64,000 nucleotides of DNA from Eubacterium sp. (GTDB lineage: Bacteria; Bacillota; Clostridia; Lachnospirales; Lachnospiraceae). Numbering within the stretch: position 1 is the stretch's first letter; each line of letters starts with the position of its first letter. Location: contig JAFQXO010000011.1 in assembly GCA_017406925.1 (NCBI GenBank), forward strand, positions 248,001 through 312,000, given 5' to 3'. Shown here piece by piece: positions 1-64,000 of this stretch. Made by a program: the position numbers and the translations under genes. The notes below the pieces were generated by a model. The model did not search any database. It was not told where the DNA came from and was given only the letters and a program-made list of their open reading frames with translations.

Positions 1-370
1 TGTTCATAATATAATCATCACCTTTCGCATCAACTCCATCAAAAACATAAACGTATCGTAATGAATTACAGCTCGCAAAGGCATTCTGACCTATCCAGTT
101 TATACTCCCCGGCAGCATAACTTCTTCTAAACTATCGCAACCGCTAAACGCATCATCTCCTATTTCTTCAATCCCATCTCCGAAATGAATCTTCTTAAGA
201 TTAATACAATCAGAAAAAACTCCTTCTCCAATCTTAATCAACGAATCTGGCAAGAACAGTTCTTCCAATTGCTCATAATCGCCAAAATACCCCTCGATAT
301 GCGTAATACCTTCAGGTACGATTATTCTTCTCTTATCTTCGCACTCCATCAAAACTTTACCCATCTTCAT
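1..370 (-). CDS. Leucine-rich repeat (BspA/LRR_5-type) protein, C-terminus cut by window edge
   Basis: Read from an ATG at 370 down to base 2 without a stop, so the C-terminal part lies outside the window. A GGAG site sits six bases upstream of the start, 13 bases after the stop of the preceding gene. The 123 visible residues contain repeats with the BspA-type pattern of a short strand, an I-x-x-x-A-F-x-x-C turn and a leucine/isoleucine ladder (for example DDAFSGCDSLEEVMLPGSI and GQNAFASCNSLRYVYV). There is no signal peptide, so this looks cytosolic, unlike most BspA-like surface proteins. It is the last visible gene of the AAA+ ATPase operon. Such repeats usually mediate protein binding; its specific role is unknown. 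Confidence 0.8.
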   Translation of the reverse strand, partial: MKMGKVLMECEDKRRIIVPEGITHIEGYFGDYEQLEELFLPDSLIKIGEGVFSDCINLKKIHFGDGIEEIGDDAFSGCDSLEEVMLPGSINWIGQNAFASCNSLRYVYVFDGVDAKGDDYIMN

Positions 371-382
371 ATCATTCTCCTC

Positions 383-1096
383 TCAATGCTCATCCTTGCT
401 TTCGTGGTGCAACAAATACTTATTCCTATACAGAGTCCTTTCACCCGAACCCATAGTTCGATCCACTTCGGAAATATAATAGAATTCATATTCATTTTTA
501 TCATCATAAACTTTCCCATTTTCAAATGAATTTATTTCCTGATTGTGAATCTTTTGATTCAAAACTCTAGCGACATCGCCTGCATTATTCAGCATAGTGT
601 CGTATGTCAAAATCTCTTTCACTACATCGGAAATCTCATAAAGTTTCCCATCTTTGTAGAAAGGTTTAGAGCATACCTCACGACAGCCTCTCACATCTTT
701 ATATATAAATGTGTGCTGCTTGTATGTTGCTGCCAGTGATATGGCTTCGCCAATGGATATATTAGGTACAAAGAAAATATCTGTCCCTTCATTTCCGTAA
801 CTCAGCCTGAACCTATAAATGTCATCTCCAATCATTTCGTATTCAAAGTAGTCTATATATTCATTATCGTCAGGACTTGGTTCTCCTTCCCAATAAGGAT
901 AATGACAAGGGCTAATAAAAGCACATCTCAAATAATTCTTATCGGGATGTTGAACATGAAAACCATCATCCCCTAAATATTCTATAACTTTTTCGATTAC
1001 ATCAGCCGACTCACTGTCCGCTTCTACATTGCGAACGACTGGACCAGTTGTATATAATCTGTGCATATGAAAATCACAAACTTTAGTATCAATCAT
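383..1096 (-). CDS. Unknown protein, 237 residues, in AAA+ ATPase operon
   Basis: I do not recognise the full-length family. It is an acidic, soluble-looking protein without signal peptide or membrane segments. Residues about 115-140 (ISIGEAISLAATYKQHTFIYKD) resemble a stretch of the protein at 10381-10965 (ISLKDALRLGTKYSQDSVIYKD), a pattern also seen in DUF3293-like proteins, where a helix followed by YxQ-x-x-(V/F)-I-Y ends the domain. It begins 12 bases after the stop of the AAA+ ATPase gene and ends 12 bases before the leucine-rich repeat gene, so the three are very probably co-transcribed. Function unknown; the shared motif is the only clue and links this operon to the larger defence-like operon. 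Confidence 0.75.
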   Translation of the reverse strand: MIDTKVCDFHMHRLYTTGPVVRNVEADSESADVIEKVIEYLGDDGFHVQHPDKNYLRCAFISPCHYPYWEGEPSPDDNEYIDYFEYEMIGDDIYRFRLSYGNEGTDIFFVPNISIGEAISLAATYKQHTFIYKDVRGCREVCSKPFYKDGKLYEISDVVKEILTYDTMLNNAGDVARVLNQKIHNQEINSFENGKVYDDKNEYEFYYISEVDRTMGSGERTLYRNKYLLHHESKDEH

Positions 1097-1108
1097 ACGA
1101 ACTCCTTT

Positions 1109-3127
1109 CTATGACGCAAAACCTATAACTCTTTGTTCTTCTTTTTCTTTATCTCTATAACTTGCAGGCATTTCTATGTCACAATCTTTGATAGTTCTAA
1201 TGTCGCTCTTCTTAACTGAATCATAATCCATATCTACTAAACGACTAGCTTGCGCCATCCTAGCATCTTCCAAAAGGTTGCGCACAAATCTGCCATTACC
1301 GAAATCATCACATTCACACGCGGTCTCAAAAATCTTGTGCATCTTATCAATCGAATCATCAGTTAAGATTAGTTCTTCTTTCTCGGCCATAAGCTTGGCG
1401 ATGTCGCACAGCTCATCAGGTGTATAATCATCAAATGGAACATGAAACGCAATACGAGATCTAAGCCCTGGGTTTTTATCGAGAAACATTTCCATCTCCT
1501 TAGGATAGCCAGCAAACACAACAACTACATCTTCTCTATGGTTTTCCATCTCCTGAACAATAGTGTTAATCGCTTCGTCTCCGTAACCACCAAATTTATC
1601 TTCGACTAATGAGTAAGCCTCATCTATAAACAGAACTCCACCCTTTGCTTCCCTAAACTTTTTCTGAACTATCTTCGCAGTCCAGCCTACATATTTCCCA
1701 ACAAGATCTCCACGACCTACTTCTATCATGTGTCCGTTGGACAATACCTTGTTGTCACGAAGAATCTTCGCAAACAATCTAGCCACTGAAGTCTTTGCAG
1801 TGCCAGGGTTTCCAGTGAACACCATATGCATAGCTGGATTACTCTTTTTCATTCCTTTCTCGGCAAACATCTTCTGCGCTCTATAATAATCCAAGGCCTT
1901 ATCAATGATTTTTTTCACTTCAGTTAAACCAATCATCTTAGCCAACTCATCATACGCTAAACCTTTTTTCTTCTTATTATCAGTTTTCTTGATAGTGGTT
2001 ATCTCTTTATACTGAGGAAATACGGTGTTCTTAATCTTTAACTGGTACCATTCATCAAATATTTCATTTAACTCCTTTGTATAATACTTTTCACCAGGCT
2101 CAATCTTTTCCGTAAGTTTTTTGTCAGACCTTATACTATATTCCTTAGCCCTACTCTTCAGATAATCTATAGACTTTTCGTCATCAGACAAGTCTTCTTC
2201 AATCTCCACAAAAGACATATTGTGAAAATTTTCATAAATCATCGATTTAACCCTATTACATTTATTAGAAAAACATAAAATAGTCAAAACTTTATTTCTA
2301 TATTTCATGATATCTCTACACAGGCATTCTATTGCTTCGTAGTCACCCGTTGCTAGATTACTTTCGCCACTATCTTCTAAATCTATACACATAATAACAG
2401 TGCCTCCTTCGGCGTTCTCGTACATTTGCAAACAATTCTTTCTTGAAATACTTTCACCATTATTCGACACTTGAGCAATACTACATCTTTTGCTCAATAC
2501 TCTCTTGTTGTTATATAGTGCTGAAATCAATACATTAACCAAATCTTTTTGCAATAATACATCACTCGTTTGAATCATATAGTGTACTGGATGAGCAGCC
2601 TTTTTCAGTTCAACCACTCTCTCATAAATACGATCTAGTTCAGGAATCAGAGTGTCATCACACATACATTCCTTCGCCCAAGAATATGTCTTGTTTTTAT
2701 CAATAGGTGATACCATCATCTCATTAAAAGGATTACCTCCAAAGTGATGATTCAACTCACACAGATTAAACTGTTCAACAATCTCATACTTATCATATAT
2801 AAACGATTTGCGATCTGCATTTAATAGCATAGTATTTGCATTTTTTAATGTCGTTTCCTCTATCGTTATATTCTCTGCAGCAATATGTATGTTTTCCAAA
2901 AAACTTATGGTTCTTTTTCTTATTCCATCACCATTATTGGCGATGACTCCGATTCTTATTCTTATCGCAGAAATAGAAGAGACAAAGTAAAAATCATCTC
3001 TCGCTTTGTTAAACTCTCTAATTGTTCCTTCTATTTTTTCTTTAGCACCATTAAATTCTTCTCTATTGTTATATATTTCTTTCCAATCATTATCTTTAAT
3101 GTCTCCATTAATCTCAAAAAACAACAT
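1109..3127 (-). CDS. AAA+ ATPase of the CbbX/SpoVK type with degenerate N-terminal half
   Basis: A 672-residue protein whose C-terminal half is a clear CbbX/SpoVK/EccA-like AAA+ module: Walker A GNPGTAKT at 439-446 (the usual second glycine is alanine), Walker B GVLFIDEA at 497-504, a sensor-like NPGLRSR arginine segment, and the C-terminal lid with GNGRFVRNL. The first 390 residues lack a P-loop but have strand-helix periodicity (for example VIMCIDLED) that could be a degenerate ATPase domain; this part is inference. Family members form hexamers that remodel a protein partner. First gene of a three-gene operon, with a promoter carrying the same 20-bp palindrome as the WYL gene. The ATG at 3127 has an AAGGAG site. 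The partner substrate is unknown. Confidence 0.9.
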   Translation of the reverse strand: MLFFEINGDIKDNDWKEIYNNREEFNGAKEKIEGTIREFNKARDDFYFVSSISAIRIRIGVIANNGDGIRKRTISFLENIHIAAENITIEETTLKNANTMLLNADRKSFIYDKYEIVEQFNLCELNHHFGGNPFNEMMVSPIDKNKTYSWAKECMCDDTLIPELDRIYERVVELKKAAHPVHYMIQTSDVLLQKDLVNVLISALYNNKRVLSKRCSIAQVSNNGESISRKNCLQMYENAEGGTVIMCIDLEDSGESNLATGDYEAIECLCRDIMKYRNKVLTILCFSNKCNRVKSMIYENFHNMSFVEIEEDLSDDEKSIDYLKSRAKEYSIRSDKKLTEKIEPGEKYYTKELNEIFDEWYQLKIKNTVFPQYKEITTIKKTDNKKKKGLAYDELAKMIGLTEVKKIIDKALDYYRAQKMFAEKGMKKSNPAMHMVFTGNPGTAKTSVARLFAKILRDNKVLSNGHMIEVGRGDLVGKYVGWTAKIVQKKFREAKGGVLFIDEAYSLVEDKFGGYGDEAINTIVQEMENHREDVVVVFAGYPKEMEMFLDKNPGLRSRIAFHVPFDDYTPDELCDIAKLMAEKEELILTDDSIDKMHKIFETACECDDFGNGRFVRNLLEDARMAQASRLVDMDYDSVKKSDIRTIKDCDIEMPASYRDKEKEEQRVIGFAS

Positions 3128-3185
3128 ATCTACACTCCTTGTAAAAACTATTCTTTCAACTTACGCATATAAAATATCACATCCA

Positions 3186-3205
3186 ATGTACCTTTTTTGA
3201 CACAT
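3186..3205 (-). promoter_or_regulatory. Putative WYL operator/promoter of AAA+ operon
   Basis: On the minus strand the 20 bases read ATGTGTCAAAAAAGGTACAT, an imperfect palindrome 58 bases upstream of the ATPase start. It matches sites at 4271-4290 and 12521-12540. Sixteen bases after its AAAAAGG core begins a TATTTT -10-like box; no good -35 hexamer is present, so the motif occupies the -35 position. Confidence 0.55.
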
Positions 3206-3206
3206 A

Positions 3207-3235
3207 AAAAAGAGTCCGATTAACGGACTCTTTTT
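3207..3235 (-). terminator. Rho-independent terminator after WYL regulator gene
   Basis: A perfect 12-bp stem (AAAAAGAGTCCG with its complement) and 5-base loop. On the minus strand it ends in a T-run and lies 17 bases after the WYL gene stop, directly upstream of the next operon's promoter. Confidence 0.85.
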
Positions 3236-3251
3236 GGTACATATATATCTA

Positions 3252-4235
3252 CTAATATTTTTTAATCGCTTCCTTCAGACTCTTCTTAACACTTTCCCTC
3301 AAAGACTTAGGGCTGATGATTTCCACAAAGTTAGCATATTGCATAGCCCAATGCTCCATAGCTAGTGGACTTGCTTTGATTACCACCTTAACCTTGCTAT
3401 CATCATCACGCACCTTGCTAATCTTCGCCTCATCGCCAAACCAATCTACAATCTGATCAATAATATTAACCGTTGCTTCAAAAGTAACCCTCACTGGTTT
3501 ATCGGCGTACATATACGGCATCGCTGTGGAAAGAAGTTTATAATCTATTCCATTCTCAAAGCCCTTCAAGCTCCTCAAAGGTGTAGCCTTATCATCTAAC
3601 ACTTCCATATTTGTGATGTGATCCATTCTGTGATATACGATGTTCTTCCAATAATCATTATATCCCATCAAATAGTATCGCTGATTATGCAGAATAAGTT
3701 GATACGGACTTAAATGCTGCGTCGAAGTTTTGTGAAGCTTCTTATCTATATCATACTTATTGTAGTCGTATTTGATCTGCCTACCCTTACTGATAGCCTC
3801 ATCTACTAATTCTATGTTGTAGAACAATGCTTGATTGTCCGTTTTACTCCATTCATTCACCGAAGTAACATTCTTCACACATGATCTAAAATACTTACTT
3901 GATAATCCACACAATTTTTCAATCAAGTTCTTCGAATGCACGGCTGAAATATGTTTACTACTAAGCACTCCATCAATCAACATATGAAGTTCAGAATCCT
4001 CGAAATCTCTGATTTCAATATAGGAACCCTTCCTACTAGACTCAATCTCCACTCCCATCTCTCGAAGTAAAGAAAGATTTCTGCTCACAGCTTTTCTCTC
4101 AATCGAAATTCCATAATCCTTCTTCAAATAATTTTGAATATCCTTTTGCGTCAATGGATGATTATAATCGCTATAATATTTCAAGATATCCCATGTCCTG
4201 ATCAGGGCCATTTTCTTAGGTTCAAAATTAGCCAT
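3252..4235 (-). CDS. WYL-domain transcriptional regulator
   Basis: A 327-residue protein with an N-terminal winged helix-turn-helix (about residues 1-70, including LTQKDIQNYLKKDYG and a basic RKAVSRNLSLLREMG recognition region), a middle linker, a WYL-type SH3-like domain (about 135-225, containing LSPYQLILHNQRYYLMGYN and YHRMDHI) and a WCX-like C-terminal domain. WYL proteins sense ligands, often nucleic acids or nucleotides, and several (BrxR, CapW, PafBC relatives) control phage-defence or DNA-damage genes. It is monocistronic, lying between two terminators and between two operons that carry the same palindromic promoter motif as its own promoter, which suggests it controls both and itself. 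Whether it represses or activates cannot be told from sequence. The start has a GGAGGTG site. Confidence 0.92.
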   Translation of the reverse strand: MANFEPKKMALIRTWDILKYYSDYNHPLTQKDIQNYLKKDYGISIERKAVSRNLSLLREMGVEIESSRKGSYIEIRDFEDSELHMLIDGVLSSKHISAVHSKNLIEKLCGLSSKYFRSCVKNVTSVNEWSKTDNQALFYNIELVDEAISKGRQIKYDYNKYDIDKKLHKTSTQHLSPYQLILHNQRYYLMGYNDYWKNIVYHRMDHITNMEVLDDKATPLRSLKGFENGIDYKLLSTAMPYMYADKPVRVTFEATVNIIDQIVDWFGDEAKISKVRDDDSKVKVVIKASPLAMEHWAMQYANFVEIISPKSLRESVKKSLKEAIKKY

Positions 4236-4270
4236 AACAATACACCTCCGATACTATTATCTCAATGCTA

Positions 4271-4290
4271 TTGTACCTTTTTAGGTACAT
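4271..4290 (-). promoter_or_regulatory. Palindromic operator/promoter of WYL gene
   Basis: The best of three related sites: a TGTACC/GGTACA inverted repeat around a TTTTTA centre, 35 bases upstream of the WYL start. On the minus strand a GATAAT -10-like box follows 16 bases after the GG of AAAAAGG. Just upstream lies GGGCAAG (plus strand), also found beside the 12521 site. Confidence 0.6.
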
Positions 4291-4298
4291 AAGGGCAA

Positions 4299-4338
4299 GA
4301 AAAAAGAGGCGGAAGAATTTGAGTTTTTCCACCTCTTT
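4299..4338 (-). terminator. Terminator after the PLD-helicase operon
   Basis: An AAAGAGG / CCTCTTT stem extended by GGAA/TTCC with one mismatch, followed on the minus strand by a six-T run. It lies about 100 bases after the helicase stop codon, between it and the WYL promoter, and marks the end of the seven-gene operon. The rest of the 208-base gap (4236-4443) contains only the WYL promoter and two AGTTGTCA direct repeats at 4384 and 4403. Confidence 0.75.
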
Positions 4339-4443
4339 CATATGGGATTATTGTTTTTTTAGAAAAATTCCTTCATTGTCCCAAGTTGTCATCTTAGGTT
4401 ATAGTTGTCAACATTAGCATCTTTCATTGTATTATTTATCTCC

Positions 4444-7251
4444 TTAATTTTTAATAATTTCAAAATCATATTGTAAATAATCCGGCAAATCATTATCTAA
4501 AGGAATATCATAAAGATACGTAACGCTTTCTTTTCTTGTATTAAAGTCCATTTTTTCTTGCCTTCGCTCATTTGTAAAATGACCTTCGCCAACATAAATA
4601 AATGGAAGCGTAATACCATGCTCATTTGCAACTTTTCGAATAAAAATATGTGCACATTTGCATGCCCTTAGTTTTTTCAAATCTTTTTCTCTAATATTTA
4701 TTTCACATTCCCATTGAAGCAAATTCGATTGCAAAAATTTATTTTTATACTTTAATCTATCTTCTACAGATGAATCTTTTTTTAATTCAGCAAACACTAT
4801 TGCTTCATCATCATAGAAATACGTTCCCTTCTGATTGTGCTCTGGGTTCTTTAATAATTTTAATTGAACCTGATCAATCCTATAACTTTGCCATAAAACA
4901 AACCTTTCATCGTTTTTATAAGTAATATCATACCGAGAAATTCCATAATCAATTAAATCTTCAAGATATTCTATCAGTTGATCGTCCAATTCAATATTTA
5001 GAGTATATTTGTTTTTCAATTTAGAAATTGCGCCTTTTCTTTGCATGAACTCTAACGTATGATCAATTTCACCTTCAGAACAGTTTTGAATATTGTCTTT
5101 TAAAACATCGGTCAATTCATCTTTGCTTAATTCTTTTTTAATAAGATTTTTTATTACCAAAAACTCGTGCTTTCTGACTAGTGGGATTAAATTTGATGCG
5201 TATTTAATAAAATCTATTTGATCCTGTTTAAAAAGCGGTATATTTTCTTCTCCGATTTCTTTCAAAAAATTGTAATAACAGCCTGTAACTCTTCTATTAT
5301 TATTATTTCCTAGCCTTACTTTCATAAATTTCAATAAGTCAGGTGCGCAATCGTTATTAAAATAATCCATATGCTTTGGATAATCTTCTACATTGATATA
5401 CTGTTTAAAATTCTTATAGTCTTGCTCAAGATATGATTTTTTATTGAAATTTTCCTTATCTATATAATTAATTATGTCTTTTTGACTTTCTTTATCAAAG
5501 TCTATTTTCACTCCATACTCTTCCAGTCCTAATGCAGAATAATTATCTTTTACAAGTGATTTCATAAGAGTTTTTTCCATAATATAGTTTTGCGAAAGAC
5601 TTCCCATCGCAAGCGCTATTTGAACGCTTCTTCTATAACTATTTCCTATAAAATCTAGCACTGTAGCAAACGTCTTATCTTTATATTTCCTGAGGCCTCT
5701 TCCTAATTGCTGAATAAAAATAGTTGCACTCTCTGTAGGGCGTAAAAATAGAATCATATTACATCCCGGAATATCCACGCCCTCATTCAATATATCTACG
5801 GTGCAAAGTATTTCTAAAGATCCTTCCTCATTACTTTGCAAATCATTATAAGCACTAATTCTCTCTCCAATATTATTTTTACCTGTTAAATATGCCGTTT
5901 TATATCCCTGTTCAAGCAACCCTTCAGACATCATCCGCGCATGATTAATATTTTTACAAAAAGCAATTGCTTTTAGTTTCCCTTTGGGTCTATATTTTTC
6001 GATCTTCTCTTTTATAAATTCGCAGTGTTCCTCAGTTGCTAGCTGAGCAATCATTTTATACTCTTCTTTTGGTTTTAACCCATAATCAATTAAACTATCC
6101 CTGATACCATAATAATGAAAAGGTACAACAAGCTCATTAATAATTGCATCTCTTAATCGTAATTCAAAAGGAACATTCGTATCAAACAACTCAAAAACAT
6201 CTTCATTATCCATTCTCTCTGGCGTGGCTGTCAAACCTACTAAAAAAGCAGGCTTAAAGTAATTAATAATTCTTTTATAAGTATTTGCTATTGCATGATG
6301 ACATTCATCCAGTATGATATAATCAAATTCGTCCTGTCTAAATAATTCTAAGTTTTTACTTAAAATGATATTTCCCGCGAACAAAAAATCTGTATCAATA
6401 TCTTTACTGTCTTTATTAAAAATCCCATAACTAACTGTATTACCAAATACTTTTTGAAAGGAATCTAATGCCTTATGTAATATTGATCCCTCATGAACAA
6501 TATATAAGAGTTTTCGAGGATTAAAATTTCTTGCATCAAATGCTGCCAAATATGTTTTTCCACTTCCAGATGCCGCAACAACTAACGCTTTACTAATACC
6601 CATAGTTCTATATCGGTTCAGTTCCTTCATCGCTCTTCTCTGCATATAATTTGGCTTAACCAATTCAGATGGGCTTTCATAATCCATATCCCATCGTTCA
6701 ATGGCGTAATTTAATTTTTGATAGTACTGATTTATTATATCCCTATCCAAAATAAACGAATTATTCCATTTGTCATAATATTCAGCTTTAACATTTTCAA
6801 ATACTATTTCTGTTTTGTTATCTTTTACTACCAAATCCCATTCTATATTTTTCAATAAAGCATATCTAGTAATATTAGATGATCCTATTATCAATTCTGC
6901 CTCATCACCAAACTCAAAATAATATCCTTTTGAATGAAAACCGATTACTGAATACGCATTATCATGAAAACTTTCAAAATCTAAGCGGCATTCAAAATTA
7001 TCATAGTCATCCATTAAACGTCTGAAATAGTTTAAAGATTCAATATCTGTAAAATTCTGATATGTTGAAGTGATTATTTTTCCTTTTACCCCGCGAGCAA
7101 GCGACGCCTCCAAATGATTACTCAACAAATCCAGCCCAGCTTTTTTAATAAAACTCACAGAGAAACTAAACGAATCGCATTGTCTCAAATTATCCTTGAT
7201 TCGTTCTAAAAATGTTTGTTCTGTATAGTTTGTTAAAAATAAACTTTTCAT
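4444..7251 (-). CDS. PLD-nuclease / SF2 helicase / DUF3427 protein
   Basis: A 935-residue three-domain protein. Residues 1-170 resemble a phospholipase-D-type nuclease with one HxK half-site (H106, K108) followed by IIGSSN at 121-126. Residues about 200-560 form an SF2 DEAD/DEAH helicase: Walker A AASGSGKT (226-233), DECH (315-318), TATPER (341-346), a second RecA lobe with TVDILNEGVDIP and the motif VI arginines in QQLGRGLRK. The C-terminal part (about 720-935) matches the DUF3427 pattern, with FVLWQSY and FIYVGEG. This architecture is known from restriction- and defence-linked helicases, and is expected to translocate on DNA and cut it. It is the last gene of the operon, 15 bases after the PD-(D/E)XK gene, with an AGGAG site. 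It differs from DISARM, where the PLD protein and helicase are separate. Confidence 0.9.
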   Translation of the reverse strand: MKSLFLTNYTEQTFLERIKDNLRQCDSFSFSVSFIKKAGLDLLSNHLEASLARGVKGKIITSTYQNFTDIESLNYFRRLMDDYDNFECRLDFESFHDNAYSVIGFHSKGYYFEFGDEAELIIGSSNITRYALLKNIEWDLVVKDNKTEIVFENVKAEYYDKWNNSFILDRDIINQYYQKLNYAIERWDMDYESPSELVKPNYMQRRAMKELNRYRTMGISKALVVAASGSGKTYLAAFDARNFNPRKLLYIVHEGSILHKALDSFQKVFGNTVSYGIFNKDSKDIDTDFLFAGNIILSKNLELFRQDEFDYIILDECHHAIANTYKRIINYFKPAFLVGLTATPERMDNEDVFELFDTNVPFELRLRDAIINELVVPFHYYGIRDSLIDYGLKPKEEYKMIAQLATEEHCEFIKEKIEKYRPKGKLKAIAFCKNINHARMMSEGLLEQGYKTAYLTGKNNIGERISAYNDLQSNEEGSLEILCTVDILNEGVDIPGCNMILFLRPTESATIFIQQLGRGLRKYKDKTFATVLDFIGNSYRRSVQIALAMGSLSQNYIMEKTLMKSLVKDNYSALGLEEYGVKIDFDKESQKDIINYIDKENFNKKSYLEQDYKNFKQYINVEDYPKHMDYFNNDCAPDLLKFMKVRLGNNNNRRVTGCYYNFLKEIGEENIPLFKQDQIDFIKYASNLIPLVRKHEFLVIKNLIKKELSKDELTDVLKDNIQNCSEGEIDHTLEFMQRKGAISKLKNKYTLNIELDDQLIEYLEDLIDYGISRYDITYKNDERFVLWQSYRIDQVQLKLLKNPEHNQKGTYFYDDEAIVFAELKKDSSVEDRLKYKNKFLQSNLLQWECEINIREKDLKKLRACKCAHIFIRKVANEHGITLPFIYVGEGHFTNERRQEKMDFNTRKESVTYLYDIPLDNDLPDYLQYDFEIIKN

Positions 7252-7266
7252 TTACTCTCCTAATTA

Positions 7267-7974
7267 TTATTTTATTTCATGCAATAAAAATATAAATTCA
7301 TCATTTCCTCCAACTTCTAGTTTATTATAGCATTGCCAATTGCACGGGTATTCCCCATCTATTTCTATTGCATCTGTCCTTCCTCTTTTTGTTCCCTTAC
7401 CGGTATTTCCCAGCCAATTAAGTGGTTTCACAATTTTGTTATCCAAAAGATTTCCGTTCTTATCCTTTTCTTTTTCAGCAATCGAAAACATCGCATAGTA
7501 TGGTTTGATTAGTTTTCCTTTTTTATCAAACTTTCTTCGTGATGATTTTTTGTACGAGTGGTCGTTTGTGAGAAATACCGTATAACCTTTTAGAAAACGT
7601 CTTTTAGTTGCTGGATCATTTTTAATGTCCTGTATTCGTTTAATATCTTTTATATAATCATAACATCCACAATCTTTTGCCCCCTGATGCTTTAAGCAAT
7701 ACTCCACATCATCGTCTATATAATCCAATGTGGTTGTTTTATATTTAACTTCAATAGGAATCCATTCCTTTTTCTTTCCCCAAATAACTAATATGTCTAA
7801 ATGAATAAATATCCCGTTCAATTCAACAGGATATTCACACCTTACTTCAGTTTTATCACTATACATTTCTTTTATTTTCCATGCCAACGCCAATTGAAAA
7901 TCTGCCTCTGATACAAATATTTTTCTTTCGCTTTTTAGTTTTAATAATACTGCTTCTAAATCAAATTCTTTCAT
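7267..7974 (-). CDS. Small PD-(D/E)XK nuclease-like protein
   Basis: 235 residues with a recognisable PD-(D/E)XK core near the N-terminus: E23 in a helix (SEADFQLALAWKI), D60 in HLDILVI, and E75-V-K77 in IPIEVKYK, the classic D-x(n)-ExK arrangement. The remaining 150 residues are basic and contain the cysteine-bearing GAKDCGCYDYI segment and no known domain. Family knowledge suggests a metal-dependent endonuclease or a degenerate DNA-binding relative; all three core residues are present, so activity is plausible. It lies 15 bases before the PLD-helicase gene and 7 bases after the TM2 gene, suggesting it works with the helicase as a nuclease/translocase pair. Specific family not recognised. 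Confidence 0.8.
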   Translation of the reverse strand: MKEFDLEAVLLKLKSERKIFVSEADFQLALAWKIKEMYSDKTEVRCEYPVELNGIFIHLDILVIWGKKKEWIPIEVKYKTTTLDYIDDDVEYCLKHQGAKDCGCYDYIKDIKRIQDIKNDPATKRRFLKGYTVFLTNDHSYKKSSRRKFDKKGKLIKPYYAMFSIAEKEKDKNGNLLDNKIVKPLNWLGNTGKGTKRGRTDAIEIDGEYPCNWQCYNKLEVGGNDEFIFLLHEIK

Positions 7975-7981
7975 TCTACTT

Positions 7982-8209
7982 CTATCTCCTTAACGGCACT
8001 CCCACATTATCCTTAAATGTTCCTAGTAATATTCTGATAATATCTATCGCCCAACCTATTCCAAACAACCCAAATGTGAATAGATAAATAATTCCCCAAA
8101 AAAATCGACCTACATAAAAATAATGCACACCAAATACTCCAAAAAGAACGCATAAAAACAATGCTACCCATTTACTTTTACCACTTGTTATTGTTAGATA
8201 TGAATTCAT
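7982..8209 (-). CDS. TM2-domain small membrane protein
   Basis: A 75-residue protein matching the TM2 family: a K-x-x-x-A-x-x-L helix, the G-x-x-G-x-H-x-F-Y-x-G-R turn (FGVFGVHYFYVGR), a second hydrophobic helix with GxxGIGW and the closing D-x-x-R-x-L-x-G segment. Two membrane helices with a short loop are predicted by eye. It sits between two nuclease-like genes with gaps of 17 and 7 bases, so it is co-transcribed with them. TM2 proteins are widespread and poorly understood; in this setting it could be a membrane anchor or membrane-acting effector of the defence operon, but that is inference from location only. Confidence 0.88.
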   Translation of the reverse strand: MNSYLTITSGKSKWVALFLCVLFGVFGVHYFYVGRFFWGIIYLFTFGLFGIGWAIDIIRILLGTFKDNVGVPLRR

Positions 8210-8226
8210 AGTTTCTCTTTAAATCA

Positions 8227-9510
8227 TTATTCCTCAATTATATAGTATTTGCTTATTTGTTTTTTTACATCTTCCATTGAATCTTTAATATTCTTCACAA
8301 AATCTTTTTCTAACTCCATGCCTTCGAACAGTCTCAACATTCCCGTTTCTTCATTAGCATAATCTTCAAAGTCTATCTCATAATTTTTATACTCTAAATT
8401 TTCCCAGTACAACCAGGAGTCTTTGGTTTCTCCTATACCAATTTTATTATTTTCATTTTCGACATCAACATTAGCATTAGCACCCCTTATTACATCGCCT
8501 TCAACTTTTCGCAAAGTTAAGCCTGAATAAAGTTTTTCTCCTATTTCGATGAAAAAAAATACTTCAATTTTTTCATCTTGATTATCTATTGCTTCTCTTA
8601 AATTAGTTTTTATCTTTTCTTTGTCTATTTTTGCGGCTATAGCCGGCCATGATCGTTTTCCATATACATAATAATCACTAATATCAGATTTGAATAATGT
8701 TAGTTTATTGTCTAGTTTTTCCATAAATCTTGGTTCAAACCAATAATCACTACATTCGTTATTAATGGTTTCCATCACTTTTGACAATAAATCACCAAGT
8801 GCCTCTTTTCTATAATCATATAACTGATCGATTTTTTTAATGTCCTCTACATTTTTTATCACTTCTTTATATTCCATAAATGTATCTCCTGATATTTTTT
8901 TGCATAAACTAATATACTGTTTTATCGAGCTTATATATTCTTTGTATTTTAATATATTCTTTCTTTCGCATACTTGTTCCAAAACACAAACTATATCTTT
9001 CTTTAATGTTTTGTTAATTACATCATTTCCGCCTGTTTGATTTTTGCGTGATCCCGGAGTTAAAAAATAAACATTCCCATTTTTATATCCGTTTTCATTT
9101 AAAAATTTTCTATATCTTTCTAATTGTTTCGGCTGTTCTCCTGCCCATATTTTCAATTCTACTACTATTGCTTGTCTTTCTTCACTTACATTGGTTTTAT
9201 AAGTAATAAAAAAATCTAAACGACCATAATTGGTGGAATATTCGCGATAAACACTGATATTGGAGTATTCTTTATCAGCGTCCACTATTTGCTTCAATAG
9301 TAGGTTTGCATTTTCTTCATCTATTCCTTTACCATTTTTGAATGGTTTGAAAATATAATATAAAAAAGCAGAGTGCGCTGAAACCTCCTTGTTTTCCATT
9401 CCTAAAATGGAAAACAAGTTTATTTCTTCAAGAGGATTATGCTCTTGGAGTTTTACTCTATCTAATAATTCAATCAATTCTTTTTGTTGCTTCTCTTTCA
9501 TCTCACTCAT
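8227..9510 (-). CDS. PD-(D/E)XK nuclease superfamily protein (PDDEXK_4-like)
   Basis: A 427-residue protein with the features of the PDDEXK_4 (PF14281) family: an N-terminal NLFSILGMENKEVSAHS segment (conserved E42, H46-S47), GRLDFFI with D99, the ELK catalytic motif at 118-120 and a following Q-x-x-x-L-x-R-Y helix (EQPKQLERY). The C-terminal 230 residues are less conserved and may bind the target. Members appear as single genes or in defence islands, and their nucleic-acid targets are mostly unknown. Its ATG at 9510 overlaps the upstream stop codon by eight bases and has no strong ribosome site of its own, pointing to translational coupling with the 9503-10351 gene. It is the second PD-(D/E)XK protein in the operon. 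Confidence 0.88.
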   Translation of the reverse strand: MSEMKEKQQKELIELLDRVKLQEHNPLEEINLFSILGMENKEVSAHSAFLYYIFKPFKNGKGIDEENANLLLKQIVDADKEYSNISVYREYSTNYGRLDFFITYKTNVSEERQAIVVELKIWAGEQPKQLERYRKFLNENGYKNGNVYFLTPGSRKNQTGGNDVINKTLKKDIVCVLEQVCERKNILKYKEYISSIKQYISLCKKISGDTFMEYKEVIKNVEDIKKIDQLYDYRKEALGDLLSKVMETINNECSDYWFEPRFMEKLDNKLTLFKSDISDYYVYGKRSWPAIAAKIDKEKIKTNLREAIDNQDEKIEVFFFIEIGEKLYSGLTLRKVEGDVIRGANANVDVENENNKIGIGETKDSWLYWENLEYKNYEIDFEDYANEETGMLRLFEGMELEKDFVKNIKDSMEDVKKQISKYYIIEE

Positions 9511-10351
9511 CCAAATAACACTTATAGTGTTCGCTATTGTCCGCTTTGCAATTTACATCACTGATACCATTATACCTGTTTAAACCGAACATTTCCACGC
9601 ACCATTCAATCAATTCATCACCACATATATAGGGACTTGCGTATATGATGGCTTTGCCATTTTTAATTTCTACTCTACCTCTTGGATAATAGTCGAACGG
9701 CTTGTTGTTGGTATCTTTCTTTTCTAGTTTTTCCCATGTTAGCTTATGGTTGTAGTTGTCTTTCTTCTTGGAGTTTAAGTCTAGATTTCCAACATTTTGA
9801 ACATTGCCCTGGGCGTCCACAAGAATGGTGAGAACTACATTATCCGTGAAGTCGTCTGTGTCTTTAATCCAAAAGATGCCTTTGGTTAGAGTTTGATTTC
9901 TTTCCTCTTTGCACGTTGGTAAATTATTATAATCGGGCATTTGGGGGAAACCATCATCGTTATATTTGAACTCGACGGTTTCTCCATAAGTATCATTCCA
10001 TATGCTAACTGCTGCCTCATATCCTGTAGCTGCCTTTATATTAGACTTATCCGTGGTTGATTTTATAAAATGCGACTCCCACACAGACTCCATAATTTTT
10101 ATAAATTCTTTCTTTTGATCTTTGGTGAACATTTTCACAAGTGTATCATGGTGTGTAAAATAATCGGCTTTATCTAACCTTATATAAAAACAAGATTCTC
10201 TGTTTCGACTTTTATCAAAATACACATGCAAGTGAGGAACTGAGCCTTCACCACTTTGTTCTAGTTCAACTTGAATGTTTGTAGTTTTACAGAGTTGTGG
10301 ATTAATAATCGACATTGCTACATCGTTAAATTTACTTAATGATTTTTTCAT
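9503..10351 (-). CDS. Unknown two-module protein (PHxH module plus YYPRGRV module)
   Basis: A 282-residue soluble protein of unknown function. Residues about 25-145 contain SVPHLHVYF, DKADYFTHH, a W-x-x-A-x-x-x-W-N helix and PQMPDYNNL; the 139-residue protein at 17930-18349 has the same landmarks in the same order, so they are paralogues over this region. Residues about 205-282 contain KPFDYYPRGRVEI, an IIYASP strand and the ending SEHYKCYLDE; the protein at 10982-12481 has a matching C-terminus. The PHxHV strand recalls DUF4160 proteins, but the rest does not match clearly. It is translationally coupled to the PDDEXK_4-like gene downstream, implying a close functional partnership, perhaps as sensor or cofactor. 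Confidence 0.75.
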   Translation of the reverse strand: MKKSLSKFNDVAMSIINPQLCKTTNIQVELEQSGEGSVPHLHVYFDKSRNRESCFYIRLDKADYFTHHDTLVKMFTKDQKKEFIKIMESVWESHFIKSTTDKSNIKAATGYEAAVSIWNDTYGETVEFKYNDDGFPQMPDYNNLPTCKEERNQTLTKGIFWIKDTDDFTDNVVLTILVDAQGNVQNVGNLDLNSKKKDNYNHKLTWEKLEKKDTNNKPFDYYPRGRVEIKNGKAIIYASPYICGDELIEWCVEMFGLNRYNGISDVNCKADNSEHYKCYLDE

Positions 10352-10380
10352 AATTCGAGGTCCTTTCTTGGTGGGATACT

Positions 10381-10965
10381 TTAAATGATTCTCGTTAATA
10401 TAGGTTCATATCTAGAGATACTAAGTACATTACCAGTATCTATGAGGTAAACCTGGCAATTATTTCTTTGCTTTTTATTCAAGATAATTTGTTCTAAATC
10501 ATTCTCCAAAGCGTCTCTCGAGTTATCATACTCTGCAATAACATGACCAATTACATAATCATTATTTAAACCTGTAGAAATGCGCTTTAGACCATTTTGA
10601 TCCTTGTAAATGACACTATCTTGTGAATATTTAGTTCCTAGTCGGAGGGCGTCCTTTAATGAAATGCCATAAATAATCATACCGGACTCATCTATCTGCT
10701 CATTCTTTTCGTTTGTCCAACGCGCTACAATATGACAATATCTGCATTTTAAACCTAGAGTTTCGCCTCTTAGTTCTGTTGTTTTATCCAAGCTTGAACT
10801 ACACGTGCCAATAATCGCAAGTTTCGTATCGCTGTTGCTGGATAATGAACTTATTATCCTATTTCTGGCGTATTCACTTACTTTTTTAGTATTATATGCT
10901 TCATCTAATTCGTCTTTGATATATTTGTTATATGTTTTTCCTTTATATAACTCTCTATCAAACAT
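10381..10965 (-). CDS. Small DUF3293-like protein of unknown function
   Basis: A 194-residue protein. I place the start at the ATG at 10965 (MFDRELYKG) because it has an AAAGGAG site at good distance and avoids overlap with the upstream gene; an earlier ATG would add 21 unconvincing residues inside that gene. The centre has CRYCHIVARW, then ESGMIIYGISLKDALRLG and YSQDSVIYKD. This order (substrate-facing strand, E-E/S-x-φ-φ-x-GIS, then helix and Q-x-x-V-I-Y) is typical of DUF3293 and of related small phage or plasmid proteins. No catalytic residues are known for the family. It is the second gene of the seven-gene operon and shares the IS...IYKD motif with the protein at 383-1096. Confidence 0.72.
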   Translation of the reverse strand: MFDRELYKGKTYNKYIKDELDEAYNTKKVSEYARNRIISSLSSNSDTKLAIIGTCSSSLDKTTELRGETLGLKCRYCHIVARWTNEKNEQIDESGMIIYGISLKDALRLGTKYSQDSVIYKDQNGLKRISTGLNNDYVIGHVIAEYDNSRDALENDLEQIILNKKQRNNCQVYLIDTGNVLSISRYEPILTRII

Positions 10966-10981
10966 TATTAGCTCCTTTCGA

Positions 10982-12481
10982 TTACTCGTGATAATTAGGG
11001 TTACATTTATGGCATTTATAATGTTCATCTAATTCGACAGTGTATTTTCCTGTTGGTATTTCAAAAACATCAATAATGGCATCTATATATTCTTGGGTGT
11101 TCAAATCACTATCAACATAGATAATGTACTTGTCTTCGACATAATTGTACGCTACTCGACCCCTTGGATAATAATCATACTCATGGTCACTGAATGGTTT
11201 ACCATCCTTGCATAGCACATCCCAAAAACTGTAATGATCTTTTTTAGAATCTTTAAAGTCTCCATAAGTGTCGCTTATATCTTTGATGTTTTCAGTATCT
11301 GCAAACACTTCATTATTTATAATATAAAAGGGGCCAATCTGAGGATACTCACCATAATTTACAGTTTCTGGCTTGCATAAGATGTCTCCTTTTTCGAATG
11401 GAAGTGGAAACTCAAACCATTGCTGTTCAAAAGCATCACGAAGGGCAAAATCTTCTTTCAGGTTTTCGCTGACAAAATCTGTTTCTGTGATTTCCAAATC
11501 ACGGTTTAATCTCACCATCTGTGGACTTTTATCGTTCTTTCCAGTTGTAATTCTATATACTTTGGAATACAAAACCTTATTTTCGGGACATTCTATATCA
11601 TGCTCTTCTATTTCTTTCTTGATCGATCCACATGCATCTTTGAAAGTTTCATAACATCCGTTTTCATATTCTTTGCCATATTCCAATTTATCATCGCTTG
11701 TGGTTTCACAAATTTTTACTTTGTATACATGTGGATCTTTATACTCTTTTTCTAGGTTGAAATACTTGTTCGTGTACTTCTTCGACAATTCGATATGTTG
11801 TCTTAACATATCATGAAAGCTCTTAATGTTATGTTTTCCCCAAGGCAAAACAATATCTACTTCAAAATCAGCAGTGAACTCAATTAAGTCTTCGAAGGCT
11901 TCATACTTTTCTTCTTGTGTGGTTTTAGTGCTCCAAAAAATAAGCCATGCTATTTGCTCTGGCGAAAATTCATAAAGAGGAATGTCGTTTTTCAGATATT
12001 CTCTAATGTCTCTTGAATTTATAAATTTATATATGTCTAGTTTTTTTCTTCCAGGCTTAATAGTGACGCATAGTTTTCCGTTCTTCTCTTCAGCTGTCTG
12101 ATATATATTCTTGCCCAAAAAGATGTTATTGTCTTCATACTCAACGACATAGTTGATTACATTACCGTCTTTATATCCGATATTCATTTGAGTGATGTCT
12201 TTGTTCTTCATACGGTTATATGATGTTGGCTCCCGATTCTCGCCAAACCAATGACACTCTTCTTCATCAGGCGAAATAATTCTATCTTCTAGTAGCACAA
12301 AACTAACTTTGCGAGCACGATTCCATTCAACCGTTTCTTCCGAATCATCATTCACATCTCTCTTTTCTATATAACTTTCAAAATTAAACTCTTCAAATTC
12401 ATCAATGTTGAATTTAAGCCAATCTCCATTCTCAAAAATTAATTCTACATTTTTAATTTCTTTCTTATCGTGAATGGCCAT
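10982..12481 (-). CDS. Unknown 499-residue protein, first gene of the defence-like operon
   Basis: A large acidic soluble protein with no family I recognise. It begins with a strand-rich region (LIFENGDWLKFNIDEFEEF), has an aromatic-rich middle (EFSPEQIAWLIFWSTKT) and a segment EFPLPFEKGDILCKPE that reads like a beta-barrel domain. The last 75 residues (SDHEYDYYPRGRV, KYIIYVDSDL, DEHYKCHKC) match the C-terminus of the protein at 9503-10351, so the two share a module. The final HYKCHKCNPNYHE could bind a metal through Cys and His, but this is speculation. Start codon follows an AAAAGGAG site; the palindromic promoter motif lies 39 bases upstream. It precedes six tightly spaced genes and is divergent from the lipase gene. 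Confidence 0.75.
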   Translation of the reverse strand: MAIHDKKEIKNVELIFENGDWLKFNIDEFEEFNFESYIEKRDVNDDSEETVEWNRARKVSFVLLEDRIISPDEEECHWFGENREPTSYNRMKNKDITQMNIGYKDGNVINYVVEYEDNNIFLGKNIYQTAEEKNGKLCVTIKPGRKKLDIYKFINSRDIREYLKNDIPLYEFSPEQIAWLIFWSTKTTQEEKYEAFEDLIEFTADFEVDIVLPWGKHNIKSFHDMLRQHIELSKKYTNKYFNLEKEYKDPHVYKVKICETTSDDKLEYGKEYENGCYETFKDACGSIKKEIEEHDIECPENKVLYSKVYRITTGKNDKSPQMVRLNRDLEITETDFVSENLKEDFALRDAFEQQWFEFPLPFEKGDILCKPETVNYGEYPQIGPFYIINNEVFADTENIKDISDTYGDFKDSKKDHYSFWDVLCKDGKPFSDHEYDYYPRGRVAYNYVEDKYIIYVDSDLNTQEYIDAIIDVFEIPTGKYTVELDEHYKCHKCNPNYHE

Positions 12482-12520
12482 AGTTTTGCTCCTTTTCTAT
12501 ATCGAATTATATAAAATCTT

Positions 12521-12540
12521 ATGTCCTTTTTTTAGTACAT
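12521..12540 (-). promoter_or_regulatory. Putative WYL operator/promoter of the seven-gene operon
   Basis: On the minus strand ATGTACTAAAAAAAGGACAT, an imperfect palindrome matching 4271-4290 at most positions. A perfect TATAAT -10 box starts 15 bases after the GG, while the -35 position is filled by the A-run of the motif. GGGCAAG lies next to it, as at the WYL gene's own site. Confidence 0.6.
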
Positions 12541-12593
12541 TGGGCAAGCGCCCTGTGAGCTCTTTTCATATGGCATTCCTCGCCCGTATTAGT

Positions 12594-12599
12594 TATAAT
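12594..12599 (+). promoter_or_regulatory. -10 box of the lipase-like gene
   Basis: TATAAT 31 bases before the start codon, in the 148-base divergent region between the operon at 12481 and the hydrolase gene. The hexamer 17 bases upstream (TGGCAT) is a poor -35 box, so promoter strength is uncertain. Confidence 0.4.
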
Positions 12600-12629
12600 T
12601 GGCTTATATTGATTGTACGGAGGTTTATT

Positions 12630-14459
12630 ATGAAGATAAGGAAATTATCGACTATTTTAAGTTTAGTTCTTAGCATTGCGTTGATTGTTACTTCGATAAC
12701 ATTGGCACCAGCCAAAGCTGAGACTATCGCGAAGAAGTCTTTCGCTTTCCCTAACATCATCACTGTGAAAAATGATGTTACAAGCGACTTCTACTATTCA
12801 GACAGCTACTTTACGAATTCGAGCTTCGAATATAATTCTAGTCTGGCTACGATGAGTTGCTGTATGGCTTCTAGTGCCATTGGCACCACTGCCACGACTG
12901 AGGCTGGCCAGCCTGACTACTCGAAGTTCGATTCCAACTTGAGAGACTTGCTAACGAAGGCTGGTTTTACATCTTTCTACTCTAATGAGGATTACACTAC
13001 TAAACCTACAAAGGATAGCTTCGGTTATGCGTTCGCGAAGAGACCAATCAAAGTGGACGGCCAAGATTACACTCTTATAGCGATTAACTTTAGAAATGCT
13101 ATGTACGATAAGGAATGGATGAGTAACTTCAAACTTGGTTCAGATGGATTCCATGCAGGTTTTAAAGCATGTGGCACTAAAGTTCTGAACGAATTGGAGA
13201 ACTATATCAATGCCAATGCCATAACTGAGAATGTGAAGTTGTGGATTGCTGGTTACTCCAGAGGTGCTGGCGTTGCGAACTACCTTGGCTATAAACTAGA
13301 TAATGATCATTACATTGGTGATGTCAGTATCGATACGAAGGATTTGTATGTATATACTTTTGGAACACCTAACACCACGACTGACATGGACTACAAGAAG
13401 AGTAAATTTAAAAATATCTACAACATCATTTCGCCTTATGACATGATTACACAGATTGCTCCAGAGCAATGGAATTGGCATCGATACGGCGTGGAGATGA
13501 CTCTTCCTTCTACTCATGATACGCAGTATGAGGCTAAGAAGGCGAGAGCTCAGAAGTTTATGGATTTGATGATAAAGGATACTCCTGTGGTAGCGGATAT
13601 CGTGCCTGGATTTAAGGTAAACATAGATACTACGACTTATGCGATTAATATGGAGCCTGACGGCACGAAGGATGTTTCTGCAGTAGTTGATGATCTTATG
13701 ACTGCTCTGGCTATTTCTATCGGTTCGACTGATAAGTTTAATGAGTTAGATCCACTAGTTTCTGCAGCTGTAGATAATTATTTTGACTTAACTGAGGAAC
13801 AAAAGGATATCTTCCTCGGCTATGTGATGGAAAAAGTTCAAGAGGAAGGAATGTTGTCTATCATCGCTGATGTCTCTATGCAAGGCGATATTCTTCCTGA
13901 CATTATGGTAGATGGACTTGCTGAGGCAGGTGTTACATTGGATAATCCAGACGAAGTCAAGGCTGCTGCAAAGAAGCTTCTGTACTATGTTTTCTCGGCT
14001 GTAATAGGTAACTTCGATACAGTTCCTGGTGCCGGTGCGACATTCTACAAGAACCTCTATCCTATCATTGGAAACCATTTGAATTACACGATGCTAGCAT
14101 GGTTGCAGTCGTTCGACTCTAACTACAAGCTACCTTCGGATGGTCCTAAGCCTGCTCCTCCTGTTAAGAAACCAGGTAAGGCAAAGGTCACTTATGCCAA
14201 GAAAAAGTCATCGAAGAAGGTTTCTATTAGGCTGAAGAAGATTAAAAACGCTAAGGGATATCAGGTAGTTATTTATAAATCAAAGAAGTCTAAGAAGGCT
14301 TTGGTTAAGAAGACCTACAAGAAGACGAAGTTTACTATTACTTCTAAGAAGTTCAAGAAAAAGAAGAAGTTATATGTAAGGGCTCGCGCTTACAACTTTA
14401 AGACAGGCAAGAAGAAACAATACGGTAAATGGTCTAGTTGGAAAAAAGTTAAGAGATAA
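12630..14459 (+). CDS. Secreted lipase class 3-like alpha/beta hydrolase with Lys-rich C-terminal domain
   Basis: A 609-residue protein starting at the ATG at 12630, which has a CGGAGG site; upstream in-frame codons lack one. Residues 1-34 are a signal peptide (basic start, hydrophobic core, APAKAE cleavage region). The hydrolase core has GYSRGAG with the nucleophile Ser at about residue 210, followed by a VYTFGTPNT strand, SPYDMIT as probable acid and NWHRYG as probable histidine, the order seen in lipase class 3. Residues about 515-609 form a very lysine-rich fibronectin-III-like domain (IKNAKGYQVVIY, LYVRARAY, WSSWKKVK), common at the ends of Lachnospiraceae surface proteins, here presumably binding anionic wall polymers. 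Substrate unknown. Monocistronic. Confidence 0.88.
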   Translation: MKIRKLSTILSLVLSIALIVTSITLAPAKAETIAKKSFAFPNIITVKNDVTSDFYYSDSYFTNSSFEYNSSLATMSCCMASSAIGTTATTEAGQPDYSKFDSNLRDLLTKAGFTSFYSNEDYTTKPTKDSFGYAFAKRPIKVDGQDYTLIAINFRNAMYDKEWMSNFKLGSDGFHAGFKACGTKVLNELENYINANAITENVKLWIAGYSRGAGVANYLGYKLDNDHYIGDVSIDTKDLYVYTFGTPNTTTDMDYKKSKFKNIYNIISPYDMITQIAPEQWNWHRYGVEMTLPSTHDTQYEAKKARAQKFMDLMIKDTPVVADIVPGFKVNIDTTTYAINMEPDGTKDVSAVVDDLMTALAISIGSTDKFNELDPLVSAAVDNYFDLTEEQKDIFLGYVMEKVQEEGMLSIIADVSMQGDILPDIMVDGLAEAGVTLDNPDEVKAAAKKLLYYVFSAVIGNFDTVPGAGATFYKNLYPIIGNHLNYTMLAWLQSFDSNYKLPSDGPKPAPPVKKPGKAKVTYAKKKSSKKVSIRLKKIKNAKGYQVVIYKSKKSKKALVKKTYKKTKFTITSKKFKKKKKLYVRARAYNFKTGKKKQYGKWSSWKKVKR

Positions 14460-14473
14460 ATAAATTTATAGTT

Positions 14474-14508
14474 GAAAAGACCTCCAACATTGTTGGAGGT
14501 CTTTTTTT
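14474..14508 (+). terminator. Terminator of lipase-like gene
   Basis: AGACCTCCAAC / GTTGGAGGTCT stem with a short AT loop followed by seven Ts, 15 bases after the stop codon. Confidence 0.9.
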
Positions 14509-14538
14509 ATATGTTGATTATAATAATCAAACAATCTG

Positions 14539-15245
14539 TTATTCTTTATTCTGCTTTCTCGCGATTGCCATCATTACAAATCCTAAGCATACTAGCACGA
14601 TCGGTATGATTACGTTCATACTAGTCTGGAACCAGTTAATGGTGTGGTCTGCATTCTCCACATACATTCCCATGATACATGAAGCCAGCGTCAATACGAA
14701 GCACCATATAGCCACTGTCATTCCCACATATTTGTTTTTCAGGAATTTGTAGTCGGACTCCTTCTTCGAAAAACGTTTCTTCAAGAAATAGTAAGCCACG
14801 AACACCCAACAATACCTGAGCGGCATACAAACCGAATTCATCTTCGTCAGGAAGTTGTTCAGTGCATCATTGTTCCCAGCGCCTAGCGCTGGAACAATAA
14901 TAAGAATAGTAACGATAATCGTAATCATGATCAAGCCATTCTTATATGCGCCACGCTTCGTCTTTTTGAGAAGTCCCTTAGGCAAATATCTTGTGTCGGC
15001 GTTGTCGAGCAATACTCTGAGTGGAGCATCAGTCGAAATAATGAGCGCCGCCAAGAAACAAATACCCTGAGTTATCGCATAAACAATTCTAAAGGTGCTG
15101 CCTACGCCATAGTACGCATAACCATTGATGATGATGTTGTTGAATCCCCATGCTGTGGTAAATCCCATAAACGCTAGGGTGTACCACATCATCCTTTTGT
15201 TTTTTTTCCTTTTTCGGCTGGTGCCGTAGGCACTGGTTTACTCAT
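14539..15245 (-). pseudogene. Decayed amino-acid permease (APC superfamily)
   Basis: The intact frame from 15192 gives only 217 residues with about five membrane helices, while APC antiporters of this type have about 480 and 12 helices. The end matches the C-terminal part of GadC-like permeases (AALIISTDAPLRVLL, then cytoplasmic loop and final helices). Just upstream, an ATG at 15245 opens MSKPVPTAPAEKGKK, which hits a stop after 18 codons; adding one A to the run of eight As near 15207 restores the frame into RMMWYTLAFMGF, a typical first helix. The sequence then jumps from helix 1 (NNIIINGYAYYG) straight to about helix 8. So one frameshift and one internal deletion of very roughly 250 codons are inferred. 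Unlikely to transport. Confidence 0.75.
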
Positions 15246-15286
15246 ATATTTTACCTAACCTTTCGTTTTCGCTCACATTGCGTCCA

Positions 15287-15853
15287 CTACTTGCGATACT
15301 TAATCTTATATCTTCCGTAAGGTTTATTCTTAGCCTTCTTGAAATACTTAGCTGCCTTACTGCATTTATAAACATAGATTTTCGTTCCCTGCAAGCCTTC
15401 CTCTGTCTCCATTATCTGCTTACCTATCTTCTTGACTGTCTTTGGGAAGTAAATCTTCTTAAGATATGTGTCTGCGAAACATCTCTTTCCGAGTTTTCTC
15501 ACACCCTTCTTCATAACAATCTTCTTGAGACCGCTGAAAACAAACGCTTCTGCTCTTATAGTCTTGCAAGTTCCAGGAATGATTACAGTTCTAGTCTTTG
15601 CTGGATAACCTTCAACCACCTCGAACGCACCACCAGCGATTGCTTTTACTTTCTTTGGAATCTTGACTGTCTTCTTGCTTCCAACGTAGCGAATAAGGAC
15701 TTTGTTCTTGATGATAAATCCGTTCTTATCTGCCTTCTTCACTAACGCTTTCCATGCTGCCGATGCATCGTCCGCCGCCTTTATTGGCTGCGCCACAAAT
15801 GCCATCGAAAATACAAGTGACAACGTCAATACTGCTGCAACTAATTTTTTCAT
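15287..15853 (-). CDS. Secreted BspA-type leucine-rich repeat protein
   Basis: 188 residues with a signal peptide (MKKLVAAVLTLSLVFSMAF, cleavage near QPIKAAD). The mature part is basic and carries LRR_5-type repeats: VKIPKKVKAIAGGAF, VIIPGTCKTIRAEAFVFSGLKKI, RKLGKRCFADTYLKKIYFPKTVKKIG. The last 30 residues are lysine- and tyrosine-rich (KAAKYFKKAKNKPYGRYKIKYRK), again suggesting binding to the anionic wall. It starts two bases after the broken mini-gene at 15856 and is downstream of the SpoIIE-type phosphatase gene. Single-domain LRR proteins like this are common in gut Clostridia; role in adhesion is possible but unproven. Confidence 0.85.
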   Translation of the reverse strand: MKKLVAAVLTLSLVFSMAFVAQPIKAADDASAAWKALVKKADKNGFIIKNKVLIRYVGSKKTVKIPKKVKAIAGGAFEVVEGYPAKTRTVIIPGTCKTIRAEAFVFSGLKKIVMKKGVRKLGKRCFADTYLKKIYFPKTVKKIGKQIMETEEGLQGTKIYVYKCSKAAKYFKKAKNKPYGRYKIKYRK

Positions 15854-15855
15854 AA

Positions 15856-15992
15856 CTATTTCTTTCCTTTCCTAATTTTGTTATATTGAGCTCTAGTTAT
15901 TTTTCCATCTGCTAGCATTTGCTTTAATACTTTACTAGGTATATCTCTCGGTTTAGAAACTTCATACTAATGATTCGTCTAATGTTTCTCAT
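15856..15992 (-). pseudogene. Frameshifted mini-gene encoding a SHOCT-like peptide
   Basis: An ATG at 15992 with an ideal AAGGAGG site begins MRNIRRIIS, which runs to a stop after 22 codons. In the neighbouring frame a clean coding stretch continues (VSKPRDIPSKVLKQMLADG then KITRAQYNKIRKGKK and stop at 15856). Restoring one A after ATTAGT would give a single 45-residue protein, MRNIRRIISNEVSKPRD... The L-x-x-M-L-A-D-G-K-I-T-x-x-x-Y-x-x-I pattern resembles SHOCT domains, short C-terminal oligomerisation helices. It fills the gap between the phosphatase and the LRR gene. Could be a real single-base deletion, a sequencing error, or programmed frameshifting. Confidence 0.55.
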
Positions 15993-16008
15993 GATTTCCT
16001 CCTTGAGA

Positions 16009-17385
16009 TTATTTTTCCTTTTCCCACTTAAAACAAAGCATTGTTATATCGTCGAACTGACTATTGCCATCTATAAATTCGTTTATTGATTTTCTAACAC
16101 CTTCAATCAATTTATTTGGATCGTTATCATCAGTCTGGAAGCAATTAAGCAAGCGTCCTTCGCCAAATAGATTGTGGTCTTTGTCTTCTGCCTCTGTTAC
16201 ACCGTCTGTGTATAAATAAATTACATCATCTTCGTTAAGTTGGATAGTTTCTTCTTTATACTCTACGCCTTTCATGCCAGCTATAACAAAGTTATTTTTC
16301 TGCTCAACATATTCTGCGTGTCCTTCTCTCGACAATATTGGAGCATTATGTCCTGCACTCACAAATTTTAGTTCTCCGTTAGTTAAATCTAAAATGCCAA
16401 CCCAAATGGTAACAAACATATCTGCTTCATTTCTTTCACACAAAACATTGTTTACAACCTTCAATGCATCTGCAAGGTTAGTAATGTCTCTTATGCAATT
16501 TTGCAAAATAATCTTAGATGAAGCCATAAACAATGCCGCTGGAACACCTTTTCCAGAAACATCACCTATAACAAAAGCGATATGCGTATTATCAACGAAA
16601 AATAAATCATAGAAATCGCCGCCCACTTCCTTGGCCGCTTTCATATAAGCGTCCACTTCAACTTCTTTGCGGCCAGGGTAATCATTGTTTATCATTGGCA
16701 ACAGAGAATGCTGAATGGTGCTTGCAACTTCTAATTCTGACTCCATACGACTTTTTTCAATCGCCAGTGTACGTTGCTTTTCCATATATGTAATAATGAT
16801 AATCATCAAGCAAAAGCCTACTGCATTAATAGAAATAAACGGTAGCGCTATTTTTTTCACAGTCTCTAGCGCCATTTCAAATGGCTTGGTTACTATAAGC
16901 ACTATGCACAAATGCATCGCTTCCATCAGGGCACTGAGTAACAACGCAAATACTGGCTTCTTAATTAAATTGTGTTTTTTCAACGAAACCGTACCACAAA
17001 TCAATCCGATAAGGGTCGTTGCAATAGCACACGCTATAGTTGTATCACCCGGGTCGCTTATGGTGTGTATTCCCATAAAGATTCTGTGTGTCGCAGCAAT
17101 AAGTCCTGCAAGCAAGCCACCTATTGGTCCACCAGTGAAACCTGCAAGCATAGGGCCAATATCGCGCACAGAAACACGTGCGCCTCCTAAATCAAATCCA
17201 GCAATATTTCCATATATTCCAAAAATACCACCTAGGATGCCTGCGGCAAGAATAAACTTCCACTTTTGTTCGGTTTTTACAAATTTTGTTATGATGTCAC
17301 TGCCGCCAATAAACGAAGCAACGACTAGAATTACTGCTAGCGTTCCAATCATTTGCGCAAACATTGCGCTCATATCACCAGACAT
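16009..17385 (-). CDS. Membrane PP2C-type (SpoIIE) phosphatase with 5TM LytS-like sensor
   Basis: 458 residues. The first 205 form a 5TM-5TMR_LYT-like sensor: several hydrophobic helices with the conserved R-x-x-x-P-x-x-A-G-x-x-G-G-P-x-x-G-x-x-x-G central block (GPMLAGFTGGPIGGLLAG) and HRIFMG. A short coiled linker (EKSRMESELEVASTIQHSLLP) leads to a SpoIIE/RsbU phosphatase domain (about 245-455) with GGDFYD, GDVSGKGVPAALFM, SAGHNAP, LYTDGVTEA and DDITML metal and active-site motifs all intact. RsbU-like enzymes dephosphorylate anti-sigma antagonists and so free stress sigma factors or other partners; no such partner is nearby. Start chosen at 17385, with GAGGA six bases upstream. Confidence 0.92.
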   Translation of the reverse strand: MSGDMSAMFAQMIGTLAVILVVASFIGGSDIITKFVKTEQKWKFILAAGILGGIFGIYGNIAGFDLGGARVSVRDIGPMLAGFTGGPIGGLLAGLIAATHRIFMGIHTISDPGDTTIACAIATTLIGLICGTVSLKKHNLIKKPVFALLLSALMEAMHLCIVLIVTKPFEMALETVKKIALPFISINAVGFCLMIIIITYMEKQRTLAIEKSRMESELEVASTIQHSLLPMINNDYPGRKEVEVDAYMKAAKEVGGDFYDLFFVDNTHIAFVIGDVSGKGVPAALFMASSKIILQNCIRDITNLADALKVVNNVLCERNEADMFVTIWVGILDLTNGELKFVSAGHNAPILSREGHAEYVEQKNNFVIAGMKGVEYKEETIQLNEDDVIYLYTDGVTEAEDKDHNLFGEGRLLNCFQTDDNDPNKLIEGVRKSINEFIDGNSQFDDITMLCFKWEKEK

Positions 17386-17486
17386 ATAATATCCTCATTT
17401 CTTAAACATTTTATATTCGTCCATTTACTCTGTAGGATTTTATTATACTACAAATTAGCTTCATATTATTATTTTTATCTAACCTA

Positions 17487-17515
17487 TTGTCCATACACGA
17501 TTATTGATATATACT
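17487..17515 (+). promoter_or_regulatory. Sigma-A promoter of DUF4177 gene
   Basis: TTGTCC and TATACT separated by 17 bases, 36 bases upstream of the start codon. It lies in the 165-base divergent gap with the phosphatase gene. Confidence 0.65.
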
Positions 17516-17550
17516 CGAATTACAAATATTATTTCCGAGGAGGTACAGAC

Positions 17551-17817
17551 ATGGGAATGTTTAGCGAAGCTAACAAAGAATCTACGTATTCAAGCGCTTC
17601 AGGCCAGGAAGGCTTAGCTTATGTAGTATTACAAGTTACTTTAAAGGAGAAATTGATCGGTACAGGTTCTGGAAACCTTACAGCATTAGAAGAAGTTATC
17701 AATGAGCAAGCAGCAAAGGGATATCGTTTACATACTATCACAACTGCTTCTGCTTCTAGTGGTGGTTTGATGGGTGGAGACAGAATCCAAGCTACTTTAG
17801 TTTTTGAAAAACTATAA
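17551..17817 (+). CDS. DUF4177-family small protein
   Basis: 88 residues, starting at the ATG at 17551, which follows an almost perfect GAGGAGGT site. The core has the DUF4177 layout: strand (YVVLQVTLKEKL), an L-x-x-x-I-N-x-x-A-x-K-G-Y-R-L-H-T helix and turn, then a T-T-x-x-S loop and a last strand ending VFEKL. The glycine/serine-rich insert (SASSGGLMGGDR) is usual for the family. It is soluble, monocistronic, with its own promoter and terminator. Function of DUF4177 proteins is not known; a strong promoter and ribosome site suggest abundant expression. Confidence 0.85.
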   Translation: MGMFSEANKESTYSSASGQEGLAYVVLQVTLKEKLIGTGSGNLTALEEVINEQAAKGYRLHTITTASASSGGLMGGDRIQATLVFEKL

Positions 17818-17824
17818 GAACAAA

Positions 17825-17856
17825 AAGGAAGGGCATAAGCCCTTCCCTTTTTTTAT
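17825..17856 (+). terminator. Terminator of DUF4177 gene
   Basis: GGAAGGGC / GCCCTTCC stem with ATAA loop and a seven-T tail, ten bases after the stop codon. Confidence 0.9.
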
Positions 17857-17929
17857 TTTCTCTTAACTTTTTAACTTTAGACCAGCTACAATATTTTATT
17901 CCCCTTATGTATTTATGTTTTTTTATTGA

Positions 17930-18349
17930 TTATTTAAGTTTAGTATAATCTGGCATTTCTAAATATGGGTCTACCTTAGGTCTTCTATTATTTGTATTCC
18001 ATAAACGTAAAGCTAATTCCCAATTAGTACAATCAAAATTCTCGGCTGGTTTATTAAAAAACTCTATTAATGATTTTCTAAAGTTTTTATTTAATTTATC
18101 TTCTTTACCTTCGTGTTCAAAATATTTTGCATCATTAAACTCTATACAAGAATGAAATTCACTCCCATCTTGAGCATATCTTAAATGAAAATGAGGAATA
18201 TCACCATTATCATCTGTATTAACATATACTTCATATTCACTTGAACCCTTTTTCTTTTCTGGCTCTGCTTTCATAAATCCAACTCTAGCCATTTCGGTCA
18301 AGTTTTGACACCTAATATCTTTAGAATTAGCAAACTTAAAAGTATCCAT
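17930..18349 (-). CDS. Unknown protein, stand-alone paralogue of a defence-island protein module
   Basis: 139 residues with an AAGGAG site and good start context. It shares ordered landmarks with the N-terminal half of the protein at 9503-10351: GDIPHFHLRY versus GSVPHLHVYF, DAKYFEHEG versus KADYFTHHD, a W-x-x-A-x-x-x-W-N helix, and a closing EMPDYTKL versus QMPDYNNL. The YYPRGRV module is absent, so this is a single-module version ending right after the shared region. The PHFHxRY strand also recalls DUF4160. Monocistronic between the DUF4177 terminator and guaA; a TATAAT on the minus strand at 18370-18375 may be its -10 box. Function unknown. Confidence 0.75.
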   Translation of the reverse strand: MDTFKFANSKDIRCQNLTEMARVGFMKAEPEKKKGSSEYEVYVNTDDNGDIPHFHLRYAQDGSEFHSCIEFNDAKYFEHEGKEDKLNKNFRKSLIEFFNKPAENFDCTNWELALRLWNTNNRRPKVDPYLEMPDYTKLK

Positions 18350-18405
18350 ATCATTCTCCTTTTGAGGGTATTATAGGAGATTGGATGTACTGTTTTTGGG
18401 ACTCT

Positions 18406-19980
18406 CTATTCGATTTCTATCGTTCCTGGTGGCTTGCTTGTAATATCATACAATACTCTATTCACACCATCGACTTCATTGATGATTCTATTCATCACTC
18501 GATTCAATATCTCGTAAGGGATTTCGCTACTCTCAGCAGTCATGAAATCTATAGTCTTCACTGCACGAAGTGCTACTGCGTAGTCGTATGTACGCTCGTC
18601 TCCCATCACACCTACTGATCTCATATTTGTGAGTGCTGCATAGTACTGGTTTGGTTTCCATGATGCTTCCTCACCAGTTTTTTCTTTATGTTCTGATAAG
18701 GCCTGATCAACTTCGTCTCTGAATATCTTGTCGGCGTCTTGGACGATTCTAACTTTCTCTGCCGTCACATCGCCGACAATTCTCACTCCCAAACCTGGAC
18801 CTGGGAATGGCTGACGGAATACCAGATATCCAGGAAGTCCTAACTCTAGTCCTGCCTGTCTTACTTCGTCCTTAAACAATTCCTTAAGCGGTTCTATTAT
18901 CTCTTTGAAATCCACATATTCAGGCAGTCCACCTACATTGTGGTGGGACTTTATGACTGCAGACTCGCCGCCGAGACCACTTTCCACCACATCAGGATAT
19001 ATCGTACCTTGAACCAGATAGTCCACGGCACCAATTTTCTGTGACTCCTCCTCAAATATGCGAATAAATTCTTCGCCGATAATCTTCCTCTTCTTTTCTG
19101 GCTCAGTTACACCAGCTAGTTTTTCATAATATCTTTCTTGTGCATTCACACGTATGAAGTTAAGATCATAATCGCCACTTGGTCCGAAGATGCTCTCCAC
19201 TTCGTCTCCCTCATTCTTGCGGAGCAATCCATGATCCACAAACACACATGTGAGTTGCTTTCCAACTGCTTTCGATAGAAGAACTGCTGCGACTGAAGAG
19301 TCTACTCCACCCGAAAGTGCGAGCAATACTTTTCCATCGCCTACCTTATTTCTTATAGTTTCTATCTGAGTTTTAACAAACGAATCAATCTTCCAATCAC
19401 CCTTGCACTCGCACACATTATATAGGTAGTTGTTGAAAATGTCTTTTCCATATTCTGTGTGAAGTACCTCTGGATGAAACTGAATAGCATACAGCCTTTT
19501 ACTCTCATTTTCTGCTGCTGCCACAGGGCAATCAGTTGTTTGCGCTATAGATTTAAAACCTGGTGCAGGTTCACTGATGTAATCAAAGTGACTCATCCAT
19601 ACGATACTTTCTTCTGGGATATCGCTAAACAACTTAGAAGTAGTATCGAAATGTGTAGTAGTTCTGCCATACTCTCGCACAGGTGCCTTCTCAACCTTGC
19701 CACCAAGGATATGTTGCATAAGTTGCGCACCATAGCAAAGTCCTAAAACCGGAATACCCAGTTTGAATAGTTCATCTGTATATGTAGGCGAATCATCTTC
19801 GTAACAACTGTTAGGTCCACCTGTCAATATGATTCCCTTAGGGTTTATCTTCTTGATTTCTTCGATATCAGTCTTGTATGAATAGATTTCGCAGTAAACT
19901 CCCGCTTCTCTCACACGACGTGCGACAAGCTGGTTGTATTGTCCTCCAAAATCTATAACTATGACTACTTCTCTATCCAT
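18406..19980 (-). CDS. guaA: GMP synthase (glutamine-hydrolysing)
   Basis: 524 residues, full length. The N-terminal class I glutamine amidotransferase has [12 protein letters not shown] and the nucleophile in GLCYGAQLM, with the [11 protein letters not shown] histidine/glutamate; the ATP pyrophosphatase domain has the [15 protein letters not shown]-loop and FVDHGLLR; the C-terminal dimerisation domain has [12 protein letters not shown] and ends PPGTIEIE. It converts XMP, ATP and glutamine to GMP in purine synthesis. It is the last gene of the long minus-strand run from ftsE, starting 12 bases after the CmpB-like gene. No guanine riboswitch or obvious terminator was seen around it. Confidence 0.98.
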
Positions 19981-19992
19981 GTTTCTCCCCTG

Positions 19993-20889
19993 TTAATTAT
20001 TCTTCTTATTTTTAACTATTGTCTCAAATCCTTTATTAACAGTTTCTACATCTTGTTCTTCGCCTTCCATTGGCTCGATTTTCTGCTTGAAGTAAATCTT
20101 GCCATATCTATCCATCTGGCGTTTTTCTTGTCTAGCAAGTTCTTCTTTTAACGGTAATGCTCTTTTATGTCCTGGTATCTTCTCGTCATCTATAAACCAC
20201 CATCGCATAAACTTCTGTCTCATATATTGGTCCGTATAGTGCTTATCCATATATTTTGCAATTTTAATTTCTGGCTTTATACCTTGATGTCTGTGTGACC
20301 AACGAATGATGCAACCTGTCGTAAATGTTAAGTCTAAAATCAAAATGATAGTAATGATAATCGTAATAGTATTCCAAAGTCTACTTTCTATCCTATTAAA
20401 TAGTTTTTCAGCTCTAGGAATGATAACTCTGATAAATGTCACTCCACAGACTCCCCAGATAAATCCCATCTCTAGGCAACAATAGCCTAATAGACTAAAT
20501 GGTGAATTGTGGTAGTGCCACACACGCATTCCGAGAATGTATTCCATTCCCAGTCCAGCAACCAACTCAATTGCTGACATTCCGATTGCACATACTAAAA
20601 ATTGAATGATTATATGTTTTTTTCTGATGAACAATGAAATAATATAGACGTATGCTGCGCCGACTCCATAAATTAAGCACAAACTTGTCGTTAACGTATT
20701 TACGTGCGCTTCCCAACGCCCGAAATAGAATGTCGACCAGATTCCCTCCATCAATGTTCCGATGAAACTCCCGAAAATAATAATCCACATCACTCTCAAG
20801 AAATGCTGATAGAATGTCAGTTTCTTAGACGGTTCCATATTTTTAACTTTGAACTTTTTGTTTCTTTTTTTCTTCTCTGTCTCTGCCAC
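19993..20889 (-). CDS. CmpB-like putative ABC-transporter type IV membrane protein
   Basis: 298 residues with five or six membrane helices and charged ends. The core matches the ABC_trans_CmpB family (PF06541): GTLMEGIWSTFYFGRW in the first helical region, CLIYGVGAAYVYI, ELVAGLGMEYILGMRVWHYHNSPFSLLGYCCLEMGFIWG, and a cytoplasmic arginine-rich RWSHRHQG. Despite the name there is no proof that the family transports anything. The C-terminal 80 residues are hydrophilic and acidic-basic mixed (EEQDVETVNKG). It begins nine bases after uvrA and precedes guaA by 12, so it is co-transcribed with DNA repair genes, probably by synteny rather than shared function. Confidence 0.8.
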   Translation of the reverse strand: MAETEKKKRNKKFKVKNMEPSKKLTFYQHFLRVMWIIIFGSFIGTLMEGIWSTFYFGRWEAHVNTLTTSLCLIYGVGAAYVYIISLFIRKKHIIIQFLVCAIGMSAIELVAGLGMEYILGMRVWHYHNSPFSLLGYCCLEMGFIWGVCGVTFIRVIIPRAEKLFNRIESRLWNTITIIITIILILDLTFTTGCIIRWSHRHQGIKPEIKIAKYMDKHYTDQYMRQKFMRWWFIDDEKIPGHKRALPLKEELARQEKRQMDRYGKIYFKQKIEPMEGEEQDVETVNKGFETIVKNKKNN

Positions 20890-20898
20890 TTATATCCC

Positions 20899-23727
20899 CT
20901 ATTTTTTCAATTCTTTCTTTACATACTTTCCCGTATAACTCTTGTTGCATACGGCCACTTCCTCAGGTGTTCCCGAAACTACAACTGTTCCGCCGCGATC
21001 TCCACCATCAGGTCCCATATCTATGATATAGTCGGCCACTTTTATGACGTCCAAGTTGTGTTCGATTACTATAACCGTGTTTCCATCCTCCACCAATCTG
21101 TGAAGTATGTCGACTAACTTGTGTACATCTGCAAAATGCAATCCTGTCGTCGGCTCGTCTAGGATATATATCGTCTTTCCAGTACTGCGCTTGCTAAGTT
21201 CACTCGCAAGTTTTATTCTTTGCGCCTCGCCTCCCGACAATGTAGTCGATGGCTGGCCAAGTTTGATATAGCCAAGTCCAACATCATACAATGTTTTTAT
21301 TTTATTATAAATACGTGGCACATTTTTGAAAAATTCAAGTGCCTCTTCCACCGTCATCTCAAGTACATCATATATATTCTTGCCCTTGTACTTAACTTCC
21401 AGTGTCTCTCTATTATATCTCATTCCATTACAAACTTCACAAGGAACATATACATCTGGCAAGAAATGCATTTCAACTTTCAGAATTCCATCGCCAGAGC
21501 AAGCCTCGCAACGTCCGCCTTTAACATTGAAACTAAATCTGCCCTTCTTAAAACCACGCTCTTTCGCGTCAGGAGTCGTCGCAAAGAGATCGCGAATCAT
21601 ATCAAACACTCCTGTATAAGTAGCAGGATTCGAACGAGGCGTTCTTCCGATAGGCGACTGATCTATATCAATCACCTTGTCTAGTTGTTCTATTCCCTCG
21701 ATAGTCTTATGCTTGCCAGGAATCACTCGTCCCTTATTAAGGCTCTTCGCAAGGCTCTTGTAAATTATCTCATTTACAAGCGAACTTTTTCCTGAGCCTG
21801 AAACTCCGGTTACACAAGTGAAAACTCCAAGAGGAATCTTCACATCTATATTTTTCAAATTGTTTTCCTGTGCACCTTTGACAGTTATAAATCCTGTAGG
21901 TTCTCTCCTAGTCGTTGGAACAGGAATCTTTTTCTCTCCACTCAAATACTTTCCAGTAATCGATTTAGGGTTTGCGATGATATCTTCCACCGTGCCCTTG
22001 GCAACAACCTTACCTCCGTGCACGCCAGCCTTCGGTCCAATATCTATGATGTGGTCTGCTGCACGCATCGTCTCCTCATCATGTTCAACCACCACCAAAG
22101 TATTTCCTAAGTCTCTCAAACCTTTCAGCGATTTCAAAAGTTTTGCATTGTCCGCCTGATGCAGTCCTATGCTTGGCTCGTCCATTATATATGCCACGCC
22201 TACTAGTCCCGATCCAATCTGCGTTGCCAGTCTGATACGCTGCGCTTCTCCACCAGATAGCGTTCCTGTCGCACGCGACAACGTAAGATAATCAAGCCCC
22301 ACGTCTCTCAAGAACTTAAGTCTTCCTTTAACTTCCTTTAGAATCTCATCACCTATCTTCTTCTGCTTTTCTGTCAGTTTCATTTGGTCGATAAAATTCA
22401 GTTCGTCAACGACTGGCATATCAGTCATCTCATATATATTCTTATCGCCCAATGTCACTGCGAGCGATTCTTTCTTTAGTCTCTGTCCGCCACAAGTCTC
22501 ACATGGAGTAAATCTCATAAACTCCTCGTAGCCTGACTTCTGACTCTGTGTCCAAGCCTCGTGATATCTTCTCTTTACGTTTTCTAAGATACCTTCGAAT
22601 GGCATTTCATATTGGCCTCGGCCACGCGTGCTTCTATAGTTAAACTTCACTTTTTCGCCACGTGTTCCGTGAACCAAAATGTCTTTTATCTTCTTTGGAT
22701 ATTTCTCGAACGGTGTGTCGAGATCAAAGCCGTACTTCTCAGCAAGGCCCAATAGCATTGCGTTAGCATAACTACCTTTCTTATTACAGTTCTGCCAGCC
22801 GTAGACAACGACAGCGCCATCGTTAATCGAGAGGCTCTGGTCTGGAATCATCAAGTCGATGTCGAACTCCATCTTGTAGCCGAGTCCCGAACAATCAGGG
22901 CAAGCGCCGAATGGGTTGTTGAATGAAAAACTTCTAGGCTGAATCTCGTCAACGCTGATATTACAATCCGTACACGCAAAATTCTGGCTGTAAGTTTTCT
23001 GCTCGCCACCAATCTCGTCGATGATGACCAAACCCTTCGCCAGTTTCAGCGCAGTCTCAATAGAATCCGTGAGTCTCTTTTCGATTCCATCACGAATACT
23101 CAGTCTGTCGACTATGATATCTATGTTGTGCTTGATGTTTTTATCAAGCTTAATCTCTTCCGTCAATTCATACACGTTGCCGTCCACATTTACTCTCACG
23201 TAGCCGCTTCTCTTTGCGCTGTCTAGGAGTTTTTCGTGACGACCTTTCTTTCCGCGAACTACAGGTGCTAGAATCTGAAACTTTGTCTTCTCCTTCATCT
23301 GCATAACCTGGTCTACGATTTCATCTACTGTCTGTCGTTTGATTTCTTTTCCACAGTTAGGACAGTGTGGCACGCCAATGCGAGCGTACAACAGTCTCAT
23401 ATAGTCGTAAATCTCCGTCACAGTTCCAACTGTCGATCTAGGGTTTCTGTTAGTGGATTTCTGGTCTATTGATATTGCCGGAGGCAATCCCTCTATACTC
23501 TCGACTTTTGGTTTTTCCATCTGACCAAGGAACTGGCGAGCGTACGATGAAAGCGATTCCATATATCTGCGCTGACCTTCAGCGTAGACGGTATCAAAAG
23601 CAAGCGACGACTTGCCTGAACCCGACAATCCCGTTACCACTGTGAACTGGTCGCGTGGAATCTCCACGTTTATCTTTTTTAAGTTGTTCTCATTCGCTTT
23701 TTTAATTTTGATACTTTTAGTCGCCAT
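20899..23727 (-). CDS. uvrA: UvrABC excinuclease subunit A
   Basis: 942 residues, the normal length. Two ABC ATPase halves: Walker [17 protein letters not shown] near the N-terminus and [16 protein letters not shown] after residue 600; signature [12 protein letters not shown] and [12 protein letters not shown]; and zinc-binding cysteine pairs CPNCGKE, CETCGG and CEACSGDG...CEVCNG. It recognises bulky DNA damage in nucleotide excision repair and loads UvrB. The gene overlaps the end of uvrB by 11 bases, so the two are translationally coupled, as in many Firmicutes. Confidence 0.98.
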
Positions 23728-25699
23728 AATATTCTACTTTCAACTCGGCTAGTTTTTCTCGCATCTCGATGGCTGTTTCAAAATCGAGTTCTGCCGCTGC
23801 CTGATTCATTCTTCTCGTAATCTTGTCAATGAGTTGTTGTAACTCCTTCTCGTCCATTGACTCTGGATCCTTTTCTAACTCATTAATCTGCTTATCAACT
23901 TCTTTAGAAATGCTGATGAGGTCGCGCACTGCCTTCTTGATAGTCGTAGGTGTAATGCCGTGCTCGTCGTTGTATTTTTGCTGAATACTTCGACGACGAT
24001 TCGTCTCATCTATAGCATTCTTCATAGACTCTGTGATTTCGTCTGCATACATTATAACATGGCCTTCACTGTTACGTGCGGCTCTTCCTATAGTCTGAAT
24101 AAGTGATGTTTCAGATCTTAGGAATCCTTCCTTGTCGGCATCTAATATGGCCACGAGCGAAATCTCAGGAATATCTAATCCCTCTCTTAAGAGATTGATT
24201 CCTACTAGAACGTCGAAAACATCCAGTCTCATATCTCTTATAATCTCGGTTCTCTCAAGTGTATCTATGTCTGAGTGCAAGTACTTCACGCGGATTCCCA
24301 CTTCTCTCATATAGTCTGTGAGATCCTCCGCCATCTTCTTGGTCAGCGTCGTAACTAGAACCTTATTTCCTTTTTCAGTTTCTTTGTTGATTTCAGAAAT
24401 TAAATCATCTATCTGTCCGTCTATCGGTCTCACTGAAATCTCTGGGTCCAACAATCCAGTAGGTCTGATAATCTGTTCCACTCTCTTTAGTTCGTGGTTT
24501 TCTTCATACTCGCCTGGAGTGGCTGATACGAACATCATCTGGTCTATCATATTTTCAAATTCCTCAAACTTCAGAGGTCTGTTATCTTTTGCCGAAGGCA
24601 ATCTGAATCCATACTCGACGAGCGTGTTCTTTCTTGACTGGTCACCGTTGTACATTCCTCTTATCTGCGGGAGTGTGATGTGTGACTCGTCAATGATAAT
24701 CAAAAAGTCATCGTTGAAGTATTCCATCAGCGTGTGAGGTGTCGCACCTGGCTCTAGTCCTGCCATATGACGCGAATAGTTTTCGATGCCAGAGCAAAAT
24801 CCAGTCTCCTCCAACATTTCCATATCAAAGTTGGTGCGTTCCGCAATACGTTGCGCCTCTATCAGTTTATCTTCAGATTTAAAATATGCCACCTGCTCAG
24901 CGAGTTCTTCCTTGATGGCTTTGATAGCGCGCTTCATCTTGTCTTCCGAAACTACATAATGCGAGTTTGGAAAGATGGCAGCGTGTTCCACATATCTGAT
25001 GACCTCACCGGTCAATGTATCTATCTCTGCGATTCTTTCTATCTCATCGTCGAAGAACTCCACGCGGATAGCCCTATCGGAAAATGAAGCAGGGAATATC
25101 TCAAGATTCTCACCGCGAACTCTAAATGTTCCTCGCTGAAAATCCATATCGTTTCTATCATACTGTATACTGACTAACTGTCTTATGATATCGTCGCGCT
25201 CTCTTATGGTTCCAGGTCGAAGAGACACTACCATCTCTTCATACTCTATCGGATCTCCTAAACCATAAATACAAGATACTGAAGCCACTACGATTACGTC
25301 TTTTCTCTCAATCAATGACATCGTCGCCGAGTGGCGTAGCTTATCTATCTCATCGTTTATAGCCGAGTCTTTTTCTATATAAGTATCAGTACTTGGAACA
25401 TAAGCCTCTGGCTGATAGTAATCATAGTATGACACGAAATACTCCACGGCATTGTCCGGGAAGTATTCTTTGAACTCACTATATAATTGCGCAGCAAGCG
25501 TTTTGTTGTGCGCGATGATTAGTGTAGGTTTATTTAGTTTTTGGATGACATTCGCCATAGTAAAAGTCTTACCTGATCCAGTGGCACCTAACAGCGTTTG
25601 AAACTGCGCGCCTGCTTTAAATCCTTCAGCCAACGCCTCTATGGCCTCTGGCTGATCTCCGGTAGGCTTGTACTCGGAATGTAATTCAAAATGATCCAT
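23717..25699 (-). CDS. uvrB: UvrABC excinuclease subunit B
   Basis: 660 residues. Helicase-like core with [16 protein letters not shown] Walker A, the beta-hairpin [25 protein letters not shown] box ([11 protein letters not shown]), motif [14 protein letters not shown], and a C-terminal UVR domain (about 620-655, [17 protein letters not shown]) that binds UvrC. It verifies damage and prepares the incision complex. The start at 25699 lies three bases after the antiporter gene stop, with no separate promoter seen, so it belongs to the same transcript. No LexA-type site is visible in the tiny gap. Confidence 0.98.
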
Positions 25700-25701
25700 A
25701 C

Positions 25702-26910
25702 TTATGATTCTTTCTTAATCTCTCCTGTTTTCTGAAACATTATCTTCGTCAGGATAGGTCCTACTAGTTCATATATAATCGTTCCACAAACTACTACTGC
25801 CATTATCTGATTAGAGTATTCTGGAACTACTGAGCTACACATCATCGCCAGTCCGATAGCAACACCGGCCTGAGGGATGAGTCCTATGCCCAGATATTTT
25901 CTTACTTTTTCATGTGCGTGTGACATTCTAGCACCTAGATTTGCGCCAATCATCTTTCCAACCACTCTCACAATTATGTAAACCAATCCGATAATTCCTA
26001 TTTTAGGAATAACACTGACATCCATTCCTGCTCCTGTAACGAGGAAGAATATCATAAATATCGGAGGTGTCATTCTGTCCATCTGTTCAAAGACTGGTCC
26101 CCAATTCTTAGATACATTGACGACAGTCACACTCATTGCCATGCAGGCAAGAAGTGGTGAGAAACTTAGGAACTCTAAATTCGAAACTGCCACACAGAGC
26201 GAGACCATTGCTATCGTTATCGCAAGTCGATTTCCACGGCCCGTGTAGAGTCTGATAAGTCCCGTAAAGATGAGTCCTAGAATGATACCAAATACGAGTG
26301 AGCCGAAAATTTCTTTAAACGGCTCTATGATAGTCATTATTGAGAAGTGGCCTGTGAATGTTTTGGCGATAGCCACACAGATGCCGTACATTATGAGTGC
26401 TGTCGCATCATCGATAGCCACGACTGGAATCAATGTCTTTGAAATCGGTCCCTTCGCCTTGTACTGTTTTGCAACGAGTATCGTCGCCGCTGGGTCGGTA
26501 GCTGCTGCGATGGCTCCCATCACGAGCGCAAGCTGAATATTTCTAGTCACGAGGAAGATGCCTCCGGCAACGAGCACTACTGCGCACGCCGATTCCATTA
26601 TCGCTATGACGATAGGAGACTTTCCTAGTTTCTTTATGTATTTGAATTCAAATTCTGTTCCGATGGAAAACGCGATAAAGCCAGTCGCAAGGTCTTTGAT
26701 GATATCGAACTTTGTAACCATATCTTGCGCCACATCTTTCCCGAAGAAGTGTTGCAGTTGATTCGTCCCCAAAAGAATACCGGCGAGCAAACCGATAATG
26801 ATGTAGCCCGTTACATTTGGGAGTTTAAATTGCTTTACGATTTTTCCAGCTATAAGGCAGAGGAACAAACCTACTGCGATATAGATCAGAATAATATATT
26901 TTGCGTCCAT
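25702..26910 (-). CDS. Kef-type (CPA2) cation:proton antiporter
   Basis: 402 residues, almost wholly hydrophobic with about 12-13 membrane helices. The CPA2 hallmarks are visible: [19 protein letters not shown] in helix 2, [10 protein letters not shown] in the helix 4 region, the discontinuous helix with [12 protein letters not shown], and the ion-binding AIDDATALI aspartate pair. There is no C-terminal RCK/KTN domain, unlike KefB/C. Likely exchanges Na+ or K+ for protons. Its start codon abuts the stop of the small PII-like gene, so this cytosolic protein could provide the missing regulatory function. Which ion is moved cannot be told from sequence. Confidence 0.9.
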
Positions 26911-27255
26911 TTACTCTCCTAATCCTTCTGCATAATCGATAGGGATAGTGAACATGACCGCTGTTCCACCCTTGTTGATGTCACCAATGACATTGTTGAT
27001 GGTATCCTTTGTTGGTTCTATCTGATCTTCGTCTAGAACGAACATCAACATCTTACACTCTTCATTGTATTCGAAGTTCTTTGCGCGACGCATAAGGCCA
27101 CCGATGATAATCGAATCGTCTGACCAAGCACGAAGTCCACTCGTCATACTCTTTGCATCGATGATAGTTCCATGATGGATACCTATACTAGCCAGTTCAT
27201 CGTTCAAGTCACTGATGAGTTCTGTCTGTTTTAAAATTAGTATTAGAAGTTTCAT
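26911..27255 (-). CDS. Small PII-like protein next to antiporter
   Basis: 114 residues with the beta-alpha-beta layout of PII-type ferredoxin-like proteins: MKLLILILKQTELISDLNDEL, a GIHHGTIIDAKSMTS loop, a FEYNEECKMLMFVLDE strand and a final VIGDINKGGTAVMFTIPID strand. The tyrosine T-loop and ATP-binding signatures of GlnB are absent, so it is not a classical nitrogen regulator. It abuts the CPA2 antiporter gene with no gap, so it probably regulates that transporter; this is inference by location. AAGGAG site before the ATG at 27255, and a hairpin between it and the upstream protease gene. Confidence 0.68.
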   Translation of the reverse strand: MKLLILILKQTELISDLNDELASIGIHHGTIIDAKSMTSGLRAWSDDSIIIGGLMRRAKNFEYNEECKMLMFVLDEDQIEPTKDTINNVIGDINKGGTAVMFTIPIDYAEGLGE

Positions 27256-27277
27256 ATATTTCTCCTTCTTATTTAAA

Positions 27278-27297
27278 CAAAGGCCCTAAGGCCTTTG
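27278..27297 (-). terminator. Weak terminator or attenuator after the S41 protease gene
   Basis: CAAAGGCC / GGCCTTTG stem with a CTAA loop. On the minus strand it is followed by TTTAAAT, a poor T-run, so some read-through into the PII-like and antiporter genes is expected. Confidence 0.55.
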
Positions 27298-27306
27298 CTC
27301 TTTGCT

Positions 27307-28494
27307 TTATTGCTGTTTTGCTACCAACTGGCGTCTCATCAGATTGAGCGCCGTTGAAAGTTGTGGGTCTGTGTTTGGTTTTGTGGCAGGACCCACTGCC
27401 ACATCTGGCGTGATGCCTTTACCTTGGATGTCTCTTCCCTTCGGTGTATAGTAATGCTCCACTGTAAGTTTCATAGCACTTCCGTCAGTGAAAGGTAGTA
27501 TCTCTTGAACTACTCCCTTTCCATATGACTTCTCGCCAACTATCTTGCCTGCGCCGAAATCTTGGATAGCTCCAGCAAATATTTCTGAGGCGCTGGCACT
27601 ATTTCCATTCTGGATAATTACCATTGGAAGACCAAGAGCGTTCTTATCCGAGAACTGAGGAGTCTTCTTTCCATCCTTATCTTTTGTGTAGACAATCATG
27701 CCCTTAGGCAATAACTCATCTAGCATCGCACAAACTATGTCATACAGTCCACCGCCATTGTCTCTGACATCAATCATCAAACCGCGAACGCCTTGCTTCT
27801 TAAGACTGTTAATGGCAGCGTCGAACTGATCTTTTGTATTCTCATCAAACTCGAAAATCTGAATGTAGCCTATCTTGTATTTCGCATCAAATAACTTTGA
27901 ATCAACTGATGGGTAAGCCACTTCCTCTCGTTTAACATTTACCGTCACATAGTTCTTGATAGATGGACGATAAACTTGAAGTTTGAAAGTCGAGTTTTCT
28001 TTACCCTTAATGCGAAGAACTATCTTGTCCACGCCGAGATTGCTCACATCCTTATCGTCAATCTTGTAAATGACATCGCCTTTCTTTAGGCCAACTTTTG
28101 CCGCTGGCGTATTAGGAAAAACTCTGACGATAGACGACAACCTTGTAGTTGGATTTTCTTGCACGAGCACACCTATTCCTGTGTAAACTCCAGCAGTACT
28201 CTTCTTCAATTCATCATACTCAGCCTTCGTATAATAAACAGAGTATGGATCGTCCAGGCCGTCTACCACGCCTTTGTAAACTCCGTCTTTCATCTTGGAC
28301 ATATCTATCTTTCCAAGATACTTATTGTTTATGATGTTTTCCATCAGGTTCATTTTCTGTCTAGTGTTTGCTGATAGTGAACTGCTTCCACCGTAAAAGA
28401 TAGAATAATAAATTCCACCTCCGATAGACACCATCACAACCAGCGCTATCACTATTCCTAATATGATACCTTTTCCAAAATTACTATTTTTCAT
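27307..28494 (-). CDS. C-terminal processing protease, S41 family, PDZ domain
   Basis: 395 residues. One N-terminal membrane anchor (about 8-33: ILGIVIALVVMVSIGGGIYYSIF), then a PDZ domain (about 100-185, with VFPNTPAAKVGLKKGDVIYKID), then the S41 catalytic domain: DVRDNGGG, the nucleophile serine in NGNSASASEIFAGAIQDF, and the catalytic lysine in GEKSYGKGVVQ. CtpA/CtpB-type enzymes act outside the membrane and in several bacteria mature or degrade peptidoglycan hydrolases. It is nine bases downstream of the M23 hydrolase gene and three genes from ftsEX, which fits control of that hydrolase. Specific subtype not assigned. Confidence 0.93.
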   Translation of the reverse strand: MKNSNFGKGIILGIVIALVVMVSIGGGIYYSIFYGGSSSLSANTRQKMNLMENIINNKYLGKIDMSKMKDGVYKGVVDGLDDPYSVYYTKAEYDELKKSTAGVYTGIGVLVQENPTTRLSSIVRVFPNTPAAKVGLKKGDVIYKIDDKDVSNLGVDKIVLRIKGKENSTFKLQVYRPSIKNYVTVNVKREEVAYPSVDSKLFDAKYKIGYIQIFEFDENTKDQFDAAINSLKKQGVRGLMIDVRDNGGGLYDIVCAMLDELLPKGMIVYTKDKDGKKTPQFSDKNALGLPMVIIQNGNSASASEIFAGAIQDFGAGKIVGEKSYGKGVVQEILPFTDGSAMKLTVEHYYTPKGRDIQGKGITPDVAVGPATKPNTDPQLSTALNLMRRQLVAKQQ

Positions 28495-28503
28495 AACTAC
28501 CCT

Positions 28504-29691
28504 CTATAGATAATCCCATGGATTCACACACTCTCCACCGACTTGAACGCTAAAGTCTAAGTGTGGTCCCGTGGACCAACCAGTAGTTCCGACTAGTCCG
28601 ATTACTTTGCCTTTCTTAACATACTGTCCCGCTGAAACATATCGCTTGGACAAATGCATATATCTTGTACGGATTCCTCCGCTGTGATCTATTCCAATAA
28701 AGTTACCCGCTGAGCTACTCTTGTATGAGAACGCCACTGTTCCTGATGCTGCCGCAATGACTGGTGTTCCCGTAGGAGCAGGTATATCTATGCTGGCGTG
28801 GAACTGTCTTCCACTTCCAACTGGATTGCTTCTCCAACCATATCCAGATGATACGCTCGTGTATCCTGGGACTGGCCAAGCCAATGTTCCTGAGCCACCA
28901 GAGTGTCTTGATTTCTTTGAACTGTAATGTCTCTTTGAACTGCTCGATGATGGGCTAGCTGCAGCGAACTTTTCAGCATTTGATACATTCACTTCCTGTG
29001 CTCTAATCTCTGCTTCTAAATCTGATGACGCTGCGTCCACATCTGCCATCTTCTTGTCGTAAGAATCTATCTCAGCCTGCTTCTTTTCCTGAAGTGATGC
29101 AATTCTTGCTTGGTCTGCTTCCTGTGACTTCTTCAAAGAGGTGAGAGCCACTTTAGACTTCTCCAATTTTTTCTTTGATTTTGCAATAGACTTTTTCGTA
29201 TTTTTCAACTTGCCGAGCATATTTCTATCGTATGTGGATAGTTCTGTAATGTACTCAGCCTTATTTAGGAAATCACCTATGCTATCTGAATTGAGAATTA
29301 AGTCGAGCATTTCTGTCTCGCCATTTTCGTACATATATTGAATACGAAGTTTCATATCCTTGTATTGCTTGTTTACGCTCGCCTTAGCCTTCTTAAGTTT
29401 CCTTGTCGTAGTCTTTATATCTTTCTTCGTATTTCTAAGATTAACATTCGTCTGGTATAGTTTCCCTGCGATCTCTGATTGCTGTGCATCTAGTTCGTCG
29501 ATAGCCGCCTGAGCCTTCTCTTGCTTCTTCTTTAGCTTCGCTTTCTTGTTTTGGACTTCAGACTTCTGGCTTTTAAGATTATTGAGCTTGCTCTTCTCAC
29601 TTTTAACATCAGCAAAGCTTGACGATAAGGCCACAGAAACTCCCATGACCATCACTAAACATATTGCAACTGCCTTTTTAAATATGTTCAT
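28504..29691 (-). CDS. Coiled-coil M23 (LytM) murein hydrolase, EnvC/PcsB-like partner of FtsEX
   Basis: 395 residues with a signal peptide (ending SSSFADVKS), a long coiled coil rich in K, Q and E (about 28-245), a serine-rich linker (SPSSSSSKRHYSSKKSR) and a C-terminal M23 endopeptidase domain: GYGWRSNPVGSGRQFHASIDIPAPTGTPV gives the zinc H-x-x-x-D pair and MHLS plus HLDF give the second and third metal and catalytic histidines. All catalytic residues of LytM enzymes appear present, so it should cut peptide cross-links. Placed directly after ftsX (nine-base gap), as for PcsB/CwlO/RipC-type enzymes that FtsEX activates through the coiled coil. Confidence 0.93.
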   Translation of the reverse strand: MNIFKKAVAICLVMVMGVSVALSSSFADVKSEKSKLNNLKSQKSEVQNKKAKLKKKQEKAQAAIDELDAQQSEIAGKLYQTNVNLRNTKKDIKTTTRKLKKAKASVNKQYKDMKLRIQYMYENGETEMLDLILNSDSIGDFLNKAEYITELSTYDRNMLGKLKNTKKSIAKSKKKLEKSKVALTSLKKSQEADQARIASLQEKKQAEIDSYDKKMADVDAASSDLEAEIRAQEVNVSNAEKFAAASPSSSSSKRHYSSKKSRHSGGSGTLAWPVPGYTSVSSGYGWRSNPVGSGRQFHASIDIPAPTGTPVIAAASGTVAFSYKSSSAGNFIGIDHSGGIRTRYMHLSKRYVSAGQYVKKGKVIGLVGTTGWSTGPHLDFSVQVGGECVNPWDYL

Positions 29692-29700
29692 ATCTCTCTC

Positions 29701-30609
29701 CTATACTTTCAGATGCTTTCTAATAGAAAGTGCTGAACCTATCAGTCCGATGCCTGCACCCATAATGATTCCTAAAGGAATCAATATTGAAAAGACTCTG
29801 TTTGCTGGCGCAAATGGAATATTCGAAGCGAACACTCCGAACTTATTAACAATGAGCGTTATAATTCTCGAATATGCTAACGCCAAAACAATCAGTGGGA
29901 TAATAGATCCTATCAATCCTATAACAACACCCTCTATAATAAACGGTGCTCTTACAAAATGATTGCTGGATCCAATCAATTTCATTATCTTAATCTCCTC
30001 GCGTCGGACATTGATTCCCAACATAACAGTATTGTTGATAAGGAAAACTCCTACGCACAGAAGAATAATTATTAGTGCTATCGAAATATACTCGAGGATT
30101 CTTTTGATGTTAGCCAATGTATCTTTGGCTTCCTCAGAGTGTTTAACTTTTCTTACTCCTGATACTTTCTGAATATCATTGACGAAGTCATCCTGTGTTC
30201 CTATATTTTTAAGGTAAACGGTATAGTGAGCCGAGTCAGCTAGTGGATTGTCATTGGCAAATCCTTTTGCCAAATCTGGCTCGTCACCAAAATAGTCTTT
30301 TTTGAAATCATCCCAAGCCTGCTCTGCCGAAGTGTACTCCTTGCGGTCCACACGCTTATCCTTTTCTATCGTATCGCCAATCGTCTTAATCTGTTCCTCA
30401 CTGATGCCCTTTTCGAAGAAAACGGTCACTCCAACCTTCTTCTCAAACTGAGCCTCCATATAGTTGAGGTTTAAGATGATGGCAAAAATCACAGTTATTA
30501 AAAAGATGCTCGCCGCAATCGTTCCGATAGACGCCAATGAGTATAGCTTATTTCTTTTGATGTTCACTAATCCCTGTTTGATGCAGTATCCCACACTTCT
30601 CTTATTCAT
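29701..30609 (-). CDS. ftsX: Cell division ABC-type protein FtsX
   Basis: 302 residues from the ATG at 30609 (MNKRSVGYCIKQG), chosen because GGAGG lies six bases upstream and it overlaps the ftsE stop by only eight bases; an in-frame start 27 bases earlier is less likely. One N-terminal helix (ASIFLITVIFAIIL), a roughly 120-residue extracellular domain (KVGVTVFFEKGISEEQIKTI...) and three C-terminal helices as in all FtsX. The extracellular domain binds and activates murein hydrolases. Forms a complex with FtsE; adjacent M23 gene is the likely partner. Confidence 0.95.
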   Translation of the reverse strand: MNKRSVGYCIKQGLVNIKRNKLYSLASIGTIAASIFLITVIFAIILNLNYMEAQFEKKVGVTVFFEKGISEEQIKTIGDTIEKDKRVDRKEYTSAEQAWDDFKKDYFGDEPDLAKGFANDNPLADSAHYTVYLKNIGTQDDFVNDIQKVSGVRKVKHSEEAKDTLANIKRILEYISIALIIILLCVGVFLINNTVMLGINVRREEIKIMKLIGSSNHFVRAPFIIEGVVIGLIGSIIPLIVLALAYSRIITLIVNKFGVFASNIPFAPANRVFSILIPLGIIMGAGIGLIGSALSIRKHLKV

Positions 30610-31282
30610 CGCTATCCTCCGACTTGCTATCTGCAACTTTCACGCCTTGCTTCAAAGTGACAACTCTCTTCTTCATCTTCTCGACGATTTCCATATTGTG
30701 TGTCACCACGATAACAGTCGTGCCTTGCTCGTTTATCTTTTCAAGGAGTTTCATAATCTCCCATGAATTTTCCACGTCCAAGTTTCCTGTTGGCTCATCC
30801 GCCAATAGGATATCAGGTTCATTTACTATGGCTCTCGCCAATGCCACTCTCTGCTGCTCACCACCTGACAACTCGTTAGGGTTCGAACGATATTTTTCAG
30901 AGAGACCAACCAAACTTAAAACTCTAGCCACGTTCTTTTTGATTTCCTTTGGATGCTTTCCAATCACTCTCTGTGCAAACGCAATATTAGAGTAGACATC
31001 CCTGTCCGTCAAAAGACGGAAATCTTGGAATACTACTCCTACATTTCTGCGATACTTCGCGATAGCTCTAGAGCGAAGTTTTGACAAATCTTGGTCGTTA
31101 ACAATGATAGATCCTTCAGTTGGATCTAGTTCTTTCAGCAAAAGTTTGATAAGTGTAGACTTTCCAGAACCACTGGCGCCTACGACGAACACAAACTCAC
31201 CGTTATTGATTTCCATATTTACATTTTTGAGAGCTGGTGTGCCCTTACCGTATGTCTTACTAACACGGTCTAGCTTTATCAT
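30602..31282 (-). CDS. ftsE: Cell division ATP-binding protein FtsE
   Basis: 226 residues, standard FtsE length. ABC ATPase motifs: Walker A VGASGSGKSTLI, Q-loop VVFQDFRLL, signature LSGGEQQRVALARAI, Walker B DILLADEPTGNLD and H-loop VVTHN. It couples ATP hydrolysis to activation of peptidoglycan hydrolases through FtsX. It starts nine bases after the regulator gene and its last eight bases overlap ftsX. The C-terminal DSKSEDSDE tail is acidic. Confidence 0.97.
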   Translation of the reverse strand: MIKLDRVSKTYGKGTPALKNVNMEINNGEFVFVVGASGSGKSTLIKLLLKELDPTEGSIIVNDQDLSKLRSRAIAKYRRNVGVVFQDFRLLTDRDVYSNIAFAQRVIGKHPKEIKKNVARVLSLVGLSEKYRSNPNELSGGEQQRVALARAIVNEPDILLADEPTGNLDVENSWEIMKLLEKINEQGTTVIVVTHNMEIVEKMKKRVVTLKQGVKVADSKSEDSDE

Positions 31283-31291
31283 AAAAACTCC

Positions 31292-32377
31292 TTATTCTAA
31301 ATGGTCTATATATTCCATATATTTGACAACCATCAATGCTATCTTCAATGTGATGGCATCATCAAATACTCTAAGGTCTAAACCTGTCATCTTTTGAATC
31401 TTATCTAATCTATAAACTAGTGTGTTTCTGTGAATGTATAACTGTCTAGATGTCTCCGAAATGTTTAAGTTGTTTTCAAAGAACTTATCTATAGTAGTCA
31501 AAGTTTCATCATCGAAATCGCTAGGCGACTGATCTTTGAATATCTCCTGTATAAACAGTTTACAAAGTGGCAATGGGAGTTGATAAATCAGGCGACCGAT
31601 TCCAAGATTGTTGTAAGCCACTACTTGTTTGTCGCTAAAGAATATCTTTCCGACATCTTGTGCCATCTTTGCTTCTTTATATGAACGAGACACTTCTTTT
31701 ATTTCATTTACGATAGTTCCAAAGCTTACCGTTGCAGATGTCATTGCCTCTGAGGCAAGCATATCTACTATCGTCTGAGCAACTTCCTCGAGAGTATCAT
31801 AGTCCTCGTCATCTTTTAATTCCTTGATAAGAATAATGTTCTTTTCATCTACAGTAGTTATGATATCCTGGCTGTCTTTCTCAAACATGTTCTTGATAGT
31901 CTCGACTGAGACGCTGTCCTTACCACCTGTAGTTTCAATAATGCAAACACTTCTTCTAGCGTCTGTATCTATTTCCAGCTTGCTCGCCCTATTGTAAATA
32001 TCAACGAGAAGCATATTGTCGAGGAGTAAGTTCTTTACGAAGTTGTCCTTGTCGAATCTCTCTTTGTATGCCACAAGCAAGTTTTGAATCTGGAATGTAG
32101 CCATCTTTCCTACCATAAATACATCATCGCCTGAACCTTGAGCAACAAGAATTAACTCAACTTGCGCATCGTCGTATATCTTGAACAACTGGTATGGTTG
32201 AACTTCCTGACTTTCCGCATTCGACTCTGCAAACTCCACGATGACATCGCTCATTTCATCTGTAGTATCGGCTGTATGCGCAACAAAATCTCCGGTCGTA
32301 TCAGCTACGAACAGATCTACTCTGGAAATTCCTTTTATACCGTCGATAATGTTCTGAATAATCTGGTTTGAAATCAT
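31292..32377 (-). CDS. CdaR/PucR-type transcriptional regulator
   Basis: 361 residues from the ATG at 32377, which follows GGGAG; an in-frame ATG 48 bases earlier has no such site. The N-terminal half is a small sensor domain (MISNQIIQNIIDGIKGISRVDLF...), the middle is a GGDEF-like/CdaR fold, and the end is a PucR-family helix-turn-helix: FFENNLNISETSRQLYIHRNTLVYRLDKIQ. CdaR relatives sense sugar diacids or similar small molecules and act as activators; which ligand is unknown. The gene runs directly into ftsE with a nine-base gap, so it may affect transcription of the division genes, or simply share their promoter. Confidence 0.88.
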   Translation of the reverse strand: MISNQIIQNIIDGIKGISRVDLFVADTTGDFVAHTADTTDEMSDVIVEFAESNAESQEVQPYQLFKIYDDAQVELILVAQGSGDDVFMVGKMATFQIQNLLVAYKERFDKDNFVKNLLLDNMLLVDIYNRASKLEIDTDARRSVCIIETTGGKDSVSVETIKNMFEKDSQDIITTVDEKNIILIKELKDDEDYDTLEEVAQTIVDMLASEAMTSATVSFGTIVNEIKEVSRSYKEAKMAQDVGKIFFSDKQVVAYNNLGIGRLIYQLPLPLCKLFIQEIFKDQSPSDFDDETLTTIDKFFENNLNISETSRQLYIHRNTLVYRLDKIQKMTGLDLRVFDDAITLKIALMVVKYMEYIDHLE

Positions 32378-32438
32378 ACCTAATCTCCCATTTTTTCGCA
32401 TAATGTAGGCTTTTTTTACGCCCACTAACCCAACTATT

Positions 32439-32467
32439 ATTGTAATTCAGTTCTATGCAAAAAACAA
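32439..32467 (-). promoter_or_regulatory. Sigma-A promoter driving regulator-ftsEX run
   Basis: On the minus strand TTGTTT and TACAAT with a 17-base spacer, about 60 bases before the regulator start. No terminator stronger than the one at 27278 was seen before guaA, so this may feed a long transcript. Confidence 0.6.
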
Positions 32468-32484
32468 GGCAACAAATTGGACAT

Positions 32485-32521
32485 AAAAAAATACCTTGCA
32501 GGTCTCCCCGCAAGGTATTTG
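32485..32521 (-). terminator. Terminator after MsmK-type ATPase gene
   Basis: AAATACCTTGC / GCAAGGTATTT stem of 11 bp with a GGGGAGACCT loop, followed on the minus strand by a T-run. It lies 14 bases after the stop of the gene at 32535. Confidence 0.85.
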
Positions 32522-32534
32522 GTTTTTTATTTTC

Positions 32535-33653
32535 TTAGTTTGTGATAACTTCTTCTGTATCTTTATCAAAGATGTGAAGTTTTGTGAGGTCCATAGCCAT
32601 TGTAATCTCATCGCCTACTCTAGCAGTAGTTCTTGGATTAACTCTAGCTGTTACATCGAATCCCTCAACGTCTACATATAGGTAAACCTCTGCACCGAGA
32701 AGCTCATAAACCTTAACCTGTGTCTTGAATACACTGTCTGGTGACATTTGAATGAAGCTTTCCTCATCGTGAATGTCTTCAGGTCTGATACCAATGACAA
32801 CAGTCTTGCCGACATACTTCTTCTCGAGAAGAACCTGAGCCTGCTCTGCAGGAACTGTGATATATGTACGAGCCTGTCCAATGTGAAGTTTCACATCGTC
32901 GCCATCGCGCTCAACTTCTGCATCGATGAAGTTCATCTGTGGTGAACCCATAAATCCAGCAACGAACAAGTTGACTGGTTTGTCATACAAGTTCTTAGGT
33001 GAATCTACCTGCTGTACAAGACCATCCTTCATAACGATGATTCTTGAACCAAGAGTCATAGCCTCTGTCTGGTCGTGTGTTACGTAGATGATTGTTGCGC
33101 CTAGACTCTTATGAATCTTAGCAATCTCAACACGCATCTGTACTCTCAACTTGGCATCCAAGTTAGATAGAGGCTCATCCATCAAGAATACCTTAGGGTC
33201 ACGCACGATAGCACGTCCCATAGCCACTCTCTGACGCTGTCCACCTGACAAAGCCTTAGGCTTACGATCAAGTAGTGCCTCCAAATCTAATATCTTAGCT
33301 GCGTTCTTAACCAATCTTTCCTGCTCAGCTTTTGGTACCTTTCTGAGTTTAAGACCGAACGCCATGTTATCATAAACAGTCATATGTGGATACAGAGCGT
33401 AGTTCTGGAATACCATCGCAATATCTCTGTCCTTAGGTTCCACATCGTTGACCAACCTATCCCCGATGTATAACTCGCCTGATGAAATCTCTTCCAATCC
33501 AGCAATCATACGTAATGTTGTTGATTTACCACATCCTGATGGTCCTACGAATACGATGAATTCCTTATCCTTGATTTCAAGGTTGAAATCCTTAACCGCA
33601 TGGAAGCCATTTGGGTAAATCTTGTTAATGTTCTTCAGTGATAAACTTGCCAT
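32535..33653 (-). CDS. msmK: Sugar ABC transporter ATPase, MsmK/UgpC/MalK type
   Basis: 372 residues. ABC domain with Walker A GPSGCGKSTTLRM, Q-loop VFQNYALYPHM, signature LSGGQRQRVAMGRAI, Walker B VFLMDEPLSNLDA and H-loop VTHDQ, followed by the MalK-type TOBE/OB regulatory domain (about 240-370, with VIGIRPEDI). No permease or solute-binding gene is adjacent, which fits the shared 'multi-task' ATPase that energises several sugar importers in Firmicutes. Monocistronic with a strong TAGGAGG site and own terminator. The symbol msmK is a family-level assignment. Confidence 0.92.
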   Translation of the reverse strand: MASLSLKNINKIYPNGFHAVKDFNLEIKDKEFIVFVGPSGCGKSTTLRMIAGLEEISSGELYIGDRLVNDVEPKDRDIAMVFQNYALYPHMTVYDNMAFGLKLRKVPKAEQERLVKNAAKILDLEALLDRKPKALSGGQRQRVAMGRAIVRDPKVFLMDEPLSNLDAKLRVQMRVEIAKIHKSLGATIIYVTHDQTEAMTLGSRIIVMKDGLVQQVDSPKNLYDKPVNLFVAGFMGSPQMNFIDAEVERDGDDVKLHIGQARTYITVPAEQAQVLLEKKYVGKTVVIGIRPEDIHDEESFIQMSPDSVFKTQVKVYELLGAEVYLYVDVEGFDVTARVNPRTTARVGDEITMAMDLTKLHIFDKDTEEVITN

Positions 33654-33781
33654 TTTTTCCTCCTAATTTAGGGCATAACCCCATATGTAAAGTATATTTT
33701 AAATGTTTTTATTAAAAATTGCTATGTGCAAATATACAAAAAATATCTACGAAAATTGTCTATTTTGTATAGAAATATAGG

Positions 33782-34606
33782 CTAATCTAGCAGTTTTATG
33801 CCTGTTTCTTCTATTTCTATGCGTTTATTCTTGAGTAGCCTTCCTATCGCTCTCTTAAACTCTGCTTTGCTCATCGCAAAATCTTGCTTGATGCGTGCAG
33901 GCTCCGCTCGGTCCGTGTAGTCTAGCTTGCCACCGTGCTCTCTCATAAACTCATAGATGGTTTCTGCATCCTCATCGATCTGCATATACGATTTCTTTCT
34001 CATCGCAAGATCTAGCTTACCGTCAGTTCTTCTACTCTTGACTCGCGCCTTGATGCGCTCGCCAATTCTCATCTCACTCACCACTTCTTTTTTCTGAATC
34101 ATTCCGTGGAACTTATCATCCACTGCCACAAACACTCCATACTCTGGATTAATATTGTAGACAGTTCCCTCCACGATATCTTCAGCATCGTGTGTGGAAT
34201 TGACTGAGAGATACGAATATATTTTCATTGTCGCCGCCAGGCGCTCACTCTTATCAACGTAGACGCCTGCTAACACTTCATCGTTCGGTTTAACCTTGTA
34301 GGTCTGTTCTTTATATGGAAGGAACAAATCCTTTCCCATCCCCCAATCGAGGAATGCTCCGTGCTTCGTCACATCCTGAACTTTCATTCTAGCCAGTTCA
34401 CCGACTTGAGCTGTAGGCTGATGCACTGTTGCAATCAATCTATCTTCGGAATCTCTCATAATGAAGACTTCCACTTCATTTCCAACATCCACACCCGCTG
34501 GCACTTCGTTCTTTGGAAGCAAAACCTTGTCATCCTCCTCACCGAGATATACACCAAAGTCTACTTTATTGACAACTTTTAATTTCTGTACTTTTCCTAT
34601 TTCCAT
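33782..34606 (-). CDS. cvfB: S1-domain RNA-binding protein, CvfB/YitL family
   Basis: 274 residues. Two or three S1-like beta barrels in order (about 1-60: VNKVDFGVYLGEED; 65-130: VQDVTKHGAFLDWG; 140-205: VYNINPEYGVFVAVDDKFHGMIQ) and a C-terminal winged-helix domain (about 215-274, with FAMSKAEFKRAIGRLLKNKRI). This is the layout of CvfB, which binds RNA and affects virulence gene expression in Staphylococcus. The gene is divergent from the plus-strand pair at 34722, with a 115-base intergenic region. The 128 bases downstream contain the upstream region of msmK and no clear terminator. Confidence 0.93.
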   Translation of the reverse strand: MEIGKVQKLKVVNKVDFGVYLGEEDDKVLLPKNEVPAGVDVGNEVEVFIMRDSEDRLIATVHQPTAQVGELARMKVQDVTKHGAFLDWGMGKDLFLPYKEQTYKVKPNDEVLAGVYVDKSERLAATMKIYSYLSVNSTHDAEDIVEGTVYNINPEYGVFVAVDDKFHGMIQKKEVVSEMRIGERIKARVKSRRTDGKLDLAMRKKSYMQIDEDAETIYEFMREHGGKLDYTDRAEPARIKQDFAMSKAEFKRAIGRLLKNKRIEIEETGIKLLD

Positions 34607-34683
34607 GGTATTTCCGTCCTCTTATTCCAACTCATTTATTATAACACAATTTGCTTTTTCTTCTATATTAAAGGGTTTATTAT

Positions 34684-34712
34684 TTGATTTTTCTTCTATA
34701 TATAAATATAAT
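34684..34712 (+). promoter_or_regulatory. Strong sigma-A promoter, almost abutting a start codon
   Basis: TTGATT, 17-base spacer, perfect TATAAT. Transcription would start near 34719, only about 3 bases before the ATG at 34722, so the mRNA may be leaderless. Confidence 0.6.
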
Positions 34713-34721
34713 TAAATAGTT

Positions 34722-35552
34722 ATGAAAAATACGAAATTAAAGGTGGCCTTGTTATTGTTGGCCCTAGGTTTTATTTTCATAGTTTTGGATGTCGAAGTTG
34801 CAACAGGCCTCGACTATCCTAACAAGTATCAGAATACAGACAAATTGTCAGGCGAGTATCAGTATTACAATATTCGCACTAATTATGGTGCGACTTGTAC
34901 ATATAAGATGATCGATGACAAAAAGTATGCCTCTGAAAAAGAGTTTGAGTCTAAGCCTATAGAAACTCATAATCCGAAGTCCTCGGATGGCGAGCAGGCA
35001 AAGTCTAAAACAGTTACTATCAAGGTTATCGATGATGTCTACTACAATGGTATTCACATAGATGTCCTACCAGATATTTTAGGATTCATCTTTATCATCA
35101 TTGGTTGTCTGTTATTGAAGAAATGTTCACGCAGATTTGGTCTTACCATACTCACCGCTTTGGGTGGTTTGATTATCTGCGCACTATTATATAGTCTTCC
35201 ATTCTTTATGAATGGAGTTATGCTATGCCACGCAGCTTTCATTATCGGTTTTGTATATATGTTTGCAAACATATTTACACTTTACCTTGCGATGACTTCG
35301 CTTCTTGCGATGATTCCTGGCGTGGTTTGTCGAGATGAACGCAAATGGAGCAAGATTACTTGGGTTGGTATGCTTGCCACTTTCATTGTGGCCACATTCA
35401 CTCATTGGCTGGGCGCAGACTTCGGAATGCTTTATACGCTTTCGAACATTGGCTATGCCATCCTACTCTTTCTCATCATTTTGTTCTGGTATATTTTATT
35501 GCGTGCCAGACATTACATTAACAAATCATATATCGAAGCATATTCGAAATAG
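34722..35552 (+). CDS. Unknown membrane protein, 276 residues
   Basis: One N-terminal helix (KVALLLLALGFIFIVLDVEVATG), an extracellular region of about 90 polar residues (24-115), then five or six helices (DILGFIFIIIGCLLL, LTILTALGGLIICALLYSLPFF, AFIIGFVYMFANIFTLYLAM, VGMLATFIVATFTHWLGADF, IGYAILLFLIILFWYILL). I do not recognise the family. There is no Shine-Dalgarno sequence before the ATG at 34722, and the promoter -10 box ends 9 bases upstream. It ends seven bases before the start of the secreted metallo-hydrolase gene, so the two are co-transcribed; a role in the surface display or regulation of that enzyme is possible but unproven. Confidence 0.75.
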   Translation: MKNTKLKVALLLLALGFIFIVLDVEVATGLDYPNKYQNTDKLSGEYQYYNIRTNYGATCTYKMIDDKKYASEKEFESKPIETHNPKSSDGEQAKSKTVTIKVIDDVYYNGIHIDVLPDILGFIFIIIGCLLLKKCSRRFGLTILTALGGLIICALLYSLPFFMNGVMLCHAAFIIGFVYMFANIFTLYLAMTSLLAMIPGVVCRDERKWSKITWVGMLATFIVATFTHWLGADFGMLYTLSNIGYAILLFLIILFWYILLRARHYINKSYIEAYSK

Positions 35553-35559
35553 AGGTTTT

Positions 35560-36945
35560 ATGAAACAGAACACTAAGATTTCACTAATTAAATATATGTG
35601 TGGATTTTTATTGGCGATGGGTGTAATCATCGCCACAAATCTTCATGCGCAAGCTGGCGAGATGAAACTTCACGCGATTTTCGTGGGTCAGGGTGATGCT
35701 CTCGTAGTCGAGAGCAATGGTCATTATATGATGGTCGATTCTGGTTGGTATAACACTTACAACGAGGTTATCGCTTATCTAGATAAGTTGAAGATTCCTA
35801 ACAAACATTTCGACTATATGGTATCAACTCACCCAGACGCCGATCACGTGGGTGGCTTTAAACATATTTGGAAGGCTGGCTATACTGTAGATAAACTCGT
35901 TTACAGTGAATGTGCTAAACCTACTATTAAAACTTATAGAGATTTTATCGCCGCTATCCCTACAACGGGTGCCAAGGCTTGGAATCCTGTGGACGGTGAG
36001 AGTTGGAAACTCGGCGATGCAACTGTGAAAGTTGTTTACGACGGTAGACAGGGAACTACTTATAACGAGGACAGTATAGTATTGAAGGTTTCGTGCGACG
36101 GAAAGTCTATGTTGCTAACCGCAGATATGCCTTCTACTATCGAGAAAGTTCTTATAAAAAAGAAATATGATTTAAAGGCTAATATTTTGAAGGTAGGACA
36201 TCACGGCGCTACTCTTTCTACTTGCGATGATTTTCTAGATGTGGTTAAACCATCACACGCAGTAATATCTACTGGAAAACCACCTGAATATCTCACACCA
36301 AAGCCAGCTATGTTGAAGAGACTTGCAGTACGTGATATCAAGACATACAGAACTACAGATGGCAACGTCCTTGTGTCAGTTAAGAATGGCGTTATCTCAT
36401 GTAAGAATAAAGAAAACAATGGTTATAAAAACCTTACACATGCAACTATCACAACTAGCAAAAAACAGTACTACGCTTCTAGTGTTGTGGGCACTAAGCT
36501 GATGCCTAAATTCAAAGTTAAGTTGAACGGCAAGAAAATTAGTTCGAAGTACTATTCTGTTACATATTTGAACACTTACTCCACTGGCATTGGTCAAATC
36601 GCTATCAAAGGTTTGGATCCATATGTTGGAAAAGTTTATGCAGATGTAAAGATTTTGCCTCGCAAGGGTGTTATATATGCAGCTTATGCCCCAAAGAGCA
36701 AAAACAAAATTAAACTTTTATGGTCACGACAAAGTCATTCAAGTGGATACAAGATAATGTACTCCAAGAATAAGAATTTCAAAAAGGCAAAGATTATAAC
36801 TATTAAATCTGCGAAAAAGAATTACTGTACTATAAAGAAACTTAAGTACGGAAAGAAATATTACGTAAGAGAAAAAGCTGTCACTAATGGTGTAGGCGAA
36901 GGCAAATGGAGTAAAACTATAAAGGTTAGCATTCCAAATAGATAA
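35560..36945 (+). CDS. Secreted ComEC-like metallo-beta-lactamase-fold protein with C-terminal FN3-like domain
   Basis: 461 residues from the ATG at 35560, which has a GAGG site; a longer in-frame reading into the upstream gene is not real. A signal peptide (MCGFLLAMGVIIATNLHAQAG) precedes the MBL domain of the ComEC/Rec2 C-terminal type: FVGQGDALVVES, the metal motif STHPDADHVGG (H-x-D-x-D-H), SIVLKVSCDGKSMLLTADM and KVGHHGA, then HAVISTG. After it come a beta-rich spacer and a fibronectin-like domain with lysine-rich ends (GYKIMYSKNKNFKKAK, YVREKAV). In ComEC this domain is a DNase on the outer face; here the channel is absent, so it may act as a free or wall-bound extracellular nuclease or phosphodiesterase. 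Substrate not proven. Confidence 0.88.
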   Translation: MKQNTKISLIKYMCGFLLAMGVIIATNLHAQAGEMKLHAIFVGQGDALVVESNGHYMMVDSGWYNTYNEVIAYLDKLKIPNKHFDYMVSTHPDADHVGGFKHIWKAGYTVDKLVYSECAKPTIKTYRDFIAAIPTTGAKAWNPVDGESWKLGDATVKVVYDGRQGTTYNEDSIVLKVSCDGKSMLLTADMPSTIEKVLIKKKYDLKANILKVGHHGATLSTCDDFLDVVKPSHAVISTGKPPEYLTPKPAMLKRLAVRDIKTYRTTDGNVLVSVKNGVISCKNKENNGYKNLTHATITTSKKQYYASSVVGTKLMPKFKVKLNGKKISSKYYSVTYLNTYSTGIGQIAIKGLDPYVGKVYADVKILPRKGVIYAAYAPKSKNKIKLLWSRQSHSSGYKIMYSKNKNFKKAKIITIKSAKKNYCTIKKLKYGKKYYVREKAVTNGVGEGKWSKTIKVSIPNR

Positions 36946-36964
36946 ACTTAATATTTTTCAAAAT

Positions 36965-37000
36965 AAAAAGAGTTACAACTTTTCAGTTGTAACTCTTTTT
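36965..37000. terminator. Bidirectional terminator
   Basis: A perfect 15-bp stem (AAAAAGAGTTACAAC and its complement) with a six-base loop, flanked by T-runs on both strands. It serves the metallo-hydrolase gene (+) and the DegV gene (-). Confidence 0.9.
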
Positions 37001-37023
37001 TATAATAATATGTTTAATCTATT

Positions 37024-37911
37024 TTATACTGGTCTTGATTTACCCCAGAAGAATATGGCGATAGTTCCGTGTCCCGTATGTGAACCGATAGTTGGTCCGA
37101 TTGGGAAAATCTCAACCTTGCCATCCATCTTAGGGAATGCTTCCTCTATCAAGTTAGCCATCTCTCTTGCATCCTCAGGGATGTTTGAGTTACTGAGATA
37201 AATCTTTCCGTCATAATCTGCACCGTCATTGGCAACTTCCTTCATGACGTCAATCATATGCCTCATAGCTCTCTTCTTGCCTTTAACCTTATCTCTAACT
37301 ACAAGTCTTCCCTCATCATTTACATTAAGGATAGGGCAGATATTCAAGAGTCCACCCACAAAACCTGATGTCTTAGAAACACGTCCACCTCTGATGAACT
37401 GTGTAAGGTCAGTAGTTGTAAACTCATGACGCAAATGTTCCTTATTGTTTTCAACCCAATCAGCAAGTTCCATGATGCTCATACCTTCATCTCTCTTAGT
37501 TGCTACCTCATCCATCAAAAGTCCAAAGCCACTTGATGCAGCTAAAGAATCTAATATAACAATTTTTCTCTCTGGATATAGAGGTGTTAACTCTTCCTTT
37601 GCAATCAAAGCAGAATTGATAGTTCCACTAAGTCCTGAAGACAATGCCAAGTGAAGAATGTCATATCCCTCTTCCAAAAATGGAGTGAAATACTCTTTAT
37701 ACTGTTCAGCATTAACTTGTGATGATTTCGCTTCCTCACCATTATGGAGTCTCTCGTAAAACTCCTCTGATCTCATACTCTTCCAGAGGTCGTCCCTATA
37801 TGTAGTTCCTCCTAGAGAATAATTGAAAGGAACGTATTTGATGTTTCTCTCTTCCAAATGTTCATTCGTTAAATCACATGGTGATTCACAACTCAAAATA
37901 AAATTTGCCAT
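37024..37911 (-). CDS. DegV family fatty-acid-binding protein
   Basis: 295 residues. The DegV landmarks are visible: ILSCESPCDLTNEHLEERNI at the N-terminus, the FNYSLGGTTYRDDLWKS region, the SSQVNAEQYKEYF loop, HLALSSGLSGTINSA and VILDSLAASSGFGLLMDE, and LTQFIRGGRVSKTSGFVGGLLNICPIL. DegV proteins bind a fatty acid in a deep cleft and pair with acyl kinase systems (FakB role); whether this one is a FakB cannot be decided. Starts 13 bases after the flavodiiron protein gene. Confidence 0.93.
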   Translation of the reverse strand: MANFILSCESPCDLTNEHLEERNIKYVPFNYSLGGTTYRDDLWKSMRSEEFYERLHNGEEAKSSQVNAEQYKEYFTPFLEEGYDILHLALSSGLSGTINSALIAKEELTPLYPERKIVILDSLAASSGFGLLMDEVATKRDEGMSIMELADWVENNKEHLRHEFTTTDLTQFIRGGRVSKTSGFVGGLLNICPILNVNDEGRLVVRDKVKGKKRAMRHMIDVMKEVANDGADYDGKIYLSNSNIPEDAREMANLIEEAFPKMDGKVEIFPIGPTIGSHTGHGTIAIFFWGKSRPV

Positions 37912-37924
37912 TTCTAATCTCCTT

Positions 37925-39088
37925 TTACTTTACTAGTTTCGTTGCTAAGTTTTTCAGTTGCTCTTTATTGTCGTCAGACATTGCTGACTTAATTGTAACC
38001 ACTTGGTCAATCAATTCTATGTTTTGCATTCCCTCTATGATACCCTTCATAGTTCTAGCTGCTGATGGTGCCCAAGAACCATTTTCAATCAAAGCGATAG
38101 TTCTGTTCTTATATCCTTTGTGTACCAATCTTCTCAAGAAGTCTTCCATTGGCGGAAATACACCTCCATCATATGATGATGCTGCTAGTACTAGTCTATC
38201 ATATCTGAACGCATCTTCCACTGATTCGTGAATATCTTCTCTGTCCAAATCTGCTATCGCAACTTTCTCGACTCCTGCTTCCTCTAGCAAAGTTTTAAAA
38301 TACTCTGCTGCCTCAGCTGTGTGTCCGTGAATAGATGCATGCGCAATGAATATTCCAGGTTCTTCTGGTTCATAACTACTCCACTTGTCATAAATGCCAA
38401 TGTAGTAGTCTAAATCCTTGTCTAACACTGGTCCGTGAAGTGGACAAATGATTTCTATATCAAGAGCTGCCGCTTTCTTTAGCACAGCCTGTACTTGCAT
38501 TCCATATTTTCCTACTATATTAAAGTAATAACGTCTCGCCTCACATGTCCAATCCTCATCAGCATCTCTAGTACCAAATTTGCCGAAGGCATCTGCGCTG
38601 AAGAGAATCTTTTCGCTTGGCTCATACGACATAAGTACTTCTGGCCAGTGAACCATAGTTGCTGTGACAAAGTTAAGTGTATGGCTTCCGAGTTCTAGAG
38701 TGTCACCTTCCGTTACGACGATATTGCCGTCGGCATAATCTGCGTCTGTCCCGTCGAACTGTGCCATAAATTCAAATGCTTTTGCACTAGAAACAATCTG
38801 GGTGTCAGGATACTTTTCCAAGAACACTTTGATGCTTCCCGAATGATCTGGCTCCATATGATGAACTACAAGATAGTCAGGCTTTCTGTCTCCAAGAGCC
38901 TCGTCCAAGTTCTTCAACCATTCATCTGTCACATCCGAATCAACTGTATCCAGAACGGCTACCTTGTCGTCCAAGATGACATATGAGTTATACGCCATGC
39001 CCTCCTCGAGTTCGTACTGACCCTCGAAAAGAGTGAGGTCGTAATCGTTAACTCCTACATTTATTACTGTATCTGTAACTTTTTCCAT
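37925..39088 (-). CDS. Flavodiiron protein (FprA, A-type flavoprotein)
   Basis: 387 residues. The N-terminal MBL-fold domain has the diiron ligand motif VHHMEPDHSGS (H-x-E-x-D-H), a second ligand region VHWPEVLMSY and the CPLHGPVL histidine. The C-terminal flavodoxin domain begins near residue 245 with IFIAHASIHGHTAEAAEYF and has the ASSYDGGVFP FMN loop. Such enzymes reduce O2 to water or NO to N2O in strict anaerobes, fed by a rubredoxin or a direct NADH source. No rubredoxin domain is attached. Eight bases upstream of it ends asnB. Confidence 0.95.
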   Translation of the reverse strand: MEKVTDTVINVGVNDYDLTLFEGQYELEEGMAYNSYVILDDKVAVLDTVDSDVTDEWLKNLDEALGDRKPDYLVVHHMEPDHSGSIKVFLEKYPDTQIVSSAKAFEFMAQFDGTDADYADGNIVVTEGDTLELGSHTLNFVTATMVHWPEVLMSYEPSEKILFSADAFGKFGTRDADEDWTCEARRYYFNIVGKYGMQVQAVLKKAAALDIEIICPLHGPVLDKDLDYYIGIYDKWSSYEPEEPGIFIAHASIHGHTAEAAEYFKTLLEEAGVEKVAIADLDREDIHESVEDAFRYDRLVLAASSYDGGVFPPMEDFLRRLVHKGYKNRTIALIENGSWAPSAARTMKGIIEGMQNIELIDQVVTIKSAMSDDNKEQLKNLATKLVK

Positions 39089-39096
39089 ATCTACTC

Positions 39097-40662
39097 CTAT
39101 CTGAAATAAATGTTATACCAAACTAGGAATACGTAAATCACATAAACCTTTAGCCATAAGTTACTGTTTCCTGCGATGTACTCATCTAAGATGCTCACGA
39201 GTTCCTCTGTGTGGAAGAACTTGCCAGCCGTCTCGCTTGTAAACGCCTCGCGAATCTTTGATGCGTATGGCTCCTGCGATAACCAAAATCTAACTGGCAC
39301 CACGAAACCGAGTTTTTTTCTAAAAGCCACTTCGTCTGGAATAAATTTCGATGCCGCAGTTCTAAGAGCTACCTTATTCTGCTCATCGTTTATCTTGAAC
39401 TGGGCTGGCATGCGTGACGCAATATCAAACATTCTGATATCTGTGATAGGCATGCGAATTTCCAAACCGTGAGCTGTCGATGTCTTGTCGACATTTAAGT
39501 ATATATCTCCCTCTAAATAATTGATAATGTCGATGATGCTCATAAGGTTGATGGCATCTTCGCCCTCGTTATCGTCATAGAGGTTTTTCAACATATCAAA
39601 TGGTTGCACTTCTGGATTGTAGTACTTGAGGATTCTCTGCTTCTCTTCCTCTTTCATAATGTTAGTGCTTCCAAGATATTTTTTATTTTTAATCTTATCG
39701 TAGTTTACAGGATTGCGGTACGCATTGTAACCACCAAAGAATTCGTCTGCGCCCTCTCCTGAGTAGCAATACTTCGTGGCTTCTGCTGTCGCCTTACATC
39801 CGAGTGAAAATGTTATTGCGGACGCATCACCCAATGGCTGTTCCATATTTTCCATTACGAATGGAATCTCTGCAAAATACTCTTCAGGTCCTACTTCCTT
39901 TTTAACAAACTCTCTACCGAGATGTTCCGCTGTCTCCTTCGCGAGATCAGCTTCATTGTATCTCACACCATTGTAGACAGCCACATCGCCGAGTTCGTCT
40001 TCGTCGTATCCGATAGAAGCAGCACAAGGCGCTCCTGTGATGGCAAGCACATATGATGAATCCACACCACCTGATAAGAATGAATAGAACTTCTCGTCTG
40101 GTGTCTGAACTTCAGTCACAATCTGCTTCATAGTCTTGTCTATCTCATCAGCCCAATCCTCAAGACTCTTACCTTCCTCTGGATGAAACTCTGGCTTGAA
40201 ATATCTCTCGATAGTTACTTTGCCATCCTTGAAAATAAGAATATGACCTGGCATCAACTTTTTGATTCCCTTGAACAAAGTCTCATCACCAGGAATATAT
40301 GTAAAATTCAAATATATCTGAAGTAAATCTCTGTTGAACTCTTTTACACAGCCAGGCTGCTTTAAAATATCTCTAATCTGGCTTCCATATAGGAGTTCTC
40401 CATCTTTAGTCACATAATAATAGAAAGGTTTCGTTCCGAAATGATCTCTGACACAAAACGTCTCTTGCTTCTCTTCATCGTATATTGCAAACGCAAACAT
40501 GCCAATGAGATGATCTGCGATTTCTTTACCCCATTTGCCGTAGGCACCCAGGATAATCTGCTTCTCGCGTTCTTCTCTCGACAAATCTGTTGCTATTCCT
40601 AATTCTTCGCAGAGAGCCTTCCAATTTCTAATATGACCTTTGTAAGATTTTAATTCTGCCAT
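39097..40662 (-). CDS. Asparagine synthetase-like protein lacking the N-terminal glutaminase cysteine
   Basis: 521 residues from the ATG at 40662, which has AAGGGG seven bases upstream. The synthetase domain looks intact: [14 protein letters not shown] pyrophosphate loop, AIGYD-type strand, SGEGADEFFGGY and the C-terminal RKKLGFVVPVRFWL. The amidotransferase half keeps GAYGKWGKEIADHLIGMFAFAIYDEE and VRDHFGTKPFYYY, but the first 50 or so residues of normal AsnB (starting Met-Cys-Gly, where Cys2 is the nucleophile) are absent: the protein begins MAELKSYKGHIRNW, already at the 'YNYRELR' position. It should therefore use ammonia, or act on another substrate. Upstream is an extended -10 promoter, and no missing exon-like stretch is visible in the 66 bases before it. 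Confidence 0.88.
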   Translation of the reverse strand: MAELKSYKGHIRNWKALCEELGIATDLSREEREKQIILGAYGKWGKEIADHLIGMFAFAIYDEEKQETFCVRDHFGTKPFYYYVTKDGELLYGSQIRDILKQPGCVKEFNRDLLQIYLNFTYIPGDETLFKGIKKLMPGHILIFKDGKVTIERYFKPEFHPEEGKSLEDWADEIDKTMKQIVTEVQTPDEKFYSFLSGGVDSSYVLAITGAPCAASIGYDEDELGDVAVYNGVRYNEADLAKETAEHLGREFVKKEVGPEEYFAEIPFVMENMEQPLGDASAITFSLGCKATAEATKYCYSGEGADEFFGGYNAYRNPVNYDKIKNKKYLGSTNIMKEEEKQRILKYYNPEVQPFDMLKNLYDDNEGEDAINLMSIIDIINYLEGDIYLNVDKTSTAHGLEIRMPITDIRMFDIASRMPAQFKINDEQNKVALRTAASKFIPDEVAFRKKLGFVVPVRFWLSQEPYASKIREAFTSETAGKFFHTEELVSILDEYIAGNSNLWLKVYVIYVFLVWYNIYFR

Positions 40663-40700
40663 TATAATCCCCTTATTTTTATCCAAACTTCATCCGTTCC

Positions 40701-40706
40701 ATTATA
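40701..40706 (-). promoter_or_regulatory. Extended -10 promoter of asparagine synthetase-like gene
   Basis: On the minus strand TGATATAAT, an extended -10 element, 39 bases upstream of the start codon at 40662. The -35 region is poor. Confidence 0.5.
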
Positions 40707-40728
40707 TCACAGAACAGGTGCCTTCTCA

Positions 40729-41190
40729 TTATTTATCGTGCTCCTCGATATAGCGCGCAAGTATCTCTGTGGCATCGCCAACGAGGTCTTTACATGGGCG
40801 TTTCTTATAAAACTCCTTCGTTCTCTCTGAAGACTGAGGACCTTCTCTCTTAACATCAAGGCCTAACAATTCTCTACATATTATAGAGCCGTTCATCTTT
40901 TCGAATTCTTTTGCGACTTCTTGTACGCGCTTGTAGTGTTCAGACTTTCCCTCGAAGTCCTTTGGATCATCAGTTCCATAGTAAAGTCCTAAGACCATAA
41001 ACATTCCTGTTACTGTGCCACAAACTTCACGAAGTCTGCCCATTCCACCACCAAAAGACATAGACACTTTTGCGAGCGTCTCTTCATCCATATCTAACAT
41101 ATCTTGAAATGCCAAAACCACTGCTTGGCTACAATTATAACCTTCAGTGAAATAATTCATCGCTTTCTCTTTTCTAGCATTTATATCCAT
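40729..41190 (-). CDS. C_GCAxxG_C_C family redox-like protein
   Basis: 153 residues. The pattern GYNCSQAVVLAF (C20), SFGGGMGRLREVCGTVTG (second cysteine), and IICRELLG (third) is the signature of the C_GCAxxG_C_C family (TIGR01909-type), with a further cysteine in KRPCKDLVGDA. The spaced cysteines suggest metal or redox-cofactor binding; members are small, soluble and found mostly in anaerobes, with unknown function. Own GGAGG site overlapping the tail of the terminator upstream. It is placed between the giant secreted protein gene and the asparagine synthetase-like gene. Confidence 0.9.
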   Translation of the reverse strand: MDINARKEKAMNYFTEGYNCSQAVVLAFQDMLDMDEETLAKVSMSFGGGMGRLREVCGTVTGMFMVLGLYYGTDDPKDFEGKSEHYKRVQEVAKEFEKMNGSIICRELLGLDVKREGPQSSERTKEFYKKRPCKDLVGDATEILARYIEEHDK

Positions 41191-41210
41191 TTTATACCTC
41201 CAATAAAATA

Positions 41211-41245
41211 CGCCTCAAATGTTATTTTAACATACATTTGAGGCG
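41211..41245 (-). terminator. Terminator after the giant repeat-protein gene
   Basis: A perfect 11-bp stem (CGCCTCAAATG and complement) with a 13-base loop, followed on the minus strand by TATTTTATT. The ribosome site of the next gene directly follows, so termination may be incomplete. Confidence 0.65.
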
Positions 41246-41282
41246 CATTTCATACTATTATGTTGTCAGTTTAACTGACCTA

Positions 41283-44200
41283 TTATCTAGTAAAATTGTG
41301 AAGTGCTAACGACTTGTTGTTAACGTTCATTGTCAAACTCTTCTTCGCTGAGCTGAGGTTTCCAGCAGCTCCTGTATATGTGAAGAAGTCTGATGTTGTG
41401 CTATATCTCTCACCATTTCCACCTCTGATGAGTAAGTATATTGCATATGTCTTTCCAACTTCCATATACTCTGACAAGTCGATAGTTCTTACATCTTCCT
41501 TGATGCTTGCTGACTTTATAAGTGTTGAGCCAAGATACAACTTGTAAGTAATAGTCTTAACTGTGAACTCTGGGTTCAACTGATATGACCAAACACCTGT
41601 TATTGGGTCAAGCGCGATATTTCCGATTCCATCAAAGTCTGGTGTTGCAGTTGTTGTTGGAATTGGTGTTGTAGTAACAACTGGTTTAGTTGTAGTTACA
41701 ACTGGCTTAGTAGTTGTAGCAACTGGTTTTGTTGTTGTTACAACTGGCTTAGTAGTTGTTGTAACTGGTTTTGTTGTTGTAGTAACTGGTTTTGTTGTTG
41801 TAGTAACTGGTTTTGTTGTTGTAACTGGTTTAGTTGTAGGTTGAACAGATGGTGTCTCTTCCTGTGCTGCATTTGGATCATACAAGAAGTTATCAGATGT
41901 AATACTCTGTTTCTCTCTGTTCGTTCCTGTTACTGCGATGTAAATCTTATACATCTCGCCTGGTTCCATAGCGTCTGACAAGTCAAACTCTCTAATGTCA
42001 CCTCTCAAAGTACCTGACTTAACAAGTGTATTATTCTTGTACAACTTATATGTAATAGTCTTAACTGTAAAGTCTGGATTCAACTCGTAAGACCATACGC
42101 CAGTCTTCTTGTCCATCTTAACGTTTCCGATTCCATCTACTGGAGTTGTAGACTCAGGAACCTTAGTAGTTGTAGGTTTAGTTGTTGTAGTCTTCTTAGT
42201 TGTTGTCACTGGCTTAGTAGTTGTTGTAGTTGGCTTCTTAGTTGTTGTCACTGGCTTAGTAGTTGTTGTAGTAATCTCTGCCTCAGTAGTCTCCTCTTCG
42301 CCAATCTTTGTAATCTGAATATTTGAAATATCTAATGTTCCGTTCCAGTTAAGTTCCTTAGTCTGAACATAAGCTCCATCTACATACATAAATGCGCCGA
42401 GTTCAATAGTAACTGTACTTGCAACTGTAGATAACTTCTTAAATGTAATTGAGTGAGTTGTCGATGTTCCAGTAACCTTGAATAACTTAGTATCAGCAAA
42501 ATTCTCATCCTCTATTGTTACCTGGATGTACTTATCTGTAGTAGCCTTACCATCAATTGTGGCTCCCGCCAATACTCTATCAGTAATTTCAAACTTATAT
42601 GTTCCTGGTGAATTTACTGTAAAGTCTGCTGATGCTGTCAAGTTAGATGGAAGGTTGTCCTTAACATCGCCAGTCTCATCATCATACTGAGCTGCAAATC
42701 CATTGGCTTCAATTCCAATCTGCATTGCCTTTGCAGCGCCGCCAGCCTTAACTATCTTCGCGTCAGATCCTCCGTCTGGATAACCTGCTACTGGTGCGAA
42801 GTGTGAGAAATCATCTGCTGTCAAATCTGTAACGTTGTTTGCAAAGTCTACCTTTGAGAATGCACACAACTCATATGCGTTGTAGTAATCTGTGCTTGTA
42901 CCAGTCTGGTAGAACTCCCACTTTCCAAGGTTGGCATCACCAACATTTACTGTTGAAGGTCCACTTGATGGTTTTGTTATTACTTCAACTTCTGGGTCAT
43001 CTTCATCGTCTGATTCTTTCACAAGACTGAGTTTCGAAAGTGATACTTTACCGTACCATTCCTTCTCAACGTTTGTTACTACGTCATCTACGAACATATA
43101 TGCACCGAGCATGATTGATACTTCATATCCATCACCAGCGGCTGGTGCAAGGAATGTTAGTTCAAAGTTTCTCTTTGAATTAGTTAACTCATATGTCTTA
43201 GAAGCAATAGTATTGTCATTGTACTTAACAGAAACTGTCATATACTTCTCTCTTGTCTTACCAGTGGCTGTTTCGCCAGTAAACTTGAGAGTATGTTTTC
43301 CTTCTTGGCTGATATTAAGTTTTGCCATTGCCTCAAGTTCGTATGGCGCGTTTCCGTTAACATTGCCTGTGGCATCATACTGAGCTGCGAAACCGTTGCT
43401 CTCGATGTCTGCTGTAAATCCTGCAGATGCTCCGCCTGCTGTAACTAACTTCTGATCATACACACCTGTATAACCTGCAGTTGGTTGATTGTGGCTGAAC
43501 AATGATTGCTGCAATGCAGGAACTGAAGTATCCGTGAATGTTACTCCCTGGAATGCCGCAAGATCCCAAGCATTTACAGTATCTGTACTTGTACCAGTCT
43601 GGAAGAATGCCCAAGGCTTAAGTGTACCTGCACCGATACTTACTGTTGAAGGGCCACCTGCTGTTCCTGAAATCTCCTCTGTAGGTACTTCTTCGTCTTC
43701 TTCTTTGACAAATACCATGTTGAGGATATTTACCTTACCGCTCCACTCTTTTTCAATCTCTGTTACAACTTCATCCTTGAACATGAATGCTCCGAGCATA
43801 ATCTTCACATCATACTGTCCACCTGCTGTTGGAGCGTAGAATGGAACTTCATAGTTCGTAGAATTAGTTGTTAATTTGAATGTTTCTGTTGCAATAGGGT
43901 TTCCATTGCTCTCAATAATTACTGTCGCATACTTAGCTGAAGTTGCTGAACCAGCAAACTTGAATGTATGCTTACCTGATTCATTAGTTGTAATTCTAGT
44001 AATAGCCTGTACATTCGATGGGTTGTTTCCTACAAGTTCTCCATTTTCAAATGTTCCACCCCAACCATTTGACTCAATAGTTGCTGTGAAGCCAGTAGAG
44101 CCCTTGTCTGCCTGAACTGTCTTGTAGTCAAAGTCTTGGATTCCAGCATATGGTTCCTTGTGTGAGAACGCTGATGCTGCAAGATTTGTTGCGTTGTTCT

Positions 44201-47200
44201 GGAATGTAACTCCCTTGAATGCACACAACTCGTACGAATTGTAATAATCTGTACTTGTACCTGTCTGATAGAATGACCAAGGGTCAATCTTAACTACGCC
44301 AGTATCTAACTGCTTGTCTGCAGTAACATCATTTATTTCAGGTGCTGGATCTTCTGGCATATCTGTTGTAGATACGCTGAAGTTCTTAATTCTAACAGTT
44401 CCTGAATAGTTCTTCTCTGTCGAAGTAACAACCTTACCGTCTTCGTACATAAATGCACCAAGCATTAGAGTAAATGTTACTTTGTCATCTTTACTTCCGT
44501 AGAACTGAATATCATAGTTCTGGCTTGTAGAAGTAAGTTTAATATCCTTAGATGCGATAATTACTTCTTCGCCATTTATCTCTTTCTTAATAGCCAATGT
44601 AGCGTATTTCTGTCCTGCTGCCGCACCGTCTACCATTGAATTGATAGCGTCTGCACTCAATGAAACTGTCTGTTTTCCTGTCTTTGTGAGTGTCATTGCA
44701 GTAGATGCTGTCAACTCGTATGGAATGTTAGCAGCTGCATTTCCATTATCGTCATATTCTGCTGCATAACCGTTTGACTCGATTGTTGCCTCAAATGATT
44801 TTGAAGCTCCACCAGCTTTAACGTTCTTCTTGTCGTTAACTTCCTGGTATCCTGCCATTGGTGTGTTGTGTGAGAATAATGACTGCGCCAATGTTGGAAC
44901 AGAAGTTCCATTAAATGTTACTTTTTCAAATGCTGATAATTCATATGGGCTATGGTAGTTTGTGCTAGTTCCTGTCTGGAAGAATACCCATGGTTCAATA
45001 GTAGCTGTACCAGCTGAAAGTGTTTCTGGGCCACCTGCTGTACCATTTACATCGATAGGATCTGGATCAGCGTTTTCTCCCTTAACGAACTGCATGTTCT
45101 TAATGCTTACACTACCAGTCCAGTTCTGATCTACATCTGTAACTACATCATTAGTCTTGAGGAATGAGCCAAGCATAAACTTAACTGTATACTCGCCGTT
45201 ATCCTTCGCTGCGAAGAATGGTAGTTCATATGTAGTCGCTGTAGTAGTAAGTTTATAAGTCTGAACTGCAACTGTGTTGTCGCCTGAATTAATCATTACT
45301 GTCACATACTTGTTAGCATTGCCGGAGGCAACTGAACCAACAAACTTGTATGTGTATTTTGCAGCCTTCTTAATAATTACTTTTGAGAATGCCTGCAAGT
45401 TAGATGGATTGTTATCCACTAATACTAAATCTTCGTAAGTACCTGAGAATCCATTGCTCTCGATACCTGCTGTAAATCCTGTTGAACCCTTTGCAGACTG
45501 AACTGTCTTAGCATCCATTGTTCCCATTCCTGAGTAAGGCTCATTGTGTGAGAACTTGGAAGCGTCTAACTTAGATACATAATTGGAGAATGTTACTCCA
45601 TTAAATGCACAAAGTTCATATGGATTGAATACGTCTGTACTTGTACCTGTCTGATAGAATGTCCATGGTCCGATGAGTGCAGTAGTTGCATCATACATCT
45701 GGTCATCTGTAACCTCTGGATCCTGTGGACCTGGAACATCAGGCATGTCTGAAGTTGATACCTTCATTCCTGAGAAGTTAACTACACCACTGTAGTTCTT
45801 CTCTAGTGAAGTTACTACGCTGCCATCCTTGTACATAAATGCACCAAGCATCATAGTAAATGTCACTGTCTCACCTGCTCCTCCTGAGAAGCTCAATGAA
45901 TACTTCGTTGGAGTAGTTGTGAGTTTTATAGTCTTTGATGCGAGAATGTCGCCATTGCTTCTCTTAGCAAGAACTGTCGCATACTTAACGTTTGAAGGTG
46001 AACCGTCAACCGTTCCACCTGAGCTTACATATGCAGTAAACTCTGCAGTCTGCTTACCAGCCTCAGAAAGTGTCAAGTTAGTTGATGCTGTCAACTCGTA
46101 TGGAAGGTTTCCAACAATCTGGTCGCCTTCATACTCTGCTGCATAACCGTTTGACTCGATAGTTGCCTTAAACTCTGCTGATGCACCGCCAGCCTTAACG
46201 TTCTTCTGATCGTCTGTCTCATGGTATCCTGCCATAGGCTCATTGTGTGAGAACAATGAAGCTGCCAATGCTGGAACCTGTGAGTTAGGGAATGTAACAC
46301 CCTGGAATGCTGATAGCTCGTAAGGGCTATATCCGTTAGTGCTTGTTCCTGTCTGGAAGAACTCCCAAGGACTCATTGTCGCATTACCTGCGACAACTGT
46401 TGCAGGTCCACCTGCAGTGCCGTTTACTTCGATAGTTTCAGTTTCTTTATCCTGCTCTTTTATGAAAGAAATGTTAGTTACATTAACTGTACCTGTCCAG
46501 TTCTTCTCATCTGTTGTTACCACGCCTTCCTTATAAAGGAATGCGCCGAGCATAATCTTCAATGAATATTCCTTATCTGTGCTTGTCGCGAAGAAAGAAA
46601 GTGTCTTAGTCTGATTGCTTGTTGTCAACTTAATAGTTTCTACTGCTGCAGCATTATCTCCATCTGCGATCATAACTGTCGCATATTTAGCCTTGCTGCC
46701 CTTAACAGTATATTGCAATGTGTGCTTACCAGCCTTGTTCACTTTGAACTTAGCTATAGCCTGCAAGTTAGATGGATTGTTTCCTGAAATCTCTCCATTA
46801 TCAAATGATGCAGACCATCCATTCGATTCGATGCCTGCGGCAAATCCAGTCGATCCCTTGTTAGATGTAACTGTCTTTGCATCCATTGTGCCGAATCCTA
46901 AATATGGCTCATAGTGTGAGAACTGTGACTGAGTCAAAGCGTTCGCTCCACTAGTTGTGAATGATACGCCATTAAAAGCACACAACTCGAATGAGTTGTA
47001 GTAATCAGTACTTGTACCTGTCTGATAGAATGACCAAGGTCCCAAGTTAGCTGCTCCAGCTGAAATCATTTCGCTAGCTGTTGGTGATGCAACATCAGGA
47101 CTAGGAACTGTAGGTCCTGCTGAATTCTTAACATCAAATGAAGTTACATGTACTTTTCCTGCCCAGCTTGATTCTGGAGATGTAACTACTTCATCTTCCT

Positions 47201-49274
47201 TCATAAATGCGCCGAGCATTATCTCGAAGTTAACTTCGTCGCCTGCTGCAGCGAAGAAATCAACACTAAATGTCTTATTAGAAGTTGTAATCTTAATAGT
47301 CTTAACTGCTAAATAGTTTTCGCCTTGTGTTACAACAAGTTTTGCATACTTGCAATCTACTGTTTTTCCGTCTGCAGTTGCATTGCTGTCAATGTATGCC
47401 TTAAATGATGCAGTCTGCTTACCAGTCTTGTCTACCTTAATCTTAGTATCTGCTGTAACTGTGTATGGTGCATTGCTTACGAGCACTCCGTCCTCATAAT
47501 CTGCTGACCAACCGTTACTTTCGATGGAAGCATTAAATCCATTGGATGCTCCACCTGCTTTGACAAGTTTCTTATCTGAGTTAGCGTGATATCCTGCCTT
47601 AGGTTCATTGTGTGAGAACAATGACTTAGGAAGTGCTGGTACTGAAGTATCTGCAAAAGTTACTCCACTATATGCACATAGTTCGTAAGGACCTATGTGG
47701 TTTGTGCTAGTGCCAGTCTGGAAGAATGTCCAAGGATAAATAGTTGCATCTGTTACTGCGTATGATGCAGGACCACCTGCTGATCCGTTTACTGTAGTAG
47801 TAGCAATTTCCTCGTCTCCGTCTTCCACGAACTGCATGCTCTTAATATTTACATTACCAGTCCAGTTCTTATCTTCTGTTGTTACTACACCTTCCTTGTA
47901 CATGAAAGCTCCGAGCATAATGATAACTTTATACTCAGTGTTTGCTCCTGTACTGTAGAAAGGAACGCTTATAGTATTTGGAGATGATGTAAGTTTTACA
48001 GTCTCCGATGCGATTGTATTTCCGCCTGCGTTTTCAATTAAGATTAATGCATACTTAGTTGAGTCTGCAGAACCCTGGAACTTGTAAATGTATTTTCCTT
48101 TTTTCTTTGTGTAAATCTTTGTGATAGCTTGTAGGTTAGAAGGATTGTTTCCGGTTATGGTACTTCCAGTATATGTAGCTCCCCAACCGTTTGATTCGAT
48201 ACCGGCTGTGAATCCTGTAGCACCCTTATTGGATGTAACTGTCTTCACATCGAGTGGTTCAACTCCTAGATAGCCTGCTCTATGTGAGAACGAAGACTGA
48301 GCTAGAGATGTTGCAGCACCATTCTGGAATGATACTCCACTAAATGCACAGATTTCATAAGGATTATAATAATCTGTACTTGTACCTGTCTGATAGAATG
48401 ACCAAGGTGCAATCTGAACTGTACCTGTGTCTACTCTAGATGATTCTGAAGAATCTGGAACGTTAGGTTTATCAATTACGATTTCACCACCGTTAGATAC
48501 ATTAAGTGATGAGAACATTACTGTACCTGTCCAGTCAAATTCTTTTGATGTGATTACTTTTCCATCAACGTACATGAACGCACCAACCATAATCTTGAGT
48601 GTAACCTTTTCACCGGCTTCACAATTGTATGTGATGCTATTTGTTGTCGCTGATGTAGTAATGTTAATGTCTTTTACTGCTAAATACTGGTCACCTGTAG
48701 GACTGCCACCTCTGATAACCGCTACAGTAGCATACTTATGGCTAGATGCTACACGCTTACCACTAGTTCCTGTACCTGTCTTTGCGCCAGATGCGATACT
48801 AGATCTGAATGAAATAGTATTCTTTCCTGACTTGGTTGCTGTGACAGGAACATAAGCATAAAGATTAGATGGGTTGTTTCCGGTTAGAGTCGTTCCTGTA
48901 TATGTTCCAGAAAAACCATTCGACTCAATAGTTGCCGAAAAACTAGATGACGCGCCTTTAGCTGTAACATACTTTTCGTCACTAACTGACTGTGGCTTGT
49001 TTGATGGCTTATTATGTGTAAAAGAACTTGAAGTCAAACTTGCCACGCTGTTGCCAAAGTCAACATTACTAAACGCACATAACTCGTAATGGTTATATGC
49101 ATTCGTGCTTGTTCCTGACTGATAGAAAGACCACTTGCCAATTGAAGCTTCTCCTACCGTCATTGAAGAATCAGTGCCTGCCGCCTTCACATCTTTTGCA
49201 GGTGAAAGAGCAATTCCACTGATTACCATTGTTACCGCAGCCAATACTGCAATAATTCTCTTGAACTGATTCAT
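41283..49274 (-). CDS. Giant secreted ten-repeat protein with Thr-rich linkers
   Basis: 2663 residues (about 280 kDa). Residues 1-32 are a signal peptide (IIAVLAAVTMVISGIAL, cleavage near DVKAAGT). Ten beta-rich repeats of about 220-245 residues follow, each starting W-x-F-(Y/F)-Q-T-G-T-S-T and holding YELCAF-x-G-V-x-F, a FSH motif, IESNG(W/F/Y), (K/T)YATV, and a closing L-G-A-(F/Y)-(M/L) and W-x-G-x-(V/L) segment. Repeat starts lie near residues 47, 291, 516, 747, 969, 1203, 1428, 1665, 1888 and 2118. Two Thr/Pro/Lys-rich linkers then frame two related 90-residue domains (VWSYELNPDFTVKTITYKLY and VWSYQLNPEFTVKTITYKLY). No LPxTG, SLH or other anchor is seen. The repeats look like jelly-roll binding modules, perhaps for carbohydrate; I know no matching family. 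Confidence 0.9.
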   Translation of the reverse strand: MNQFKRIIAVLAAVTMVISGIALSPAKDVKAAGTDSSMTVGEASIGKWSFYQSGTSTNAYNHYELCAFSNVDFGNSVASLTSSSFTHNKPSNKPQSVSDEKYVTAKGASSSFSATIESNGFSGTYTGTTLTGNNPSNLYAYVPVTATKSGKNTISFRSSIASGAKTGTGTSGKRVASSHKYATVAVIRGGSPTGDQYLAVKDINITTSATTNSITYNCEAGEKVTLKIMVGAFMYVDGKVITSKEFDWTGTVMFSSLNVSNGGEIVIDKPNVPDSSESSRVDTGTVQIAPWSFYQTGTSTDYYNPYEICAFSGVSFQNGAATSLAQSSFSHRAGYLGVEPLDVKTVTSNKGATGFTAGIESNGWGATYTGSTITGNNPSNLQAITKIYTKKKGKYIYKFQGSADSTKYALILIENAGGNTIASETVKLTSSPNTISVPFYSTGANTEYKVIIMLGAFMYKEGVVTTEDKNWTGNVNIKSMQFVEDGDEEIATTTVNGSAGGPASYAVTDATIYPWTFFQTGTSTNHIGPYELCAYSGVTFADTSVPALPKSLFSHNEPKAGYHANSDKKLVKAGGASNGFNASIESNGWSADYEDGVLVSNAPYTVTADTKIKVDKTGKQTASFKAYIDSNATADGKTVDCKYAKLVVTQGENYLAVKTIKITTSNKTFSVDFFAAAGDEVNFEIMLGAFMKEDEVVTSPESSWAGKVHVTSFDVKNSAGPTVPSPDVASPTASEMISAGAANLGPWSFYQTGTSTDYYNSFELCAFNGVSFTTSGANALTQSQFSHYEPYLGFGTMDAKTVTSNKGSTGFAAGIESNGWSASFDNGEISGNNPSNLQAIAKFKVNKAGKHTLQYTVKGSKAKYATVMIADGDNAAAVETIKLTTSNQTKTLSFFATSTDKEYSLKIMLGAFLYKEGVVTTDEKNWTGTVNVTNISFIKEQDKETETIEVNGTAGGPATVVAGNATMSPWEFFQTGTSTNGYSPYELSAFQGVTFPNSQVPALAASLFSHNEPMAGYHETDDQKNVKAGGASAEFKATIESNGYAAEYEGDQIVGNLPYELTASTNLTLSEAGKQTAEFTAYVSSGGTVDGSPSNVKYATVLAKRSNGDILASKTIKLTTTPTKYSLSFSGGAGETVTFTMMLGAFMYKDGSVVTSLEKNYSGVVNFSGMKVSTSDMPDVPGPQDPEVTDDQMYDATTALIGPWTFYQTGTSTDVFNPYELCAFNGVTFSNYVSKLDASKFSHNEPYSGMGTMDAKTVQSAKGSTGFTAGIESNGFSGTYEDLVLVDNNPSNLQAFSKVIIKKAAKYTYKFVGSVASGNANKYVTVMINSGDNTVAVQTYKLTTTATTYELPFFAAKDNGEYTVKFMLGSFLKTNDVVTDVDQNWTGSVSIKNMQFVKGENADPDPIDVNGTAGGPETLSAGTATIEPWVFFQTGTSTNYHSPYELSAFEKVTFNGTSVPTLAQSLFSHNTPMAGYQEVNDKKNVKAGGASKSFEATIESNGYAAEYDDNGNAAANIPYELTASTAMTLTKTGKQTVSLSADAINSMVDGAAAGQKYATLAIKKEINGEEVIIASKDIKLTSTSQNYDIQFYGSKDDKVTFTLMLGAFMYEDGKVVTSTEKNYSGTVRIKNFSVSTTDMPEDPAPEINDVTADKQLDTGVVKIDPWSFYQTGTSTDYYNSYELCAFKGVTFQNNATNLAASAFSHKEPYAGIQDFDYKTVQADKGSTGFTATIESNGWGGTFENGELVGNNPSNVQAITRITTNESGKHTFKFAGSATSAKYATVIIESNGNPIATETFKLTTNSTNYEVPFYAPTAGGQYDVKIMLGAFMFKDEVVTEIEKEWSGKVNILNMVFVKEEDEEVPTEEISGTAGGPSTVSIGAGTLKPWAFFQTGTSTDTVNAWDLAAFQGVTFTDTSVPALQQSLFSHNQPTAGYTGVYDQKLVTAGGASAGFTADIESNGFAAQYDATGNVNGNAPYELEAMAKLNISQEGKHTLKFTGETATGKTREKYMTVSVKYNDNTIASKTYELTNSKRNFELTFLAPAAGDGYEVSIMLGAYMFVDDVVTNVEKEWYGKVSLSKLSLVKESDDEDDPEVEVITKPSSGPSTVNVGDANLGKWEFYQTGTSTDYYNAYELCAFSKVDFANNVTDLTADDFSHFAPVAGYPDGGSDAKIVKAGGAAKAMQIGIEANGFAAQYDDETGDVKDNLPSNLTASADFTVNSPGTYKFEITDRVLAGATIDGKATTDKYIQVTIEDENFADTKLFKVTGTSTTHSITFKKLSTVASTVTIELGAFMYVDGAYVQTKELNWNGTLDISNIQITKIGEEETTEAEITTTTTKPVTTTKKPTTTTTKPVTTTKKTTTTKPTTTKVPESTTPVDGIGNVKMDKKTGVWSYELNPDFTVKTITYKLYKNNTLVKSGTLRGDIREFDLSDAMEPGEMYKIYIAVTGTNREKQSITSDNFLYDPNAAQEETPSVQPTTKPVTTTKPVTTTTKPVTTTTKPVTTTTKPVVTTTKPVATTTKPVVTTTKPVVTTTPIPTTTATPDFDGIGNIALDPITGVWSYQLNPEFTVKTITYKLYLGSTLIKSASIKEDVRTIDLSEYMEVGKTYAIYLLIRGGNGERYSTTSDFFTYTGAAGNLSSAKKSLTMNVNNKSLALHNFTR
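41664..41850 (-). repeat. Thr-Lys-Pro-Val minisatellite in linker 2
   Basis: Tandem units of 21-27 bases encode TTTKPV-type repeats in the long linker between the two C-terminal domains. A shorter copy of the same repeat type lies at 42160-42280 in linker 1. Unit number is likely to vary by slippage. Confidence 0.75.
42895..49145 (-). repeat. Ten in-frame repeats, arranged as four 1.37-kb higher-order dimers plus two end units
   Basis: W-x-F-Q start points at about 49131, 48402, 47725, 47035, 46370, 45665, 44990, 44280, 43612 and 42920. Units 2, 4, 6, 8 carry W-x-FYQ with STDYYN-like openings and the (D)xKTV-x-x-x-KGSTGF pattern; units 3, 5, 7, 9 carry W-x-FFQ and KAGGAS. Distances between successive type-A units are 1367, 1370, 1385 and 1360 bases. 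Units 1 and 10 are the divergent end copies. Confidence 0.85.
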
Positions 49275-49364
49275 TTTTCTACCTCCATATGAACCTAAGC
49301 TTATAGTTTCAATAGATTTTCCCGTTCTTGATACTCACCCAAAAATTTTAACACATTCAATAAG

Positions 49365-49395
49365 AAAAAACCCTATACTAAATTTTAGTATAGGG
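49365..49395 (-). terminator. Terminator of the zinc-uptake operon
   Basis: CCCTATACTAA / TTAGTATAGGG stem of 11 bp with a 3-base loop and, on the minus strand, a TTTTTT tail. It lies about 55 bases after the lipoprotein gene stop, downstream of a second, weaker hairpin at 49413. Confidence 0.85.
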
Positions 49396-49412
49396 GTCCA
49401 TTTTTTAGCAAT

Positions 49413-49437
49413 AAAATAGGGGGTTTTCGCCTATTTT
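49413..49437. repeat. AAAATAGG...CCTATTTT stem-loop, copy 1
   Basis: An 8-bp inverted repeat with a GGGTTTTCG loop, eleven bases after the lipoprotein stop. On the minus strand it is followed by ATT, so it could be a weak terminator. A close copy in the opposite orientation lies at 52479-52504, at the other end of the znu operon, with the same TTTTC loop. Confidence 0.6.
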
Positions 49438-49447
49438 TCATCACTTT

Positions 49448-49894
49448 TTAATCAATTTTTGTCATATGAGCATTCACCAGTCTGCAAAAGACTTTTTTAT
49501 CTCTTTTATATGGCTTAAAAATACCTACTACTTTTATTTTTGCTCCTTCATCTGGATAATTTTTAATAGTTTTTGCATCATTTTTAAGTTCAAATTCTAT
49601 TCCTTGTTCGCAACAAGCTGTGGCATCTTGTACCACACATGCATGTCTTAATTTATCTTTTTCATCAAACTTGAATGAGGTAATGTTCCCTTCCATTATT
49701 ACTTCTTTCCCATCAAAGTCCTCTGGAGAAGTAACCATGCTATAAACTTGCGAATAAACCATTGTACTAGACATCTTTGTCAAATCAATAATTTTATTAT
49801 CCTCTTGCTCGTACTTACCTTTGCATCCACAACCAACCAAAAACATTATAATTAAAACAAATATTACACATTGTTTTAAAACTTTTATCATCAT
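49448..49894 (-). CDS. Lipoprotein with OB-fold-like domain, last gene of zinc operon
   Basis: 148 residues from the ATG at 49894 (MMIKVLKQC), chosen for its AGGTGG site and the four-base overlap with the permease gene. The lipobox FLVGC puts the lipidated cysteine at about residue 23. The mature part has a YSQVYSMVTSPEDFDGKEVIMEGNI segment, HACVVQDATACCEQGIEF and a final KVVGIFKPY strand, which resembles the small OB-like C-terminal domain of the YcgQ/TIGR03943 (DUF1980) proteins, including the double cysteine. That family is linked with a permease and possibly metal handling. Here its place in the operon suggests a role in zinc delivery or redox of the permease; this is inference. Confidence 0.78.
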   Translation of the reverse strand: MMIKVLKQCVIFVLIIMFLVGCGCKGKYEQEDNKIIDLTKMSSTMVYSQVYSMVTSPEDFDGKEVIMEGNITSFKFDEKDKLRHACVVQDATACCEQGIEFELKNDAKTIKNYPDEGAKIKVVGIFKPYKRDKKVFCRLVNAHMTKID

Positions 49895-50730
49895 CTTCCA
49901 CCTACTTTTCCAATAAAGGCGCACACCACAAATGAAATGATATCAACTGCCACAATAGTAGAACCTACGGGCGTTCCAAATAAAATAGATAAAACGATAC
50001 CAATCACTGCACATAAAACTGACAGAATGGCCGCACATACCGTAACAGATTTAAAACTCTTAAATATCCTCATGGAAGAGAGTGCAGGGAAAATTACCAG
50101 CGCAGATACTAAAAGTGATCCAACCAGATTCATAGCTAACACAATAATTACTGCAATAATAATAGCTATTATCAAGTTAAATGTATTTACTTTTGTGCCT
50201 ACTGCCTTCGCAAAACTTTCATCAAATGTAACCGCAAATATGCGATTATAAAATAATATAAAAGCTATAACCACAATCAAAGATAAAATTGCACACACTA
50301 TTACCTCGCCTTGTGTCAATGTCAAAATTGAGGTTGACCCAAACAATGTCGTGCATACATCTCCTGCCAAATTAGGCGATTTGGGACTAAACAAATTCAT
50401 TAGAAGATAACCTATCGCCAAAGCTCCAACAGAAATCATCGCCAGTGAGGCATCTCCCTTCATTTTGACATTATTTCCTGTCCACAAAAGAAGAATTGCT
50501 GCAATGATTGTGATAGGCATTACTATTAGCATATCGTCAACTAGCCCCACTACTGCTGCGATAGCCATAGCACCAAAAGCCACGTGTGAGAGTCCATCAC
50601 CGATAAACGAGAATCTCTTCAAGACGAGAGTAACTCCCAAAAGCGATGAACACAAAGCAATCAACACGCCAACTATCAGAGCATACTGTGTGAAAGGATG
50701 TGAGAAATATAATATTAGTTTATCAAGCAT
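49891..50730 (-). CDS. znuB: Zinc ABC transporter permease (ZnuB-like)
   Basis: 279 residues from the ATG at 50730 (MLDKLILYF), which has GAGGGG upstream; a GTG nine bases earlier is a weaker alternative. About eight membrane helices with the ABC-3 family features: LGVTLVLKRFSFIGDGLSHVAFGAMAIA, the cytoplasmic ATPase-coupling loop and LVGSLLVSALVIFPALSSM. Mn/Zn permeases look alike, so zinc is the likely but not proven ion. It overlaps the ATPase gene by eight bases and the lipoprotein gene by four. Confidence 0.9.
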   Translation of the reverse strand: MLDKLILYFSHPFTQYALIVGVLIALCSSLLGVTLVLKRFSFIGDGLSHVAFGAMAIAAVVGLVDDMLIVMPITIIAAILLLWTGNNVKMKGDASLAMISVGALAIGYLLMNLFSPKSPNLAGDVCTTLFGSTSILTLTQGEVIVCAILSLIVVIAFILFYNRIFAVTFDESFAKAVGTKVNTFNLIIAIIIAVIIVLAMNLVGSLLVSALVIFPALSSMRIFKSFKSVTVCAAILSVLCAVIGIVLSILFGTPVGSTIVAVDIISFVVCAFIGKVGGR

Positions 50731-51427
50731 TCGCCTCACCCCTCTCTATATACGACTTTCCAATATCGGAGTTTTTGTACTCCTCCGTAGTTCCATAGAA
50801 AGTATCAGCGCCGATATGCAAAATTAGGTCAGCATATTTCACGGCTGCTGCTATATCGTGAGAAATCATAATTACTGTGATTCCCTTGTCGTTTAATTCC
50901 TTGATTACATCATACATTGCGGTAGCAACCTTAGGATCTAAGCCTGATGCTGGTTCATCTAAAAGTAACATTTTTTCAGTCGCGCAAAGTGCTCTTGCGA
51001 GCAATACTCTCTGCTGCTGTCCTCCGGACAATTCTCTGTAACAGCGCTTAGTCATATCGCTGATGTCTAAAAGTTCCATTGCCTTGGCAGCCATCTCTTT
51101 ATCCTTCTTGGAATAAAAAGGCTTCCATCCCATGTTAGATTGGCAACCTGAAAGAACCACTTCGATAACCGAAGCAGGAAAATCTTTCTGAACTACCGTT
51201 TGCTGAGGCAAATAGCCTATCTCAGTGGACTTTAGTCCCTCATAAATCACATCACCCGATAGAGGCTTTTGAAGATTTAGAATCGTCCTCATCAATGTAG
51301 ACTTACCAGCGCCGTTTTCACCAATGACGCAAAGATAGTCACCTTTATTTACTTCAAAGTTGAGATCCTTAACTAAAATATCATTCTCATATCCCAGCGT
51401 AATGTTCTTACATTTTAAACCAGCCAT
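50723..51427 (-). CDS. znuC: Zinc ABC transporter ATPase (ZnuC-like)
   Basis: 234 residues. Walker A VIGENGAGKSTLM, signature LSGGQQQRVLLARAL, Walker B MLLLDEPASGLDP, H-loop MISHD. The short length and GLKCKNITLGYEND start fit metal-type ABC importers. It starts nine bases after the binding protein gene, and its last eight bases overlap the permease gene. All three are in the usual order of zinc uptake systems. Confidence 0.92.
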   Translation of the reverse strand: MAGLKCKNITLGYENDILVKDLNFEVNKGDYLCVIGENGAGKSTLMRTILNLQKPLSGDVIYEGLKSTEIGYLPQQTVVQKDFPASVIEVVLSGCQSNMGWKPFYSKKDKEMAAKAMELLDISDMTKRCYRELSGGQQQRVLLARALCATEKMLLLDEPASGLDPKVATAMYDVIKELNDKGITVIMISHDIAAAVKYADLILHIGADTFYGTTEEYKNSDIGKSYIERGEANA

Positions 51428-51436
51428 CGCGACTCC

Positions 51437-52399
51437 TTATTTCAATGCCTTTTCCAATGTATCTCTGTTCTCACTCATAAGAGAGAGATAGTTAACACCT
51501 ACTGTTATATCTTTAAACGTAACGTTTTGCATAGCATTCATCGACAAGATTTTCTGATCTTTCGTCTTTGTATTTTCTCTTATCGTCTTTGCTATCTCGT
51601 CGTTACTACCCGTTTCTTTTAGAATAACTTTGAGTTCTAATTCATCGCATTTTTTTGCCAAAAATGAGATGGTCTCAAAACTAGCTTCCGTCTCTGCACT
51701 GCACCCATTAAATGCTGCGTAGTACTTGATGCCATAGTCGTCCATCAAATATCTGAATGGAAATCTATCGCCGAATAGTACAGTATCTTTCTTAGAATTC
51801 TGCACAGTTTGTGTATATTCTTTGTCGAGTTTATCAAGCTTTTCTATATATTTTTCAGCGTTATTTTCATATGTTTCCTTGTTATTTTCGTCTACTTCTT
51901 GAAGTGTTTCTGAAATTATATTTACAAATAACTTCGCATTTTTCAAAGAAAGCCAAACGTGTTCATCGTTTTCTCTTTCAACCTCGTGTTCTTCATGTTC
52001 TTCTTGCATGCCTTCCACAGCTTTTTCTTCTCTCACTTTATTCCCAAGAACTTCCATCAGATTGATTATCTTTATATCTTTATTTTCGGCTTCCTTTAGG
52101 GCGTCTTCTACCCACTCATCAGACTCGCCTCCTACATAAATAAACACATCGCATGTTGATATTTTAAGAACATCATCAGCCGTAGGCTGATAACTATGAA
52201 AGTCCACACCCTTGTCTACCAATAGAGTAGTCTTTATATTTTTCGAGTCGCCAACTACCGATTTAACCCAGTCATACTCAGGAAAAATCGTTGCAACCAC
52301 GTTTATTCTCTTATTTTCGTTAGTGTTTTTTTCATTGCCACAAGCAACCAAACTAACAATCATTGATGCCATCACAAGCATCACTAAGATTTTTTTCAT
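51437..52399 (-). CDS. znuA: Zinc-binding lipoprotein (ZnuA-like substrate-binding protein)
   Basis: 320 residues with a lipobox (VSLVAC, lipidated C20). It has the cluster A-I fold landmarks: VVATIFPEYDWVKSVVG, the first metal His in GVDFHSYQPTADD, a metal-loop rich in His and Glu at about 130-148 (EEHEEHEVERENDEHVW), and later SKKDTVLFGDRFPFRYLMDDYGI and KETGSN. The His-rich loop supports zinc rather than manganese, and HVW keeps the second ligand. First gene of the operon; a minus-strand extended -10 (TGTTATAAT) at 52434-52439 probably drives it. Confidence 0.92.
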   Translation of the reverse strand: MKKILVMLVMASMIVSLVACGNEKNTNENKRINVVATIFPEYDWVKSVVGDSKNIKTTLLVDKGVDFHSYQPTADDVLKISTCDVFIYVGGESDEWVEDALKEAENKDIKIINLMEVLGNKVREEKAVEGMQEEHEEHEVERENDEHVWLSLKNAKLFVNIISETLQEVDENNKETYENNAEKYIEKLDKLDKEYTQTVQNSKKDTVLFGDRFPFRYLMDDYGIKYYAAFNGCSAETEASFETISFLAKKCDELELKVILKETGSNDEIAKTIRENTKTKDQKILSMNAMQNVTFKDITVGVNYLSLMSENRDTLEKALK

Positions 52400-52433
52400 A
52401 AACTCTCCTTTGAATGCTTTAGTTCCAAACCCT

Positions 52434-52442
52434 ATTATAACA
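52434..52442 (-). promoter_or_regulatory. Extended -10 promoter of zinc operon
   Basis: TGTTATAAT on the minus strand, 35-43 bases upstream of the binding-protein start. The upstream A-rich region contains one copy of a 20-base direct repeat, a likely regulator site. Confidence 0.55.
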
Positions 52443-52443
52443 G

Positions 52444-52463
52444 TTACTTATTTTTTTGCTACT
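52444..52463. repeat. Direct repeat copy 1 in znuA-phd intergenic region
   Basis: TTACTTATTTTTTTGCTACT. The second copy at 52494-52513 (CTACCTATTTTTTTGATACT) differs at three positions and lies exactly 50 bases away, about five helical turns. Confidence 0.6.
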
Positions 52464-52478
52464 TTTTAGGCTTTATAT

Positions 52479-52504
52479 AAAATAGGTTGAAAACTACCTA
52501 TTTT
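52479..52504. repeat. AAAATAGGT...ACCTATTTT inverted repeat, copy 2
   Basis: A perfect 9-bp inverted repeat with an eight-base centre (TGAAAACT) in the divergent gap between znuA and the antitoxin gene, so a terminator role is unlikely and an operator role likely. Candidates are a metalloregulator of the zinc operon or autoregulation by the antitoxin. Related to 49413-49437. Confidence 0.6.
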
Positions 52505-52533
52505 TTTGATACTCTTAATTTGGAGGTGATAGT

Positions 52534-52776
52534 ATGTTTATCAATACTAATTCAATAATCACAGCTACTGAGGCCAATCAAAACTTTTCAAAAGCATCTC
52601 GCATGGCTGAAGAACAGGGTAAGGTTATTATTTTCAAAAAAAATAGACCTAAATATATGTTAATTGATATTGAAAAATCACCAGTTATCGAGATGACTGA
52701 CAATGAAAAACTTGAATTTGTTGCTAAACGTATTCTCAGCAAATACAAAAAAGCATTTACGGAGTTAGCCAAATGA
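52534..52776 (+). CDS. Phd/YefM-type antitoxin
   Basis: 80 residues. The N-terminal DNA-binding part has TATEANQNFSKASRMAEEQGKVIIFKKNRPKYMLIDIE, the typical Phd/YefM fold (arm, A-x-x-N/R-x-x-F-S-x-x, and VIIxKNxxPxxVLI strand pattern); the C-terminal tail (FVAKRILSKYKKAFTELAK) is the toxin-binding helix. Its TGA overlaps the toxin's ATG (ATGA). Strong TTGGAGG site. Likely represses its own operon through the inverted repeat just upstream. Confidence 0.92.
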   Translation: MFINTNSIITATEANQNFSKASRMAEEQGKVIIFKKNRPKYMLIDIEKSPVIEMTDNEKLEFVAKRILSKYKKAFTELAK

Positions 52777-53177
52777 TAAAACTAACCAAAGAAAAAGTTT
52801 TACTATTACATAAACTAATCGCTGAGGAAACTGGTGGCAGCGTAGGCGTCAGAAATGAAAAGTTGTTGGACTCTACTCTTGAAAGTATTTATCAATCTTT
52901 TGATAACAAAGAGTTGTATCCTACGAAACAAGAAAAAGGTGCGCGCCTTGGTTACTCTTTAATTTCTAATCACGCGTTCGTTGATGGAAACAAACGAATC
53001 GGTGTTCATATCATGCTCACTTTCCTCGAATTGAACGGTATTAAAATCAATTGTACCGATGATGAATTAGTTGAGATTGCTCTATCCATTGCCTCCGGCA
53101 ATATGGATTATGATGCTTTGTTAGAATGGGTTAAATCGCACGAAGATTTTAGTTCCCCAACAAACTACGAAGCATAA
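52773..53177 (+). CDS. Doc-type (Fic fold) toxin
   Basis: 134 residues. The Fic/Doc active motif is HAFVDGNKR at residues 67-75, matching HxFx(D/N)xNKR, which in Doc kinases phosphorylates EF-Tu. GGSVGVRNEKLLDSTLES near the start and the long helix after the motif are typical of Doc. The motif has glycine where canonical Fic enzymes have G and P1 Doc has A; phosphate-anion GxGR is absent, as in Doc. It shares four bases with the antitoxin gene, a classic coupled type II toxin-antitoxin pair. Its stop abuts the convergent patatin gene with no gap and no terminator. Confidence 0.92.
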   Translation: MIKLTKEKVLLLHKLIAEETGGSVGVRNEKLLDSTLESIYQSFDNKELYPTKQEKGARLGYSLISNHAFVDGNKRIGVHIMLTFLELNGIKINCTDDELVEIALSIASGNMDYDALLEWVKSHEDFSSPTNYEA

Positions 53178-54029
53178 TTAATTAATCTCTAAATATTTCT
53201 TCACTTCTTCGAGTCTTCGATACGCTTCTTTGCGGCCTTCTTGATATACTCTCTCAAGTTCGTCTGGATCTTTTTCAGTTCGTTTAATACCTAAACTTTC
53301 CTGCGGACGAATAACTAATACTTTTCCTTCATCCTCATCTTTATTAATTCTATCAATCAACTTGTTGTAAACAATATGACGAATTTTCATTGCCTCGGCA
53401 ACTTTAGGATACTTTCTAAGTTTCAGTTTTACAAGAGGAATGATTTTCGTCTTTTCTTTTCTGTACTCTCTAGGCTGGGTGAGAATGACTACATTTCTAT
53501 CGTATCCTCTATCGAGCATTGGCTGGTAAGGAACTGACTCAATCATTCCACCATCTAGCATCTTATGCCCATCTACTTCCACTACTCTTGATACAACAGG
53601 AAGAGATGCCGTTGCTTGAATCCACTTCATATCATTGGCTCCGCAATCATCACATCTGTGATAAAGCACTTCGCCCTTCTCGATATCCATCGCTCCCACA
53701 TAAAATTCCATTGGATTATTTTTGTATGTCTCATAATCAAAAGGATCGTGTTTATTAGGAATATCGTAGTAACAAAACTGCACGCCATACAAATCTCCCG
53801 TCTTTATCAGAGATCTAAGACTACAATAACGTGGGTCCTTGCTATACTTTTTGTTGTATCTCAATCCTCGCCCTATCTGTTTCGACTTAAAGTTTATACC
53901 AAAAGTCGCGCCCGCAGATATTCCGGCCGCTCCATCAAATTCTATTCCCTCTTCCAAAAATACATCTATGACTCCACACGTGAACATTCCACGCATAGCG
54001 CCACCTTCCATAATTAATCCTTTTTTCAT
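53178..54029 (-). CDS. Patatin-like phospholipase
   Basis: 283 residues. Oxyanion loop GGAMRGMFTCGV, nucleophile in GISAGATFG (Ser42), and catalytic Asp in MLDGGMIESVPYQ: the Ser-Asp dyad of patatin family lipases, closest to RssA/YchK-like bacterial enzymes. A CDDCGAND segment sits near residue 155. No signal peptide, so cytosolic, acting at the membrane. Ends right at the convergent toxin gene, and starts 20 bases after the alpha/beta hydrolase gene. Substrate likely phospholipid; role unknown. Confidence 0.92.
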   Translation of the reverse strand: MKKGLIMEGGAMRGMFTCGVIDVFLEEGIEFDGAAGISAGATFGINFKSKQIGRGLRYNKKYSKDPRYCSLRSLIKTGDLYGVQFCYYDIPNKHDPFDYETYKNNPMEFYVGAMDIEKGEVLYHRCDDCGANDMKWIQATASLPVVSRVVEVDGHKMLDGGMIESVPYQPMLDRGYDRNVVILTQPREYRKEKTKIIPLVKLKLRKYPKVAEAMKIRHIVYNKLIDRINKDEDEGKVLVIRPQESLGIKRTEKDPDELERVYQEGRKEAYRRLEEVKKYLEIN

Positions 54030-54049
54030 CTTAAATTTCGTTTTCCTTT

Positions 54050-54847
54050 TTATTTATTAAAAAATTTTAATATTCTTTCTTTAAAATCTGGAGCCACATC
54101 ATATGCTGCATGCCCATAATTATCATAAAGATAAGTCTCGAAATCTTTTCGTTCTCCCAGTTTGTTTTTCATTTGTTCGATTCCATCTGCTCCGAATATT
54201 TTATCATCCCTTGAACCAATAGTTAACATTGGACATTTTATTTTTTCTAAATCATCTGTCACATCAAAGCCTTTGATGCCTTCGGCAATAACTATGAAAT
54301 GCTCTAGGTCATTGTCTGTCACACTTTTTGATGTTTCGACTAATGTATTTTTCAGTTGTTCAAATAAGCTTTCTGGATAAATCATTTTTCCAAAGTCTAA
54401 ATATAGGTTTGTCGCTTCTTTGTTCTTCCCAATCAGTATCCAGTTTTCAATAATTTTGTACTGTTCATCTGTAACATGCGGAGTGCTAGATGCCACAATA
54501 AGTTTCTTTACAAGTTCAGGATGATTGATTGCTATCTCTAGAGAAATCATTCCTCCTTGCGACGCACCAACTAGATAGAACTGTTCAAGACCGAGTGACT
54601 TTATTGCCTCAACTGTATCTTCGGCCATCTCTCTGATGGAGTATTTTTGAGGCACCTCTTTTCTGCGGTCAAAAAGATAAATAGTAAAATCATCTGTCAG
54701 TAAACGATAAGCATCGGTTACCATTTCTGCATAATTAGTGATGCTATCCACACTAAGACCTGGAAGCATCACTAAGTCTTTTTTGCCATGACCAAATTTA
54801 TTGTATTCCATTGTGAAATCTTTACATTCGACTTTTCCTATTTCCAT
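54050..54847 (-). CDS. Alpha/beta hydrolase
   Basis: 265 residues. The fold is clear: MLPGLSVDS (oxyanion region), FTIYLFDRRKEVPQ, the nucleophile elbow VGASQGGMISL (GxSxG), KCPMLTIGSRDDKIFG with the acid, and a DNYGHAAYDVAPDF histidine near the end. Such cytosolic hydrolases act on esters, lactones or related small molecules; which one cannot be told. Starts two bases after the alkylation-repair gene, so it is in the same operon. Confidence 0.88.
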   Translation of the reverse strand: MEIGKVECKDFTMEYNKFGHGKKDLVMLPGLSVDSITNYAEMVTDAYRLLTDDFTIYLFDRRKEVPQKYSIREMAEDTVEAIKSLGLEQFYLVGASQGGMISLEIAINHPELVKKLIVASSTPHVTDEQYKIIENWILIGKNKEATNLYLDFGKMIYPESLFEQLKNTLVETSKSVTDNDLEHFIVIAEGIKGFDVTDDLEKIKCPMLTIGSRDDKIFGADGIEQMKNKLGERKDFETYLYDNYGHAAYDVAPDFKERILKFFNK

Positions 54848-54849
54848 AC

Positions 54850-55539
54850 TTACTTTTTGATTTTAAGCGTTCTCAAATAATCCTTTTGTTCTTTCGTTAT
54901 GCGATTGCTTTCGATGGACTTTTGGATTGCTTTGTTGTGCGTCCAAGAGTCTAATTTTTTATTCTCGATAAACGGAATAATATCATCCCACTGTTTTGCG
55001 AGAGCTGTCGCAAAGTACCAAGCAATCATCATGTTTACGTAGTATTCATCTGAGCGAACTTTGGCAACTAATCTAGGATACTTTAACTCAAAGGCATCAT
55101 CCAAGTAATGTTCCAAAAGCATTCCAATTCCGAAACGCTTGGTGTATGTTTCATCTGATGCAATCCATTCTCTTATATGTTTGTATAAATCTTTTAAATT
55201 CTTTTTAAAAACTTTAGGCGATAGTTGATCGCAAGTTGCCCAGTTATCAACATATGGCAAAAACTTTTCAACTTCTTCCACCGCTCTATCATAGTCTTTC
55301 ATTCCAGACACAATAAAAGCATGGAGTTGATTCATGTCAAAATACTTGTGAGGAAGATCGTTTAAAAAAACATCAATATCCTCTCTCTTTGACATTTGTT
55401 TTGCCAGTTTTCTAGAATCAGGAGTTCTCACACCTATAATAGTTTTCTCATCTACTGTAGGCATCAACTTCTTGTGAAAGTCACGATACTCCTTATCTTG
55501 CAATTTATATAATTCTTTTTCAATGTCTTTATTAATCAA
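54850..55539 (-). CDS. AlkD-like DNA alkylation repair protein
   Basis: 229 residues, all helical, of the HEAT-like repeat DNA alkylation repair family (PF08713). Features include the TVDEKTIIGVRTPDSRKLAKQ start, the YDRAVEEVEKFLPYVDNWATCDQL segment with the aspartate/tryptophan that in AlkD contacts the damaged base, and a YPRLVAKVRSDEYYVNMMIAWYFATALAK helix. AlkD excises 3- and 7-alkylpurines without base flipping. Its gene overlaps the preceding MGMT-like gene by eight bases, suggesting a joint repair module. Confidence 0.9.
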   Translation of the reverse strand: MINKDIEKELYKLQDKEYRDFHKKLMPTVDEKTIIGVRTPDSRKLAKQMSKREDIDVFLNDLPHKYFDMNQLHAFIVSGMKDYDRAVEEVEKFLPYVDNWATCDQLSPKVFKKNLKDLYKHIREWIASDETYTKRFGIGMLLEHYLDDAFELKYPRLVAKVRSDEYYVNMMIAWYFATALAKQWDDIIPFIENKKLDSWTHNKAIQKSIESNRITKEQKDYLRTLKIKK

Positions 55540-56161
55540 AATTTCTCCATAAATATTTATCTAAATCTACTTTACTATTTTCTACTTCTATTCCATCTTC
55601 TCTCAAAAGTTTTTCTTGGGTGCCTTCTCCGAAGGCAAAATTTGCTGGAAGTTCTCCTTTTGCGTTGACCACTCTGAAGCACGGAATGTTTTCTGGGTCA
55701 GGATTGTTGTGCAATGCATTTCCCACTGCTCTACACATTTGGGGGTTGCCAGCTAGTTCTGCCACGAGACCATAAGTTGCAACCTTGCCCTTGGGAATAG
55801 TTTTTACTACCTCATAAATTCTTTTTGTAGGAGAATCTGTCACGAGATCATAACTCTCGGCAATCATCTTCTTTACATCCTTGTCTGGAATGCTTCCATC
55901 AAGAATAATGGTGTTCCAATGCTCTTTGTTTTGATGATAACCTGGCGTTACTGACTCATATGCTTTACGCCAAAATTCTCGCCATGCCGGATCTACTTTA
56001 ACATTCAAGCAAATGTATCCGCCTCTTTCGTATGTCCACAAAAAAGCTTTTTTACTTCCTTTGACTCTAACTAACTGCCAGTTTGGATCATGAAAAGGCG
56101 CCTCCTGATAAGTATCAGGAAATGACAATCCGTATTTAAGTGCTTGCTCTCTCGTCTTCAT
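55532..56161 (-). CDS. MmcQ/YjbR domain fused to an alkyltransferase-like (MGMT) domain
   Basis: 209 residues. Residues 1-105 are MmcQ/YjbR (ALKYGLSFPDTYQEAPF, NVKVDPAWREF, PGYHQNKEHWNTIILDG). Residues 110-205 are a DNA-binding MGMT/ATL domain: IPKGKVATYGLVAELAG helix, RAVGNALHNNP and IPCFRVVNAKGE. The acceptor cysteine (C161) is present but the normal PCHRV histidine is phenylalanine, so transferase chemistry would be altered. ATL proteins with the cysteine replaced only bind damage; this one keeps it. Starts one base after the dipeptidase gene. Confidence 0.9.
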   Translation of the reverse strand: MKTREQALKYGLSFPDTYQEAPFHDPNWQLVRVKGSKKAFLWTYERGGYICLNVKVDPAWREFWRKAYESVTPGYHQNKEHWNTIILDGSIPDKDVKKMIAESYDLVTDSPTKRIYEVVKTIPKGKVATYGLVAELAGNPQMCRAVGNALHNNPDPENIPCFRVVNAKGELPANFAFGEGTQEKLLREDGIEVENSKVDLDKYLWRNFD

Positions 56162-56162
56162 C

Positions 56163-56810
56163 TTATTTCCTTATCGAATCCATAGATACAGGGAATTCAA
56201 AATATGTTTCTGGATATGGTTCGTCCTTCAATGTAAAATGCCACCACTCAGTATCAATTGGCTCAAAGCCACCATCCATCATCAACTTTTGAAGAATCTT
56301 TCTGTTGTGATACTGCTCTTCAGTTATATCTTCATAGTCTGGATGTGAGATTTCATCGAAATAATCAAACGGACTTCCCATGTCGAGTTCTTTACCAGTG
56401 TCCATATCAACTAAAGTTAAATCAACAGTGCTTCCTCTACTATGACTAGACTGCGATGCGATATAACCTTTTTTAAATAAATCGTGTTTATCAATATCTG
56501 GGTAGAAAAATGTCTTCATCTTTTGGTCCAAATCTTCAATCTCCCAAAGTACAAAATGCTTCACTGCTTTCGCAGGTCTGTACGCATCAAAAATCTTCAA
56601 GCGATACCCTTGCACGTTTGCAATATTGGCTACATCCTTAAGAGCCCTAGCCGCTTCCTTTGTCAGAAGTGATATAGGCTCTTCGTAACCGTCTATTCTC
56701 TCACCTACAAAATTGTAAGTTGAAAAATATCTAATTTCTTGAATAATTCCTGGCACATAGTCGGACAATAAAACAAATCCTGAACTATCCATTGTTATGT
56801 CTGGTGTCAT
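56163..56810 (-). CDS. D-Ala-D-Ala dipeptidase (VanX/DdpX family)
   Basis: 215 residues, no signal peptide. Zinc and catalytic residues of the family are all visible: the DAYRP arginine (R78), SSHSRGSTVDLTL giving H123 and D130, and TEWWHF giving E188 and H191. Close to VanX/DdpX, which cleaves D-Ala-D-Ala. A cytosolic location without a VanHA operon suggests general peptidoglycan dipeptide turnover rather than glycopeptide resistance. GGAGG upstream of the start. Confidence 0.93.
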   Translation of the reverse strand: MTPDITMDSSGFVLLSDYVPGIIQEIRYFSTYNFVGERIDGYEEPISLLTKEAARALKDVANIANVQGYRLKIFDAYRPAKAVKHFVLWEIEDLDQKMKTFFYPDIDKHDLFKKGYIASQSSHSRGSTVDLTLVDMDTGKELDMGSPFDYFDEISHPDYEDITEEQYHNRKILQKLMMDGGFEPIDTEWWHFTLKDEPYPETYFEFPVSMDSIRK

Positions 56811-56821
56811 TTACTCCTCCA

Positions 56822-58213
56822 TTATTGCTTTTCCATCAACACTACCGTTTCCACATGCACTGTCTGTGGAAACATGTCGACTGGTGTCATTTCCTTCATT
56901 CTATATCCGCTCATCGACAATAAACTAATGTCGCGTGCAAGTGTTGCGCTGTCGCAACTAACATACACGATGCGTTCTGGGTTCATTTCTATCATTGTTT
57001 TTAAGAGTTTCATGTCGCAGCCCTTACGAGGTGGATCAACCACTATCACATCTGGCTTGCATCCTTCCGCGTCCGGATTCTCGCTGAAATATTTCGGCAC
57101 GATATCCTCCGCTGCTCCTTCGAGAAACTCAACATTGCCGATGCCGTTTATCTCGGCGTTAATCTTTGCATCCGATACGGCATCAGGCACAATCTCAACT
57201 CCGATGACTTTCTTTGCGTCTTGTGCAAGGAACAAAGATATTGTTCCTATTCCGCTATACAAATCCCAAATAATTTCTTTTCCTGTTAAGTCTGCATACT
57301 CGAGCGCCTTTCTATAAAGTAGCTCAGTCGAGTAAGGGTTAACCTGATAGAATGACTGTGGCGAAATTCTAAACTTCACCTCGTCCATATAATCTTCAAT
57401 GTAACCAGGACCGTATAGTTGATTCGTATGTAATCCCATAATTACATTGTTTCTCTCTTTGTTTATATTTACTGAAATATCACACACTCCAGGTATTTCC
57501 AATAATCTTTGTGTGAGATACTCTGCATTCGGAATCTCATTTCCATTGATAACTATGCAGACACTTACCTGTTTCGTCTTCTCTCCAATTCTGATCAGCA
57601 CATGTCTTACTAATCCAGAATGGCTTTCCTCGTCATAAGGTTCTATACCCTGAACTTCCATGAATGTCTTGATAGTTTCCATGACCTTTGCGTTTACATC
57701 TACACCATCAGGACATATTCCAAGTTTACAATCACCCGATTCTATAATCGAATGCGTTCTTCCTGCGTAGAAACCATAAACTATATTGCCGTCGGCATTT
57801 TTACCAACTGGAAACTGTGCTTTATTTCGATAGTTGAGAGTTTTAGGCGAAGCGATAATCGGATGCATTTCTATCTGGCACGAATCCAATCCGCCAATTC
57901 GCTTTATATTGTTGTAGACTTTCGCCTCCTTGAACTGCAACTGAGTCTCATAGTCCATTGCCTGCAATTGGCATCCGCCACACTGTCTTGCAACCTCGCA
58001 AATAGGCTCAACTCTATGCTTCGAAGGCGTAATTACCTCGAGAAGTTTCGCAAATGCATAGTTCTTCTTCGTCTTCATAATCTTCACGCGCACTTCATCG
58101 CCGATAATTGCGTCCTTTATAAAGAGGGTAAAGCCTGTAACTTTGCCTATACCCTCTCCGTTAGTTCCCACATCTGTAATTGTCACTACAAGTTCATCGT
58201 TTTTCTGATACAT
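56822..58213 (-). CDS. rlmD: 23S rRNA (uracil-5-)-methyltransferase, RlmD/RumA type
   Basis: 463 residues. An N-terminal TRAM domain (about 8-65: VVTITDVGTNGEGIGKV), a [4Fe-4S] cysteine cluster (CEVARQCGGCQLQ, plus the later CKLGICPDG), and a C-terminal Rossmann methyltransferase with DLYSGIGTISLFLA, VVDPPRKGCD and the catalytic YVSCDSATLARD cysteine. It would methylate U1939 (or U747) of 23S rRNA using SAM. Symbol is at family level; RlmC/RlmCD relatives are similar. Follows the YhaM-type gene directly. Confidence 0.92.
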   Translation of the reverse strand: MYQKNDELVVTITDVGTNGEGIGKVTGFTLFIKDAIIGDEVRVKIMKTKKNYAFAKLLEVITPSKHRVEPICEVARQCGGCQLQAMDYETQLQFKEAKVYNNIKRIGGLDSCQIEMHPIIASPKTLNYRNKAQFPVGKNADGNIVYGFYAGRTHSIIESGDCKLGICPDGVDVNAKVMETIKTFMEVQGIEPYDEESHSGLVRHVLIRIGEKTKQVSVCIVINGNEIPNAEYLTQRLLEIPGVCDISVNINKERNNVIMGLHTNQLYGPGYIEDYMDEVKFRISPQSFYQVNPYSTELLYRKALEYADLTGKEIIWDLYSGIGTISLFLAQDAKKVIGVEIVPDAVSDAKINAEINGIGNVEFLEGAAEDIVPKYFSENPDAEGCKPDVIVVDPPRKGCDMKLLKTMIEMNPERIVYVSCDSATLARDISLLSMSGYRMKEMTPVDMFPQTVHVETVVLMEKQ

Positions 58214-59161
58214 CTATTCCGTAGTCTTTCTAATATTTGAATCCATTGCTCTGTTAAAGCCCATCCAACCGTCAGCATTCTGTGGTGTGCCTTCGGCAAG
58301 AGCTTTACGCATAATCTCAAACTTTGCATCTGTGTTGTCAGCAAAGTTGAGAGCCAACGCCTCGATAAGCGCTGGTTTTTTAGGCGAACCAAACTCATAC
58401 TCTCCGTGATGTGCGAGAATACAGTGATCTAACTCACGCATCTTCACTCTTGGAAAGTCTGGAATGGTTTTTACCTTTGCGTTTACCATCTCTACTCCGA
58501 TAACGATATGTCCAAGCAAGTTGCCAGCATCCGTGTAATCGTTTTCTGGAAAATCTGATAGTTCCACTGTCTTTCCTATGTCGTGGCAGATCGCTGCTGT
58601 TATCAGCAAACTTCTATTGATGTAATCATACTGTTTGCAATAAAAGTCGCACATCTGTGTAACTTGCAATGTATGTTCTAAAAGTCCACCTATATATCCG
58701 TGATGCATAGATTTCGCCGCTGAAGATTTCTTGAACTTCGCCACGAACTCTTCATCGTCAAAAAATGCTTTTAGCAATGTCTTGTAATCTGCATCTTCCA
58801 CGCTATCGATAAAACCTTGAAGTTCAGACATCATTGCCTCGGCATCCTTCTCGGTCGATGGCATATAATCTGCTTCATTTATGAAGTTAGCCTCCACTTT
58901 TCTAGCGCGAGCAACCTTCATCTGAAGTTGATTGTTGAAAGAAGTCATCTCTCCTGACACTTCCACGTAATCTCCAGCCTCGAATTCCTCAATTCCAGCA
59001 TCGTCTGGCTCCCAAATTTTGGCATTCATCTCGCCAGTTTTATCCTGCAAAGTCAGGTTCAGATATTTCTTGCCGTTCTTCGTAGTCAACTCCGCTTTTG
59101 TTTTGCAAAAATAAACATCTGAAACTGCGTCATTCTCTTTTATATCCTTGATAAATCTCAT
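58214..59161 (-). CDS. YhaM-type 3'-5' exoribonuclease (OB-fold plus HD domain)
   Basis: 315 residues. N-terminal OB-fold (about 15-95: VYFCKTKAELTTKNGKKYLNLTLQDKTGEMNAKIWEP), then an HD domain with GGLLEHTLQVTQMCD, AAICHDIGKTVEL and LAHHGEYEFGSPKKP. This is the B. subtilis YhaM/CBF1 layout, a Mn-dependent 3'-5' exonuclease. Starts 95 bases from mutS2 in divergent orientation, with a GGAG site. Confidence 0.93.
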   Translation of the reverse strand: MRFIKDIKENDAVSDVYFCKTKAELTTKNGKKYLNLTLQDKTGEMNAKIWEPDDAGIEEFEAGDYVEVSGEMTSFNNQLQMKVARARKVEANFINEADYMPSTEKDAEAMMSELQGFIDSVEDADYKTLLKAFFDDEEFVAKFKKSSAAKSMHHGYIGGLLEHTLQVTQMCDFYCKQYDYINRSLLITAAICHDIGKTVELSDFPENDYTDAGNLLGHIVIGVEMVNAKVKTIPDFPRVKMRELDHCILAHHGEYEFGSPKKPALIEALALNFADNTDAKFEIMRKALAEGTPQNADGWMGFNRAMDSNIRKTTE

Positions 59162-59179
59162 CTTTTCCTCCGTGAAATC

Positions 59180-59208
59180 TTTACCTCGTCATTAATCTTT
59201 ATTATAAT
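59180..59208 (+). promoter_or_regulatory. Promoter of mutS2 operon
   Basis: TTTACC and a perfect TATAAT with a 17-base spacer, 48 bases before the start codon. A short AGTAGTT/AACTACT hairpin in the leader (about 59215-59238) may influence translation. Confidence 0.55.
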
Positions 59209-59256
59209 TGATTAAGTAGTTGTTTACAACAAAACTACTGTTTTAAAGGGCATTTT

Positions 59257-61626
59257 ATGAATACTAAAGTCGAAAATACACTAGAATTTAATAAAATTAT
59301 TGAGATGCTGACTGAGAAGGCTGGATCGAGTCTCGGCCAGCAACTTTGTCGCGATTTGAAGCCGATGGATGACATTTCGGCTATTAAAGAAGCACAAAAT
59401 TATACTTCTGATGCCTTGGCACGCATAGCGCGCCGCGGCAATTTAGGTTTTACTGGACTTTTGGATGTCAGCGAATCACTGGCTAGATTGGAAATCGGCT
59501 CAACACTCGGTTCTGGGGAACTTTTACAGATTAGTTCTATCCTAAAAGTAGCTTCAGATGCTCTTAAATATGTAAAAGACGAGGATGATGATGTCGAACC
59601 TGATACTCTCACTCCTCTTTTTGAGAAAATCGAGCCTTTGACTTTTGTCAAATCAAGCATCGATAAAGCTATTATCGCTGAGGATGAAATCGCAGATGAC
59701 GCCTCGACGAATTTAAAAAATATTAGAAGACAAATGAAGATTGCGGGTGACCGCATACATACACAGTTGAACTCTCTTGTAAATTCGAAGGCTGGACAAG
59801 ATTACTTGCAAGATTCGATTATCACTATGCGAGACGGCAGATATTGTGTTCCCGTGAAACAAGAGCATCGCGCTCAAATTCCAGGCGTGGTTCACGATCA
59901 GTCATCGACTGGTTCAACTGTTTTTGTGGAACCTTCAGCTGTTGTCGATTTGAATAATAAACTTCACGACTTATCAGCAAAAGAGGCTGACGAAATTCAA
60001 GTTATCCTCGCAAATTTAAGTCTTGAGTGTTCTGAGCATATCGAGGAGATTAAGCGAAATATCGCCATTATGTCTGAACTCGATTTTATCTTTGCCAAAG
60101 GCATGCTCGCCAAAGAAATGAAAGCTACTGCTCCTGAATTAAATGAACATGGGCAGATTGATATTAAGCAGGGAAGGCATCCTCTTTTGGATACGGAGAC
60201 TGTCGTTCCTATAGATGTGAGACTCGGTAAGGACTTTACGCTTCTGGTTGTGACTGGTCCTAATACCGGTGGTAAAACTGTCTCCCTTAAGACGGTCGGA
60301 CTTCTCACTCTAATGGGACAGTCTGGACTTCTCATCCCTGCAGATATTGGAAGTAAACTTGGCGTGTTCAAGGAAATGTTCGCTGATATCGGTGATGAAC
60401 AGAGCATCGAGCAAAGTCTCAGTACTTTCTCATCGCATATGGTTAACACAGTGGATATTCTTTCCCAAGCGGATGAAAATAGCCTTGTGCTCTTTGACGA
60501 GTTGGGTGCTGGAACGGATCCTATCGAGGGTGCTGCTTTGGGTATTTCGATTCTCACCAATTTAAAAGAACGTGGTTGTCGCATCATGGCAACTACTCAT
60601 TATAGTGAACTTAAACTTTACGCTCTCGAGACTGATGGAGTTCAAAACGCTAGTTGCGAATTTAATGTAGATACACTTAAACCTACATACAGACTCTTGA
60701 TTGGGCTTCCAGGAAAGAGTAATGCGTTCGCCATTTCTAGTAAACTTGGTCTCGATGACTCGATTATCGACGATGCTAAATCTAGAATAGATTCTGAGGA
60801 CGAGCAGTTCGAGGATGTATTGGCTCAAATCGAGAAACAACGAATTCAGATTGAGAAAGATCAGGAAACTATCAAGGTTTACAAGTCTCAGATTTCTTCT
60901 CTCAAGGAAGATTATGAGAAGCGAAAAGAAAAATTGCTCAATCAGCGCGAACGTATCATTGGCGAAGCCAAGGAAGAGGCTTCTGCTATACTTAAGAAGG
61001 CTAAAACTACAGCCGATGAGGCTATTCGAAATATAAATAAACATGGCGCAAGCGCCAATGTCAGCGAGATGGAAAAGTCGCGCAGTATGTTGAACGCTGG
61101 TTTGAAGGAAACTTCCACTCAGGGCATCAAGCGTGATGTCCAGACACGTGAATATAAGCCATCAGATTTTCAAATTGGTACTGGAGTTAAGGTTCTCAGT
61201 ATGAATCTCGAGGGAACTGTCTCTTCTCTCCCTAATGAGAAGGGCGATATGAAAGTTCAGATGGGTATTTTGAATTCGATAGTAAATATCAAAGATGTTG
61301 AGATTCTCGATGAACTAGATATCAAGGCCCCAGGAATGACTCACACTTCTTCTGGCAAAATTCAGATGGACAAGAAAAAAGATATCACGATGGAGATTAA
61401 TCTGATTGGCAAAAATACTGACGATGCATTAAATGAACTTGAAAAATATCTAGATGATGCTTACATCGCCAAACTCCCACAAGTAAGAATCATCCACGGT
61501 AAGGGAACTGGTACTCTGCGCAAAGCTGTGCAGAATTATTTAAAGAAATCTAATCTAATTGATTCATATAGAGATGGTGCGCAGGGCGAAGGTGGCTCTG
61601 GCGCTACTATTGCCATTTTCAAATAG
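59257..61626 (+). CDS. mutS2: Endonuclease MutS2 (recombination inhibitor)
   Basis: 789 residues, usual length. MutS core without the mismatch-binding domain I; ATPase Walker A VTGPNTGGKTVSLKT at about 333, then FDELGAGTDPIEGAALG; a long coiled coil (about 515-620) and a C-terminal Smr domain (about 710-789) with the HGKGTGTLRKAV motif. It suppresses recombination and rescues collided ribosomes in B. subtilis. Followed nine bases later by the response regulator gene, so co-transcribed. Confidence 0.97.
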   Translation: MNTKVENTLEFNKIIEMLTEKAGSSLGQQLCRDLKPMDDISAIKEAQNYTSDALARIARRGNLGFTGLLDVSESLARLEIGSTLGSGELLQISSILKVASDALKYVKDEDDDVEPDTLTPLFEKIEPLTFVKSSIDKAIIAEDEIADDASTNLKNIRRQMKIAGDRIHTQLNSLVNSKAGQDYLQDSIITMRDGRYCVPVKQEHRAQIPGVVHDQSSTGSTVFVEPSAVVDLNNKLHDLSAKEADEIQVILANLSLECSEHIEEIKRNIAIMSELDFIFAKGMLAKEMKATAPELNEHGQIDIKQGRHPLLDTETVVPIDVRLGKDFTLLVVTGPNTGGKTVSLKTVGLLTLMGQSGLLIPADIGSKLGVFKEMFADIGDEQSIEQSLSTFSSHMVNTVDILSQADENSLVLFDELGAGTDPIEGAALGISILTNLKERGCRIMATTHYSELKLYALETDGVQNASCEFNVDTLKPTYRLLIGLPGKSNAFAISSKLGLDDSIIDDAKSRIDSEDEQFEDVLAQIEKQRIQIEKDQETIKVYKSQISSLKEDYEKRKEKLLNQRERIIGEAKEEASAILKKAKTTADEAIRNINKHGASANVSEMEKSRSMLNAGLKETSTQGIKRDVQTREYKPSDFQIGTGVKVLSMNLEGTVSSLPNEKGDMKVQMGILNSIVNIKDVEILDELDIKAPGMTHTSSGKIQMDKKKDITMEINLIGKNTDDALNELEKYLDDAYIAKLPQVRIIHGKGTGTLRKAVQNYLKKSNLIDSYRDGAQGEGGSGATIAIFK

Positions 61627-61635
61627 GAGGTCCTT

Positions 61636-62337
61636 ATGGCAGACAAACAAAAAATTCTTATAGTAGATGACGATGAGAATATCGCAAATCTGATTTCGTT
61701 ATATCTCACGAAAGAATGCTTTGATACGCGCATTGAACATGACGGTCCAGCTGCACTAGAAGCATTCAAGGAGTACGATCCAGATTTAATATTGCTAGAC
61801 ATCATGCTTCCAGGTATGGATGGATACGAAGTATGTCGCCAGATACGCACTACTTCTAAAGTTCCTATCATTATGCTTTCAGCAAAGACTGAAGTATTCG
61901 ATAAGGTTCTGGGACTTGAGCTTGGCGCAGATGATTATATGATTAAGCCTTTCGACTCAAAGGAACTAGTGGCCAGAGTTAAGGCTGTGCTTCGCAGATA
62001 CAGTGAAAAGACTGAAGAAGCTGATACTCCATCAGACAAAGTATTGGAGTATACAGATCTTGTTATAAATCTTGCGAACTATGAAGTTTTATATAAGGGT
62101 AAGCCTGTTGAGATGACTCCTAGAGAGATAGAGTTGCTCTACTTCTTAGCGTCATCGCCTAATCAGGTTTTCACTAGAGAACAACTTTTGGAGCAAATCT
62201 GGGGTTATGACTTTGTCGGAGACACGAGAACGGTCGACGTTCACATCAAGCGTATCCGTGAGAAAATCCCTGATACTAAAGAATGGTCTATCGCTACAGT
62301 TTGGAGCGTAGGCTATAGATTTGAGGTTCACAAATAG
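61636..62337 (+). CDS. OmpR-family response regulator
   Basis: 233 residues. Receiver domain with ILIVDDDENI, the phosphorylation aspartate in LILLDIMLPGMDG and IIMLSAKTEV, KPFDSKELV; then an OmpR/PhoB winged helix with MTPREIELLYFLASSPNQVFTREQLLEQIWGYDFVGDTRTVDVHIKRIREKI. Pairs with the histidine kinase starting nine bases downstream. A GGAGG site follows mutS2. Target genes are not evident here. Confidence 0.95.
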   Translation: MADKQKILIVDDDENIANLISLYLTKECFDTRIEHDGPAALEAFKEYDPDLILLDIMLPGMDGYEVCRQIRTTSKVPIIMLSAKTEVFDKVLGLELGADDYMIKPFDSKELVARVKAVLRRYSEKTEEADTPSDKVLEYTDLVINLANYEVLYKGKPVEMTPREIELLYFLASSPNQVFTREQLLEQIWGYDFVGDTRTVDVHIKRIREKIPDTKEWSIATVWSVGYRFEVHK

Positions 62338-62346
62338 GAGTCTGAT

Positions 62347-63375
62347 ATGAGAATGTCTATTCTAAAGAAATTTTTTATATCATTTTTGCTATTTTTCGCA
62401 CTGTCTTTTATGTGTGTCTATTTGATTGACTATTTTTACTTTACGACACCTGATTCTAGACAGTATGTGAATATAATGTATATCGTTTACTTTATTACTA
62501 TCGCTCTGTCGTTGATTATTTTCTTATCACTCATTCTAATCGTTTATCGTCCACTCAAGAAAATCCGCGTGGCTGCTATGGAGTATGCCAGAGGCAATTT
62601 TGAGTATGACGATTACGACGTGAAATCTGGCGATGAAATTGGTGACGTAGCTGCTTCACTAAAATATATGTCTTCACAACTCTCTAATACTAGAGATTAT
62701 CAGAAAGATTTTATTTCGAATATTTCACACGACTTCAGATCTCCACTCACTTCTATTAAAGGATATCTAGAAGCTATGATTGACGGCACCATTGCTCCTG
62801 CAGACCAGAGAAAGTATTTGCAGATAGTGCTCTCTGAGGCTAATCGACTAGAAAACTTAACGACTGGACTACTCAGCCTCAATGATTACGGCACTGACGG
62901 TATGGAACTTATCGTGGAAGACTTCGATATGGAACAGGTTGTAACTGAGGCTGTCGAGACATTCGAAGGCAGATGTAGAAAGAAAAACATTCAACTCATT
63001 ATGCAGTTTCCAGATGACCATTTCATGGTCAATGGCGACAAAGGCAAATATGCTCAGGTTCTCTACAACTTATTAGACAACGCATACAAGTTTAGTCCTT
63101 CACAGTCACAAATTATTATTACAATATATAACAAGAACGATAGACAGTACTGCTCTGTCAAAGATTTCGGATCTGGAATTAAGCAAGATCAACTAGATAA
63201 GATTTGGCAGAGATTTTATAAGAGTGATACGTCGAGAGGACGCGACAAGGCTGGCAGTGGCATTGGCCTCGCCATCGTAAAAGAGATTATGATGGCACAC
63301 GGCGAGACAATAGATGTCATCTCCACAGAAGGTGTTGGATGCGAGTTTATTTTCTCCCTAAAACAGTCAAAATAG
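62347..63375 (+). CDS. Membrane sensor histidine kinase
   Basis: 342 residues. Two membrane helices (about 10-28 and 42-66) with a short loop between, a HAMP domain (about 68-120), a HisKA domain with the phosphoacceptor in FISNISHDFRSPLTSIKGY, and a HATPase domain with NLLDNAYKFSP, DFGSGIKQDQLDKIWQRFYK and GSGIGLAIVKEI. The extracellular loop is tiny, so it probably senses within the membrane. Partner of the upstream response regulator. No terminator follows. Confidence 0.95.
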   Translation: MRMSILKKFFISFLLFFALSFMCVYLIDYFYFTTPDSRQYVNIMYIVYFITIALSLIIFLSLILIVYRPLKKIRVAAMEYARGNFEYDDYDVKSGDEIGDVAASLKYMSSQLSNTRDYQKDFISNISHDFRSPLTSIKGYLEAMIDGTIAPADQRKYLQIVLSEANRLENLTTGLLSLNDYGTDGMELIVEDFDMEQVVTEAVETFEGRCRKKNIQLIMQFPDDHFMVNGDKGKYAQVLYNLLDNAYKFSPSQSQIIITIYNKNDRQYCSVKDFGSGIKQDQLDKIWQRFYKSDTSRGRDKAGSGIGLAIVKEIMMAHGETIDVISTEGVGCEFIFSLKQSK

Positions 63376-63423
63376 GCGAAAAATCTTGCAAAAAAGTATT
63401 TAAAGTTAGTCATTCCTAACATA

Positions 63424-63452
63424 TTGAATTTTAAAATCCTTTGTTATATCAT
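63424..63452 (+). promoter_or_regulatory. Promoter of ferredoxin gene
   Basis: TTGAAT and TATCAT with a 17-base spacer, 39 bases upstream of the start. Confidence 0.55.
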
Positions 63453-63491
63453 AGATGTACATTATCTGACAAAGATGAAGGAGGCTATATT

Positions 63492-63665
63492 ATGGCATAC
63501 AAAATAACTGATGGATGTATTGGTTGTGGCGCTTGCGAGGGCACATGTCCAGTCGGAGCTATCAAGGCTGCTGGTGATGTGTATGAAATCGATGCCGACG
63601 CTTGTATCGAGTGTGGTGCATGCGCAGGTTCATGTCCAACTGATTCAATAAAACTTGATGACTAA
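63492..63665 (+). CDS. 2[4Fe-4S] ferredoxin
   Basis: 57 residues from the ATG at 63492, chosen for its GAAGGAGG site; in-frame bases further upstream include the promoter. Two CxxCxxCxxxCP clusters (CIGCGACEGTCP and CIECGACAGSCP) show a clostridial-type ferredoxin, the low-potential electron carrier in anaerobic metabolism. Monocistronic, with its own promoter and terminator. Confidence 0.97.
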   Translation: MAYKITDGCIGCGACEGTCPVGAIKAAGDVYEIDADACIECGACAGSCPTDSIKLDD

Positions 63666-63673
63666 TCTTCATC

Positions 63674-63709
63674 AAAAAAAGACTGCCGACATCGGCAGTC
63701 TTTTTTTTT
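63674..63709. terminator. Bidirectional terminator between ferredoxin and dnaB
   Basis: GACTGCCG / CGGCAGTC stem with an ACAT loop, flanked by seven As and nine Ts, so it works for the ferredoxin gene (+) and for dnaB (-). Confidence 0.9.
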
Positions 63710-63715
63710 GCTTTT

Positions 63716-64000
63716 TTATAACTGTTCTTTATTCTTGTTCTCAAACTTAGTGTAATCTGGAAGCCAAACAAGTTCTACTTCTCCAGTAGGGCCGTTACGC
63801 TGTTTAGCTACATTTACTACTACTAAATTCTTATCTTCTAGTTTCTTTTCTCTGTCATAATATCTAGACATCAACATAACCACGTCGGCATCCTGCTCGA
63901 TAGCTCCTGATTCACGAAGATCGGCAAGCATTGGTTTCTTATCCTCTCTCTGTTCAGGGCCACGGTTAAGCTGTGAGAGTGCTATCACTGGAACATTCAA
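63716..64000 (-). CDS. dnaB: Replicative DNA helicase DnaB, C-terminal end only
   Basis: The last 94 or so residues are visible; the start lies beyond the right edge. The sequence has [39 protein letters not shown] and [18 protein letters not shown], the standard end of the DnaB RecA-like domain, with the arginine finger and motif H4. It unwinds the replication fork. Reads towards the terminator at 63674. Confidence 0.95.

Follow-up and report, generated by a model that had tools for sequence, protein, structure and literature searches.

The locus described here lies at the start of a 64,000-nucleotide stretch of DNA from Eubacterium sp. (the window), and it is probably a mosaic restriction island that belongs, with other WYL-associated islands of Clostridia, to a loosely defined family. 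The sequence encodes a SauUSI-type enzyme along with two PD-(D/E)XK nucleases and a pair of proteins with a domain in common, all upstream of one terminator, after which comes a block of WYL, AAA, 237-aa, and LRR genes. What recurs, and now draws the focus, is not a seven-gene "system" but a WYL-AAA block, together with a small domain for which neither Pfam nor PHROGs has a model.

Seven minus-strand ORFs occupy positions 4444-12481, and the array is real. In the order of transcription, the gaps are 16, 29, -8, 17, 7, and 15 bp when the 215-aa ORF is begun at its second ATG, and the single 8-bp overlap is that of the 282-aa gene with the 427-aa gene. An earlier note on this DNA was therefore right about the tight spacing and the overlap, and also about a single terminator: an intrinsic hairpin with a T run lies 3' of the last gene (4290..4350, minus strand; -17.3 kcal/mol, z -4.2), and the pattern scan did not pick it up because its loop exceeds the length that the scan permits. 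The single promoter claimed in the same note was not confirmed, since promoter-like matches in a pattern scan stay at the level of shuffles (62 vs 60.8). AGGAG-like sites are found upstream of five of the seven genes (499, 194-aa, 282, 235, and SauUSI), the TM2 gene has just a weak AAAGAG, and inspection of the upstream sequences revealed no ribosome-binding site before the 427-aa gene, which overlaps its predecessor. The GC content is 0.29-0.36 in the seven genes vs 0.40 for positions 14460-64000. As for the domains first assigned, ResIII, Helicase_C, PLDc_2, DUF3427, PDDEXK_4, and TM2 all held, while DUF3293 stayed under the Pfam cut-off (PF11697 E 3.5e-4). The DUF3293-like protein is taken as 194 aa long (10381..10965, minus strand) and not as the 215-aa ORF from 11028, because a ribosome-binding site, AAAGGAGC, precedes the second ATG and the longer ORF overlaps the 499-aa gene; a literature search found no paper on DUF3293.

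The PLD-helicase-DUF3427 protein (935 aa; 4444..7251, minus strand) is predicted to be a SauUSI-type Type IV, that is, modified-cytosine, restriction enzyme. It has the four-part architecture described for SauUSI (PMC7913695), with a PLD nuclease, an SF2 ATPase, a coupler, and a DUF3427 recognition domain, and it matches PDB 7CLG over residues 6-921 (E 3.3e-115) and PADLOC mREase_IV (E 1.5e-116). Pfam finds PLDc_2, ResIII (E 4.7e-33), Helicase_C (E 3.5e-15), and DUF3427 (PF11907 E 3e-23, residues 686-925). The H-x-K-x4-E motif described for SauUSI in the same paper is present as H-S-K-GYYF-E, in line with that of SauUSI, and Walker A and DExH are retained. Differences are found in the modelled m5C pocket of SauUSI (Y831, F841, I842, D858, W868): F841 and W868 are kept in the window's enzyme, whereas Y831 becomes T, I842 becomes A, and D858 becomes N, as read by hand from one pairwise alignment. 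With three of five residues changed, the enzyme may recognize something other than m5C. The enzyme also differs from SauUSI in belonging to a multi-gene operon.

Two other proteins of the array are of the PD-(D/E)XK type. The 427-aa protein (8227..9510, minus strand) matches PF14281 (PDDEXK_4; E 8.5e-15) and, over residues 4-420, PDC-S26 (E 3.8e-41), which is a PADLOC candidate family only; a literature search found no paper under that name. The 235-aa protein (7267..7974, minus strand) belongs to a family that elsewhere also stands alone, and its E23, D60, E75, and K77, that is, the conserved E, D, and E-x-K, are invariant in an alignment with six relatives (seven sequences). A profile of this family had no significant match in the PDB, the best being a Cas4 chain at E 0.52. 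Relatives occur among phage head genes and also inside a BREX-5 locus.

The 75-aa TM2 membrane protein (7982..8209, minus strand; PF05154 E 6e-16) is interpreted as resident in this neighborhood and not as cargo. TM2 genes 68-69% identical to it adjoin a 188-aa gene in two genomes of the genus (G252 and G250), with a partial one at a contig end in a third (G259), and on these grounds a role as the membrane component of a defence system was ruled out. In G252, the island is missing between the macro gene and the lipase gene, where a C-5 cytosine methylase (E 4e-60) and a 371-aa protein are encoded along with TM2 and the 188-aa gene. This exchange, seen in a single comparator, suggests that m5C methylation and m5C-dependent restriction are mutually exclusive at one locus.

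Less familiar are the remaining two proteins. The 499-aa protein (10982..12481, minus strand), which has no match in Pfam, NCBIfam, or PADLOC, comprises an N-terminal domain (~7-145; phrog_2349 E 2.5e-10 for residues 7-145), a middle "NS..I" domain (~146-380) whose relatives are separate proteins in L010-L012, and a C-terminal module (~380-491). The 282-aa protein (9503..10351, minus strand) joins the same module to a different N-terminal domain, which carries a PH-x-H motif, and on a viral contig (L143) the two halves are neighboring separate genes. That the two C-termini are related had been noticed at the outset, and they do align, at E 2.6e-7 and 29% over 126 columns. The module is a domain of ~110 aa with H-x3-W, PRGR, and HY (here PRGR-HY; conserved residues H202, W206, P223-R226, H275, and Y276 in the 282-aa protein). 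It has no match in Pfam or PHROG, and profile searches of the PDB with the 282 and 499 families gave no significant relative. For the 282 N-terminus, DUF4160 (E 0.045) and Cass2 (E 0.0072) were matched by one relative each, and the window's own protein matched neither.

Two scans found the module at 98 places, 80 genomic and 18 viral, the latter on 15 contigs of 7-202 kb. Some loci are near-duplicates (L069 and L070, and likewise L112 and L113, are near-identical), so that not all are independent; moreover, L069, L070, and L085 apparently equal G256:C24, G251:C3, and G258:C9, and the genus search and the contig scan therefore overlap. A WYL gene is present in 38 of the 80 genomic loci vs 0.72 expected (101 WYL matches in 180.5 Mb). 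The AAA gene is present in 23, always on the strand of the module and at a median distance of 734 bp; for comparison, a sample of 250 family genomes contains it in 11 places at E 1e-75. Since 42 of the 80 genomic loci lack WYL, and since WYL, AAA, and the 499 middle domain are all three missing from 23 of the 80 and from 17 of the 18 viral loci, WYL and AAA are frequent and not obligatory companions.

The module is also present on plasmids. It is found on pRUMAL01 and again on pCY186, where genes for PolC, DnaB, and DnaX lie next to it; these places and the viral ones would fit a view in which the module proteins and their neighbors are plasmid or phage accessory genes (for replication, RNA repair, or counter-defence) stranded in the chromosome, the restriction enzyme being a chance neighbor. 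Clusters that we take to be RtcB-like (17/80 genomic loci), GHRPERL-type (16/80), and DnaB-like (13/98 loci) point the same way. However, WYL and AAA are companions of the module in genomic loci but never in the 18 viral ones, and GmrSD and PDDEXK_4 adjoin several of the closest WYL relatives, which makes this view unlikely.

The conserved part of the locus is found in the genes beyond the terminator. These are on the same strand as the seven, outside the coordinates first considered, and extend to position 1 and beyond; neither they nor the SauUSI-type identity of the helicase had been recognized in the earlier note. The WYL-domain regulator (3252..4235, minus strand; PF13280 E 9e-8, WCX E 7e-7) is the sole PF13280 match found in this assembly, which is 84% complete. 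Next is a 672-aa AAA+ ATPase (1109..3127, minus strand), which resembles CbbX, SpoVK, and EccA from residue ~392 to the C-terminus (CbbX 3syk E 1.6e-51, residues 396-658), whereas its ~390 N-terminal residues lie outside these matches. Then follow a 237-aa protein (383..1096, minus strand), with a short similarity to the 194-aa protein (E 5e-5), and a BspA-type LRR gene (246 aa; PF13306 E 5e-39), whose start lies in the window (1..370, minus strand) and which runs beyond it (L191:1630-2370). A macro-domain gene comes after the LRR gene with an 8-bp overlap.

In another genome of the genus (L048), the WYL-AAA-237-LRR genes appear in the window's order, with a 44% identical 237-aa protein in the same place, behind other cargo, GmrSD. 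More generally, WYL relatives at 55-68% identity adjoin differing cargo: GmrSD in L048, L064, and L190; PDDEXK_4 in L095; and a DUF2779 cluster in L066, L068, and L095. The relative in L077 has no recognized cargo beside it. GmrSD enzymes are Type IV as well, although they are unrelated to the window's enzyme and absent from the window. A WYL domain beside a Type IV restriction gene recalls the BrxR-type regulators of defence islands; in the figures given for these, 37 of 210 associated systems have such a gene and 338 of 347 homologues are proteobacterial (PMC9122601). In contrast, the window's WYL protein has Clostridial relatives, matches no PDB chain at E 0.01 (phmmer), and has a weak Pfam match for its N-terminal HTH (HTH_11 E 0.013). 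WYL factors have been proposed to sense RNA ends (PMC9503650), a point that would favor an RNA-damage function.

Another question is whether all seven genes work together as a unit, in a dedicated and conserved system of defence. The tight spacing, the single terminator, and the 282/427 overlap speak for it, as do single parts near the module elsewhere (a 235 homologue behind AAA in L111; PDDEXK_4 by profile in 2 of 98 module loci, L095 and L127). Nevertheless, not one of 58 SauUSI regions from related genomes contains any of the other six genes. Within the family (250 genomes sampled), matches to the 235, 282, 427, and 499 proteins occur in 3, 4, 3, and 7 genomes, the window's own included, and at the thresholds used no other genome joins 235 or 427 with 282 or 499; G130 has a SauUSI gene and a relative of the 499 middle domain, on different contigs. 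Across the 98 module loci (tblastn, E 1e-4), 235 and 427 are each found once, a partial 24% helicase match once (L103), and TM2 and the DUF3293-like protein never. The 282, 499, and 235 proteins match 2, 4, and 6 plasmid records, the rest of the set being absent from the plasmid stretches read (all but H6, H8, and H12), and the 499-aa protein has no tblastn match in the phages collection. Adding to this the TM2 gene, which adjoins a resident gene in relatives, a seven-gene unit is very improbable, and a dedicated system of this kind was rejected on the neighborhood counts. The undescribed system put forward in the earlier note thus fails, its genes not being conserved together in the samples searched. 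Its remark that this is not DISARM, Gabija, Hachiman, or BREX stands: in the six genes scanned with PADLOC (all but TM2), the signature proteins of these and other named multi-gene systems were not found, just mREase_IV and PDC-S26 match most of a protein, and DrmC, PbeA, ZacB, and Type I are matched in part only. Defence, its proposed function, holds as far as membership goes (mREase_IV, 7CLG, PDC-S26) and no further.

Least probable of all, and hardly credible, is a role of the operon in the response to RNA damage or nucleotide stress, directed by WYL and AAA and unrelated to phage defence. One may cite for it the macro-domain gene that follows the LRR gene here and module neighbors elsewhere that, from their sequence starts, we take to be RtcB-, KptA-, and NADAR-like, but the recognizable enzymes at this locus are DNA nucleases and the macro gene is also at the site in G252, without the island.

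If the locus is a mosaic island, the SauUSI-type enzyme would be its main effector: DUF3427 would read modified cytosine in incoming DNA, ATP would drive translocation, and a dimeric PLD nuclease would cut, with the two PD-(D/E)XK nucleases contributing further cutting. The WYL protein may govern the expression of adjoining genes; for the operon this can only be inferred, because 208 bp and the terminator separate it from the seven genes. These would be co-transcribed cargo with no obligate complex, and nuclease cassettes would be swapped in and out, here around the resident TM2 gene, while the AAA and PRGR-HY proteins would be the constant part, probably acting jointly on nucleic acid or nucleotides.

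A bolder and rather doubtful idea is that of undescribed Clostridial conflict islands, in which a WYL-regulated core of the CbbX-like AAA+ and PRGR-HY proteins would accept SauUSI, GmrSD, PDDEXK_4, or DUF2779 as pluggable parts, and the core might load the nuclease present, activate it, or keep it in check. At this site, cassettes for m5C-dependent restriction and m5C methylation, expected to be incompatible, would alternate between strains. Should such a core control every nuclease that it accepts, it would act as a restriction regulator or adaptor of general use across Clostridia.

A last point concerns the partners of SauUSI enzymes elsewhere. A Nudix gene adjoins SauUSI in 40 of the 58 regions, which come from related genomes (within 300 bp, same strand); in an 18-locus subset it is adjacent by the same measure in 15 and present anywhere in the stretch in 17. 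The window's SauUSI gene differs from most of these sampled relatives in having no adjacent Nudix gene. The nearest solved relative of the SauUSI-linked Nudix hydrolase destroys 5-methyl-dCTP, and such partners suggest a way for cells with a modified-cytosine restriction enzyme to escape self-cutting.

The earlier note took the seven genes for a candidate undescribed defence system; in the samples searched they are not conserved as a set. None of the other six occurs, at E 1e-3, in any of the 58 regions fetched around relatives of the SauUSI-type gene (from 75 listed places outside the window's own genome, one region holding two; some regions end early at contig ends, the shortest being 5.7 kb). 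A WYL gene is present in two of these regions, and the closest enzyme, 67% identical (genome G206, region L165), adjoins a Nudix gene, not the partner genes of the window. Across a family sample of 250 genomes, one per genus and the window's own included, the SauUSI-type protein matches 65 genomes at E 1e-60; counting the own genome, the 499-aa protein matches seven, the 282-aa protein four, the 235-aa protein three and the 427-aa protein three at E 1e-8. In this sample, the window's genome alone combines the 235- or 427-aa gene with the 282- or 499-aa gene.

As for the array itself, its architecture, motifs, gene order and terminator can be read directly. Seven ORFs, all on the minus strand, fill 4444-12481 with gaps of 16, 29, -8, 17, 7 and 15 bp, so that the close packing described before, with gaps up to 29 bp and one 8-bp overlap, is borne out. 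These values begin the "215-aa" gene at its second ATG, where a ribosome-binding site is located, which makes its product 194 aa long. The single terminator claimed by the earlier note is present, a hairpin with a T run that ends the unit, whereas the single promoter can still only be presumed, since promoter-like matches were no commoner in a pattern scan than in shuffled sequence. The same strand continues past the array with the WYL gene 208 bp further, the AAA gene after another 124 bp and the 237-aa gene after 12 bp, and is extended by the LRR gene and by a macro-domain gene outside the window. The seven genes have a GC content of 0.29-0.36, against 0.40 for 14460-64000. A short motif of 36 residues (E 5e-5) is common to the 237-aa gene (383-1096) and the 194-aa gene (10381-10965), which belong to two neighbouring units.

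The 935-aa protein is of the SauUSI type: residues 6-921 match 7CLG, the structure of SauUSI (PMC7913695), by phmmer at E 3.3e-115, the DUF3427 match reaches E 3e-23, and the H-x-K-x4-E nuclease motif, the Walker A and the DExH box are all preserved. SauUSI is described as a dimeric PLD nuclease with ATP-driven translocation and recognition of modified cytosine (PMC7913695), and the window protein would act likewise. Two of the five modelled m5C-pocket residues, F841 and W868, are conserved and the other three, Y831, I842 and D858, differ in one pairwise alignment, so its modified base may not be m5C. The other nucleases of the island might add to this enzyme. Both PD-(D/E)XK assignments were sound: the 427-aa protein matches PDDEXK_4, and also the PADLOC candidate PDC-S26; the 235-aa protein matched nothing in Pfam, NCBIfam or PADLOC, but together with six aligned relatives (two amid phage head genes, one inside a BREX-5 locus) it retains E, D and E-x-K.

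Another point concerns a partner of the SauUSI enzymes elsewhere. In 40 of the 58 regions (L165-L182 and L205-L244) the SauUSI gene has a MutT/NudG-like Nudix gene on its own strand no more than 300 bp away, a share that rises to 35 of 41 where the SauUSI alignment reaches residue 880. The observation extends to L201-L203 and L245; a Nudix gene is annotated beside SauUSI relatives in plasmid records from Hymenobacter, L. curvatus, L. plantarum and S. aureus; no Nudix gene was found in the Fusobacterium stretch. The Nudix protein of L165 has 3GWY as its nearest solved structure (E 1.3e-25), an enzyme whose reported hydrolysis substrates include 5-Me-dCTP (kcat/Km 4.8e6) and "5-MeOH-dCTP" (4.4e6), the latter taken here as 5-hydroxymethyl-dCTP (PMC5158307). 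The Nudix protein matches the PADLOC candidate PDC-S07 (E 9e-49). A figure legend (PMC7641849) already places MutT homologues next to those of SauUSI in Streptococcus; among the passages found in openly licensed PMC papers, no other joined Nudix or MutT with SauUSI. We hypothesize that the Nudix enzyme either bars modified cytosine from the host's own DNA or destroys the modified dNTP pool of a phage; it might thus be a partner of modified-cytosine restriction that serves self-protection or defends through the dNTP pool. For the window's enzyme no such gene was matched at E 0.1 in the window or in the fetched regions L017 and L018.

How did the island come to its site? Five lipase regions were fetched, and only that of G252, a genome of the same genus (region L247), has the flanking macro and flavin reductase genes as well as the lipase. 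Between macro and lipase it encodes a 371-aa protein with a weak NucS_C match, a C-5 cytosine methylase (PF00145, E 4e-60), a TM2 protein 68% identical to that of the window, and the 188-aa gene. This methylase cassette (L247:5457-8908) stands in place of the SauUSI island (window 1-12481). Both G252 and G250 have TM2 next to the 188-aa gene, and G259 shows part of this arrangement where a contig ends. In the window itself the two are apart, the 188-aa gene being found past the lipase (15287-15853). TM2 is therefore read as a resident gene around which the other genes of the island arrived. A C-5 methylase cassette and a SauUSI-type enzyme would be expected to be incompatible, and from the one comparator, G252, an m5C methylase and an m5C-dependent enzyme appear to alternate at one site.

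Relatives of the WYL gene stand beside varied cargo. Those found, 55-68% identical, lie in L048 (68%, same genus), L066 (63%), L068 (62%), L190 (60%), L077 (59%), L064 (57%) and L095 (55%). L048 keeps the window order WYL, AAA (53%), 237-aa (44%) and LRR, WYL and AAA being separated by one small additional gene; ahead of this block are GmrSD, a 171-aa relative of the 499-aa N-terminus and one further gene. Over L048:3366-9631 this WYL-AAA block comes after a YobI-ATPase protein and GmrSD (PADLOC HEC-05, E 3e-184). A pair of GmrSD proteins is present in each of L064 and L190. A DUF2779-cluster protein occurs in L066, L068 and L095, the last of which also has two PDDEXK_4 proteins, one of them scoring below cut-off; beside the L077 relative no cargo was recognised. 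The names GmrSD, PDDEXK_4 and macro rest on family matches of the proteins concerned; for L066, L068 and L095, DUF2779 is assigned by clustering with L120, which has a family call. The WYL protein may regulate its neighbours. For this there is a published precedent in BrxR-type WYL repressors, which are found adjoining Type IV enzymes (PMC9122601), but the window protein matched no PDB chain (phmmer, E 0.01).

The C-terminal module that the 282- and 499-aa proteins had been said to share is confirmed by alignment (E 2.6e-7). Its H, W, PRGR and HY do not vary across 15 sequences from Clostridia and Alphaproteobacteria, and none of nine members scanned matched Pfam or PHROGs at E 0.01. A scan of genomic contigs gave 105 relatives, of which 80 loci were analysed: 38 have WYL and 23 have AAA, with 18 having both; the 499-aa middle domain occurs in 32, and at least one of the three in 57. 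The WYL expectation is 0.72 of 80 loci (60 genomes of the family, 180.5 Mb from rounded sizes, contain 101 matches), a base rate from one family set beside loci of broader taxonomy. The 18 loci from viral contigs contain no WYL, no AAA and one middle domain. AAA is always on the module's strand (23/23, median distance 734 bp), as are WYL in 32 of 38 and the middle domain in 27 of 32 cases; at E 1e-75 the sample of 250 genomes has AAA relatives in 11 places, the window's own among them. AAA and PRGR-HY proteins may act together.

Cargo of the window also recurs singly near the module: a 235-aa homologue right behind AAA in L111, PDDEXK_4 in L095 and L127, and the 282-aa N-terminal domain in L055, L081, L122, L132 and L143. 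On the viral contig L143 (7587-8357) this domain and the module are adjacent separate genes, and in the window they are fused, which suggests that the two domains work together. Other neighbours we take, from their sequence starts, to be RtcB, NADAR, KptA, SLOG (GHRPERL), DnaB and HicB. A 251-aa family near the module (L118:17464-18216), with one member scanned and matching neither Pfam nor PADLOC, has its cluster in 20 of 98 loci. The module is also fused to a DNA polymerase III alpha subunit-like fragment (L046:4235-5815, PF07733, E 4e-20; L050:5316-6890), the cluster of the L046 fragment occurring in 11 of 98 loci, and, on plasmid pCY186 of Butyrivibrio proteoclasticus (L029:9986-10831), to a DnaA/Hda-like ATPase within a PolC, DnaB and DnaX replication cluster with a WYL gene upstream.
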